The notes under the pieces are model-generated. The model saw only the letters and a list, made by a program, of their open reading frames with translations, searched no databases and was not told the DNA's origin. Shown here piece by piece: positions 1 through 43,314 of a stretch of DNA of 43,314 nt (within the stretch, counting starts at the first letter, position 1; each line of letters opens with the position of its first letter). The translations under genes were made by a program, and so were the position numbers. Origin of the DNA: an uncultured Hungatella sp. GTDB lineage: Bacteria; Bacillota; Clostridia; Lachnospirales; Lachnospiraceae. The stretch spans positions 1-43,314 of the forward strand of contig CAMUJH010000034.1 of NCBI GenBank assembly GCA_947089145.1, given 5' to 3'.

Positions 1-779
1 GCATCAGCCACAGCATTTTCCGTAAGCATATCAGCAGTACTGCTGTCTTCACGCTCGGCGTAACTCCAGGTTACTGTTACATTAGAAGCAGTAAGATCAT
101 TGGCAGAATAATCTCCATTTGGATTGCAGGCGCCGGTCAGGCCAAACTCAAAGCTGTTCCATGCGGTATCCGGAACACCGTCTTTGGCCGTATATCCATA
201 TCCATTAGTCGCATCGTATGTAATCTCAAAGTTATCGCTCTTTCCTTTAAGTCCAACTACCTTCTCACCACCTCCGTCTGCAGTCTTTTTAACTGCAACT
301 GCGGCCTTGTCTGCCACTTTCAGTCCAAGATATAATTCTGCATTTTTATTATCTGCAGCAAATGTTTCGCTCGTAGCCATTGCAACCGCTCCGCCATCTG
401 CGACTTCTGCTTTAATCGTTACATCCACATCTGCAGTTCCTTTATTAACTACCTTTAATTTTGCACTGTCTTTGGTATACGTATTTGCTGCAGACTGGAA
501 ATACACATTTGCTCCATTCTCAAAAGTAGCATTTGAGTACTTCGCACTATCGGTTGCAGCAATCAACCCTTCAGGGTCCATTTTATAGGCAAAGGTTGTT
601 GCTGCTGCAGTAGGAAGCGTTACTGCCACTACCTTTTTAGTTACATGGCCCTCAAATTCACCAGATCCAGTTACATTTCCGCTTGTTTCATCAGCAGCAA
701 ATGCTGACATGCTCATTCCAATAGCCATAGTCGTTGCCAGCATTCCCGCCATCGTTTTTTTGAGCGTTTTGTTTCTCAT
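1..779 (-). CDS. Secreted surface protein of unknown family (3' end outside window)
   Basis: The reading frame is open from an ATG at 779 to the left edge, giving about 259 codons without a stop, so the C-terminus is missing. AAGGAGG lies 7 bases before the ATG. The N-terminus is a clear signal peptide: basic MRNKTLKK, a hydrophobic core and a cleavage site after SAFA, giving a mature start near residue 28. The mature part is Ala/Thr/Val/Lys rich with alternating polar and hydrophobic beta-type segments and a late VTWSYAER stretch, and no catalytic motif is visible. It is followed 62 bases upstream by a membrane-anchored protein in the same orientation, so the two may work together at the cell surface. 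The overall look resembles WxL or TasA-like beta-sandwich surface proteins, but I do not recognise the family. Function unknown. Confidence 0.8.
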   Translation of the reverse strand, partial: MRNKTLKKTMAGMLATTMAIGMSMSAFAADETSGNVTGSGEFEGHVTKKVVAVTLPTAAATTFAYKMDPEGLIAATDSAKYSNATFENGANVYFQSAANTYTKDSAKLKVVNKGTADVDVTIKAEVADGGAVAMATSETFAADNKNAELYLGLKVADKAAVAVKKTADGGGEKVVGLKGKSDNFEITYDATNGYGYTAKDGVPDTAWNSFEFGLTGACNPNGDYSANDLTASNVTVTWSYAEREDSSTADMLTENAVAD

Positions 780-841
780 TTCAATTCCTCCTTAAAAATA
801 ATTTAGTTTTATTTTGTTAATAAGCCTTTTGGCATTTAACC

Positions 842-1375
842 TTATGAATCTACAGTAATTGTGAAAGCTACCCGTAGTGTACTAATCGTTTCCTGTTCAT
901 CGTCTACAAGATGATACACAATCACGCAGTCGTATTTACCTTTTGATAATGGTTTATCCAATGCAATCTGTTCTAAATAGCCTCCTCTGGGGATTACTGG
1001 TGATTGGTAGATTGCCTCATCTTCATTTTCAAGCAAAAACACATCAAAATATACATCATTCGTGTTCTCCGCCAGATTGTCCACCCATGCATCATCTGAG
1101 ACAGCATCACCTTTGGTGAAATGCCAGTCCGTATTCATACTGACCGTATAATACCCTGGTTCAACGTATTCCTGCCCCTCTTCGGCCATCTGTTCTGCTA
1201 CGCTTTCTGCATTGCTTTCATTTACAATAACATTCCGTCTTTCTGGCGTTTCCTCTTTCTCTTCTTTTCTTGATGCAAGCAAAAAAATGATTATGCCAAG
1301 CAAGGCAATAATGACAGCTGCACATACGAGGACAGCTATTTTTCCATTTTTGCCTTCTTTTACTTTTTCAGACAT
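842..1375 (-). CDS. Membrane-anchored extracytoplasmic protein of unknown function
   Basis: 177 aa. Residues 1-11 are basic, residues 12-34 form one hydrophobic transmembrane helix (KIAVLVCAAVIIALLGIII), and a Glu/Lys-rich linker follows to about residue 70. The rest is a compact beta-rich domain (EPGYYTVSMNTDWHF, SPVIPRGGYLEQIALDKPL, YDCVIVYHLVD). The layout is an N-in, C-out anchored domain outside the membrane. GGGAGGT precedes the ATG with about 7 bases spacing. It sits directly before the secreted protein that begins at 779, with the same orientation and a 62-base gap, so the pair is probably co-transcribed. I have an impression of similar proteins in Lachnospiraceae next to signal-peptide proteins, but no function is known to me. 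Confidence 0.8.
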   Translation of the reverse strand: MSEKVKEGKNGKIAVLVCAAVIIALLGIIIFLLASRKEEKEETPERRNVIVNESNAESVAEQMAEEGQEYVEPGYYTVSMNTDWHFTKGDAVSDDAWVDNLAENTNDVYFDVFLLENEDEAIYQSPVIPRGGYLEQIALDKPLSKGKYDCVIVYHLVDDEQETISTLRVAFTITVDS

Positions 1376-1466
1376 GTTCCATACCTCCCTATATTTTTAT
1401 TCCACAGTTCCTTCTGCGCTACAGAACCGCCGGTTTTTCTGCACATCTGTGCTACCTGGTCCATAT

Positions 1467-2468
1467 TTATTGCATTGGGAGAAGCCCTGTATTCCGCGCC
1501 ATCACCCTCTGCCATTCCTCCGGTATCTCCACATCCTCTTTTGCCGTGTTTCTCATCTTGTCTGTCTTGGGCGAATCCAGCCTCAGGATCTTTTTTTCCC
1601 AGTCTTTCCTCTGCACCCCATGGCCGCCCATGAACTTTGTCATCACGTTTATATACATCTGGCGCATCTTCTCTGACTGGACGATCACCCTGTCCGCATA
1701 GATGACGCCAGGATATGTGCAGAATCTCGAGATATGCTCTCTCTCCCTTTCATCCTCCGGATCAGGCTCTCCCGATATGAAATATGGCACATACACCAGT
1801 TTCTCCGTAAACCGTTTCAGATTCTTTGAATAGAAAAACGGATGCACGCTGGTCAGATAATTACAATTATCATACGGATTATGGATAAATATCATGTCCG
1901 GCTGGCGCCCGGCAAAATCATAGTCTCTGTAATGCGTCACCGGCACGTCCTCAGGATACAGGCTGCCTTCATAATGCATCTGCCCGAAGCTTCCGTCCGG
2001 ATTCTTATCATAATACGGGATCGGGATCACATAGGCGTCGCACTCCGGATCTTCTGCTGCGGCCCTCCATATGCTCTCTAAGGAATCCCACATAGACGCC
2101 TTATAGGGCAGGAACACCGCCTCCCTGCGCATGCGGATGTCACTCCTGATGCTGTTTCCGATCCGTATCAGCTGGCCAGCCAGCACATTGTGGATCTGGT
2201 TTCCGCTGACCGGCCCCGGCCTCTGTATCTTCTCATACATCTGGTACACCAGCTCGCAGTATTGTTCCAGCAGGGATACCGTGACAAACCCTTCGCCCTC
2301 AGAAGCCTCGATGCTCTCTCCAAGGCTGATGGCGCAGCTCTGGCACTGCTCCAGCAGTTTTATTGCCCCCATGCCGTTTTTGGCATCCAGCATCCTTTTT
2401 ATGGCTGCGTGGCTGCGTTTCAGCAGCTCCACCGTTTCTTCCGCCCGTCTCTTGTCCGCCCTTTTCAT
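1467..2468 (-). CDS. CDP-glycerol glycerophosphotransferase-like protein, C-terminally truncated
   Basis: 333 aa from the ATG at 2468, which has GGGGAGAG close upstream. An in-frame ATG at 2552 would add 28 residues of poor-looking sequence. Residues 1-90 are helical. From about 115 the N-terminal half of a GT-B-like glycerophosphotransferase of the Lachnospiraceae type is visible: FLPYKASMWDSLESIW, YVIPIPYYDKNPDGSFGQMH, PDMIFIHNPYDN, VYVPYFISGEPDPEDE, DRVIVQSEKMRQMY and LDSPKTDK. In longer relatives the chain continues past IPEEW with the nucleotide-binding C-terminal domain. Here it stops 13 residues after that motif and no continuation is visible in any frame before the next gene. It is therefore probably a decayed or inactive teichoic-acid-type transferase. 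It lies between the surface-protein pair and the TnpB-like gene. Confidence 0.65.
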   Translation of the reverse strand: MKRADKRRAEETVELLKRSHAAIKRMLDAKNGMGAIKLLEQCQSCAISLGESIEASEGEGFVTVSLLEQYCELVYQMYEKIQRPGPVSGNQIHNVLAGQLIRIGNSIRSDIRMRREAVFLPYKASMWDSLESIWRAAAEDPECDAYVIPIPYYDKNPDGSFGQMHYEGSLYPEDVPVTHYRDYDFAGRQPDMIFIHNPYDNCNYLTSVHPFFYSKNLKRFTEKLVYVPYFISGEPDPEDEREREHISRFCTYPGVIYADRVIVQSEKMRQMYINVMTKFMGGHGVQRKDWEKKILRLDSPKTDKMRNTAKEDVEIPEEWQRVMARNTGLLPMQ

Positions 2469-2556
2469 AACTCTCCCCGTCTGTCTGAATCTATCACAAT
2501 CTATGGTTCCGGATATCACGGGCGCTAGCATGGCCACAACATCAGAAACCATAGAA

Positions 2557-2640
2557 TTATGACCTCTTTTTTCTTTTTAAAACTTGCTGCACCATTTTAA
2601 TTTGCCTCTCTGGTTTAATAAAATAAGGTATATTGGTCAT
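2557..2640 (-). CDS. Possible 27-aa leader peptide
   Basis: A short frame starts at the ATG at 2640 and ends with TAA at 2557. It encodes a basic peptide beginning MTNIPYFIKPERQ and ending KRKKRS. TTAGGAGG lies only 2 bases before the ATG, which is closer than usual. The stop is 4 bases before the alternative upstream ATG (2552) of the glycerophosphotransferase-like gene, so it could be translationally coupled to it. It has no recognisable homology and may simply be chance. Confidence 0.25.
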   Translation of the reverse strand: MTNIPYFIKPERQIKMVQQVLKRKKRS

Positions 2641-3042
2641 CGCCTCCTAACCGGCAGATGATGCGGTCTGTCCCGCTTCGCTCCCTGCTACGTCACGGCC
2701 TGTTCCAGCTTTTTGTTCCGGCAGACCCGCCTGGGCAGGACTGCCGAAATATAATTTCAAACGGAAATTCAAGCTGTCATCTCACGGCCATGTTCGCAGG
2801 GTCCTGGCATACCCAATGCGCAGTCCCCGTATTTTCCCGGCTTCCTGCCTTCTAATGCCGTCCTCTCTTTTTCTATTGCAGGTGCATTGCTGCCCCTGCC
2901 TTATCATGAACCTGCCTCTTAGTCCTTTCGGTAAAATCCGGGCAGATGCGCCTGATGCACATCCGGGCGGCTTTTTGCAGTACGCCGTCCCTTTTTCCGC
3001 CCGCATTCATCTAATGGCTGTTCTTATGATCTTCTGATAAAA
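2641..3042 (-). other. Structured non-coding region 3' of the TnpB-like gene (candidate guide RNA locus)
   Basis: No convincing gene lies in these 400 bases. On the minus strand, directly downstream of the TnpB-like stop, the DNA is GC-rich and full of self-complementary segments. One is the hairpin CGGCAG...CTGCCG at about 2719-2746. Others are GGGACGGCG with GCCGCCC near 2970-3005 and GATGTGCATC with GCATC near 2945-2965. Authentic TnpB genes make their guide (omega) RNA from exactly this position, overlapping the gene's 3' end and running downstream. The assignment is by position and structure only. No guide or scaffold boundary can be fixed from one sequence. Confidence 0.35.
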
Positions 3043-4356
3043 CTAACTCAGGGCCATGCCTCCCTGGCCCCGCCTCTTGGCATTTCGGGCGGTGTTGGTC
3101 TTTTCGTCCGCCTCCAGGCCGCATGCGGGACACGTAAATGTACCCGCCCTTTTTATCCCCTCTCCTCCGCACCTGCTGCATTCCCGGCTGATATTCTTTC
3201 CCAGCACTTCCACCATCTCCACAGAGCTCTCCCTGCATTTCTGCTCCAGGCGCTTTCGGATGTACCCTCTCTGCCACATAGATACCGAATGGTTGATTCT
3301 GGCGTTCCTGCCTCCCCCTTGGGGGCCCGGCAGCTTTGCCATGTAGATGGTTTCTGGCTTCTCTTCCTCCAGAAACCGGTTCAGCTCATGGTTGATGTAA
3401 CTGTGCAGCCCTTCTGTCATCCGCCTCTTTCTGGAGCGGTATTTCTTTCTTCCCGGATTATCCTTTCGGTTCCGGTTATATACCCCCGTCTGTATGCGAA
3501 TCCACTGGCTGTACTCGGCCTGTCTTATCCCAAGCTCCTCCCCATACCGCTTCCCGCCGTCCGTAGTCAGCATCACCTGCATTCCCAGCGCCGCCCCCAC
3601 TTGGCTGGTATAGTCCTCATGGCTCCGTATCCCCACGTCCACCGGCACCTTTATCTCGACGCCCTCCTCCTCAGGCAAAAGCTTTATATAAATCTGGCGC
3701 CGGTAACGGTTATTGTCTGTCAGCGGTATAAAAATGCGTTTCCGCTTCTCCTTTATGGAAATGTAGATTCCATGATCCCCATACCGGTACGCCTTTTCAG
3801 ACAGGGCGAATCCGTCCGCCTGGCTGGCATGCTGCCTCCCATGCTTCCTGCGCACCTGCCTGCATAAAAATCGGTTCAGCCTCTCCCGGTCCACCTTCCC
3901 CGCCAGTTCCTCATACGCCTTCTGCATGGCATGGGGCAGCTCCACCGTCCTTTCATTTACCACCGCATCAAATGCGTTGGCGGATTTTATAACAAACCGC
4001 AGATAATGTTTTTCTTCCGGCGCGAGGCCGTCATTTCGGCTGATTGCCTCCAGCACTTTGCTTTTGGTGCGGCTCCACCGGCCCCTGATATCCTCCAGGG
4101 CATCAAAAACAGCCAGATAAAAGTACACCGATGGCATGCCCATCCGATCTCTCAGTCCGCTTTTTGTCATCTCGTTCTGGACAGTATATCCCGGATAAAT
4201 CTTTGACAGGCTGCCGATTCCTCCATAGCGGGCATAGACGTAATTTTTAACGGCTCTGTAGTCCTCTGCGATTTCCTGCAGTTTCGCCATGTCCGCCCGG
4301 GTGACGGGTTCCCTGTTGTACTGATGAACCGTCTTGCAGATTTTGTCCGGCGGCAT
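3043..4356 (-). CDS. TnpB-family protein with substituted RuvC catalytic residues (TldR-like)
   Basis: 437 aa with AAGGAGG 9 bases before the ATG. The C-terminal half has the TnpB layout. The RuvC-I strand is at 253-275 (VGAALGMQVMLTTDGGKRYG), the basic bridge helix is near 300-325, RuvC-II is at 337-342 (IYMAKL), a zinc ribbon is at 393-412 (CSRC...CPAC), and RuvC-III is at 417-425 (DEKTNTARN). In active TnpB these three sites read GIDLG, (I/V)xE and DxNAAxN. Here the acidic residues align with Ala256, Ala340 and Lys419, so the DED nuclease triad is gone while the folds and Cys ligands are kept. No TnpA lies nearby. Known nuclease-dead TnpB homologues (TldR) act as RNA-guided transcriptional repressors, and that is the best inference here. 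A decayed transposon remnant is the alternative, but the intact 437-codon frame and ribosome binding site argue against it. Confidence 0.85.
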   Translation of the reverse strand: MPPDKICKTVHQYNREPVTRADMAKLQEIAEDYRAVKNYVYARYGGIGSLSKIYPGYTVQNEMTKSGLRDRMGMPSVYFYLAVFDALEDIRGRWSRTKSKVLEAISRNDGLAPEEKHYLRFVIKSANAFDAVVNERTVELPHAMQKAYEELAGKVDRERLNRFLCRQVRRKHGRQHASQADGFALSEKAYRYGDHGIYISIKEKRKRIFIPLTDNNRYRRQIYIKLLPEEEGVEIKVPVDVGIRSHEDYTSQVGAALGMQVMLTTDGGKRYGEELGIRQAEYSQWIRIQTGVYNRNRKDNPGRKKYRSRKRRMTEGLHSYINHELNRFLEEEKPETIYMAKLPGPQGGGRNARINHSVSMWQRGYIRKRLEQKCRESSVEMVEVLGKNISRECSRCGGEGIKRAGTFTCPACGLEADEKTNTARNAKRRGQGGMALS

Positions 4357-4469
4357 TCACAGATTCCTCCTTAATTCCGTTTTCCGAAAGATCGCAGGCA
4401 GAAAAAGCCTGCTCCAAGACCATGCCTTCACCCATTTCCCTTCCAAGCAAAGAGCATCCCCTATCTTAC

Positions 4470-4518
4470 CTCCTTCGGAGAGGGGCACTTCGTGCCAAAA
4501 AGTATAGGTTTTGGTCAC
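4470..4518 (+). repeat. Two TTC-loop mini-hairpins and a half copy of the palindromic motif
   Basis: In the region before the TnpB-like gene, CTCC-TTC-GGAG and GGCAC-TTC-GTGCC (4485-4497) form two small hairpins. They are followed at 4503-4518 by the 16-mer TATAGGTTTTGGTCAC. That 16-mer is identical to one half of the 32-bp palindrome at 4627-4658, 138 bases away. Small subterminal hairpins are typical of IS200/IS605 ends, so these may be relics of a transposon left end or operator sites. Confidence 0.5.
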
Positions 4519-4573
4519 AAAACGGACTGATAAAAAATTGGGTAAAAATTCATAATAAAAAAGATTAACATTA

Positions 4574-4602
4574 TTGATTTTTTGACGATATTATGTTAAG
4601 AT
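4574..4602 (+). promoter_or_regulatory. Predicted promoter of a short plus-strand transcript
   Basis: TTGATT (4574-4579), a 17-base spacer and TAAGAT (4597-4602) fit a sigma-A promoter moderately well. Transcription would start near 4609 and meet the palindromic terminator-like hairpin at 4627-4661 after about 50 bases. The surrounding 4520-4610 stretch is very AT-rich and may also hold the divergent promoter of the TnpB-like gene, for which no clear hexamer pair was found. Confidence 0.4.
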
Positions 4603-4626
4603 GAACCCGAAATTACGTTTGATGCC

Positions 4627-4661
4627 AAGTGACCAAAACCTATAGGTTTTGGTCACTTTTT
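4627..4661 (+). repeat. Perfect 32-bp palindrome, terminator-like on the plus strand
   Basis: Positions 4627-4658 are a perfect palindrome centred on TATA, with half-site TATAGGTTTTGGTCAC. On the plus strand it is followed by a run of five T (4657-4661), so as RNA it would be a strong intrinsic terminator with stem GTGACCAAAACC. As DNA it would make an excellent dimeric operator. It lies between the TnpB-like gene and the CYTH gene. Confidence 0.75.
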
Positions 4662-4699
4662 AGATCCTTAAAAGAGTAAGATACCGGCAAAGCTATTCC

Positions 4700-4728
4700 T
4701 TGCGCTCAGTCAGGTTTCATGATATGAT
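4700..4728 (+). promoter_or_regulatory. Predicted promoter of the CYTH gene
   Basis: TTGCGC (4700-4705), a 17-base spacer and TATGAT (4723-4728) lie 33 bases before the CYTH start codon, downstream of the palindromic terminator. Confidence 0.5.
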
Positions 4729-4760
4729 AAAGCCACTTTCAACGTTTAAAGGAGTTTCCC

Positions 4761-5219
4761 ATGGAAATTGAGCGCAAATATCTTGTTACCTGTCCGCCCC
4801 GGGACTATGAATCTTTTCCTTTCCGCCTTATTGAACAAGCCTACTTATGTACAGAACCTGTAGTAAGGATTCGGAAAGAAGACGATTCCTGCTATCTCAC
4901 CTACAAGTCAAAGGGGCTTTTGGTGCGGGAAGAGTACAATCTTCCCCTTACTTTAGAAGCCTATGGGCATCTTCTTGCCAAGGCTGACGGCATTGTCCTG
5001 ACCAAGCGCCGTTTTCTCATTCCGATTGAAAATACGGAGCTGATCATTGAACTGGATGTATTCTCCGGGAAATATCAGGGCCTGATGCTGGCAGAGGTAG
5101 AATTTCAGACAAAGGAAGAGGCAGAAAGCTTTGTTCCTCCTAAATGGTTCGGGAAAGACGTGACATTTTCCGGTGAATACCAAAACAGCCGTCTGGCGCT
5201 GCAGACAGGAATGTCATAG
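4761..5219 (+). CDS. CYTH domain protein (inorganic triphosphatase/adenylate cyclase-like fold)
   Basis: 152 aa, a single CYTH domain. The signature ExExK is at residues 2-6 (MEIERKY). It is followed by the basic and acidic strands typical of the triphosphate tunnel fold: VRIRKEDDSCYLTYKSKG, REEYNLPL, LTKRRFLIP, IIELDVFSGKYQGLMLAEVEF. Bacterial members of this size usually hydrolyse inorganic tripolyphosphate or thiamine triphosphate with a divalent metal, in the cytoplasm. Which substrate applies here cannot be told. AAAGGAG lies 6 bases before the ATG. It is a single-gene unit with its own promoter and is convergent with the DUF1292 gene. Confidence 0.9.
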   Translation: MEIERKYLVTCPPRDYESFPFRLIEQAYLCTEPVVRIRKEDDSCYLTYKSKGLLVREEYNLPLTLEAYGHLLAKADGIVLTKRRFLIPIENTELIIELDVFSGKYQGLMLAEVEFQTKEEAESFVPPKWFGKDVTFSGEYQNSRLALQTGMS

Positions 5220-5259
5220 GCCGGCCTGGGGCAGTCCCTCTTGCACTACCGCAGAATAC

Positions 5260-5303
5260 AAAGGCAGCGCTGCCTGTTATTAAAAACCGGCAGCGCTGCC
5301 TTT
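5260..5303. terminator. Bidirectional terminator between CYTH and DUF1292 genes
   Basis: Perfect 15-base inverted repeats, AAAGGCAGCGCTGCC at 5260-5274 and its complement at 5289-5303, lie between convergent genes. Each arm contains the self-complementary GGCAGCGCTGCC. The flanking A and T runs are short. Confidence 0.65.
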
Positions 5304-5355
5304 GTTATCCCCTGTCTGTGCCTGCGCTCTGCTTCAAAAGTGGTGATATCCAGTT

Positions 5356-5682
5356 CTATTCCATATCTTCCAGCTCGTCTTCCCCAATCAGTTCATCATA
5401 TTCCTGGGCATCCAAAAGTTCGTCAAAGGCGTCAGCCACAATTTCATATTCCTCGTCATCCTCAATATTATCCAAAACCGGTTCCCCGTCTTCCGGCTCG
5501 CTGTAGCGGTACAGGTAAACCTCGCCCTCCTCGGCATCAGCGCTGTCCATGGGGAGCAGCGCAATGTAATCCCTTTGTCCGGCTTCAAAAATAGTAAGAA
5601 CCACACACTCCACCTCGCTGCCGTCATCCATGGTCAGCGTGACTGTCATCTCCTCCTGGGGTTCCATATTATTGTTCTCCAT
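5356..5682 (-). CDS. DUF1292 domain protein (YrzB-like)
   Basis: 108 aa, strongly acidic. Residues 10-50 carry the DUF1292 pattern: a TVTLTMDDGSEVEC strand, then VLTIFEAGQRDYIALLP, followed by VYLYRYSEPEDGEPVLDNIEDDEEYEIVADAFDELL. This is the common small cytoplasmic Firmicutes protein often found next to Holliday-junction resolvase genes. Here it stands alone. The C-terminus is an acidic tail (EYDELIGEDELEDME). The start ATG is preceded by AGAGAGGAT. Function unknown. It is possibly read from a promoter at 5746-5774. Confidence 0.88.
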   Translation of the reverse strand: MENNNMEPQEEMTVTLTMDDGSEVECVVLTIFEAGQRDYIALLPMDSADAEEGEVYLYRYSEPEDGEPVLDNIEDDEEYEIVADAFDELLDAQEYDELIGEDELEDME

Positions 5683-5745
5683 AAAATCCGATCCTCTCTT
5701 TTCTCTTTGTAATAGTCTTCTTACAGCCTTCGCTGTCCTGACTCC

Positions 5746-5774
5746 ACTGTATCAGAATACAAGACTGGATGCAA
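5746..5774 (-). promoter_or_regulatory. Possible promoter of the DUF1292 gene
   Basis: On the minus strand TTGCAT (5769-5774), 17 bases and TACAGT (5746-5751) lie about 65 bases before the DUF1292 start. The -10 match is only 4 of 6. Confidence 0.35.
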
Positions 5775-5843
5775 GGCTTTTGCCTGTATTTCCTGCAAAT
5801 ATTTCCTCTAAGCCTAAAGCCTCTCTGAATTTTTGCAGCCGTA

Positions 5844-6413
5844 TTAATATTCGATTCCTTCCCGAGCCCCAATCCCTCTGTCAAACGGATGTTTAACTTT
5901 GCGTATCTCTGACACATAATCTGCCAGATCCGTCATCCTGCGGGACGGCTCCCGTCCGGTCATAACCACTTCCAAAGTGCCGGGGCGCCTTTTCAGACGA
6001 TCTGTCACATCATCTTCAGGCACCAGCCCATATCTGCACGCTGCCATAATCTCATCCAGTACCAGCATATCAAACCCATTTTCCGCTGCTTCTTCCCACA
6101 CATCATGAAACAGGCTTGTGTAGTACTCCCTGGCCTCCTGTTTCTGCTCCTTGGTCATCTGGTAAAAAAACCCGAAGCTTTTCCTGCACGGTTTCAGGCA
6201 GATCCCCGGAATCCGCCTTAAAGCCTCCACCTCGCCGGAATCATCATGTTTAAGAAAACGGGCAAAAAGGATTTTCTTTCCCCTCCCTGCCGCTCTCACC
6301 GCCAGCCCTATGGCAGCGCTGGTCTTCCCCTTGCCGTCTCCGCAGTAAATATGGATACAGCTTTCCAGGCCATTTCTCGTATCATTGTTCATGTCCCAAC
6401 GGTTCACCTCCAT
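5844..6413 (-). CDS. cobO: Cob(I)yrinic acid a,c-diamide adenosyltransferase
   Basis: 189 aa, CobA/CobO/BtuR family. It transfers the 5'-deoxyadenosyl group of ATP to cob(I)alamin or cob(I)yrinic acid diamide in the cytoplasm. A P-loop GDGKGKTSA is at 25-33, RAAGRGKKILFARFLK follows, and the LVLDEIMAA segment at about 118-126 and the VVMTGREP segment near 150 match the family. The length is typical. The gene overlaps the helicase stop by about 10 bases, so the two are translationally coupled. An alternative ATG at 6392 has a GGAGGTGA sequence before it but with long spacing, so the exact start is open. No other cobalamin genes are in the window. It may serve salvage. Confidence 0.9.
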   Translation of the reverse strand: MEVNRWDMNNDTRNGLESCIHIYCGDGKGKTSAAIGLAVRAAGRGKKILFARFLKHDDSGEVEALRRIPGICLKPCRKSFGFFYQMTKEQKQEAREYYTSLFHDVWEEAAENGFDMLVLDEIMAACRYGLVPEDDVTDRLKRRPGTLEVVMTGREPSRRMTDLADYVSEIRKVKHPFDRGIGAREGIEY

Positions 6414-8266
6414 CCATGCACCATCTCACCTTTATCCCCTATGCCCAGATACTCGTCCACAAATCTGGAGCGTTCCTGCTTTTTCCCGTACCGTTCCCCT
6501 ACATAGCACACATGCAGCCGCTCTTTGGCCCTGGTCATAGCCACATAGAACATCCTCCGTTCCTCCTCCATATCCACATCCAGCACCGCCTTTTTGTGAG
6601 GCGTGATTCCCTCATTGGCATCCAGAATATATACGATCCGAAACTCCAGCCCCTTGGAACTGTGCATAGTCATCAAAGAAACCCCATGAGCTGCCTCTTT
6701 CTGGCTTCTGGCCTGTTCCTGAAGTTTCTTTTTGTACTCCTCCATATGCCCAAACCAGTCTTCCATAGTCTTAAATCCTGCTGCGCTTTCCTTCAGCTGA
6801 TCCGCCGTCTCCAAAAGTTCCTCTGCCTTCATGCTGCGAACCTGCGCATACTCTTTCAGATAATCATCATACCCTATGGCTTTGCGTATATAATTGACGG
6901 CAGCCGCAGGAGGCATATCCCGCAGCATCACAAGGTCATACTCCAGCTGTTCCACCCGCTCCACCATCCACCCTTTATCCTGGTAAAATGATTTCACTTT
7001 ATTCCATGACACATCCGCCTCCTCCAAAGCATCCCGGCTGATGTACCGGTTTGGACGATTAATGATCTGCAGGATATTGCCCCGTTTCAGATTTCCTCTG
7101 GCGGCATTTATGTAGGAAAGAATATTCCGGCAGATCCAGTGTTCATAAAGATTTGGCAGGGAATCCTTCATAGCAAACGGAATATTGTACTCCATCAGCC
7201 GCTCAACCAGCAGCCTTGGATTCAGATTGGTGCGGTAGAGAACCGCAATATCTTCCAGCCTGTACCCTGCTTTCACATAATCCTGAATCTCCTCCGCAAT
7301 CCGCAGCGTTTCTTCCCGAGGCTCCCTGCTCATGCATGTGATCACCGGTTTCCCCGCCCCTCTGGCAGCTGACAGCTTCTTCTGATACCGTTTCTTATTG
7401 TGCCTGATGAGCATGCAGGCCGTATCCACAATCTCCCTGGAAGAACGGTAATTCATGCCCAGCAGCACGGTCCTGGCCTCAGGGTAATCCTTCGTAAACC
7501 CCAGCATTATTTCCGGCTTTGCGCCCCGGAACCGGTACACCGACTGATCGTCGTCTCCAACAATAAAAAGATTATTCCTTGGCAGCGCCAGCATCCGCAC
7601 AATCTCATACTGAACCCGGTTAATGTCCTGGAACTCGTCAATCAGGATATACCGGAATTTATTCTGCCACGCCTGCAGAATATCCTTTCGCTGACGAAAC
7701 AGCTGGCAGCACATGACCAGCATATCATCAAAATCAAGCAGCCCCGCTTTTCGCATCCGCTCTTCATATCCCTCATACAGTTTCTTAAACATGGATTCCG
7801 AACAATTCCGGGAATAATAATGATCCAAGCTGATCATTTCACTTTTCACAAAACTGATTTCACTTAAGATCGCCGGCACAAATTCGTGCTCATCCTCAAC
7901 TTCCAGGTCATACTCCTCAATCATCTCCCGGACATACCGCAGCTTCTGATCTTCCCTTACAATGTCTGAGGCCTGGTAGCGGTATGCATATTTTAAAATA
8001 GTAAAAAATACGGAATGGAACGTTCCGAAACTGACCTTTGTGCTTTTCCCTTCTGTCAGTGCGGCAAACCGCTCCTGCATCTGCCTGGCCGCCGCTCTGG
8101 TAAACGTGATTACCAGAATGCTGGCCGGATCAATCCCCTTTTCTTCTATCAGATATTTAGTTCTGTTGGTAATGACGGTAGTTTTTCCGGAACCAGGGCC
8201 TGCCAGAACCATCATAGGTCCATCCACATGGCGGATGGCTTCTTCCTGAGACGGGTGAAAAGCCAT
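6404..8266 (-). CDS. UvrD/PcrA-type superfamily 1 DNA helicase
   Basis: 620 aa from the ATG at 8266, with AGGAGG 11 bases upstream. The in-frame TTG nearer the ribosome binding site is too close. Helicase motifs appear in order: motif I GPGSGKTT near 26, Ia VITFTRAAARQM, II IDEFQD near 217, III VGDDDQSVYRFRGA, IV VLLGMNYRSS, V MTMHSSKGLEF near 550, and VI YVAMTRAKERLHV near 585. It is shorter than classical PcrA (about 740 aa) and lacks the long C-terminal tail, so I do not assign pcrA. It unwinds 3'-5' DNA in repair or replication. It is followed directly by cobO. Confidence 0.92.
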   Translation of the reverse strand: MAFHPSQEEAIRHVDGPMMVLAGPGSGKTTVITNRTKYLIEEKGIDPASILVITFTRAAARQMQERFAALTEGKSTKVSFGTFHSVFFTILKYAYRYQASDIVREDQKLRYVREMIEEYDLEVEDEHEFVPAILSEISFVKSEMISLDHYYSRNCSESMFKKLYEGYEERMRKAGLLDFDDMLVMCCQLFRQRKDILQAWQNKFRYILIDEFQDINRVQYEIVRMLALPRNNLFIVGDDDQSVYRFRGAKPEIMLGFTKDYPEARTVLLGMNYRSSREIVDTACMLIRHNKKRYQKKLSAARGAGKPVITCMSREPREETLRIAEEIQDYVKAGYRLEDIAVLYRTNLNPRLLVERLMEYNIPFAMKDSLPNLYEHWICRNILSYINAARGNLKRGNILQIINRPNRYISRDALEEADVSWNKVKSFYQDKGWMVERVEQLEYDLVMLRDMPPAAAVNYIRKAIGYDDYLKEYAQVRSMKAEELLETADQLKESAAGFKTMEDWFGHMEEYKKKLQEQARSQKEAAHGVSLMTMHSSKGLEFRIVYILDANEGITPHKKAVLDVDMEEERRMFYVAMTRAKERLHVCYVGERYGKKQERSRFVDEYLGIGDKGEMVHGWR

Positions 8267-8506
8267 AATCTGCAATTCCTCCTAAATCTGTTTTCTCCTA
8301 TTCCCCTGCGCTGCCTGCGGTTTCTTTTCTCCCATGAAAAGCACCAGGCAAATAGGGCTGTCAGTTCATTTTTAAGTACTAAAAAAAAAACTGCCGCCCA
8401 ACAGCAAATCCTGCATATAGGTTGCAAAATCGCCGTATTCTGCAGCAGCTTTATTCTGACATTCCAGGCATCCGAACCATAATATCTTCTGCCGTTGGTT
8501 TACCTT
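8267..8506. other. Intergenic stretch upstream of the helicase gene, no gene recognised
   Basis: 240 bases without a supported gene. On the minus strand a stem GCTG...GGCAG is followed by ten T (complement of 8385-8394), which could be an additional terminator. The remaining sequence before the helicase has no clear promoter hexamers. Confidence 0.4.
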
Positions 8507-8535
8507 AAAAAACCCGCCGCCCAATAGGCGGCATG
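8507..8535 (-). terminator. Terminator downstream of gltX
   Basis: On the minus strand GCCGCC-TATTG-GGCGGC followed by GGGTTTTTT forms a compact intrinsic terminator about 100 bases after the gltX stop. Confidence 0.75.
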
Positions 8536-8567
8536 CATTCCAGGATGCCAAGTGCGCCCGCCGGACT
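8531..8567 (+). repeat. Intergenic repeat, copy 1
   Basis: 37 bases beginning GCATGCATTCCAGGATGCC, matching copy 2 at 8600-8636 in 35 of 37 positions. It is adjacent to the GC-rich stem of the gltX terminator. It shares the pattern hairpin, then ATT, then GGGATGCC with two units at 25986-26108. Confidence 0.7.
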
Positions 8568-8599
8568 TTCATCCATAGTGGCGCAGTCCCCTGCCAGGC

Positions 8600-8636
8600 G
8601 CATGCATTCCGGGATGCCAGGTGCGCCCGCCGGACT
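8600..8636 (+). repeat. Intergenic repeat, copy 2
   Basis: 37 bases beginning GCATGCATTCCGGGATGCC, overlapping the last bases of gltX. Preceding bases TCCCCTGCCAGGCGC resemble the CCCCTGTCAGGGGCC of the unit at 25986. Confidence 0.7.
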
Positions 8637-10116
8637 AAGACACGCTCTGGTTCAGCATCTGAATCCCTTTCCTGATTCTGGCCAGCGACTCCTCTTTCCC
8701 CAGAACTTCCATAATCTCCGTAGCCCCTGCCGGAGTCATCTGTTTTCCTGACACCGCCGTGCGCACGGGCCACATCACATACCCTGTTTTGTATCCCTTC
8801 CCGGAAACGTACCGGGAAAGCGTCTCATACAGGGCATCATTGCTGTAATCCTCCTGAGCCTCCAAAAGAGGCAGCACATCCCTAAGCACTTCCAGAGAAG
8901 TCTCTTTTGTGCTCTTCATCTTCTTGTGGACATACATCTGAGGATCATACTCCGGCAATTCCTCAAAAAAGTCAATATGCCCGCCGATATCCGGCAGCAC
9001 TTCGATCCTGGTCTTCACCATGGCGGCAATCTTCTTAAGATCCAGATCCTTTTTAATCACTTCCTTTATATAAGGCATTGCCATCTCATAAAACCGCTCA
9101 GGCTCCATGGCTTTTAAATACTCGCCGTTCATCCACTTTAATTTCGTCATGTCAAAAACCGCCGGAGACTTGCTCATATGCCTGTAGTCAAAAGCTTCCA
9201 CCAGCTCCTCCAGCGAGAAAATCTCCCGGTTATCCTCCGGCGACCACCCCAGCAAAGCCACATAGTTAACCACGGCTTCAGAAACAAATCCCTGATCAAT
9301 CAAATCCTCATAGGAAGAATGGCCGCTGCGCTTGCTTAACTTTTTATGCTCCTCATTGGTAATCAGCGGACAGTGGACATATACCGGCACCTGCCACCCA
9401 AAGGCGTCATAAAGCCGGTTATACTTGGGGGATGAAGACAAATATTCATTTCCTCTGACTACATGTGTAATTCCCATCAGATGATCATCTACCACGTTGG
9501 CAAAATTATACGTGGGATACCCGTCGGATTTAATCAGCACCATGTCATCCAGTTCAGAGTTATCTACCGTAATATCGCCGTAGATGTCATCATGAAACGT
9601 GGTAGTCCCCTTCACCGGATTGTTCTGGCGGATGACATACGGCATGCCTGCAGCCAGATTTGCCTCCACTTCCTCCTTTGATAAATGGAGACAATGCTTG
9701 TCATAAGTCATGATCTCCTCGCCATTTACAACAGTCTTTAAAGAGTTCAGCCGTTCCTGGGTACAAAAGCAGTAATAAGCTTCCCCCTTTTCAATCAGCT
9801 TTTTTGCATAATTCAGATAAATTCCCTCCTTATGGCGCTGGCTCTGAACATAAGGCCCTGCTCCCCCGTCCTTATCAGGTCCCTCGTCATGGATGAGTCC
9901 CGTATTCTCCAGGGTGCGGTAAATGATCTCCGTAGCTCCCTCCACATACCGCTCCTGATCCGTGTCCTCAATCCGAAGAAGAAAATCTCCGCCCTCATGC
10001 TTGGCTATCAGGTACGCATACAGGGCTGTTCTTAAGTTTCCCACATGCATACGGCCTGTAGGGCTGGGGGCATACCTGGTTCTCACCTTAACCGGCTGAT
10101 TTGCTGATTTATCCAT
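8635..10116 (-). CDS. gltX: Glutamyl-tRNA synthetase
   Basis: 493 aa, class I GluRS, which charges tRNA-Glu in the cytoplasm and probably also tRNA-Gln in organisms using the GatCAB route. The HIGH-type motif is [11 protein letters not shown] at 17-27 and the KMSKS-type motif is KLSKRSG at 259-265. [31 protein letters not shown] and the C-terminal anticodon-binding region ending with [11 protein letters not shown] are typical. ACAGGAGACAG precedes the ATG. It has its own promoter (10184-10212) and terminator. The leader has a small hairpin GGCGG...CCGCC at about 10148-10167 but is too short for a T-box. Confidence 0.97.
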
Positions 10117-10183
10117 AATATCTGTCTCCTGTTTTTATATTTTACATGGCGGCTGTCCAAAACCGCCTGTGGTTTCCGTGGTC

Positions 10184-10212
10184 ATTATACCCCGGCCGCA
10201 CAAAAAAAACAA
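10184..10212 (-). promoter_or_regulatory. Promoter of gltX
   Basis: Minus strand TTGTTT (10207-10212), 17 bases, perfect TATAAT (10184-10189). It lies about 68 bases before the gltX ATG. Confidence 0.7.
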
Positions 10213-10240
10213 CGTTTTTCCAAAAAGTTTTGGCTCCCTT

Positions 10241-11590
10241 TCACTGCAGCTTCAGCATTCTGCAGGCGATCTGAAAATAGATCACCAGGCTGAATCCGTC
10301 CACAATGGTAGTAATCAGAGGCGCTGCCATAATGGCCGGGTCAAGCCTCATCACCTTCGCCGCCATGGGAAGCAGGCTCCCTACGGTCTTAGCCAGAATC
10401 ACCGTCAGAAACAAGCTTATGACCACAGTCAGGCATACCATCTCACTGCCTGGAAAACGAATAATAAGCTGAATATAATTTACGGCCCCAAGAATGATTC
10501 CCACCACCATTCCTACCCGGAATTCTTTCCAAAATACTTTCAGAAAATCTCCAGGCTCAATCTCCCCTACTGCCATGCCCCGGATAATCAGGGTACTGCT
10601 CTGGCTTCCCGCATTTCCCCCTGTGTCAGTCAGCATGGGAATAAACGTTACCAGAAGAGGGAGCACTGCAAAGGCATTTTCATACTTTCCCAGGATTCCT
10701 CCTGTGATCATGCTGCTGAACATAAGAAGGAGAAGCCATAAAATCCTGTTTTTAGCAAGCATGAACACGCTGGTCTTTAAATATGGCTTTTCACTGGGAA
10801 CCATGGCGGCCATTTTCTCGAAGTCCTCTGTAACCTCCTGCTCCATAACATCCACAATATCGTCTACAGTAACAATCCCCACCAGCCGCTCTTCCTGATC
10901 CACCACGGGAAGGCATAAAAGGCCGTATCTGTGAAAGACTTCTGCAACTTCCTCCTGATCCTGGGTGGTCACAGCCTTAATTACATGGGTATCCATAATA
11001 TCCGAAAGCCTGGCATCATAAGGGTTCATCAGCAGATCCCTCACTGTCACCACGCCCTCCAGCGTGCGCCTTTCATCCATGACATAGCAGGTATAGATAG
11101 TCTCTTTATCCACGCCGTGCCTGCGTATATAGGCAAATGCCTCTTCTACTGTCATGCCCTTTTGAAGCCCTACATACTCCGCCGTCATGATGCTTCCGGC
11201 GCTGTTCTCCGGGTACTGGAGAAACTGGTTGATCAGCTTTCTGGTATCCGGCGCCGCATTTTCCAGCACCCTCCTTACTACATTGGCCGGCAGTTCCTCC
11301 AGCATGTCCACCGCATCATCTACATACAGATCTTCAATGACCCCATGCAGTTCCAGATCCGTAATGCTGGCGATAATATGCTGCTGTTTTTCCAATGGCA
11401 GAAAGGCAAATACCTCTGTTGCCGTTTCTTTCGGAAGCATACGGAATACCAATATGGTTTTGTCATCATCCAGTTCCTCCATAAAATCCGCAATATCCGC
11501 TTCCTGCAGCTTTGCCAGCGCTTCCTTCAGGCTGTACAGCTGTCTGGCATCCACCAGCTTTTTCATCTGTCTAAACTGAATCTCTCTCAT
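10241..11590 (-). CDS. mgtE: Magnesium transporter MgtE
   Basis: 449 aa from the ATG at 11590, with AAGGAGG 5 bases upstream. The frame extends further but without a ribosome binding site. Residues 1-110 are the MgtE N domain of helical repeats (LAKLQEADIADFMEELDD, LPKETATEVFAFLP). Residues 110-240 are a CBS pair (GSIMTAEYVGLQKGMTVEEAF, LPVVDQEERLVGIVTVDDIVDVMEQE). The last 170 residues form five membrane helices with the TDTGGNAGSQSSTLIIRG segment. The protein is a dimeric Mg2+ channel gated by cytosolic Mg2+. A 475-base leader with a terminator-like hairpin precedes it. No M-box was recognised. Confidence 0.95.
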   Translation of the reverse strand: MREIQFRQMKKLVDARQLYSLKEALAKLQEADIADFMEELDDDKTILVFRMLPKETATEVFAFLPLEKQQHIIASITDLELHGVIEDLYVDDAVDMLEELPANVVRRVLENAAPDTRKLINQFLQYPENSAGSIMTAEYVGLQKGMTVEEAFAYIRRHGVDKETIYTCYVMDERRTLEGVVTVRDLLMNPYDARLSDIMDTHVIKAVTTQDQEEVAEVFHRYGLLCLPVVDQEERLVGIVTVDDIVDVMEQEVTEDFEKMAAMVPSEKPYLKTSVFMLAKNRILWLLLLMFSSMITGGILGKYENAFAVLPLLVTFIPMLTDTGGNAGSQSSTLIIRGMAVGEIEPGDFLKVFWKEFRVGMVVGIILGAVNYIQLIIRFPGSEMVCLTVVISLFLTVILAKTVGSLLPMAAKVMRLDPAIMAAPLITTIVDGFSLVIYFQIACRMLKLQ

Positions 11591-11659
11591 GTCTTCCTCC
11601 TTCCAGCGTCCAGAATTATCCTGGCCGATGAAAGGCAGAATCCTCTTTTCGTTCTGCAC

Positions 11660-11706
11660 GCAAAAACAGCCATTCCCGTCTTAGATGCGGATCATGGCTG
11701 TCATAA
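11660..11706 (-). terminator. Terminator-like hairpin in the mgtE leader
   Basis: Minus strand: ACAGCCAT and ATGGCTGT arms with an inner TCCG/CGGGA pairing, followed by a TTTTT run. It lies upstream of mgtE, not after a gene of normal size, so it could be an attenuator or the terminator of the small frame. Confidence 0.6.
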
Positions 11707-11737
11707 ACGCATATTTAAGCCTGACTGCGTCTCCCTC

Positions 11738-11920
11738 CTAAAAAGCTGCCATTGACAAAACCTTCCGGCATCTCAAAAGGCCCTTCCCTAAAGGCAGGCC
11801 GCATGTCCCTTTTAAAAGGCAGTGACAACAAAATGGCAATCCCTCAAGCCAGTCCGCTCCCGCTGCCATGCGTTCATGATAAGCTGATTCTGCTTTCATC
11901 TTACGACTTCGGCCTTCCAT
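11738..11920 (-). CDS. Possible 60-aa Cys-rich small protein
   Basis: The frame starts with ATG at 11920 after AAGGAGTGAGACAGA and ends at a TAG. The sequence has a basic N-terminus (MEGRSRKMKAESAYHERMA), then ADWLEGLPFCCHCLLKGTCG with four Cys within eleven residues, and a fifth Cys near the end. The ribosome binding site and Cys pattern suggest that it might be real, perhaps a metal-binding small or leader protein upstream of mgtE. No family recognised. Confidence 0.35.
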   Translation of the reverse strand: MEGRSRKMKAESAYHERMAAGADWLEGLPFCCHCLLKGTCGLPLGKGLLRCRKVLSMAAF

Positions 11921-12065
11921 TCTGTCTCACTCCTTCCGTTTTTTGTCTGCAGGCAGTATATTTCCGCCTTCTTTTAGTCTACCACATATTTTTCAGAAAT
12001 CAACCATTCCCTTTTAAAATTTAGAGCATATAATACAGAGAAAACCTTTCATTTCAGGAGCACTT

Positions 12066-12560
12066 ATGACCCGTTTTTCTCCCCTTGAGGGCATTGTCAC
12101 TTCCGTAACCCCTCTCCAAAGCGGAAATTTCACATCCTACTGCACTCTTCTGGTCTACATCCAGACCATGTACCAGGAAACCTACCAAGTGCTTGTAAGC
12201 TCCTCCACCTATGTGCTGGACCAGAAACCTATCCGCCGGGGCGATACCATTATTGCTTTTTACGATACCACTGCCCCCATGCCGCTTATGGAACCGCCGC
12301 AGTACCAGGCTGTTGCCGTAGTTTTCCCATGTAAAGGGGAATACGCCATGCTGGACTATTTTGACAGGAATTTAAGAAACAGCGGCAACACCCTTGTTCT
12401 CAATCTCTCACAAAACACCTCCATGCAGCTTCCAAACGGCCAGTATTACTTAGGCGTTCCGGGGAACCAGTATCTCCTTGTGCTCTACACTGCCACCACC
12501 CGCAGCATTCCGGCCCAGACTGCGCCCCACCGCCTTATTGTATTCTGCTCCGACCGCTGA
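12066..12560 (+). CDS. Conserved-looking protein of unknown function
   Basis: 164 aa, no signal peptide and no membrane helix. AGGAG precedes the ATG by 5 bases. The N-terminal 60 residues look like an OB-type beta barrel (GIVTSVTPLQSGNFTSYCTLLVYIQ, YQVLVSSSTYVLDQKPIRRGDTIIAFYDT). A Pro-rich loop (APMPLMEPPQYQ) and further strands with YYLGVPGNQYLLVLYTATTRS follow. It is transcribed alone and divergently from mgtE, and ends at a strong inverted repeat. The fold guess is from sequence pattern only. Function unknown. Confidence 0.75.
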   Translation: MTRFSPLEGIVTSVTPLQSGNFTSYCTLLVYIQTMYQETYQVLVSSSTYVLDQKPIRRGDTIIAFYDTTAPMPLMEPPQYQAVAVVFPCKGEYAMLDYFDRNLRNSGNTLVLNLSQNTSMQLPNGQYYLGVPGNQYLLVLYTATTRSIPAQTAPHRLIVFCSDR

Positions 12561-12569
12561 CCAGCCCAT

Positions 12570-12608
12570 ATATAGCGCGGAAGCCCTTTTCCTGGTTCCG
12601 CGCTATAT
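12570..12608. terminator. Bidirectional terminator-like inverted repeat
   Basis: Perfect 13-base arms ATATAGCGCGGAA (12570-12582) and complement (12596-12608) lie between the convergent unknown gene and the amidohydrolase gene. Confidence 0.6.
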
Positions 12609-12623
12609 CCGGCAGATCCCCCT

Positions 12624-14288
12624 CTATTCCTTATAGTTTTCACAAAGCTCATCCAGCGGTTCTCTGCCGTAAACACATCTTCCGTCCAAAAAAGTCCCGA
12701 CAGCCTGTGCCTGCCCCAGCTCACTGTCCGGTATCCTGGTAATATCCCGGTCAAGCACCACAAAATCCGCTGCCATGCCCGCTTTCAGCATCCCCTTTTC
12801 CTCCTCCTCAAAAGCTGCCCATGCTCCCATGGCAGTATAGCTAAGAAGCGCCTGTTCCAATGTCAGCGCCTGCCCGGGCAGAAAGGTTCTGGCGCCGTCT
12901 AAGGAGGTTCTGGTCACTGCGCACTGAATCCCTTTCATCACTTCCGGCGTCTCCACCGGGCAGTCAGAGCCATTGGAAATGCTGCATCCCATGTCCAGAA
13001 GGGTCTTAAACTGATAGGTCTTAGCCGCCCTCTCCTTTCCTACCCGGCTCTCCACGATTTTGCTGTCATAGTCCAGGAAAGTGCTCTGAATATAGCCGTG
13101 AAGTCCCAGCTCCCTGAATTTCTCCAGAAGTTTCCCAGTAGTGATCTGGCAATGGACAATCCCGTGCCGATGGTTGCGTCTTGGCAATTCCTTAAGCGCC
13201 CTCTCGTAAGCCCTGACCACGTTCTCCATAATTCCGTCCCCGATGGCGTGAACAGCTGTCTGCATTCCATGGCTGTGACCGTAAAAAATCATCTCATCCA
13301 GCTGTTCCTGAGTAAAAATGCCCATGCCGCAGGTATGGGGCGCATCCTCATAGGGGCTTTTAAGCAGCGCTGTCCTGGCCCCCAGGGAACCGTCCCCAAC
13401 GATTTTATGGGGGCCGATTTTCACGTAGTCCGTCCCTGCCCCGGTGTGATAGCCTTTACCCACAAATTCTTTTAGCTGCTCCAGATTTTCAAACTGAGAC
13501 TGTTCATAAACCTTTATGGTCAGCCTGCCCTCCTGCTCCAACTCCCTGTATGCCTTCAGCACCGTCTCGTACCCTGCCTGGGGGAGGGACAGGAAATCAT
13601 CACTGTGAACAGAAGTAATGCCATAGCTGTTAAGCTTTCTGCACGCCTTGCAGATATAAGCCTTTACCTCCTCCAGAGATGCCATAGGAATGGCATTCTT
13701 CACCATGCAGATGGCATTTTCCTCAAAAATCCCCAAAGGCTCCCCCTGCCCGTCCACCCAGAACCTTCCGTCCCTAGGCTGTTCTGTATCTCTTCCAATG
13801 CCCGCAAGCTCCATGGCCAATGTATTGGCCGACGCCAGATGGCCGCAGGCCCTTGTAAGGAAAATCGGATGCTTTCGGGATATTTTATCAAGATCCCGGC
13901 GGTCAAGATACCTCTTTTCCCCCTGAAAATAATCCTGGTTCCAGCCTCTGCCGCAGACCCAGGTTCCCTCCGAAAGCCCCTTTTCTTCCACGAATTTTTT
14001 TACGGTCCGGCACACTTCCTCCGGGGAATCCGTATGCCCTGCCAGGGAAACCTCCTCCAGAAGCTTCCCATATCCCAGCAAATGCATGTGAGAGTCAATA
14101 AATCCCGGGGCAGCAAACCGCCCTTTTAAATCAATTCTGCGCTCCGGCAGGTTTTCTCTCAGGAATGCATCCTGAAACGGCTTGTCTCCCACCCAGGTGA
14201 TCCTTCTGTCCTCCACTGCCATAGCCGACGCCCATGGCCTGTCCGGATCTGCCGTAAACAGCTTTCCGTTGTAGTACAATGTCCTCAT
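12624..14288 (-). CDS. YtcJ-type metal-dependent amidohydrolase
   Basis: 554 aa, amidohydrolase family 3. The N-terminal strand segment is MRTLYYNGKLFTADP. The metal-binding HxH is in PGFIDSHMHLLG near residue 67. Further family segments are WVCGRGWNQDYF, SVHSDDF, VKIGPHKIVGDGSLGARTALL, the metal His in TAVHAIGDG and HGIVHCQIT, and the catalytic Asp in SNGSDCPVE. The C-terminal beta segment GMAADFVVLDRD closes the composite domain. Members hydrolyse C-N bonds in various amides, and the substrate cannot be predicted. It lies downstream of the pnp terminator as a single gene. Confidence 0.9.
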   Translation of the reverse strand: MRTLYYNGKLFTADPDRPWASAMAVEDRRITWVGDKPFQDAFLRENLPERRIDLKGRFAAPGFIDSHMHLLGYGKLLEEVSLAGHTDSPEEVCRTVKKFVEEKGLSEGTWVCGRGWNQDYFQGEKRYLDRRDLDKISRKHPIFLTRACGHLASANTLAMELAGIGRDTEQPRDGRFWVDGQGEPLGIFEENAICMVKNAIPMASLEEVKAYICKACRKLNSYGITSVHSDDFLSLPQAGYETVLKAYRELEQEGRLTIKVYEQSQFENLEQLKEFVGKGYHTGAGTDYVKIGPHKIVGDGSLGARTALLKSPYEDAPHTCGMGIFTQEQLDEMIFYGHSHGMQTAVHAIGDGIMENVVRAYERALKELPRRNHRHGIVHCQITTGKLLEKFRELGLHGYIQSTFLDYDSKIVESRVGKERAAKTYQFKTLLDMGCSISNGSDCPVETPEVMKGIQCAVTRTSLDGARTFLPGQALTLEQALLSYTAMGAWAAFEEEEKGMLKAGMAADFVVLDRDITRIPDSELGQAQAVGTFLDGRCVYGREPLDELCENYKE

Positions 14289-14323
14289 CTCATAACCTCA
14301 TTGCCTTTCAATTAAACCTGTCA

Positions 14324-14381
14324 AAAAAACCGGAACCTCCGGCCAGTCTCTCTTAAGGCTGTCCGGCTGTCCCGGTTTTCC
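14324..14381 (-). terminator. Terminator of the rpsO-pnp unit
   Basis: On the minus strand AAAACCGGGAC pairs with GTTCCGGTTTTTTT, with additional GGCCGG pairing inside, ending in seven T about 60 bases after the pnp stop. Confidence 0.75.
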
Positions 14382-14430
14382 ATTATCTGCGTCTCTGTTT
14401 CATTTCAGTTATCCTGGCATCCGGCTTTAT

Positions 14431-16569
14431 CTACCGCTCTTCCCGGCCCTCATGGCGTCTTTCCCGTTTCTCTTCCCTGCCGGACAGATCTGCGGGCCTC
14501 ATGCTTAAGTTTACCCGGCCCATCTTATCAATCTCCATAACCTTTACGGTTACCTCGTCTCCAATGTTTACCACATCCTCGACCTTGGCCACTCTCTTAT
14601 CAGAAAGCTTAGAAATATGAACCATGCCGTCTTTATTAGGCGCCAGTTCCACAAAAGCCCCGAAATTCATGATCCTCACGACTTTTCCCGTATAGATCTG
14701 GCCTGCCTCAATGTCCGTAACAATGCTCTCAATGATCTGAATGGCCTTTGCAATCATATCTTTGTCCGTACCGCACACTGAAACGCTGCCGTCATCCTCG
14801 ATATCGATCTTCACGCCGGTTTCCTCGATAATCTTGTTGATCACCTTGCCCTGTTTTCCTACCACGTCGCCGATTTTCTGCGGATCAATGGTAATCTGCT
14901 CAATCTTTGGCGCATATCTGCTCACCTCTTCCCTGGGCTTTGCAATGGCAGGCTTCATGCAGGTATCCATAATAAACAGCCTGGCCTCCCGGCATCTGGC
15001 AATGGCGCCCTCTACAATAGGCCTGGTCAGGCCGTGGATCTTAATATCCATCTGAATCGCCGTAATGCCTTCTGTGGTTCCTGTCACCTTAAAGTCCATG
15101 TCCCCGAAGAAATCTTCCAGGCCCTGAATATCCGTCAAAAGCACAAACTCGTCATCCTGCTCCCCGGTCACCAGGCCGCAGGAAATGCCGGCTACCATCT
15201 TCTTGATGGGCACGCCTGCCGCCATTAAAGACATGCAGGAGGCGCAGGTAGATGCCATGGAAGTAGATCCGTTGGATTCAAATGTCTCTGACACCGTGCG
15301 GATGGCATATGGGAAATCCGCCTCGCTTGGCAGCACCGGAATCAGCGCCCTCTCTGCCAGCGCGCCGTGGCCGATCTCACGTCTTCCCGGCCCTCTGGAG
15401 GGTTTCGTCTCCCCAACGGAGTAAGACGGGAAATTGTAGTGGTGCATGTACCGCTTGCTCACCTCGTTCTCGTCAAGCCCGTCCAGCTTCTGCTGCTCGG
15501 ACAAAGGCGCCAGGGTACACACGTTGCAGATCTGAGTCTGGCCTCTGGTAAACATGGCGGAACCGTGAACTCTGGGAATCAGATCCACCTCTGCGGACAG
15601 ATGGCGGATCTGGGTCATCTGGCGGCCGTCAGGACGCTTTCCATCCTTTAAGATCATCTTCCGCACGGTCTTCTTCTGGTACTGGTATACGGCCTCGGAA
15701 AGCAGATCCAGCCACTGCTCATTGTCAGCAAACTTTTCGGAAAGCTTGTCTGTAATGGCATGGATATTCTCCTCCCTGGTCTGCTTATCATCGGTAAAGA
15801 CCGCTTCCTCCATTTCAGAAGGGGGCACAAGCTCCTTAATGGCGTCAAACAGCTCTTCCGGGATGGCACAGCTGGTATAGCTGTGCTTCTCCTTTCCTAC
15901 CTCCGCCACAATCTTATCAATAAATGCAATGATCTCCTGGTTCACATCATGGGCCTTGTAAATGGCCTCAATCATCCTGGCCTCTGGAATCTCGTTGGCT
16001 CCGGCCTCGATCATAATCACTTTCTCTCTGGTAGATGCCACAGTCAGGTTCAGATCCCCTACCTTCCACTGCTCCTGGGACGGATTCAAAATCAGCTGTC
16101 CGTCGATCATGCCCACCTGCGTCATGGCACAGGGGCCGTCAAAAGGAATATCGGAAATGGCTGCTGCAATGGCTGCGCCCAGCATGGCCACCAGTTCCGG
16201 ACGGCATTCCGGGTCTACGCTCATGACCATATTGTTTAACGTAACATCATTGCGGTAATCTTTGGGGAACAGAGGGCGCATGGGACGGTCGATTACGCGG
16301 CTGGTAAGAACGGCATTCTCGCTGGCTTTTCCCTCCCTTCTGTTGAATCCGCCAGGTATTTTCCCTACGGCATACAACTTCTCCTCATACTCCACGCTTA
16401 AAGGGAAAAAGTCAATTCCCTCCCTTGGCTCCTTTGATGCTGTGGCCGTACTCAATACGGTCGTCTCGCCATAGTGCATAAATGCCGCACCGTTGGCCTG
16501 TTTTGCCACCCTGCCGATATCTACGGTCAGAGTCCTTCCGGCTAAATCCATGGAAAAACTTTTGTACAT
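14431..16569 (-). CDS. pnp: Polyribonucleotide nucleotidyltransferase (PNPase)
   Basis: 712 aa from the ATG at 16569 (MYKSFSMDLAGRTL), preceded by AAGGAGATTAACC. The frame is open for 68 more codons upstream, but these are the leader. There are two RNase PH domains (residues 1-210 and about 320-545, with GGFNRREGKASENAVLTSRVIDRP and SVGETKPSRGPGRREIGHGALAERAL). A KH domain follows at about 560-600 (GDVVGKQGKVINKIIEETG), and an S1 domain from about 623 (GQIYTGKVVRIMNFGAFVEL). It has a short basic tail. It degrades RNA phosphorolytically 3'-5' in the degradosome. The upstream leader carries hairpins of the kind used for RNase III and PNPase autocontrol. Confidence 0.97.
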   Translation of the reverse strand: MYKSFSMDLAGRTLTVDIGRVAKQANGAAFMHYGETTVLSTATASKEPREGIDFFPLSVEYEEKLYAVGKIPGGFNRREGKASENAVLTSRVIDRPMRPLFPKDYRNDVTLNNMVMSVDPECRPELVAMLGAAIAAAISDIPFDGPCAMTQVGMIDGQLILNPSQEQWKVGDLNLTVASTREKVIMIEAGANEIPEARMIEAIYKAHDVNQEIIAFIDKIVAEVGKEKHSYTSCAIPEELFDAIKELVPPSEMEEAVFTDDKQTREENIHAITDKLSEKFADNEQWLDLLSEAVYQYQKKTVRKMILKDGKRPDGRQMTQIRHLSAEVDLIPRVHGSAMFTRGQTQICNVCTLAPLSEQQKLDGLDENEVSKRYMHHYNFPSYSVGETKPSRGPGRREIGHGALAERALIPVLPSEADFPYAIRTVSETFESNGSTSMASTCASCMSLMAAGVPIKKMVAGISCGLVTGEQDDEFVLLTDIQGLEDFFGDMDFKVTGTTEGITAIQMDIKIHGLTRPIVEGAIARCREARLFIMDTCMKPAIAKPREEVSRYAPKIEQITIDPQKIGDVVGKQGKVINKIIEETGVKIDIEDDGSVSVCGTDKDMIAKAIQIIESIVTDIEAGQIYTGKVVRIMNFGAFVELAPNKDGMVHISKLSDKRVAKVEDVVNIGDEVTVKVMEIDKMGRVNLSMRPADLSGREEKRERRHEGREER

Positions 16570-16669
16570 GGTTAATCTCCTTTTCATTATACTTTGCTGC
16601 GGGAAACGCGCCCTGTGAGAAACAAAGGTATACAGCCCTATGCAATTCAGGCAGAAGAAGCCGAAACTA

Positions 16670-16704
16670 CTGAAAAACACACCGCAGACGGATGTGCTTT
16701 TCAG
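16670..16704 (-). promoter_or_regulatory. Stem-loop in the pnp leader
   Basis: CTGAAAA-a-CACA and TGTG-c-TTTTCAG form an 11-bp stem with one internal mismatch about 100 bases before pnp. In enteric bacteria such a leader stem is the RNase III/PNPase autoregulation site. The role here is an inference. Confidence 0.5.
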
Positions 16705-16754
16705 CGGTCTCGGAGCAGATCTCCTGCACGAATTTTTCCTGATATACCAAAGAT

Positions 16755-16776
16755 AGGGTGGAATCCCTTCCACCCT
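16755..16776 (-). terminator. Hairpin between rpsO and pnp
   Basis: Perfect arms AGGGTGGAA and TTCCACCCT with a 4-base loop directly after the rpsO stop. There is no T run, so it is more likely a processing or partial-termination site than a full terminator. Confidence 0.4.
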
Positions 16777-16790
16777 AATCGTCCCGGTAT

Positions 16791-17057
16791 TTATTTTCTA
16801 ATGCCAAGCTTCTCGATAAGAGCACGGTACCCGTCCAGATCGGTCTTCTTCAGATAATCAAGAAGGCCGCGTCTCTGACCGACCATTTTAAGAAGGCCGC
16901 GTCTGGAGTGATGATCCTTCTGATTGTTCTTTAAATGCTCTGTCAGCTCTGCAATCCTCTCCGTAAGAATCGCAATCTGAACTTCTGGTGAGCCTGTGTC
17001 TCCAGGCTTTCTTCCATACTTTGCAATAATTTCCGCTTTCTTTTCCTTAGAAATCAT
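16791..17057 (-). CDS. rpsO: 30S ribosomal protein S15
   Basis: 88 aa, normal length. The S15 helices are clear: [62 protein letters not shown]. It binds the central domain of 16S rRNA early in 30S assembly. AGGAGGAATTACC precedes the ATG. It is transcribed with pnp, the usual bacterial arrangement, from a promoter within the 3' end of ribF. Confidence 0.98.
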
Positions 17058-17146
17058 GGTAATTCCTCCTGATATTATTCTGACCGCAGACTAAGCATCC
17101 GGCTGGAGTATCCAAAAACCGAGCCCCGGCGTTTTCATACCGATTA

Positions 17147-17175
17147 ATATTAGCATAATGTCTTTTCCTTGTCAA
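17147..17175 (-). promoter_or_regulatory. Promoter of rpsO-pnp
   Basis: Minus strand perfect TTGACA (17170-17175), 17-base spacer, TAATAT (17147-17152), overlapping the last codons of ribF. The leader then contains CCGGGGCTCGG followed by TTTTT (about 17117-17132), which might be a weak attenuator. Confidence 0.75.
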
Positions 17176-18091
17176 GATAAGAAAGCCCATATTCTTTGTC
17201 CCGGATAAGCTGTGCCTTCAGTTCCTCCAGAGAATCAAACTTTTGCTCCGCCCGCTCAAAATTCAAAAGCTGCACTTCAATGTTCTTCCCGTACAGATCC
17301 TTGTCCAAACCGAAAATATACGTTTCCACTCCTACGGCAGAGTCCTTTTCCACCGTAGGCTTTCTTCCGATATTGGTGATGCCGCCATACGTTCCTTCTT
17401 CCGTCACCACCCTGGACACGTACACCCCAAAAGGAGGCAGGAACTTTTCTCTTGGCGGGATAATGTTTACGGTGGGAAAGCCAAGGACAGGGCCGCCTAC
17501 ATGGTTTCCGTGAACTACTGTCCCGTGAATGGCATAAGGCTGGCCTAAGAGTCTGTTAGCCTTTTCTATGTGGCCTTTGGCCAATTCTTCCTTAATATAA
17601 GTGCTGCTGATGTCCCGCCTATCATCCTGCTCCTTGACAATAACCTCCAGTTCATATCCATATCTGGAAGACAGATCTCTCAAGACTTCGGCATTTCCCG
17701 ACCTTTTATATCCAAACCCGCAGTCAGTCCCTACTACAATTGCTTTCGCATTCATTTTGTTTATGAGGATCTCCCTTACAAATTCCTCGGCGGAAAGATG
17801 AACCACGTCGCTGGTAAACGGATATTCTACCAGATAGTCGATTCCCATTTTTGCCATGTTGTTTCTCCGCTCCTGGTTGGTGGTTATCACCTTCTGGTTT
17901 GTTCCGGAAATCCTGGCAACCGGGGCCGTATCAAAAGTGAATACCGCCGTCTCGTATCCCTGGCGTTTTTTAAATTCCATCATGCGGGATAAAAGCTTTT
18001 GGTGCCCTTTGTGGCGGCCGTCAAATTTACCGATGGTTACCACTGTGGGAACAGCGATCTTAAAATCAGTTTTGCCCATGAAATACTTCAT
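17150..18091 (-). CDS. ribF: Bifunctional riboflavin kinase/FAD synthetase
   Basis: 313 aa from the ATG at 18091, with GGAGG 8 bases upstream. The frame upstream of it begins with the TTG of that site. The N-terminal FAD synthetase domain of the nucleotidyltransferase fold carries VVTIGKFDGRHKGHQKLL near 20-37 and the ISSTYIKEEL element near 160. The C-terminal riboflavin kinase domain starts near 185 (YAIHGTVVHGNHVGGPVLGFPTVNI, FGVYVSRV, GGITNIGRKPTV, VETYIF). It makes FMN and FAD in the cytoplasm. It follows truB in the nusA operon. Confidence 0.96.
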   Translation of the reverse strand: MKYFMGKTDFKIAVPTVVTIGKFDGRHKGHQKLLSRMMEFKKRQGYETAVFTFDTAPVARISGTNQKVITTNQERRNNMAKMGIDYLVEYPFTSDVVHLSAEEFVREILINKMNAKAIVVGTDCGFGYKRSGNAEVLRDLSSRYGYELEVIVKEQDDRRDISSTYIKEELAKGHIEKANRLLGQPYAIHGTVVHGNHVGGPVLGFPTVNIIPPREKFLPPFGVYVSRVVTEEGTYGGITNIGRKPTVEKDSAVGVETYIFGLDKDLYGKNIEVQLLNFERAEQKFDSLEELKAQLIRDKEYGLSYLDKEKTLC

Positions 18092-18164
18092 GCTTTTGTC
18101 CTCCAAACAATACAGCAGGTTCGATGGCAGCGCTGTTTCATTCAGGGTATCTTAAGGTTAAGTC

Positions 18165-19160
18165 TCAGCAATTGTCAAAAAACATTTTTAGAGGCTTCAG
18201 CCGCGCTTTCTCCCTTTCCCACAGGTAGATTCCCATAAACTTCCCTCTGCTGTCATAGATGCGGAAACAAGTCCCATCCTCTACGCTTTCAGAATAAAAT
18301 TCTTTTATGCTGCCCCTATGGGCAAAGTTTTCTGTTTCTTCCTTCTCTCCCTCCCGCCCTTCTGCATCCTGCCAAAGCCTTACCTGTTCCGCTTTCAGAG
18401 GATTGCCGTTTCGGGGAAGATGATCCCATTTTTGTTCTGTCATGGCTGGCAAATAATGGGAAAACATCGCTTCAATGGAGATAATATGCTCCTCTAAGGT
18501 TCCCTGATCCCTCAAAGCTTCTATCTCTGCCAGTGACAGGCTGTCCTCCAGCCTGAAACGCTCCACCTGGGTTCGGACAAGGCCTTCCATGCATCCGCCG
18601 CACCCAAGCCTTGCCCCGATGTCATGGCACAGTGTCCGTATATACGTTCCTTTGGAACAGCACACCGTCATATAGATCCTGGGAAGTTCTATGGATTGAA
18701 TCTCTATATTATAGATAAATACCTGCCGGGGCTGGCGTTCCACCACTTTGCCTGCTCTTGCCAACTCATAAAGCTTTTTTCCGTTAACCTTCAGCGCCGA
18801 ATACATAGGCGGAATCTGGTCATATGCTCCGACAAACCCCATGACAGCCTGGCGTACCGTGTCTTCATGGATTCTGCCGCCTTCTATGGACTGCTCTCTT
18901 ACGGTCTTCCCCCACACATCCTGAGTGTCTGTCTCCCTTCCCAAAAGCGCCACGGCCTGGTAGGTCTTCTGCTTATGGGTCAGCATGTCGCACAGCCTGG
19001 TGGCCTTTCCCAGACATACCGGAAGCACTCCGCTGGCATCCGGGTCCAGGGTCCCCGTATGGCCGATTTTCTTTTGCCTGAGAATTCCCCGCAGCTTTGC
19101 CACCACGTCGTGAGATGTGTAGCCTTTCTCCTTATATACATTGATAACGCCGTCAATCAT
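18165..19160 (-). CDS. truB: tRNA pseudouridine-55 synthase
   Basis: 331 aa from the ATG at 19160, chosen because GGAG lies 7 bases before it. This ATG overlaps the nrnA stop by 8 bases, indicating translational coupling. The catalytic Asp is residue 39 in GHTGTLDPDASGVLPV. MIDGVINVYKEKGYTSHDVV, KTYQAVALLGRETDT and CSKGTYIRTLCHDIG are typical. It makes pseudouridine 55 in the T-loop of tRNAs. The C-terminus from about 260 has an acidic Glu-rich insert (EGREGEKEETE) before a last beta segment that probably replaces the usual PUA-like tail. Confidence 0.96.
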   Translation of the reverse strand: MIDGVINVYKEKGYTSHDVVAKLRGILRQKKIGHTGTLDPDASGVLPVCLGKATRLCDMLTHKQKTYQAVALLGRETDTQDVWGKTVREQSIEGGRIHEDTVRQAVMGFVGAYDQIPPMYSALKVNGKKLYELARAGKVVERQPRQVFIYNIEIQSIELPRIYMTVCCSKGTYIRTLCHDIGARLGCGGCMEGLVRTQVERFRLEDSLSLAEIEALRDQGTLEEHIISIEAMFSHYLPAMTEQKWDHLPRNGNPLKAEQVRLWQDAEGREGEKEETENFAHRGSIKEFYSESVEDGTCFRIYDSRGKFMGIYLWEREKARLKPLKMFFDNC

Positions 19161-20118
19161 CGGCATTCTCCGCAAGAAGCTGTTTTTCAATATGCCCTGA
19201 CAAGTTATTTACCACGTCATGAATGCTTCCGGACATGGTGCAGCCTGCGGCCCGCACATGTCCGCCGCCGCCAAAATAGGCGGCAATGGTGCTGACATCC
19301 ACCACATAGTTGGATCGCATGCTTACCTTATACACATGAGTATCAATCTCATACATGAAAATGGCGCATTCCACCCCGTCAATGGTCCGCAGATGGTCCA
19401 CGATCCCGTCCAAATCTTTTGGCTCCACGCCGTAAAACTCCATATCCTGGCTTTTCACCACTGTAAAGATGCATTTTCCGTCCATAAAACGGATGCTCTC
19501 CATAAGGGCCCTGCCCAGAATCTGGCTTTGGAGATAAGTTTTCTTAAAAAAGGTGCTGTCCACGATTTTCGTAAAATCAATTCCCATGTCCATCAGCTTT
19601 CCGGCTATTTCCATGGTCTTTACCGTAGTGCTGCTGTAGCGGAACACACCTGTGTCATGAACGATTCCCGTATAAAGGCATTCTGCAATTTCCCTGTCTA
19701 AAAATTCCTCCGAAAGCTGCCCGTACAGCACTTCTGCCGTAGAGCTGGCTCCTGGTGCAACCACGTTCTCCTGAGCATACCCTGTATTGGTTACATGATG
19801 ATCCACGCAGATGCTCTTTTTTGCGCTTTCCAGGTATACCGCAAATTCTCCCAGGCGCTCTTTATCGCTGCAGTCCAGACAGATGCATAAGTCAAATGGC
19901 TGGCTGCCGGCATCCTCTTTGATTTCCTCAAAGCCGTCCATATAGGAAAACTTTTCCGGGAAATTTTTGAGGCATACCCAGATACGGGCCTCCGGCTTTC
20001 TCTTCTTTGCATATCGGTACATGGCCAGGCAGGACCCCATGCAGTCCCCATCCGGATTAACATGGCCCAAAATTACAACTGACCCTGCCTCGTCCAGCAT
20101 CTGTTCCAGTTTTGTCAT
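19153..20118 (-). CDS. nrnA: DHH-family oligoribonuclease/pAp phosphatase
   Basis: 321 aa. DHH motifs: HVNPDGD at 19-25, LDCSD near 83, DHH near 107, and HDTGVF near 160. The C-terminal DHHA1 domain ends with GGGGHVRAAG near 288. NrnA degrades nanoRNAs of 2-5 nt and dephosphorylates 3'-phosphoadenosine 5'-phosphate, in the cytoplasm. Its place between rbfA and truB is common in Firmicutes. The start ATG has a GGGAGAGGG-type ribosome binding site upstream. Confidence 0.94.
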   Translation of the reverse strand: MTKLEQMLDEAGSVVILGHVNPDGDCMGSCLAMYRYAKKRKPEARIWVCLKNFPEKFSYMDGFEEIKEDAGSQPFDLCICLDCSDKERLGEFAVYLESAKKSICVDHHVTNTGYAQENVVAPGASSTAEVLYGQLSEEFLDREIAECLYTGIVHDTGVFRYSSTTVKTMEIAGKLMDMGIDFTKIVDSTFFKKTYLQSQILGRALMESIRFMDGKCIFTVVKSQDMEFYGVEPKDLDGIVDHLRTIDGVECAIFMYEIDTHVYKVSMRSNYVVDVSTIAAYFGGGGHVRAAGCTMSGSIHDVVNNLSGHIEKQLLAENADD

Positions 20119-20158
20119 ATAATCCCTCTCCCCTCTGCCATTTCAAACGGTTGCCTGT

Positions 20159-20578
20159 TTACATCTCCGGCTCATCCCACCATGCTTCCTGGCCGCCGGT
20201 TTCTTCGTCGCCGTCAGTTTTCATTCCTTCCGTCACATCGTCAATAAGCCGTGACATATGAACTCCATACTCAATAGACTGGTCAAGAATAAATTTAAGT
20301 TCCGGAGTATTCCGAAGGTTCACCCGCCGTGCCAGTTCCCTGCGGATAAACCCTACCGCCCGCTTAAGCCCGTCCAGCGCATCCCGGGCCTCTTCTTCGC
20401 TTCCCAGCACGCTGATATAGGCTTTACAGTACTTCAGATCCGGGGTCACCTCCGCTGACACTACTGTAACCATAACCTTGTTCAGCCTGGGATCTTTCAC
20501 TTCGGTGCGGATAATCTCGCTTAGTTCCCTCTGCACCTCCATGTTGATCCTTGTATTCTTTATACTGTTTTTTCGCAT
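20159..20578 (-). CDS. rbfA: 30S ribosome-binding factor A
   Basis: 139 aa. KH-type RbfA fold: INMEVQRELSEIIRTEVKDPRL, VMVTVVSAEVTPDLKYCKAYISVLG, GFIRRELARRVNLRNTPELKFILDQSIEYGVHMSRLID. An acidic tail of about 20 residues follows (DGDEETGGQEAWWDEPEM). It helps maturation of 16S rRNA in the 30S subunit. It lies directly after infB as in most Firmicutes. Confidence 0.96.
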   Translation of the reverse strand: MRKNSIKNTRINMEVQRELSEIIRTEVKDPRLNKVMVTVVSAEVTPDLKYCKAYISVLGSEEEARDALDGLKRAVGFIRRELARRVNLRNTPELKFILDQSIEYGVHMSRLIDDVTEGMKTDGDEETGGQEAWWDEPEM

Positions 20579-20702
20579 AATATCCTTTCTAAATCTGCAT
20601 GTGCCCGGCTAGAGCAACGATGTACCAGAGACGCGCCGCCGCTCATGAAAGCCTGGCACGCGCATTTTGATCTGCGCACCGCTTAAGGCCGTTCATAGTC
20701 AT

Positions 20703-23700
20703 CTAGCGGGGCACCTCCACCATGGCATATGCCTCGATCATGTCGTCCTCCTGAATGTCATTGAACTTCTCAAACACCAGGCCGCATTCATAGCCTGTGG
20801 CTACCTCTTTCACGTCATCCTTAAAACGGCGCAGGGAAGCCAAGCCGCCCTCAAAGATCTGTTCGCCGTCGCGGGTAATCCGCACGGAGCATCCTCTCTG
20901 GAACTTGCCGTCCAATACATAAGAACCTGCGATAGTCCCTACGCCGGAAGCCTTGAATGTCTGGCGCACCACAGCATGGCCGATAATCTTTTCCTCAAAG
21001 ACAGGATCTAACATGCCTTTCATGGCTGCCTCCACGTCCTCAATGGCCTGATAGATTACCTTGTAAAGCCGCAGATCCACTTTCTCCTGCTCTGCCACGG
21101 ACTTGGCTGTGGCATCGGGCCTTACGTTAAATCCGATGATAATGGCATTGGATGCAGAAGCCAGGGATACGTCCGATTCGTTGATGGCGCCTACGCCGCC
21201 GTGAATCACCTTTACCATGACTTCTTCGTTGGACAGCTTTAACAGGCTCTGCTTCACTGCCTCCACGGAACCCTGTACATCCGCCTTAACGATAATGGGC
21301 AGTTCCTTCACATTCCCTGCTTTTATCTGGCTGAACAGATCATCAAGAGACAGCTTCGCCTTGGTATCCTCAAGCAGCTTGTTCTTGCCTTCGGAGATAA
21401 ATGTCTCCGCAAAGCTTCTGGCTTCCTTCTCGCTGGCGCTTACCACAAATACCTCGCCTGCATTGGGAACGCCGTTAAGGCCCAGTATCTCAACAGGCAT
21501 AGACGGCGTTGCCTCTTTCACTCTACGCCCCTTGTCATCCATCATGGCCCGGACTTTGCCGAAGCAGGCCCCCGCCGCAATATTGTCGCCTACCCGCAGG
21601 GTGCCTTTCTGTACCAGAACCGTAGCCACCGGACCTTTGCCTTTGTCAAGCTCCGCCTCGATCACAAGCCCTCTTGCCTTCCTGTCCGGGTTAGCCTTCA
21701 GCTCTTTCACCTCGGAAGCCAGGATGATCATCTCAAGAAGGTCGGAAATCCCCTCTTTGGTGTGTGCTGATACGGGCACGAAAATCGTGCTTCCGCCCCA
21801 GTCCTCAGGAATCAGCTCATATTCGGACAGTTCCTGCTTTACCTTCTCCACATTGGCGCTGGGCTTATCAATCTTGTTAATGGCAACAATGATCTCCACC
21901 CCTGCCGCCTTGGCATGGTTAATGGCCTCCACGGTCTGAGGCATAACGCCGTCATCCGCCGCCACCACCAAAACAGCGATATCCGTAGACTGGGCGCCTC
22001 TCATTCGCATAGCCGTAAACGCCTCATGCCCCGGAGTGTCCAGGAAGGTAATCTTCTCCCCGTTAATCTCCACCACGTAGGCGCCGATGTGCTGGGTAAT
22101 GCCTCCGGCCTCCTTTGCCGTCACATTAGTCTCCCGGATGGCATCCAGAAGGGAAGTCTTTCCATGGTCAACATGGCCCATAACGCAGACTACCGGCGGC
22201 CGCGCCACCATATCATCCTCGCTTTCTTCCTCTTCCCTTAAAAGCTCCTCGATTACGTCAACCTTTTCTTCCTTCTCGCAGAGAACATCATACTCCATGG
22301 CGATCTCTTCCGCCTTCTCGTAATCAATCTCCTGGTTAACGGTAACAATCGTGCCTTTTAAGAACAGCTTTTTAATAATGGCTGACGGCTGCAGCTTCAT
22401 CTTCTCCGCAAGTTCCTTGATGGTCAGCACCTCGGGAATGGTAATAACCTTAATCGTCTCCTCCACCTTTTCCACCGTACTCTTCTGCGGCATGATAAAT
22501 GGATGTTTGGATACCTTGCTCTTTGTTCTCGGGCCGTCTTCTGTCATATTTCTCTTATCATATTTATCATTTTTATAGGCATTCTTATTGCCTCTGTTGC
22601 TCTGCGGCTTTGTCGCAATAGGCGTGTCAAAGGACTTGGAAATATCCTTCTGTCCCGGACGGCCTCCCTGCGTCCGTCCGCCTGGCCCCTGAGGGCGGCT
22701 TCCGTCTCTTCCCTGGAATCCTCCCGGCCGGTTTCCGTCTCTTCCCTGAAATCCGCCTGGACGGCCTCCGTCACGGCTCTGAAATCCTCCCGGTCGGTTT
22801 CCGTCACGATTATATCCGCCCTGGCGGCCTCCCTGGCCCTGGGGGCGGCCTCCGTCACGGCTTCCCTGATAACCCTGGCCCTGAGGACGGCCCCCATCGC
22901 GGCTTCCCTGATAACCCTGGCCCTGGGGACGGCCTCCGTCACGGCTTCCCTGATAACCCTGGCCCTGGGGACGGCCTCCGTCACGGCTTCCCTGGTAGCC
23001 CTGGCCCTGGGGACGGCCTGCATCCCTTCCCTGATAACCGCCCTGGCGCACTCCGTCGCGGCCGGCCTGAGGACGGCCTCCCTGATAGTTCTGGTTTCTT
23101 CCGTCCCGGTTGCCCTGGGAGCGGTTTCCGTCACGGCTCTGCCCGTTCTGCTGAGAACGGTTTGCCTGAGATGCCTGACCCTGGGAGCGGCTTCCATCCG
23201 CAGGCTGACTGTGGCCTGTCTGGCCGGACTGTGCCTGGGCATTCTGAATTCGGCCTGACTGCACCTGCCTGCTCTGAGCCGGCTGGCCCTGGCCTGCACC
23301 TGCCTGGGGAGACGGCACCTGGCCTGCGCTCTCCTGAAGCCGCACGGTCTGAGTCGGCTGGCTCTGGCCTGTACCTGCCTGGGATGGCTGGCCCTGACTC
23401 ACGCTGTCCTGCATCCGTGCCGGCTCTGACGGCTGGCCCTGGGCCATATTGCCCTGCCCCCGCACCGCCTGAGCCGACTGGCTCTGTACTGCGCTTCCCT
23501 GAGGCCGCACGGTCTGAACAGGCTGGCTCTGGCCCGCACCTGGCTGAGAGCGCGGCGGCTGGCCCTGGCCTCCCGGCGCATTTGGACGTACCGTTTTAAG
23601 AGCCTGCCCCTGGGAGCGGTTTCCCTGAAAGGCCTGGTTCTGGCCTCTTGCTCCGTCGCGCCCAGGCTGGCCCTGGCCCCGGCTTCCTCCCTGTCCAGAC

Positions 23701-24023
23701 CTTGCTCCTGCGTTTCTCATGGTCTGAGAATTCTGGGGCCGGTATACTGCCGTAATCTTTTTCTTGGGAGGTTCAGCCTGAGCCCCGGTTCCGGCTGCCG
23801 GTGCCGGCTGGCTGGCGCTGCCCGATTCTGATGAAGGCGCAGTCTTCGGGGCAGGCTGCCCGGCCCCTGCAGGCGTCCCTGTTCCCACCGCCTTTTTTAC
23901 CATCTGCATATACTCTTCGCTGATATTTGACGAATGGGTTATCTCTATATTGTTCTTCCTTAAAATATCCAATACCTCTCTGCTGGTTTTTCCCAGTTCC
24001 TTTGCGAATTCACTGACTCTCAT
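20703..24023 (-). CDS. infB: Translation initiation factor IF-2, with long low-complexity insert
   Basis: 1106 aa, much longer than the about 700-900 aa of many Firmicutes IF-2. Residues 1-50 are a first IF2_N domain ([21 protein letters not shown]). Residues 50-480 are Gln/Gly/Arg/Ser-rich low complexity. Four tandem 14-residue units ([14 protein letters not shown]) lie near 338-395, encoded by 42-bp DNA repeats at about 22838-23010. A second IF2_N domain ([21 protein letters not shown]) follows near 530. The G domain has GHVDHGKT near 614, DTPGHEAF near 661 and NKID near 714, and domains II-IV complete the protein. It places fMet-tRNA on the 30S subunit. The start overlaps the L7Ae-like gene by 14 bases. 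Confidence 0.97.
22838..23010 (-). repeat. 42-bp tandem repeat inside infB
   Basis: About four copies of a 42-base unit, in frame and encoding [14 protein letters not shown]. They are nearly identical at DNA level, which suggests recent slippage or recombination. Copy number could vary between strains. Confidence 0.85.
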
Positions 24024-24348
24024 ACTTACTACCTCCGTTGATATTCATTTGTTTTACCATTGCCCCTGCGAATCCTTCATCCAATACAGCCAGAGATGCC
24101 CGCATCTCTTTGCCCATGTAATGACCCAATTCGTCCTTTTTACCAAAAATCCAGATTGGAACCTGATAGTAAGTACACATATTGGCAAACTTTTTCCTGG
24201 TGTTGTCGGAAGCCTCCTCCGAAACGATCACCATATATGCCTTCCCGCTCTTTACCGCTCTCTCTGTGGAGAACTCGCCGCTGACGGTTTTCCCCGCCTT
24301 TGTGGCCAACCCGATCAGGTTCAGAACCCGTTTTCTACTGTCCGACAA
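24010..24348 (-). CDS. L7Ae-family RNA-binding protein (YlxQ-like)
   Basis: 112 aa, ribosomal L7Ae/L30e/S12e fold: [48 protein letters not shown], then [40 protein letters not shown]. It probably binds kink-turn RNA in the cytoplasm. It overlaps ylxR (upstream) and infB (downstream) by 14 bases each, so translation of the three is coupled. Confidence 0.92.
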
Positions 24349-24610
24349 GCTGTTCCATCTCCTTCTCCAGAGTTTCGTACACTTCTTTCGGAACCGTTAT
24401 TTTAAAGGAGCGATCCAGTCCCCTGCTTTTAACGGCCTTTTTCAGGCACTCCCGGGAAGGGCAGATATAAGCGCCTCTCCCGTTCTTTCTGCCGGTGGCA
24501 TCCAGGATAATTCCCTCACCTTCCGTCTTCAGAATACGAATCATCTCTTTTTTACTTTTCATTTCTCCACAGCCAATGCATTGGCGAAGGGGTACCTTTT
24601 TTGTACTCAC
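24335..24610 (-). CDS. rnpM: YlxR/DUF448 RNA-binding protein (RNase P modulator RnpM family)
   Basis: 91 aa, family of YlxR (renamed RnpM for its effect on RNase P). Typical features are PLRQCIGCGEMKSKKEMIRIL at 7-27 and GRKNGRGAYICPSRECLKKAVKSRGLDRSF at about 40-70. It is located between nusA and the L7Ae-like gene as in most Firmicutes. The name follows the family and has not been tested here. Confidence 0.92.
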   Translation of the reverse strand: MSTKKVPLRQCIGCGEMKSKKEMIRILKTEGEGIILDATGRKNGRGAYICPSRECLKKAVKSRGLDRSFKITVPKEVYETLEKEMEQLVGQ

Positions 24611-24672
24611 TGACTTCTCTCACTTCCATTCTAATCTGAAATTCCGTCTCCGCCCCTTTCGGTGCGGTACGC

Positions 24673-25947
24673 TTATTCCGGTATTATGTCATCCTGGTAA
24701 TCTTTCTGGTAGTCGTTCTGATCCAAAGTCCCGCTGTCCTCCTCATAAGGCTCTCCATAACCTTCCTGAAATTCGCCTTCCTCATAGGAATCCCCATAGC
24801 CGTCCTGGTAATTCTCTCCGTAATTCTCCTCATACCCATAGCCGCTTTCGTAATTTCCGAAGCTGTCTTCCTCTGCCCCATACTGAATTTCCATCTTTTC
24901 AAACAGCCCCAGCTCCTTGGCCTGAGTCTCGCTCTTAATATCGATCTTAAATCCTGTCAGTTTGGCGGACAGCCTTGCATTCTGCCCTTCCTTGCCGATG
25001 GCCAGGGAAAGCTGGTTATCCGGCACAATAACCTGGGCCTCCCTGGCCTCCTCGTCAGCCACCACGCAGATTACCTTTGCAGGACTTAACGCATTTTCAA
25101 TAAGGTAAGCCGGGGTATCGTCCCAGTTAATAATATCAATCTTCTCTCCCCGCAGTTCACTGACAATGGCGTTTACCCTGGCTCCGTTAAGGCCTACGCA
25201 GGCGCCAACCGGGTCCACGTTGGGATCGTTGGATTTAACCGCTATCTTCGTTCTGGAACCTGCCTCCCTGGCAATGGACTTGATCTCCACGGTTCCGTCC
25301 CTGACCTCGGCTACCTCCAGCTCAAACAGCCTTTTCACCAGATCCGGGTGAGTTCTGGATACGGAAATTCTCGGTCCCTTCGGCGTATCCTTTACCTCAA
25401 GCACATACACCTTGATTCTCTCCGTAGGCTGAAAGATCTCTCCCTTTACCTGTTCCGATTCATTTAAAATGGCGTCTACCTTACCCAAGTTTATGCTGAC
25501 ATTCCTCTTTAAGTACCGCTGAACCACGCCCTGGACAATATCCTTTTCTTTAGAATACCACCCTTCATAGAGAGACTTTCTCTCCTCTTCCCGGATCTTC
25601 TGGAGGATTACATTTTTGGCATTCTGGGTTGCAATCCTTCCGAATGATTTTGATTCAACCGGAATCTGCACAATATCGCCGATATCATATCTGGGAGCCA
25701 TCATTTTGGCTTCGGAAAGGCTGATCTGCAGCAGCGGATCTTCCACCTGTTCCACCACTTCCTTTTCTGCCAGCACTGCAAAATCACAGGTATCAGGGTT
25801 AATATTAACCTTGATGTTGTCTGCTTTTCCGAAGTGGTTCTTACAGGCAGTGATCAGAGAATTCTCAATAGCCTCCAGCATAACTGTCTTGCTGATATTT
25901 TTCTCCTTTTCCAGAATCTCCAGCGCTTCTAACAGTTCTTTATTCAT
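24673..25947 (-). CDS. nusA: Transcription factor NusA, with acidic Tyr-rich tail
   Basis: 424 aa. The N-terminal RNA polymerase-binding domain is at 1-130 ([27 protein letters not shown]), S1 at about 135-200, KH1 near 250 ([25 protein letters not shown]) and KH2 near 313 ([23 protein letters not shown]). After residue 355 comes a 70-residue acidic tail rich in Tyr, Gly, Glu and Asp with repeated [10 protein letters not shown]-like units. This tail is absent from Bacillus NusA. It controls pausing, termination and antitermination. It is the second gene after rimP in the operon. Confidence 0.96.
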
Positions 25948-25985
25948 TTCATCTATCCTCCAACTATAAACTTTGTCGTGGGAAC

Positions 25986-26038
25986 CACGGCCTGCCCCTG
26001 TCAGGGGCCTGTATTATGGGATGCCCCGCAGGTAAAAG
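25986..26038 (+). repeat. Intergenic GC-rich repeat, copy 3
   Basis: In the nusA-rimP gap, GGCCTGCCCCTGTCAGGGGC followed by CTGTATTATGGGATGCCCC. CCCCTGTCAGGGG forms a short hairpin. It resembles copy 4 next to it and the units near gltX. Confidence 0.55.
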
Positions 26039-26057
26039 GTAAACGCTGCCGCACAAA

Positions 26058-26108
26058 GCACGCCCGCCCCCGTTAGGGGACCCGCATGTGAGATGCCCCC
26101 AAAGGAAA
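26058..26108 (+). repeat. Intergenic GC-rich repeat, copy 4
   Basis: GCACGCCCGCCCCCGTTAGG followed by GGACCCGCATGTGAGATGCCCCC, with a CCCCGTTAGGGG hairpin. It is a degenerate direct repeat of copy 3 about 72 bases away. It is transcribed as part of the rimP-nusA mRNA. Confidence 0.5.
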
Positions 26109-26137
26109 GAGTATCCCCTGCTGTCCCAGACATGCCT

Positions 26138-26605
26138 TTAGAAATCCAGCGCCAAACGTATCAGCGCAATCTCCGGGCGTCCGAATGTTATCCTGCTTCC
26201 GTCTTCCAGTCCGATTGTCACCGTATCCTTATCATACTCTGCCAGAGTTCCGGTAAAATCTTTCTGTTTTTCCCGGGCCCGGTAAAGCTTTACATCCACC
26301 AGCTTTCCCTTTTCTCTGGCAAAATCCTTTTCTTTCTTTAACGGCCTTCCCAGTCCCGGGGAGCTGACCTCCAAAATATAGCTGTCACTGATAAAGTCTT
26401 CTCTGTCCAGCCAGTCGCTTAAAATTCTGCTGATAGTCTCACAGTCGTCAATGGCGATCCCGCCTTCCTTATCAATATAGGCCCTGAGATACCAGTTGCT
26501 TCCTTCCTTTACGTACTCCACATCTACCAGTTCAAATTGATGTTCCTTCATCAGCGGAAGCAAAAAAGCCTCCGTTTTGGACTCATAAGTTTCTCTTTTT
26601 GACAT
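26138..26605 (-). CDS. rimP: Ribosome maturation factor RimP
   Basis: 155 aa from the ATG at 26605, where GGAGGTGA lies 7 bases upstream. The frame is open for 30 codons more, but that part is leader. N-terminal domain: FELVDVEYVKEGSNWYLRAYIDKEGGIAIDDCETISRILSDWLD. The YILEVSSPGLGRPLKKEKDF motif at about 88-107 is diagnostic. The C-terminal SH3-like barrel is FTGTLAEYDKDTVTIGLEDG. It assists 30S assembly. It is the first gene of the operon running to ribF. Confidence 0.96.
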   Translation of the reverse strand: MSKRETYESKTEAFLLPLMKEHQFELVDVEYVKEGSNWYLRAYIDKEGGIAIDDCETISRILSDWLDREDFISDSYILEVSSPGLGRPLKKEKDFAREKGKLVDVKLYRAREKQKDFTGTLAEYDKDTVTIGLEDGSRITFGRPEIALIRLALDF

Positions 26606-26729
26606 GCTTCCATCACCTCCTCTGCCGCTTCTCTTGTGACTGCCGTCAGGAGATGCATCTCTCCCCTCACAGCGAAAGAGTGGACTTTCGCCCACTCCTT
26701 ATTAGTCATCGTATCATGTTATCGTATGT

Positions 26730-26758
26730 AGTATAGCACTGCAATATTACATTTGCAA
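26730..26758 (-). promoter_or_regulatory. Promoter of the rimP-nusA-infB-ribF operon
   Basis: Minus strand TTGCAA (26753-26758), 17-base spacer, TATACT (26730-26735), 125 bases before rimP. Between 26759 and 26912 no gene or clear signal is seen. Confidence 0.8.
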
Positions 26759-26912
26759 GCACTTTTTGTCTGTTTTTTCCACAATGTTTGATACAGTTCT
26801 CGGGGCGGGTCCTGGGAAACGCAGGGAAATATGACGGCGCCAGGCCCTACAAAGCCCGGTGCCAGCCCCATATCTCCGACAGGGCCTCCCAACCGCCATG
26901 CCCAACCCCGCA

Positions 26913-26945
26913 AAAGAAAAACGGCTCCCCATGGGAACCGCCCTT
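26913..26945 (-). terminator. Terminator of infC-rpmI-rplT
   Basis: Minus strand GGCGGTTCCC-ATG-GGGAGCCG followed by TTTTTCTTTT, 30 bases after the rplT stop. Confidence 0.85.
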
Positions 26946-26974
26946 TTCATAGACTATCTCTGTATGCTGTCTGA

Positions 26975-27331
26975 TCAGGCAATTTTTTCCTTTGCCAGCT
27001 GAGCCAGTTTTGCAAATCCCTCTGCGTCGTTGATCGCCATATCGGATAATACCTTTCTGTTCATCTCAACGCCTGCCAGCTTTAAGCCATACATAAACCT
27101 GCTGTAGGACAGGCCATTAATACGGGCTGCAGCATTAATACGGGCAATCCAAAGCTGTCTGAACTGTCTCTTTCTCTGCTTTCTTCCTGCGTAGGAGCTT
27201 GCAAGCGCTCTCATTACAGACTGCTTGGCCACCCGATACTGCTTAGAACGGGCTCCTCTGTAGCCTTTTGCCATCTTTAAAACTCTATTATGTCTCTTTC
27301 TGGCGTTCATGCCGCCTTTCACTCTTGCCAT
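26975..27331 (-). CDS. rplT: 50S ribosomal protein L20
   Basis: 118 aa, standard length. Typical L20 sequence: [52 protein letters not shown]-type segment (here [17 protein letters not shown]) and [28 protein letters not shown]. It binds 23S rRNA in early 50S assembly. In Firmicutes it also represses its own operon by binding the infC leader. AGGAGGAAGAACC precedes the ATG. Confidence 0.98.
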
Positions 27332-27361
27332 GGTTCTTCCTCCTTTTGGATAATCGAAATC

Positions 27362-27559
27362 TTATAAATATGGTAAAATCTTCTTCATTACTTTTGCGTT
27401 CGTTGCGTCGGTAATGATATCTTTTCTAAGATTTCTCTTCCTCTTGGTAGACTTCTTAGTTAAGATGTGAGACTTGTAAGCTTTATTTCTTACTAACTTT
27501 CCTGTTCCGGTTTTTTTGAAACGCTTCGCAGCCGCTCTGCTTGTTTTCATTTTAGGCAT
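27362..27559 (-). CDS. rpmI: 50S ribosomal protein L35
   Basis: 65 aa, very basic, typical L35: [46 protein letters not shown] and a C-terminal [23 protein letters not shown] precedes the ATG. It lies 30 bases before rplT in the conserved infC-rpmI-rplT order. Confidence 0.97.
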
Positions 27560-27631
27560 TGTAATTTCCTCCTTGATAGTTGTTGGCTGCCGCTCCTCAA
27601 ACTGGCCGGGAGGGCAGCATATCTTTCTATT

Positions 27632-28138
27632 TTAACGTTTTGCAGTTAAAAACATCACCATGCTTCTTCCCTCAACCTTTGACGGCTTGTCAACCACTGC
27701 AATATCCGACAAAGCCTGGGCAAAATCGTCCAGAATATGCCTGGATTTTGACATGTGCGCCATCTCACGACCTCTGAAGCGCAGCGTCACCTTTACCTTG
27801 TCACCCTTCTCCAGAAACTTCCGCGCCGCGCTGGTTTTGGTGTTCAGATCATTCGTGTCAATGTTGGGAGACAAACGTACTTCCTTTATCTCGATGACCT
27901 TCTGCTTCTTCTTAGCTTCTTTTTCTTTTCTCGCCTGCTCATAACGGTACTTGCCGTAATCTATGATTTTACAAACCGGCGGCTTTGCCGTAGGAGCAAT
28001 CTTTACCAGATCCAGTTCCGCTTCTCTGGCAAGCTGCATGGCTTCTCTGGATGACATAATGCCAAGCTGTTCCCCATTCTCGCCGATCAGCCGGACCTCC
28101 TTATCCCTGATCTGTTCGTTAATCATTAACTCGCTAAT
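27632..28138 (-). CDS. infC: Translation initiation factor IF-3, with ATT start codon
   Basis: 168 aa if read from the ATT at 28138. GGAGGTG lies 7 bases before that ATT, while the first ATG (28126, giving 164 aa) is 19 bases away, too far to use the site. An ATT start is the known hallmark of infC in other bacteria and allows IF-3 to repress its own start-codon choice. N-terminal domain: MINEQIRDKEVRLIGENGEQLGIM. The C-terminal domain includes KQKVIEIKEVRLSPNIDTND and GDKVKVTLRFRGREMAH. It binds the 30S subunit and checks the initiation codon. Confidence 0.95.
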   Translation of the reverse strand: MSELMINEQIRDKEVRLIGENGEQLGIMSSREAMQLAREAELDLVKIAPTAKPPVCKIIDYGKYRYEQARKEKEAKKKQKVIEIKEVRLSPNIDTNDLNTKTSAARKFLEKGDKVKVTLRFRGREMAHMSKSRHILDDFAQALSDIAVVDKPSKVEGRSMVMFLTAKR

Positions 28139-28159
28139 TGTCGTGCACCTCCATGTGTG

Positions 28160-28326
28160 ATGTGTTTATGGGAATATACAATAAAAAAGCAGCCAGAAAA
28201 AATTCTACCCGCCTATCCAAAAACACAGCACTCCCTGCTATGTATCTCAAATATAAACCCGGGTCACTTGCTCGTGCCGAGGTGAGGCGGATATACCTGC
28301 TTTCCTGTTGGCTGCTTTCGCAACCT
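28160..28326 (-). promoter_or_regulatory. infC leader with attenuator (L20-leader type)
   Basis: The leader of infC-rpmI-rplT contains perfect 10-base arms at 28309-28318 and 28186-28195 (RNA AAAGCAGCCA with UGGCUGCUUU) followed by a U run, so the whole leader folds into a terminator. Inner pairing CCGCCU with AGGCGG supports it. In Bacillus the same operon has an L20-binding leader that terminates transcription when L20 is in excess. This is assigned by position and structure. Confidence 0.75.
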
Positions 28327-28331
28327 AATTG

Positions 28332-28360
28332 AATATACTACACTTTTAATCAATTGTCAA
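28332..28360 (-). promoter_or_regulatory. Promoter of infC-rpmI-rplT
   Basis: Minus strand perfect TTGACA (28355-28360), 17-base spacer and TATATT (28332-28337), directly before the structured leader. Confidence 0.85.
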
Positions 28361-28544
28361 TTGTTTTTTGTAAAATATGGCGGATTGAAAACGGCAGGAT
28401 TGATTTTTATAAAAATCTCCTTGTCTCCATCCACACCTCCCTCCGAAACTTTACATATTATAATAGGAAAGCATGCCGATGCAAACAGGTCATGGGCCTG
28501 GCCGGCAGCCGCGAAACACAAATCTTTAAAAGGAGGCATTATCT

Positions 28545-29069
28545 ATGGCAAACAGGCAAACCACTCCCGGAGAAATCTTTTCAGAACTTTTAGAGGACGG
28601 CGAACCGGAAGCCCTGGCCTGGGTTACCGGAAGCGCAGCGGTTCCTACCTTAAGCGGCCTTGTAAAATTCTATAACACTCCCTATGGCGGCACTTTAGTA
28701 GAGGCGGAGCTTTTTGGCCTTCCAGGTCAGGCTGAGCCCGGCAGTTCCCAGTTCTACGCCATGCACATTCACGAATACGGGGATTGCAGCAATAATTTCC
28801 AAAATACAGGAGGTCACTTTAACCCGACAGGAGTTCCACACCCCCAGCATACAGGGGATTTGCTCCCCCTGTTCTCCAACCAGGGATATGCCTGGATCGC
28901 TTTCTATGATAAACGGTTTCTGATTCCAGAGATTCTGGGCAAATCCGTGGTCATCCATCAGATGGGTGATGACTTTCACAGCCAGCCGGCCGGCAATTCC
29001 GGTGAAAAGATCGGATGCGGCGTGATCCGTCTGACCAACCGCAAAGATCAAAAAAACTTGGATCGCTAA
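28545..29069 (+). CDS. Cu/Zn superoxide dismutase family protein without signal peptide
   Basis: 174 aa, AGGAGG 8 bases before the ATG. The Cu/Zn SOD ligand pattern is present: His74 and His76 (HIHEYGDC), His91 (GGHFNPTG), His99, His102 and Asp105 (HTGDLLPL), His138 (VVIH). Cys81 and Cys158 match the structural disulfide pair. The conserved active-site Arg in GNAGSR(L/I) is Lys155 here (GNSGEKIGCGVI). No signal peptide is visible, whereas most bacterial SodC proteins are exported. Activity as a superoxide dismutase is plausible but the Arg to Lys change makes it uncertain. A TATAAT-like element at about 28460 may be its promoter. Confidence 0.85.
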   Translation: MANRQTTPGEIFSELLEDGEPEALAWVTGSAAVPTLSGLVKFYNTPYGGTLVEAELFGLPGQAEPGSSQFYAMHIHEYGDCSNNFQNTGGHFNPTGVPHPQHTGDLLPLFSNQGYAWIAFYDKRFLIPEILGKSVVIHQMGDDFHSQPAGNSGEKIGCGVIRLTNRKDQKNLDR

Positions 29070-29247
29070 AAACAGCCTGACACTTATTGCGGCTCCTTAA
29101 GAATTCGACACGTTTCCGAAAAAAATTTCTTTATCAAATCAAATTCATAAAAAATTTACATTTCAAACAAACATTATTCACATTTAAGGAATATACTATC
29201 TTTTGTAAACAGGTGATACACCTTTTTCAAAACTTTTTCATACTCTA

Positions 29248-29314
29248 GCCGGCAGATGTCCCCCGTCTGCCGGCCCTCCCTATTTACAGGGTTTTTTTAT
29301 TTGGGGAAATTTTT
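29248..29314 (+). terminator. Terminator region after the SOD-like gene
   Basis: GCCGGCAGA...TCTGCCGGC (29248-29274) is followed by a second small stem CCCT/AGGG with TTTTTTTATTT. The 29070-29247 stretch is AT-rich and shows no gene. Confidence 0.5.
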
Positions 29315-29331
29315 TTATTTTTCCGGACAAT

Positions 29332-30150
29332 TCACAATTTCTCTGTCCGCCCTTTCAGGAACCCGTTTACAAGGTTTTCACGGAACAGTCTTCCTGCTTC
29401 CTTCAGGCTTATTCCCATAATTTCCGAGACGCTTTCCATGGTCGCCGTCAGCGCCGCTGCTGCGCTGTCCTCCGTCCCTTCCTCCCACAGCTCTGCTCCG
29501 GCGCTGCGTTCTGGATCTTTCACAGGTTCAGGCCTATGCTGGCAGGCTTTTCGCCCTTCCTCATAAGCCCATTTCACTGCTTCCAGCCCATCCGTTTCCA
29601 CCAAAAGCCGATTCCTGGGAACTTTCCTCACCACATCTGCCACCGCCTCATTCCACCACACGTCAGGTCCTATGGAGAAATAGCATTCCTGGCTTAAATA
29701 TTTTTCCAGATGGCTTTCGCAGGAATACCAGTGGATCAAATACCGGTTGGGATACTCTCTGATGATGCGGGCAATGTTCTCCTCCTGCCCCTTTGTGTGG
29801 AGGATCACCGGCTTGTTCTGGCTGCAGGCCATAGAAAGCTGCCGCCGGAACACATCCTCCTGCAAGTCCAGCGGCACACTGCACCAGACGCTGTCCATCC
29901 CCACCTCTCCGATTACGGGGCACCGCTTCATCCACTCCTCCATGCTCTCCATCCCCCACTCCAGGGCATACCACGGATGCACCCCGCAGGTAGGGATCAG
30001 ATGTCTTCCTTTGCAGGAAAATACCTTTTGTGCTTCCATGGGGGTTGAAGCGCATACCAGGCTTACAATCCCTTTGTTCTCCCTTTCCTGCCGCTCCCGC
30101 TCTGTTCCTATATGGGTGTGGGCGTCACTGAAAATTATCCTTTCTTCCAT
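29332..30150 (-). CDS. TatD-like metal-dependent hydrolase
   Basis: 272 aa from the ATG at 30150, with AAGGAAGG 9 bases upstream. Another ATG lies at 30174. Amidohydrolase-fold metal ligands of the TatD family are visible: DAHTHIG near residue 10, PVIGEVGMD near 88, PVILHTKGQ near 120, LIHWYSC near 142 and LLVETDGLEAV near 188. An unusual acidic insertion (about residues 205-230) precedes the C-terminal helices. TatD proteins are Mg-dependent DNases/hydrolases. Whether this divergent member cuts DNA is unknown. It follows the ABC transporter genes in the same direction. Confidence 0.85.
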   Translation of the reverse strand: MEERIIFSDAHTHIGTERERQERENKGIVSLVCASTPMEAQKVFSCKGRHLIPTCGVHPWYALEWGMESMEEWMKRCPVIGEVGMDSVWCSVPLDLQEDVFRRQLSMACSQNKPVILHTKGQEENIARIIREYPNRYLIHWYSCESHLEKYLSQECYFSIGPDVWWNEAVADVVRKVPRNRLLVETDGLEAVKWAYEEGRKACQHRPEPVKDPERSAGAELWEEGTEDSAAAALTATMESVSEIMGISLKEAGRLFRENLVNGFLKGRTEKL

Positions 30151-30308
30151 TCCGTTTATCCTTCCTTTTTCCATGAACCGTCCAGAGCTCCCATGCCTGA
30201 TTCCGCTAGGTAATATCCGGCCAAATGGCGGCGCTTTGGGCGCTCTCTAAAAGGCGGCTCAAAATGCGCCGCAGATTAGCCGGGAAGCAAAAACCGGACG
30301 TCACGTCT

Positions 30309-31040
30309 TCAGCTTTCTCCCATAATCCGCCTATGAATTTCTTTCCTCAGTTCTCCCTGCCCGTAAAGCCACTGTCTGTCCCGCTGTTTTTCTTCTATGA
30401 CAATCTCTCCTGTAATCCTGGCAGGCGATTCATTAAGAATAAGAATCCTGTCCGAAAGGTAAATGGCCTCGTCCATGTCGTGAGTCACCAAAATCACTGT
30501 CTTGTTAAGCCTTTTGCGCATATGTATCAGCCAGTCCTGCATTTCTCCCCTGGTGATCACATCCAGCGCCCCAAAGGGCTCATCCAAAAGCAGAATATCC
30601 GCCCGGCACAGGGCTGTCCTTAAAAACGCCGCTCTCTGTCTCATGCCGCCTGACAGTTCCGACGGATACCTGTCCTCATACCCTGCAAGGCCGAACAAAG
30701 AGAAATTTTCCTTTGCCTCCCGGCGCACCTCCTCCAGAGATCCATGAACATATCCGTACAGACATACATTTTCAAGTATGGTCTTCCAGGGAAATAAAAG
30801 ATCATTCTGCGGCATGTAGGCAAACAGCTCCGTTACTCCGTATATCTGCCTATCGTCCGCCATGATCTGTCCCTGTTGGGGCATCAGCACTCCTGTCAGA
30901 ATCTTCAATATGGTAGACTTGCCGCTTCCCGAAGGTCCCAGAAGGCTTACAAACTCCCCCTCTTTCACAAAAAAATCCATCTGATCCAAAATCTTCTTAT
31001 TTTCATAAGAAAATTCCAGCCCGTTGACCCTTAATTTCAT
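30309..31040 (-). CDS. ABC transporter ATP-binding protein (NitT/TauT/ThiZ type)
   Basis: 243 aa. Walker A GPSGSGKST at 35-43, Q-loop YMPQNDLLFPW, signature LSGGMRQR near 128, Walker B ILLLDEPFGALD near 150 and the H-loop VTHDMDEA. The PFGALD motif and the partner permease place it with importers of sulfonates, nitrate, taurine or pyrimidine precursors. GAGGTGA precedes the ATG. It lies 12 bases after the permease gene, so the pair is co-translated. The substrate is unknown because no substrate-binding protein is nearby. Confidence 0.93.
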   Translation of the reverse strand: MKLRVNGLEFSYENKKILDQMDFFVKEGEFVSLLGPSGSGKSTILKILTGVLMPQQGQIMADDRQIYGVTELFAYMPQNDLLFPWKTILENVCLYGYVHGSLEEVRREAKENFSLFGLAGYEDRYPSELSGGMRQRAAFLRTALCRADILLLDEPFGALDVITRGEMQDWLIHMRKRLNKTVILVTHDMDEAIYLSDRILILNESPARITGEIVIEEKQRDRQWLYGQGELRKEIHRRIMGES

Positions 31041-31052
31041 CTCTCACCTCGT

Positions 31053-31814
31053 CTATTGAAGTTTCCCTCTGAGATACGGCAGTGCTTTATATTGGTACAG
31101 CCGTATGAGCCCGTTCATGCACAGGCTTAAAAAAATGATCACCGCCACGCAGGCAAACACCTTGTCCAGCATGTAGCCGTTCTTCACCCGCAGAAGATAA
31201 TATCCCAGCCCCTTTTGGGCTCCAATCCACTCGCCAACCACTGCTCCGCTTATGCTGTATGTGGCAGCTACCTTAAGGCCTGAGAGCAGCGCCGGAACAG
31301 AGGCCGGTATTTTTACCAGCCTGTAAGCCATCCATTTTCCCGCCCCGTAGGAGCGCACTAAGTTTACGTACTCCTCATCCACCTGGGCCAGCCCGTCAGA
31401 AAAACTGACTGCCACCGGAAAAAAGCACATCAGCACCACTGTCAGGATCTTAGGCCCTATGCCAAAACCCATATAGATAATAAGAATCGGCGCCATGACG
31501 ATCATGGGTACTGTCTGGGTCACCACCAAAATCGGATAAATTCCCCGGCGCATAAAAGGAAAGCAGTCCATAACCACCCCCAGGATAACCGCCAGGCATA
31601 AAGAGATTCCAATGCCTGTCAGCGCTTCTGCCACCGTAACTGCCCCGTGGACGGCCAGGGTGCCTGCCTCCTCAATCAAAGCCCTTAGAACCTGCACGGG
31701 CGAGGGCAGCACATACATGGGAATATGAAAGCCAAGGACAGCTGCCTCCCATAAAACTAAAATCATCCCCATAAACGCCGCTGGCATCAGGTTCTTTCCG
31801 TATTTTTTTACCAT
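31053..31814 (-). CDS. ABC transporter permease (SsuC/TauC-like)
   Basis: 253 aa from the ATG at 31814, which has GGGAG about 10 bases upstream. The frame upstream overlaps the MFS gene and lacks the family pattern. There are six membrane helices and the EAA loop VDEEYVNLVRSYGAGKWMAYRLVKIPASVPALLSGLKVAAT near residues 150-190. It pairs with the ATPase gene that follows. With no periplasmic-type binding protein the pair is an orphan importer. The binding protein may be encoded elsewhere. Confidence 0.92.
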   Translation of the reverse strand: MVKKYGKNLMPAAFMGMILVLWEAAVLGFHIPMYVLPSPVQVLRALIEEAGTLAVHGAVTVAEALTGIGISLCLAVILGVVMDCFPFMRRGIYPILVVTQTVPMIVMAPILIIYMGFGIGPKILTVVLMCFFPVAVSFSDGLAQVDEEYVNLVRSYGAGKWMAYRLVKIPASVPALLSGLKVAATYSISGAVVGEWIGAQKGLGYYLLRVKNGYMLDKVFACVAVIIFLSLCMNGLIRLYQYKALPYLRGKLQ

Positions 31815-31863
31815 CTCTTCTGTGCTCCCTTTTTCTCCTTTTGTCGCTGCAAAATAAAACTTC

Positions 31864-33105
31864 TCATAGGGTTTTGTTTTCCTGGGCAGCTGCATGAAAC
31901 ACCGCATATCCAACTGCAAACAGCACTGCCAGCATTCCGACTCCAATGCTTGGGTTCTGAGTCAGCTGAGTGATCGCCCCCACTAAAGCCGTGCCCAGAA
32001 AGGATGCTCCCTTCCCGCAGATATCAAAGATCCCAAAAAACTCCCCGGATTTTTCCGGCGGAATAATCCCCGCAAAGTACGATCTGGACAATGCCTGTAT
32101 CCCTCCCTGGAACATTCCCACGCAGACTGCCAAAAGCCAGAACTCCCACTGCTTATCAAGCTGTACGGCAAACAAGGCGATACAGAAATAAGCTGCGATG
32201 CACACTTTAATAAGCGAAGTGTTCTTATACCTTTTCGCTGCCCTGCCAAACAAAAGCGCACAGGGAAACGCTACAATCTGGGTCACCAGAAGTGCCAGCA
32301 AAAGCCCCTGGGTATCCAGTCCAATGGCGCTGCCGTAGGCTGTAGCCATCTCAATGATGGTGTAGACCCCATCAATGTAGAAGAAAAAGGCCAGCAAAAA
32401 CAAAATGATTCTCCGATCCCTTTTCACATCCTGCAATATTTTAAAAAGCCTGCCAAAGCTTTCCTTTACCACATGTTTCTGCCTTGTCACCCCGTGTTTC
32501 TGCTTATAGTGCCGCAGAAGCGGAAGCGTCACTGCAAACCACCATCCTGCGTTTAAGATAAAGGCGATTCCCATTGCCGCCTGCATGGTAATTCCCAATG
32601 TCTCATTTCCCAACACGAACACCAAGCTGACAATAAAGGGCACGCAGCTTCCGATGTATCCCCAGGCGTATCCCTGGGCTGATACCTGATCCATCCGTCC
32701 TGGCACCGTCACATCGGAAAGCATGGCGTCATAGAAAATCAGGCTGGCAGAATACCCCACCTTTGCAATGACATAAACGGCCAAAAAAAGCGTCCATGGC
32801 ATCGGCAGCGCCAAAGCTGCGCATCCTATGACGCCCACCATCATGCAGACGGTAAAAATCGGCTTCTTATATCCGTCTGTATCAGCCACGGTTCCCAGAA
32901 CCGGGCCCAGAAAAGCCACCAAAAGAGTGGACGCAGATGCCCCGTATCCCCAGTAGGCCAGCGCATCCACCTCCGATACGCCGCCGCTCCCTGCCAGATA
33001 ATTGAAGTAGATAGGCAGAATGGTAGAAACCAGCAGCATAAAAGCAGAGTTCCCCACATCATAAAGAATCCAGTATTTCTCCAGTTTTGTCATGTTCTCC
33101 TCCAT
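31864..33105 (-). CDS. MFS permease, Atg22/UMF1-like
   Basis: 413 aa. An ATG at 33093 with GGAGG 5 bases before it is an equally good start. About twelve hydrophobic helices. The N-terminus YDVGNSAFMLLVSTILPIYF is the Atg22-like signature, with FLGPVLGTVADTDGYKKP in the first cytoplasmic loop and GGIQALSRSYFAGIIPPEKSGEFFGIFDICGKGASFLG in the second half. Eukaryotic Atg22 exports amino acids from the vacuole, but the substrate of bacterial members is unknown. It is transcribed just before the ABC permease gene with a 50-base gap. Confidence 0.9.
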   Translation of the reverse strand: MEENMTKLEKYWILYDVGNSAFMLLVSTILPIYFNYLAGSGGVSEVDALAYWGYGASASTLLVAFLGPVLGTVADTDGYKKPIFTVCMMVGVIGCAALALPMPWTLFLAVYVIAKVGYSASLIFYDAMLSDVTVPGRMDQVSAQGYAWGYIGSCVPFIVSLVFVLGNETLGITMQAAMGIAFILNAGWWFAVTLPLLRHYKQKHGVTRQKHVVKESFGRLFKILQDVKRDRRIILFLLAFFFYIDGVYTIIEMATAYGSAIGLDTQGLLLALLVTQIVAFPCALLFGRAAKRYKNTSLIKVCIAAYFCIALFAVQLDKQWEFWLLAVCVGMFQGGIQALSRSYFAGIIPPEKSGEFFGIFDICGKGASFLGTALVGAITQLTQNPSIGVGMLAVLFAVGYAVFHAAAQENKTL

Positions 33106-33415
33106 ATCGCTTCAGCCTCCCTGCGGCATTTGCGTGCTCCCCAAGTATGGCCTGCGCCTTATTTTATGAGATAACTTTTATCAGGCATTTTCTGCAATAT
33201 CTATATTTTATGCAGAAGCATAAAATTCAACCGTATTAATCTCCCTTTAAGCTGGCTGTATTTCAATCCATTACAATTATATAGGAATATTCTGCAAAAA
33301 GGAACTCCCTATTTTAAATTCGTCCGTTCTGGCATCCTCCTGCCTTGCTATTTTTTCCAACTCATGCTAATATACATAGAAACAGCTGGCAATAGAAAGG
33401 GAAAGGCACAAAATC
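33106..33415. other. Divergent intergenic region between MFS and YihY genes
   Basis: About 310 AT-rich bases without a gene. It holds the plus-strand promoter listed separately and a small hairpin TTTATGC-ttct-GCATAAA near 33208-33225 that may be part of the MFS control region. No clear minus-strand promoter pair was identified. Confidence 0.5.
33345..33373 (+). promoter_or_regulatory. Promoter of the YihY-type gene
   Basis: TTGCTA (33345-33350), 17-base spacer, TAATAT (33368-33373), 43 bases before the ATG. AAAGGG/AAAGGCAC-type ribosome binding site follows. Confidence 0.6.
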
Positions 33416-34246
33416 ATGATTTCTCTTCTGGTACAAAGCAAACGAATTTTCGATAAATACAAAAAAGACGAGGTAACGGTCTATGCCGCCCAGGCCTCGT
33501 TCTTTATTGTCATATCCTTTTTTCCGTTTATTATGCTCCTTCTTACCCTGATCCAGTTTATCCCGGCTATTAACAAGTCGGATCTTTTAGAGCTTCTGGT
33601 ATCCGTCATGCCGGATATGCTGGACTCCCTGGTGGTGGGCATTGTAGATGAGCTTTACACAAAGTCTCCGGCCACCATTGTATCTTTAAGCGCCATTATG
33701 GCCATTTGGTCTGCATCAAGGGGGATGATGGGGATTGAAAGGGGCTTAAACCGAGTATATGAAAGCCCTCAGTCCGGCGGTTACATTATCCGGCGTCTGA
33801 TCTGCTCCGGCTACACCGTGCTTTTTGTCGTTGCCTGCATAGCCAGCCTTCTGCTGCTGGTTCTGGGAACAGCCCTCCAAAGGCTGATCCTCCAGGTGTT
33901 CCCCCTGATCTCAGGCTTTACCCGGTATGTTATCAGCCTCCGATCCTTTTTAGCCCTGGCAGTTTTGGTCATCGTATTTACAGGGCTTTACACAGTAGTT
34001 CCCGTCCGCCGCCACAGCTTAAAAAGCCAGCTTCCCGGAGCGCTTTTCTCTACCTTGGGATGGATCGTGTTTTCCGGCCTGTTTTCCATTTATTTCAGCA
34101 ACTTCAGCAATTATTCCTATATGTACGGCAGCCTGACAGCCGTAGTGGTACTGATGCTTTGGCTGTATATCTGCATCTGCATCCTTCTGATTGGGGCGGA
34201 GCTGAATTATCATCTGGAGCGGTACACATATGACGATCCTATCTGA
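33416..34246 (+). CDS. YihY/BrkB-family inner membrane protein
   Basis: 276 aa, six predicted membrane helices. Typical segments are VTVYAAQASFFIVISFFPFIMLLL at 20-43, IMAIWSASRGMMGIERGLNRVYE near 95-117, YTVVPVRRHSLKSQLPGALFSTLGWIVFSGLFSIY near 195-230 and a C-terminal YGSLTAVVVLMLWLYICICILLIGAELN. The family was once annotated as ribonuclease BN but is a membrane protein of uncertain transport or envelope function. It is a single-gene unit with its own promoter and terminator. Confidence 0.93.
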   Translation: MISLLVQSKRIFDKYKKDEVTVYAAQASFFIVISFFPFIMLLLTLIQFIPAINKSDLLELLVSVMPDMLDSLVVGIVDELYTKSPATIVSLSAIMAIWSASRGMMGIERGLNRVYESPQSGGYIIRRLICSGYTVLFVVACIASLLLLVLGTALQRLILQVFPLISGFTRYVISLRSFLALAVLVIVFTGLYTVVPVRRHSLKSQLPGALFSTLGWIVFSGLFSIYFSNFSNYSYMYGSLTAVVVLMLWLYICICILLIGAELNYHLERYTYDDPI

Positions 34247-34262
34247 TATTGGGCAAACCTCT

Positions 34263-34304
34263 AAAAGGGCTGCTGCACTTAAAATCATGCAGCAGCCTTT
34301 TTGA
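34263..34304. terminator. Bidirectional terminator, YihY gene and hexitol operon
   Basis: AAAAGGGCTGCTGCA and TGCAGCAGCCTTTTT form a 14-15 bp stem with T runs on both strands between convergent genes. Confidence 0.85.
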
Positions 34305-34348
34305 ATGCTCCCCTCAAACAGCAGTCAAAAATTTTTTGTTTACACTTC

Positions 34349-36211
34349 TTACGAAAGCTGATCCAGTACCCATCCTGCGTCATCTGTTGTCTTCAGCGTC
34401 TCTAAAAGCGCCGGATCTTCCAAAAGAGTACACAGCTTGCTTAAAAGATCCAGGTGTTCATCTCCGATTCCCGCAATGCCGAACACCAGCTGGGCCTTCT
34501 CCGCCCCGAAATCCACTCCTTCCGGATACTGGAAACACACGATCCCCGTCTTCTTCACAGTCCCCTTAGCCTGTGTCGTTCCATGGGGAATGGCCACGCC
34601 CATGCCGATGTAGGTGGATACCAGCTTCTCTCTCTCCTGCATGGCGTCAATATATGTGGCATCCACATAGCCCAGCTTCACCAGCATCTCGCCGGCGGCC
34701 TGAATTGCCTCTTCTTTAGTCACAGGCTTTTGCCCCAGATGAATGCCTTCCCGTATAATCACCTGTTTTTTAATAGGTACATCCGGAATCACAATATCCG
34801 TATTCTCCCCTGCAGGCGCTGCCGGTGCGTCACCGGTGCTTAACTGTACGTATAAGGCATCCAAAGCAGGATCTGCAAGGAAATTACCGATGGTAATAAG
34901 CTGGGCTCCAGGCGCAGACTTTCTCGCCCTGTCAGCCAGAGTCGTCTGCACGACGGCAATATCGCAGTCTGCAGGAATATTGTCCACGGAAGTATTGGTA
35001 ACTGTAATATCCGGACGTCCGGCCTTGATACGGTTGCGGAATTTGGTAGCTCCCATGGCGGAGGAACCCATTCCCGCATCGCAGGCAAAGACAATCTTCC
35101 TGATCTCTGTTGACTTCTCAATGGTGCCCGGCACTGCCGCCTGCCCCTTTGCCTGGGCCTTTCTGGCGGCCATCTCATTCTGCGCCTCCTCCAGGCTCTT
35201 GCTTCCGGCCATCCGCACAAATACCGATGCAACGGCAAAGGAAATTCCCGCCGAAAGGGCAATTCCGATTAACACCTTAAGCATATCCGGCCCCGGCGTC
35301 ATCATCATATAGGCAATCAGCGACCCCGGCGAAGCCGGCCCCACCAGCCCGCATCCGGTCATATTATACCAGAAGATAGCAGCAATGTTTCCGATAATAG
35401 GAGCCGCGATAATCAGAGGGTTCATAAGAATATACGGAAAATAAATCTCGTGGATGCCGCCCAGCAGGTGGATAATCACTGCTCCCGGAGCAGAATCCTT
35501 TGTGGCCTTGTCTTTGCAGAAGAACATATAAGCAAGCAGCACGCCAAGTCCCGGACCTGGGTTAGGCTCCAGCATATACATAATAGACTTCCCGGTCTCA
35601 GCCGCCTGCGCCGTAGCAATCGGGGTAAAAATCCCATGGTTAATGGCATTGTTTAAAAACAGCACCTTTGCAGGCTCAATAAACACCGCAGCCAGAGGCA
35701 GCAGTTCATTCTGCACCAATACATTTACCCCTGCCGACAAAATCTGCAAAATGCCGCTCATAGCCGGCCCGATAATCACATATCCCAGCATGGCAAGGAT
35801 CATTCCGATGATTCCTGCGGAAAAGTTGTTAATCAGCATCTCAAAGCCAGCCGGCATATGGCCGTCCATAGCCTTGTCAAATTTGCTGATGCAGTATCCC
35901 GCCAAAGGCCCCATAACCATGGCTGCCATCAGCATGGTAATTTCCGTGTTGCTCATGATGGCGCCTATAACCGCAATAGCGCCTACTACCCGGCCTCTGT
36001 CTCCGCCTATCATCCTGCCGCCTGTCGATGCAATCAGAATCGGGATCAGATAGGTAAGCATGGGGCCTACCATGCTGTTAAATCCCTTATTCGGTATCCA
36101 TCCCGTATCAATAAACAATGCGGCGAGAAAACCAAAGGCAATCAGCGCACCAATATTGGGCATAACCATTGCCGACAAAAATTTTCCGAATTTTTGTACA
36201 CTATTTTTCAA
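34349..36211 (-). CDS. mtlA: Mannitol-type PTS EIICBA
   Basis: 620 aa starting at a TTG (36211) that has GGAGG 6 bases upstream, giving MKNSVQKFGKFLSAMVMPNIG, the usual MtlA N-terminus. Residues 1-340 are EIIC with GGIHEIYFPY, the hexitol-PTS signature. EIIB follows with the phospho-Cys in FACDAGMGSSAMG near 377. EIIA at the C-terminus has the phospho-His in GMGVAIPHGT near 541. It takes up and phosphorylates a hexitol, most likely mannitol. It is the last gene of the operon fruK-sorE-like-deoR-mtlA. No mannitol-1-phosphate dehydrogenase gene is nearby. Confidence 0.92.
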   Translation of the reverse strand: MKNSVQKFGKFLSAMVMPNIGALIAFGFLAALFIDTGWIPNKGFNSMVGPMLTYLIPILIASTGGRMIGGDRGRVVGAIAVIGAIMSNTEITMLMAAMVMGPLAGYCISKFDKAMDGHMPAGFEMLINNFSAGIIGMILAMLGYVIIGPAMSGILQILSAGVNVLVQNELLPLAAVFIEPAKVLFLNNAINHGIFTPIATAQAAETGKSIMYMLEPNPGPGLGVLLAYMFFCKDKATKDSAPGAVIIHLLGGIHEIYFPYILMNPLIIAAPIIGNIAAIFWYNMTGCGLVGPASPGSLIAYMMMTPGPDMLKVLIGIALSAGISFAVASVFVRMAGSKSLEEAQNEMAARKAQAKGQAAVPGTIEKSTEIRKIVFACDAGMGSSAMGATKFRNRIKAGRPDITVTNTSVDNIPADCDIAVVQTTLADRARKSAPGAQLITIGNFLADPALDALYVQLSTGDAPAAPAGENTDIVIPDVPIKKQVIIREGIHLGQKPVTKEEAIQAAGEMLVKLGYVDATYIDAMQEREKLVSTYIGMGVAIPHGTTQAKGTVKKTGIVCFQYPEGVDFGAEKAQLVFGIAGIGDEHLDLLSKLCTLLEDPALLETLKTTDDAGWVLDQLS

Positions 36212-36280
36212 AATAACCCTCCTCACATTGGCAGAGCAATGGAGAACTGACCCGTTTTATGAGGTTTATTATCTGAAGCT

Positions 36281-37042
36281 TTACATAACTGTCACCTGGA
36301 ACCTGCGGCACTCCTCCACAAACTCCTCCGGCAGGTTTCCGTCAGAAACCACCACGTCCACTTTCTCCAGGCCGCAGATGCAAAACGTGCTCTTCATTCC
36401 GATTTTGGAAGAATCCATAAGCACAATGGTCTGCTCCGACTGTTCTATGGCAGTCATTTTCAAAATTGCTTCCTCATTACTTCCGCAGGTAAATCCTGCA
36501 GAGGAACTGTATCCCGTCACCCCAAGAAATGTCTGGCTGAAATTCACCCGCTCCAATTCTTTCACGGCCAATATGCCGTACACGCTCTGACTGTACCGGT
36601 TCAGCCTTCCTCCTGGCAGCATTACCGTAGGGCTTGAAAGATTGGCAAGCTCCGTTGCGCAGCTTAATCCTGTGGTATAGATCAGATTAGACTGGTCAGG
36701 AAACTGGCGGGCCATCAAAGTAGCCGTGCTTCCGGAATCTAAAAAAACTGTGGTATCCCTGCGGATCAGGGACAAGGCCTTCTCCGCCACTTTCTGCTTT
36801 GCCGGTATGTTGCGGACAGAACGGTTGCTTAAATAGTCGTCTGTCCCGATGACCACCTGGACGGACTTAGCCCCTCCATGGATGCGCACAATCTTCTTTG
36901 CCTCATCCAAAAGCTTTAGATCCGTCCGCAGGGTCATCTCCGACACGTTGGGAAATGCCTTTTTCAGCTGGGAAAACGTAACGGTTCCGTTTTCATTGAT
37001 CAGTTCAACAATGGTATTTCTGCGTGTTTCCATAGAATCCAA
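36281..37042 (-). CDS. DeoR-family transcriptional regulator
   Basis: 253 aa. GGGAGG lies 6 bases before a TTG start (37042). The in-frame ATG three codons later is too far from the site. The N-terminal helix-turn-helix reads RRNTIVELINENGTVTFSQLKKAFPNVSEMTLRTDLKLLDEAKKIVRIHGGAK at 7-58. The C-terminal sugar-phosphate sensor domain has VFLDSGSTATLMARQFP, VMLPGGRLN and LMDSSKIG. It probably responds to a sugar phosphate made by this operon and binds the repeated sites near the fruK promoter. Confidence 0.93.
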   Translation of the reverse strand: MDSMETRRNTIVELINENGTVTFSQLKKAFPNVSEMTLRTDLKLLDEAKKIVRIHGGAKSVQVVIGTDDYLSNRSVRNIPAKQKVAEKALSLIRRDTTVFLDSGSTATLMARQFPDQSNLIYTTGLSCATELANLSSPTVMLPGGRLNRYSQSVYGILAVKELERVNFSQTFLGVTGYSSSAGFTCGSNEEAILKMTAIEQSEQTIVLMDSSKIGMKSTFCICGLEKVDVVVSDGNLPEEFVEECRRFQVTVM

Positions 37043-37093
37043 AATTTACCTCCCGTCTGTGTCAAAACCTGCAGACGGGATTCTGACACGGTA

Positions 37094-38362
37094 TTATTTT
37101 TCTATAAAATTAGCCAGCAGGTACTCCTCGGCTTCAGGGCACCAGAGTCCCTGATGGGCGTCCACGATGTCTGCCAGTGCCGTCAGACGGCCGTCGCCGT
37201 TTTCTTCGCCCTTAGCCCTTAAGTCGGTCAGCGCTGTCAGAGGCATGGAGAGCCAGGTATAGATCAGCTTCTTTCCTCCTGGAATCTTCGGCAGATTTAA
37301 GGTGGTATCTGCCACTGCATCTAATCCGCCGATGTGAGTCACCATGACTGCCGGGTTAATGCGCTTTGCCGCTGTCAGCTCCAGGGATTCGATCATGTCT
37401 GCAGTGTTGCCTCCTGTGGTTCCCATAACATGAGTGGAGTTGTAGTGTACATCGTAAAAGTTAATGGTTGCGCTGAACTTATTGTCCGTGGGGCCTGCAA
37501 AAAAGTTAAGGCATCCGTCCCGCCCCAAAATGTCGCTGGACTGCTTGATCACTGCCGCCACGGGGGCATAGCAGAGAACGTCATCATACCCGGTGCCGCC
37601 GGAAATCTTCATGAGCTCCGCCACTGGATCTTCATATTTCCCGGTGTTTACGAAATGAACCTGGATTCCCTCTTTTGCGTACTCTGCAGGCGGAAACAGC
37701 TGGGCTGCCCGATCAAGGCGATCCTGATCCAGATCCGTGACCACTACCAGCGACGGACGGACATCCCGGTGAAGGGCATAGGTGAGGGCTCCCAGTCCCA
37801 TAGGGCCGGCTCCTGCCATAATAGCCAGTTTGCCGTTCTCCCGGATGCCCATCTGATGGGTGTAAACTCCCATCTGCGTATGGTATGCGGCATTAAACGC
37901 TCCGATGCTGCAGGACATGGGTTCTGCCAGAGAGGCCTCATAGTAGGCTCTTCCTTTATACTCCAGAAGGCATCCCAGTTCCATAACCTCTGCCGGAATA
38001 ATGCAGTAAGTGGCATCTCCGCCGAAAAATTCGTAGGAATATCCGGGACTCCACATAGTTCCTTTATAATTCAGTGCAGGCTGCAGCGTAAACTTCATGC
38101 CTGGCTTAAAGGTATCCTGATGGTTCTTTCCCACCTTCACAATGTCTCCTGCAAACTCATGGCCCATAATGGCCGGATGCTCTGCCACATCATCATGAAC
38201 ACGTTTATGCTTCTCTCCCAGAATGGCACACTTGTAAGTGGACATGCAGATACTGTCAGAAACCACCTTTACTAAAATCTCGTCGTCCGTAATCTCCGGA
38301 AGTTCAAATTCCTCCAGTCTTAAATCATTTGCCCCGTGCAGTCTAACGCCTTTTGCTTTCAT
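37094..38362 (-). CDS. Zinc-dependent alcohol dehydrogenase, SorE-like (sugar-phosphate reductase)
   Basis: 422 aa, medium-chain dehydrogenase. GroES-like domain with HPAIMGHEFAGDIVKVG near 60. Rossmann domain with AGAGPMGLGALTYAL near 190. It has a long C-terminal half characteristic of L-sorbose-1-phosphate reductase-like proteins. The usual catalytic Cys region reads SICMSTYKCAILGEKHK. SorE interconverts L-sorbose 1-phosphate and glucitol 6-phosphate, oxidising the carbon next to the phosphorylated one. In this operon it probably oxidises the hexitol phosphate made by the PTS. AAAGGAG precedes the ATG. Confidence 0.85.
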   Translation of the reverse strand: MKAKGVRLHGANDLRLEEFELPEITDDEILVKVVSDSICMSTYKCAILGEKHKRVHDDVAEHPAIMGHEFAGDIVKVGKNHQDTFKPGMKFTLQPALNYKGTMWSPGYSYEFFGGDATYCIIPAEVMELGCLLEYKGRAYYEASLAEPMSCSIGAFNAAYHTQMGVYTHQMGIRENGKLAIMAGAGPMGLGALTYALHRDVRPSLVVVTDLDQDRLDRAAQLFPPAEYAKEGIQVHFVNTGKYEDPVAELMKISGGTGYDDVLCYAPVAAVIKQSSDILGRDGCLNFFAGPTDNKFSATINFYDVHYNSTHVMGTTGGNTADMIESLELTAAKRINPAVMVTHIGGLDAVADTTLNLPKIPGGKKLIYTWLSMPLTALTDLRAKGEENGDGRLTALADIVDAHQGLWCPEAEEYLLANFIEK

Positions 38363-38412
38363 TTTAAAACTCCTTTCTTATGATAACTTATAATTGATTG
38401 TTTTTGCAACAA

Positions 38413-39345
38413 TTACTTCTCTTGAAATACCACTTTGGGAATCAGGTCTTTTATTACCTGGTATTCTGCCGCCTGAGTTCCGCTGCACATTACATTCGCC
38501 GCTCCCGTAGCTGTGGACAGCCGGACCGTCTCCTCCAGACTCATGCCTGACTCCTCTGCAAATGCCAAAGCCGCAACCACGCTGTCTCCCGCTCCCACAG
38601 TGCTGCCGACAGGCACCTTCAGTCCCTCCGCATAGATGGTAGCGTCTTTTGTCACATACAGCGCTCCGGCGGCGCCCATGGATACCACCACTTTCTCCAC
38701 TTTGTTTTCCTCCATCAGCTTCCGGGCCGCCTTTTCCAGCTCCTGGGGAGTCTCAAGGGTTGTGTCAAACAGCCGGGAAAGTTCGTGGTGATTGGGCTTG
38801 ATCAGATACGGCGACTCCTTAAGGCCTTCCATTAACAGTTCCCCGTCTGCGTCCAGGATGGTCTTGGCTCCTGCCTCCCTGCAGCATTTTACCCATGTTC
38901 CGTATGTATTTTTTGGTGCCCCCTTAGGCAGGCTTCCTGACAAAACCACAATGTCATCCTTTTTAATTTTTTCCAGAAGCTCCTTTAAAAGGGCGTCCAA
39001 AAGCTCTTCTGTAACCGTAAGCCCCGGCTCATTGATGTCTGTATTCGTGTGTTTTGTTTTGTCAACAACTTTCAGGTTCGTGCGAGTCTCCCCGTCTGCA
39101 AAGAGGAAGAAAGTCTCCAGCCCCATATCCTTCAGCGCAGACATAATGGCCTGCCCTGTTGTGCCGCCGAGAATTCCTGATGCTATACTCTTTCCTCCCA
39201 GCTTTCCAATCACCTTGGAAACATTGATCCCCTTTCCTCCTGGATCTGTCCTCATGGCAGTGATGCGGTTCACACTGTCAATGGCAAATGACGGAATCTC
39301 TACCGTCTTATCCAGAGCCGGATTAAGCGTTACTGTGTAAATCAT
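38413..39345 (-). CDS. fruK: 1-Phosphofructokinase family hexose kinase
   Basis: 310 aa from the ATG at 39345. The frame extends 10 codons further from a TTG, without a better site. PfkB-fold kinase of the FruK/LacC type: MIYTVTLNPALDKTVEIPSF, RTDPGGKGINVSKVIGKLGG, VVLSGSLPKGAPKNTYG, LIKPNHHELSRLF and the catalytic PVGSTVGAGDSVVAAL near 240-255. The most likely reaction is fructose 1-phosphate to fructose 1,6-bisphosphate, while tagatose 6-phosphate is the alternative. It is the first gene of the hexitol operon, directly after the promoter with operator-like sites. Confidence 0.92.
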   Translation of the reverse strand: MIYTVTLNPALDKTVEIPSFAIDSVNRITAMRTDPGGKGINVSKVIGKLGGKSIASGILGGTTGQAIMSALKDMGLETFFLFADGETRTNLKVVDKTKHTNTDINEPGLTVTEELLDALLKELLEKIKKDDIVVLSGSLPKGAPKNTYGTWVKCCREAGAKTILDADGELLMEGLKESPYLIKPNHHELSRLFDTTLETPQELEKAARKLMEENKVEKVVVSMGAAGALYVTKDATIYAEGLKVPVGSTVGAGDSVVAALAFAEESGMSLEETVRLSTATGAANVMCSGTQAAEYQVIKDLIPKVVFQEK

Positions 39346-39364
39346 AACTCCCTCACTTTCTTTT

Positions 39365-39472
39365 TGTTGAATCAACAGTTTTTATTTTTGTTTCAACATC
39401 TATGATGCTATAATAGCAGGTAATTTTCCGTTTGTCAACTGTTATTTCAAAAGTTTTGTTGTTATTTCAAAA
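39365..39472 (-). promoter_or_regulatory. Promoter and operator-like repeats of the fruK-mtlA operon
   Basis: Promoter on the minus strand: perfect TTGACA (39433-39438), 17 bases, TATTAT (39410-39415). Related sites flank it. The palindrome TGTTGAATCAACA (39365-39377) and TTGTTTCAACA (39388-39398) lie downstream of the start. Two identical TGTTATTTCAAAA copies (39440-39452 and 39460-39472), 20 bases apart, lie upstream. Their spacing of about two helical turns suits cooperative binding by the DeoR regulator of the operon. Confidence 0.65.
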
Positions 39473-39503
39473 ATAAAGAGTGCGCATCCCCCAGAGGGTT
39501 TTT

Positions 39504-39562
39504 CTTTATAGGGCGCAACCTGCCTATAAAGCAAAAAAAGGACCCGGCAAACCGAGTCCTTC
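39504..39562 (-). terminator. Terminator of the galT-HAD unit
   Basis: Minus strand AAGGACTCGG-TTTG-CCGGGTCC followed by seven T (39533-39562), then a second stem CTTTATAGG/CCTATAAAG (39504-39531) followed by AAAAA. The first is a strong intrinsic terminator. Confidence 0.8.
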
Positions 39563-39602
39563 CATACTGTCTTCATGCTTTAACAGAGAATCTATTCTAT
39601 TG

Positions 39603-40280
39603 CTATATCCCGCTGCCGCAGCAGCTATTTCCCTCTTTTTCAAACATCTCTAAAACCACAGCCAGCGAGGCTGCGATCCTAACGGCCTTTCTGGCAAACT
39701 GCTCCTCCGGATATTTCATATCCGGCACGCAGATCACCGGAATCCCGGCAGCATAAGCGGCGCTTATCCCTGCCTCCGAGTCTTCCAATACAAGAGCCTC
39801 CTGCGGCTTTACCCCCGCCTTTTCGCAGGCCTTCAAAAAGACTTCCGGGTCAGGCTTCCCGTTTTTCACCTCGTCGCCGCAGACAGAGCCGTCAAAATAT
39901 TCTGTCAGCCCTGCCATATGAAGAATCCTGTCCACCCTGCTGCGTCCGCTGGAGGTAGCTACCACCGTCTTATAATTGTTAGCCTTCAAATATTGCAGCA
40001 GTTCCCTTAGCCCCTCCTTCACCGGGACCCCATCCCGCACAAACACATCATCCATATAGTTATGTACCTTTTTCAGCACCTCTTCCATGGGAAATGATTT
40101 TCCGTATTTACCCCAAAACATCTGGAATACCTCCGGCAGGGTATGGCCCAAAACTTCTTTGTAGAATTCCTCCTCCATAACAAGCCCCATTTTCCCGCAT
40201 TCAGCCTTGTATCCTTCAAAGGTAACCCTTTCGCTGTCAATCATCAAACCATCCATATCAAAGATTACTGCTTTTATCAT
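39603..40280 (-). CDS. HAD-superfamily hydrolase, beta-phosphoglucomutase-like
   Basis: 225 aa, HAD subfamily IA. Motif I FDMDGLMIDSE at 7-17 with nucleophile Asp8 and acid-base Asp10. Motif II VVATSSGRSRV near 106. Motif III KPDPEVFLKACEKAG near 143. Motif IV VLEDSEAGISAAYAAG near 165. It may be a sugar phosphatase or phosphomutase in the cytoplasm. It lies 17 bases after galT, so it is probably co-expressed with it and acts on hexose phosphates. It ends with a Cys-containing NSCCGSGI tail. Confidence 0.9.
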   Translation of the reverse strand: MIKAVIFDMDGLMIDSERVTFEGYKAECGKMGLVMEEEFYKEVLGHTLPEVFQMFWGKYGKSFPMEEVLKKVHNYMDDVFVRDGVPVKEGLRELLQYLKANNYKTVVATSSGRSRVDRILHMAGLTEYFDGSVCGDEVKNGKPDPEVFLKACEKAGVKPQEALVLEDSEAGISAAYAAGIPVICVPDMKYPEEQFARKAVRIAASLAVVLEMFEKEGNSCCGSGI

Positions 40281-40297
40281 ACTGTAGTTCCCTTCCC

Positions 40298-41806
40298 TTA
40301 AACCTTCTCAAACCCTGTCTTTTTCAGAAACTTTTCAAACGATTTCCTTCCCTTATCCGTACACTTGTAAACGCCGGAATCCTCCAGTACCCGCTCAAAA
40401 ACCAGCCCCACTTCCGCCTTCAGAATTTCCTGCACATTCTCCCTGGTCACATTCTCATATTTGGGAAGGAATTCCTTCACCCACTGCTCATGCTTTGCTA
40501 TGGCCTCATTGTCTCCCACAGCCTTTCCTTCCACGATATATTCCCCGAGAAGGGCCAGTTCCTCTTTCAGCCGGGAAGGCAGCACTGCCAGCCCCATTAC
40601 CTCAATCAGCCCGATATTTTCTTTCTTAATATGGTGCAGCTCCTGATGGGGGTGGTATACGCCCAGCGGGAACTCCTCGGTTGTAATATTATTGCGCAGC
40701 ACCAGATCCAGTTCAAAGAACTCCCCGTTTTTCCTGGCAATGGGCGTAATGGTATTGTGAGGCTCCCCTTCTGTCTCGGCAAAAATAAATGCCTCCTCAT
40801 CCGTATACCCTCTCCAGGCTTTCAGAATCACCTCTCCCAGATCCACCAGCCTGTCGCTGTCTTTTGCCCTGAGACGGATCACTGACATGGGCCAGTATAC
40901 GATCCCAGCCTCCACGTCCTCAAAGCCCTTCATCTTATATTTCTTCTCCATAGGCGCCTTGGCCATAGCAAATGTGTAATGTCCTCCCTGGAAATGGTCA
41001 TGGCTTAAAATGGAACCGCCTACAATAGGCAGATCCGCATTGGAGCCCAGGAAATAATGGGGGAACAATTCCACAAAATCAAACAGCTTAATAAAGGTAG
41101 CCCTCTCAATCTTCATGGGAACGTGTTTCCCGTTAAAGACAATACAGTGCTCATTATAGTACACATAGGGAGAATACTGAAATCCCCAGGCATTGTCATT
41201 GATGGTAATGGGAATGATCCGGTGATTATTCCTGGCCGGATGATTGGCACGGCCTGCATACCCTATATTTTCCATGCACAGCAGGCATTTGGGGTATCCG
41301 CTCTGCTTGGCAAGCTTGGCAGCGGCAATGGCCTTGGGATCTTTCTCCGGCTTTGACAGATTGATGGTAATGTCCAAATCGCCGTACTTTGACCGGGCCA
41401 CCCATTTTATATCCTTACATACGCGGTATCTGCGTATATAATCCGAATCCTGGCTTAATTTATAAAAATAATCCGTGGCCGCCTTTGGGGACTCCTGATA
41501 CTTTTTCCAGAAGGCATGTACCACCTCCACCGGTCTTGGCATAAGACAATTCATAAGCCTTGTATCGAAAAGATCCCGATAAGTAATATTGTCGTCTGGC
41601 ATGACCCCGGTTTCATGGGCATAGTCCAACAGTTCCTTCAGCACCTCTTCCAGCGCTACCGGCCTCTTTACATTCTCCGGCTCCTCATAGTCATCCATAT
41701 GCAGCACATCCAAGATCTGATTGGTAGCATAGATCCTGTCTACCTCCGTGATTAAACCTGTGTCCAACCCATACTGTACCAGTTTGCCAATCGCTTCGTA
41801 TACCAT
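40298..41806 (-). CDS. galT: UDP-glucose--hexose-1-phosphate uridylyltransferase (Bacillus-type)
   Basis: 502 aa from the ATG at 41806, with GGGAGG 7 bases upstream. The frame is open for 52 further codons but these are leader. It is the long Firmicutes GalT class. NILY-type N-terminal helices (VYEAIGKLVQYGLDTGLI) are followed by PARNNHRIIPITINDNAWGFQYSPYVYYNEHCIVF near 215-250 and GSILSHDHFQGGHYTFAMAKAP near 290, which carries the His-rich nucleotidyl-transfer site. It acts in the Leloir pathway. No galK or galE is present. A TATAAT-like sequence lies near 41900 as its possible -10. The two MITE-like elements lie further upstream. Confidence 0.94.
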   Translation of the reverse strand: MVYEAIGKLVQYGLDTGLITEVDRIYATNQILDVLHMDDYEEPENVKRPVALEEVLKELLDYAHETGVMPDDNITYRDLFDTRLMNCLMPRPVEVVHAFWKKYQESPKAATDYFYKLSQDSDYIRRYRVCKDIKWVARSKYGDLDITINLSKPEKDPKAIAAAKLAKQSGYPKCLLCMENIGYAGRANHPARNNHRIIPITINDNAWGFQYSPYVYYNEHCIVFNGKHVPMKIERATFIKLFDFVELFPHYFLGSNADLPIVGGSILSHDHFQGGHYTFAMAKAPMEKKYKMKGFEDVEAGIVYWPMSVIRLRAKDSDRLVDLGEVILKAWRGYTDEEAFIFAETEGEPHNTITPIARKNGEFFELDLVLRNNITTEEFPLGVYHPHQELHHIKKENIGLIEVMGLAVLPSRLKEELALLGEYIVEGKAVGDNEAIAKHEQWVKEFLPKYENVTRENVQEILKAEVGLVFERVLEDSGVYKCTDKGRKSFEKFLKKTGFEKV

Positions 41807-41965
41807 CTTATTACCTCCCAATTCGTCATGATTGCCTTTTTGGCAGATGTCATGTTCTTTATGCAGAAGCCAAATTCCCGTTAAATGGCCGTTATGTTTA
41901 TTATAATACATTCCAGGTAAAAAAAACATAGATGTTCTATTACTTTTGTTATATTTTACCACTTA

Positions 41966-42130
41966 CTAGAGCGTGTTTGAAAATTGCTTTCCGTCAGATG
42001 TGCGTCACAGTTTGCGGGAGATCTGGCCCGAATGAGGGAGGCGTAGTGGGCTACGTTGACCGAATGAGGGCCAGATCTCCCGCAAAGTGGGGCGTGCAGA
42101 TGGCGGGAATGAATTTTCAACACGCTCTAG
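41966..42130. mobile_element. MITE-like element A (165 bp)
   Basis: No reading frame. Ends CTAGAGCGTGTTTGAAAATT and the inverse at 42112-42130, with a one-base indel, flanked by TA on each side. A perfect inner inverted repeat of 19 bases (TTTGCGGGAGATCTGGCCC at 42011-42029 and complement at 42068-42086) makes nearly the whole element foldable. TA duplication and size fit MITEs of the IS630/Tc1-mariner type. Confidence 0.8.
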
Positions 42131-42288
42131 TACATCATTGCATTAATTCCTAAGCAATAGTACTCGCTCTCTACGCCAGGAGCACGTCTGCGAAGCTAGA
42201 TGTAGGGTCCACTACACCGTCGCTTCGCAGACGCACACCTGACGCAGATATCAAGCACTATTACTCAGTTATTAATGCAACGATGTAC
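42130..42288. mobile_element. MITE-like element B (159 bp)
   Basis: Terminal inverted repeats of 18 bases with one mismatch: GTACATCATTGCATTAAT at 42130-42147 and the inverse at 42271-42288, flanked by TA (42128-42129 and 42289-42290). A perfect inner repeat CGTCTGCGAAGC/GCTTCGCAGACG lies in the middle. It abuts element A, sharing the CTAGTA junction. No coding frame. Confidence 0.8.
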
Positions 42289-42800
42289 TAGATTTTATTG
42301 ACAAATTTTCGTATCCGCTGGGTCACCAGCCCTCCTAAAAGCCCAATGACCCCTCCTGCCACAGTTCCGGCTGCCAAAAGGAACGGCAGATAATAGAAAA
42401 CGCCGGCAGTCTCCGTCACAAGGGCCGCCACGGTCAGCTGGCCGATATTGTGGCCGATCCCTCCTATAATGCTGACCCCTATCTGGCTAAACCAGTTGGT
42501 TCTGCGGGACAAAATCATGAGAATTAAGCTTAATGCCCCTCCTGCAAGGCCATATATCATGCTGAACAGATTGCCAAATGTACATCCTACCAGGACGATG
42601 CGGATCAGAGAAACTGCTGCTGTTCCCTTCACTCCCACTGTATACAGCCCGACTATGGTAACCAGGTTGGCCAGCCCAAGCTTAACCCCGGGAATCGGAA
42701 TGGGAATCGGAATAATGGCTTCCAAATAGCTGAAAATAAATGCCAGGCTTATAAGCATTCCGTAGGTAGCCACCAGCTTCCCTTTTTCTTTCGATTTCAT
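42288..42800 (-). CDS. Gx transporter family membrane protein (EetB-like)
   Basis: 170 aa from the ATG at 42800, with AAGGAAGG upstream. The upstream GTG is weaker. Five or six hydrophobic helices. The family pattern (heptaprenyl diphosphate synthase component I/Gx transporter) is clear: GMLISLAFIFSYLEAIIPIP, PGVKLGLANLVTIVGLY, RIVLVGCTFGNLFSMIYGLAGG and GGIGHNIGQLTVAALV. Relatives next to FMN-binding proteins belong to flavin-based extracellular electron transfer loci, and an FMN-binding protein gene lies immediately upstream. The stop codon TAG (42290-42288) is formed by the TA target site plus the first base of element B. Confidence 0.85.
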   Translation of the reverse strand: MKSKEKGKLVATYGMLISLAFIFSYLEAIIPIPIPIPGVKLGLANLVTIVGLYTVGVKGTAAVSLIRIVLVGCTFGNLFSMIYGLAGGALSLILMILSRRTNWFSQIGVSIIGGIGHNIGQLTVAALVTETAGVFYYLPFLLAAGTVAGGVIGLLGGLVTQRIRKFVNKI

Positions 42801-42830
42801 ATATCGTATTACCTTCCTTTCCGCTATCAC

Positions 42831-42863
42831 AAAAGAACAGGCAGTTGGATACTGCCTGTTCCC
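42831..42863 (-). terminator. Hairpin between the FMN-binding and Gx genes
   Basis: Minus strand GAACAGGCAGT-ATCCA-ACTGCCTGTTC followed by TTTT. It would partly terminate transcription between the two genes. Confidence 0.7.
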
Positions 42864-42940
42864 CTTAATTTCTATAAATGACTGCGAAAGTCTCTGCTGT
42901 GTTCCCCAGCATATGCAATTTCAAAACTCTGCAGAAGATC

Positions 42941-43314
42941 TTACTGCGCTTTGTCAAGAGCCGCCTGCACTGCCTTCATAGCCGCCTCGCTGCTGACCGT
43001 GCTGCCTGCTATGGCATCCACCTGGGCGGAGCCTGCCTCCACAAATGCCGGTTCCAGCTTCTTGATGGCGTCCGCTCCAAGCCCCGGAGTCTCTCCAGCC
43101 CCTGTCAGTTCCACAGACTCAATCCCGGCATCGCCGATTACCACCTTCGCCGTTATGTCGCCGCCAAAGCCCTTGGCGCTTCCCTCATACGTTCCCGGCT
43201 TGTAGCCTGCCTTTGCACCTGCCTCGCTGTTTCCGGAAGTATCTGCTTTGTCTCCCGCTGCCTGATCAAGAGCCGCCTGCACCGCCTTCACAGCCGCCTC
43301 GCTGCTGATGGTGC
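42941..43314 (-). CDS. FMN-binding domain repeat protein (5' end outside window)
   Basis: The C-terminal 124 residues are visible. One complete FMN-binding domain is seen: YKPGTYEGSAKGFGGDITAKV, ELTGAGETPGLGADAI and the flavin-site-like VDAIAGSTVSSEAAMKAV. A second, identical-looking end segment (SSEAAVKAVQAALDQAAG) lies at the right edge, 104 codons earlier, so the protein has at least two tandem modules. Such extracellular flavoproteins carry covalent FMN attached by ApbE and relay electrons out of the cell. No signal peptide can be judged because the N-terminus is missing. It ends after QAALDKAQ. Confidence 0.88.
   Translation of the reverse strand, partial: TISSEAAVKAVQAALDQAAGDKADTSGNSEAGAKAGYKPGTYEGSAKGFGGDITAKVVIGDAGIESVELTGAGETPGLGADAIKKLEPAFVEAGSAQVDAIAGSTVSSEAAMKAVQAALDKAQ

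Follow-up and report, generated by a model that had tools for sequence, protein, structure and literature searches.

The window, meaning the whole stretch of 43,314 nucleotides analysed here, carries a gene for a TnpB-like protein without nuclease residues, and this gene belongs to a family in which the gene and a conserved structured RNA behind it head long surface-polysaccharide operons. Upstream of the gene lies a promoter segment that is inverted between loci. By comparison of the loci, the protein and the RNA may constitute an RNA-guided regulator of surface coats. Exploratory statistics suggest what its targets and its function might be. The features of the window are listed in Table 1.

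Table 1. Features of the locus in the window.
Feature	Position	Strand	Remark
Start of a gene for a secreted surface protein	1..779	-	signal peptide judged by eye; gene truncated where the contig ends
177-aa protein	842..1375	-	a single membrane anchor is likely by eye
First operon gene, 361 aa	1467..2552	-	homologous to the CDP-glycerol-type family at other loci; Pfam gave no match
Own site of the operon, within its first gene: GTGTAT followed by GTGCCATATT	1781..1796	-	3/10 bases differ from the guide
Candidate guide seed ATACCTTATT	2622..2631	-	putative function
Structured scaffold RNA, from GATCATAAGAAC to the CCAAT...TTATT end	2622..3031	-	covariation and motif positions
CCAAT, 3' pseudoknot strand	2632..2636	-	
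ATTGGGTATGCC	2806..2817	-	contains ATTGG, the 5' strand of the pseudoknot, and ATGCC, the partner of GGCAT in 2847-2859
Nuclease-dead TnpB-like protein, 437 aa	3043..4356	-	
Lys419 codon, RuvC-III Asp position	3100..3102	-	
Ala340 codon, RuvC-II Glu position	3337..3339	-	
Ala256 codon, RuvC-I Asp position	3589..3591	-	
Inverton arm TATAGGTTTTGGTCAC	4503..4518	+	
Promoter inside the inverton	4574..4602	+	faces away from the tnpB-like gene (OFF); motif
Inverton arm, inverted copy	4629..4644	-	within the 28-bp palindrome 4629-4656

The window protein had the TnpB fold with its zinc ribbon, and the RuvC nuclease residues Asp, Glu and Asp were absent from it, being replaced by Ala, Ala and Lys. It matched the NCBIfam family guided_TnpB with a score below the family cut-off. 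The initial annotation had claimed a full-length frame, an intact zinc ribbon, the replacement of all three catalytic acids and the lack of TnpA, and all of this was confirmed. No TnpA was present at the locus, and the three TnpA-family matches in the window's genome were all on other contigs. Loss of the RuvC catalytic residues in an intact gene, which is one mark of nuclease-dead TnpB-like repressors (TldR), was found in the window protein.

A scan of genome contigs gave 87 relatives, of which 80 were kept, largely from Lachnospiraceae. Acidic residues at the three catalytic columns, which the initial annotation had named as a refutation, occurred in none of the 85 aligned proteins, and a separate alignment of 29 rows gave the same result. 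At the third position Lys or Arg was itself conserved (81/85). Nor were the relatives mostly frameshifted remnants, as the initial annotation had considered they might be: frames of at least 400 aa were found in 83/85 loci (L077 and L086 were short), and dN/dS was 0.05-0.13 in 15 of 16 close pairs, the remaining pair being saturated. Loss of the nuclease across the whole family, under purifying selection, is thus solid. The distribution was patchy, with the dead family in 6/61 genomes when the window's genome is counted. The window's genome had five intact copies, on contigs C34 (the window), C52, C7, C36 and C24, the last with 35% identity, and a remnant copy on C62. These five dead copies were its only matches to guided_TnpB, none of them above the cut-off. 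Matches in six other genomes numbered 7, 5, 3, 3, 2 and 1, where the count of five includes two pieces of a single frame. Among cultured commensals, Sporofaciens musculi had seven copies and Schaedlerella arabinosiphila three.

Two side groups were seen in these searches. A second dead subfamily with about 35% identity (L189, which is the C24 copy G000:C24; L197, G065:C2; L198, G010:C124) had His or Tyr, Thr and Ala at the three catalytic positions. Its copy in the window's genome shared the inverton arm and the promoter motif, and its RNA, judged by eye, was related and ended 3' in TATGATAWWAAA. A search for targets of this RNA end revealed nothing convincing in seven stretches. In addition, an intact relative at G253:C9:48404-49729 (L139, L199) kept Asp, Glu and Asp and might serve as a model of the ancestor.

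The noncoding region 3' of the tnpB-like stop codon was conserved among loci. With few errors allowed, ATTGGGTATGCC was found in 83/85 loci, GTAGCAGGGAGCGAAGC in 84/85 and the end motif CCAATATGCCTTATT in 82/85. A structure of 42 pairs was evaluated over 65 rows, in which 95.7% of cells were paired, a figure favoured by the structure having been drawn on one of the rows (L050). Both sides had changed in 27 pairs, and cells changed on both sides numbered 229 compared with 60.7 in shuffles. None of 500 shuffles reached any of the measures, and sliding the partner destroyed the signal. Near the RNA 3' end, CCAAT forms a pseudoknot with ATTGG; it has no covariation support of its own because it is nearly invariant in the 65 rows. 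L086, outside these rows, keeps it as AATAG/CTATT. A conserved structured RNA with a pseudoknot in nearly every locus is thus solid, and Rfam gave no match to it. A conserved guide-RNA scaffold beside the gene, a further mark of TldR, was found in the form of this structured RNA, which the protein would presumably bind. Two candidates in this region were rejected. A short peptide starting at ATGACCAAT did not keep its ATG in all loci, and its bases form a helix and the pseudoknot. Pairing of GGCAT with a second ATGCC near the 3' end had no covariation support, whereas pairing with the first ATGCC was supported.

Upstream of the gene, many loci had an invertible promoter segment of about 110 bp. 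Inverted repeats of at least 13 bases were found upstream in 49/85 loci (a few of the 49 being assembly artefacts or unusually placed), compared with 2/75 control stretches and 1/425 shuffles. A loose promoter pattern, TTGAYT-N17-TARAAT, was surveyed in 78 loci: it faced the gene in 8, faced away in 31 (among which L028 was unlike the rest), did both in 1 and was absent in 38. The control stretches had it in 0/75 on each strand. Generic sigma-70 scoring of 46 loci gave 5 ON, 30 OFF and 11 ambiguous, the window locus being among the ambiguous ones. The inversion was seen directly between L018 and L009 of one assembly, where the flank had the same orientation (93% over 72 bases) and a segment of 160 bases was inverted (94%). 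Inverted repeats around a promoter and both of its orientations, by which an inverton is recognized, were thus found, the comparison being across paralogous or related loci rather than strains of one species. At L027, L043 and L065, very long inverted repeats or runs of N occurred at the inverton and are probably artefacts of assembling a segment that flips.

In the window's genome, the motif occurred six times, compared with once for the reversed pattern; the six sites were the five dead-TnpB loci and one operon on C35 without dead TnpB. The arm TATAGGTTTTGGTCA occurred eight times, seven at these loci and once at a contig end. By the motif, the window copy, C52 and C24 were OFF and C7 and C36 were ON. 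In genome G062, which has seven copies, the motif stood at six of them, every one OFF, and it also occurred at two further sites; three of the six other genomes had none. Between the -35 and -10 elements, the window (4584-4595) and related promoters had a conserved TTGWCGATANTAT, perhaps an operator of a shared regulator.

Among the 85 loci examined, 82 had a visible downstream gene; the next gene was co-directional in 80 of them, and all visible genes were co-directional in 73 (ORFs being called by a simple longest-frame rule). In G062, three copies headed co-directional runs of about 25, 22 and 13 kb. The commonest neighbour family, at 57 loci, resembled CDP-glycerol glycerophosphotransferase with an E of 0.0014, below the Pfam cut-off. 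Protein clusters upstream included one of the Phage_integrase type at 12 loci and one of the Resolvase type at 6.

The ten bases after the pseudoknot, where a guide would be expected, were conserved family-wide as RTRYYTTATT. The same sequence recurred behind GTNTAT in the leaders or first genes of surface-polysaccharide operons. When the core pattern was searched without its flank, 13 further copies appeared within 150 bases after the RNA, and all 13 were preceded by [AG]GTNT in place of the scaffold sequence. On that strand, 17 other matches were found in 0.96 Mb, compared with 18 on the opposite strand. Ten of the 17 had the [AG]GTNT flank, and all ten lay 718-1434 bases further on, where the CDP-glycerol-type gene encodes VY[IV]PY, a site that is also shaped by protein conservation. 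A 5' flank differing from that of the guide locus is as expected of an RNA-guided system with a TAM. Across five genomes, flank plus guide with at most one mismatch had 17 matches, compared with 6 for the reversed control.

A leader box and a coding site hardly ever occurred together. In 82 loci, 36 had only the coding site, 14 only the leader box, one had both and 31 neither (Fisher P = 0.001, leader boxes being accepted with up to two differences). The Pro codon of the coding site was biased, being CCT in 17/38 compared with 6.7 expected (P = 1e-4); the Tyr codons were near expectation. Leader boxes also preceded operons without dead TnpB in the stretch read, on C35 of the window's genome and in G062, G064 and G061. 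The C35 case (L190, G000:C35, 1457-1808 in reversed orientation) had the promoter motif, facing the polysaccharide operon, and the box before that operon, with neither dead TnpB nor RNA in the stretch read. The leaders of L009 and L010 had two boxes about 55 bases apart after the RNA.

A guide was never identical to its own site over the first five bases (0/52 pairs), compared with 148/1542 other pairs. Permutation of guides within site type gave 4.6 expected identities (P = 0.005, or 0.010 with close relatives thinned), and own guide-site mismatches were above those of permutations (P = 0.001-0.005). Identity tests over six and ten bases gave P = 0.04-0.11, and the self-avoidance test for coding sites weakened with longer comparisons (P = 0.09 for 12 bases and 0.36 for 14). 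Perfect ten-base matches within genomes were found for 0/30 own and 13/97 non-own pairs (Fisher P = 0.025; the pairs are not independent and the matches come from 3/15 genomes). A within-genome permutation of the mean own match was not significant (P = 0.23; 26 loci, 10 genomes). The P values are exploratory because the hypothesis was built on the same data. In the window's genome, the window guide equalled the coding site of C36, and the C36 guide equalled the box of C35. In G062, the guides of copies b, d and e equalled the boxes of a1 and a2, and those of a1 and a2 equalled the box of c; in G063, three guides equalled the box of locus a.

It seems that the locus might be a surface-polysaccharide operon subject to phase variation, with a domesticated nuclease-dead TnpB and its guide RNA at its head. 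With the promoter segment flipped ON, one transcript would contain the dead TnpB, the scaffold RNA and the coat genes. The protein would bind the scaffold, and ten or so bases after the pseudoknot would serve as the guide. In other surface operons, the complex would then bind GTNTAT-RTRYYTTATT, within either the leader or the first gene, and block transcription there. The own operon would be spared because its site differs from the guide within the first five bases, a correlative link, and the outcome would be RNA-guided mutual exclusion of surface coats. Binding, guide use, repression and exclusion are what we infer from the loci. As a whole explanation, a TldR-like RNA-guided repressor that enforces one coat at a time has, in our view, a little less than an even chance. 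The general form, in which the repressor and guide of each invertible coat operon aim at a site shared by its rivals and seed mismatches tell self from non-self, giving mutual exclusion in gut Lachnospiraceae, is a slightly more tentative proposal. The family is accordingly called TldR-like here and is not assigned as a proven TldR. The initial annotation had proposed such a repressor: family-wide nuclease loss, purifying selection and an adjoining omega-RNA-like RNA agree with it, and the repressor role is putative. Its suggestion of surface genes as the target class is likely in kind; however, the neighbours that it pointed to are the gene's own operon, and the evidence favours paralogous operons at other places in the genome as targets. 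According to PMC13418256, guides as short as 6 nt suffice for TldR, the seed being nt 1-6, so that a guide of ten bases with mismatches in its seed would be workable.

The main rival is a complex acting in cis, in which the dead TnpB would bind the RNA in the nascent operon transcript and promote antitermination and read-through, or translation, of the long operon, with RTRYYTTATT as a cis element rather than a guide. LoaP or UpxY are said to act in such a way for other polysaccharide operons. The place of the RNA between the gene and a long co-directional operon (80/82 loci) and the runs of up to about 25 kb in G062 would suit this role. So would the A/T-rich bases after TTATT, which extend into the start region of the next gene, and the boxes in leaders without dead TnpB. 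However, the pseudoknot is kept beside a 3' guide position, the box flank GTNTAT is unlike the CCAAT of the scaffold, and self-avoidance would have no role in cis. We regard the cis explanation as unlikely.

Less probable still is an ordinary TldR with other targets, whose true guide would be, or would reach into, the variable bases that follow TTATT, while the motif would recur for another reason. Variable sequence follows the scaffold in TnpB loci, and it did so in every locus listed. Guides from this stretch had no target above chance, however. In 70 loci, the own upstream region contained no excess of matches, and against all fetched loci they had 2137 matches compared with 7419 in five shuffled sets (1484 per set), with homologous loci as the best matches. 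Stretches of three genomes gave nothing above 14/24 bases. Across the own genome, where the window and C7 guides were searched, these had 1 and 2 extra two-mismatch matches, compared with 1 and 3 for reversed patterns. In several loci, moreover, this stretch serves the next gene as its ribosome-binding region. A dead transposon passenger, spread in trans by TnpA-family enzymes and without host function, would explain the patchy occurrence (6/61 genomes), the several copies per genome and the TnpA-family genes elsewhere in the window's genome. Intact frames with dN/dS of 0.05-0.13, the RNA covariation and the fixed place between inverton and coat operon largely refute it, and we consider it very improbable.

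Compared with the initial annotation, the RNA, the invertible promoter, the operon-heading position, the multi-copy state and the candidate guide are new. The lineage is large, multi-copy and tied to the surface polysaccharides of gut commensals. If the RNA-guided repression proposed here is true, it would represent mutual exclusion with built-in discrimination of self and non-self, for which concrete ten-base sites are offered for testing.

To our knowledge, few TldR lineages have been described. The phase-variable capsule loci of Bacteroides with UpxY/UpxZ are similar in that several surface operons are invertible and each has at its head a regulator that may exclude the others, but those regulators are not TnpB-derived. 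Unlike the IS200/IS605 TnpB with omega-RNA (8iaz, 8h1j, 8exa), the window family has no catalytic residues and no TnpA at the locus, and a co-directional operon lies downstream. In the literature as far as it was accessible, we found no report of TnpB tied to phase-variable polysaccharide operons (an earlier mention in the 2024 TldR or the 2023 TnpB-diversity paper is possible), of catalytically inactive TnpB in Lachnospiraceae, or of TnpB with an inverton or antitermination. As described in PMC13418256, the fliC-associated phage TldR resembles our proposal in its link to a surface gene, its silencing of a counterpart gene elsewhere and its six-base seed; it is prophage-borne and concerns one flagellin gene, whereas the window family is chromosomal, multi-copy and heads long operons. 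The nearest described case, in the same paper, is the csrA-associated TldR of Oscillibacter and relatives, with four loci in one genome, guides that cross-target flagellin coding sequences and promoter inversions of about 120 bp upstream. Both are nuclease-dead TnpB with a guide RNA, putative in the window family, in gut Clostridia, with several loci per genome and promoter inversions upstream; cross-targeting guides and targets inside coding sequences would be further common points, again putative in the window family. Compared by description rather than protein sequence, the csrA-associated TldR is linked to csrA and flagellin with hin, whereas the window family is linked to polysaccharide operons and has another arm sequence, an RNA inside the operon leader and a conserved ten-base candidate guide.
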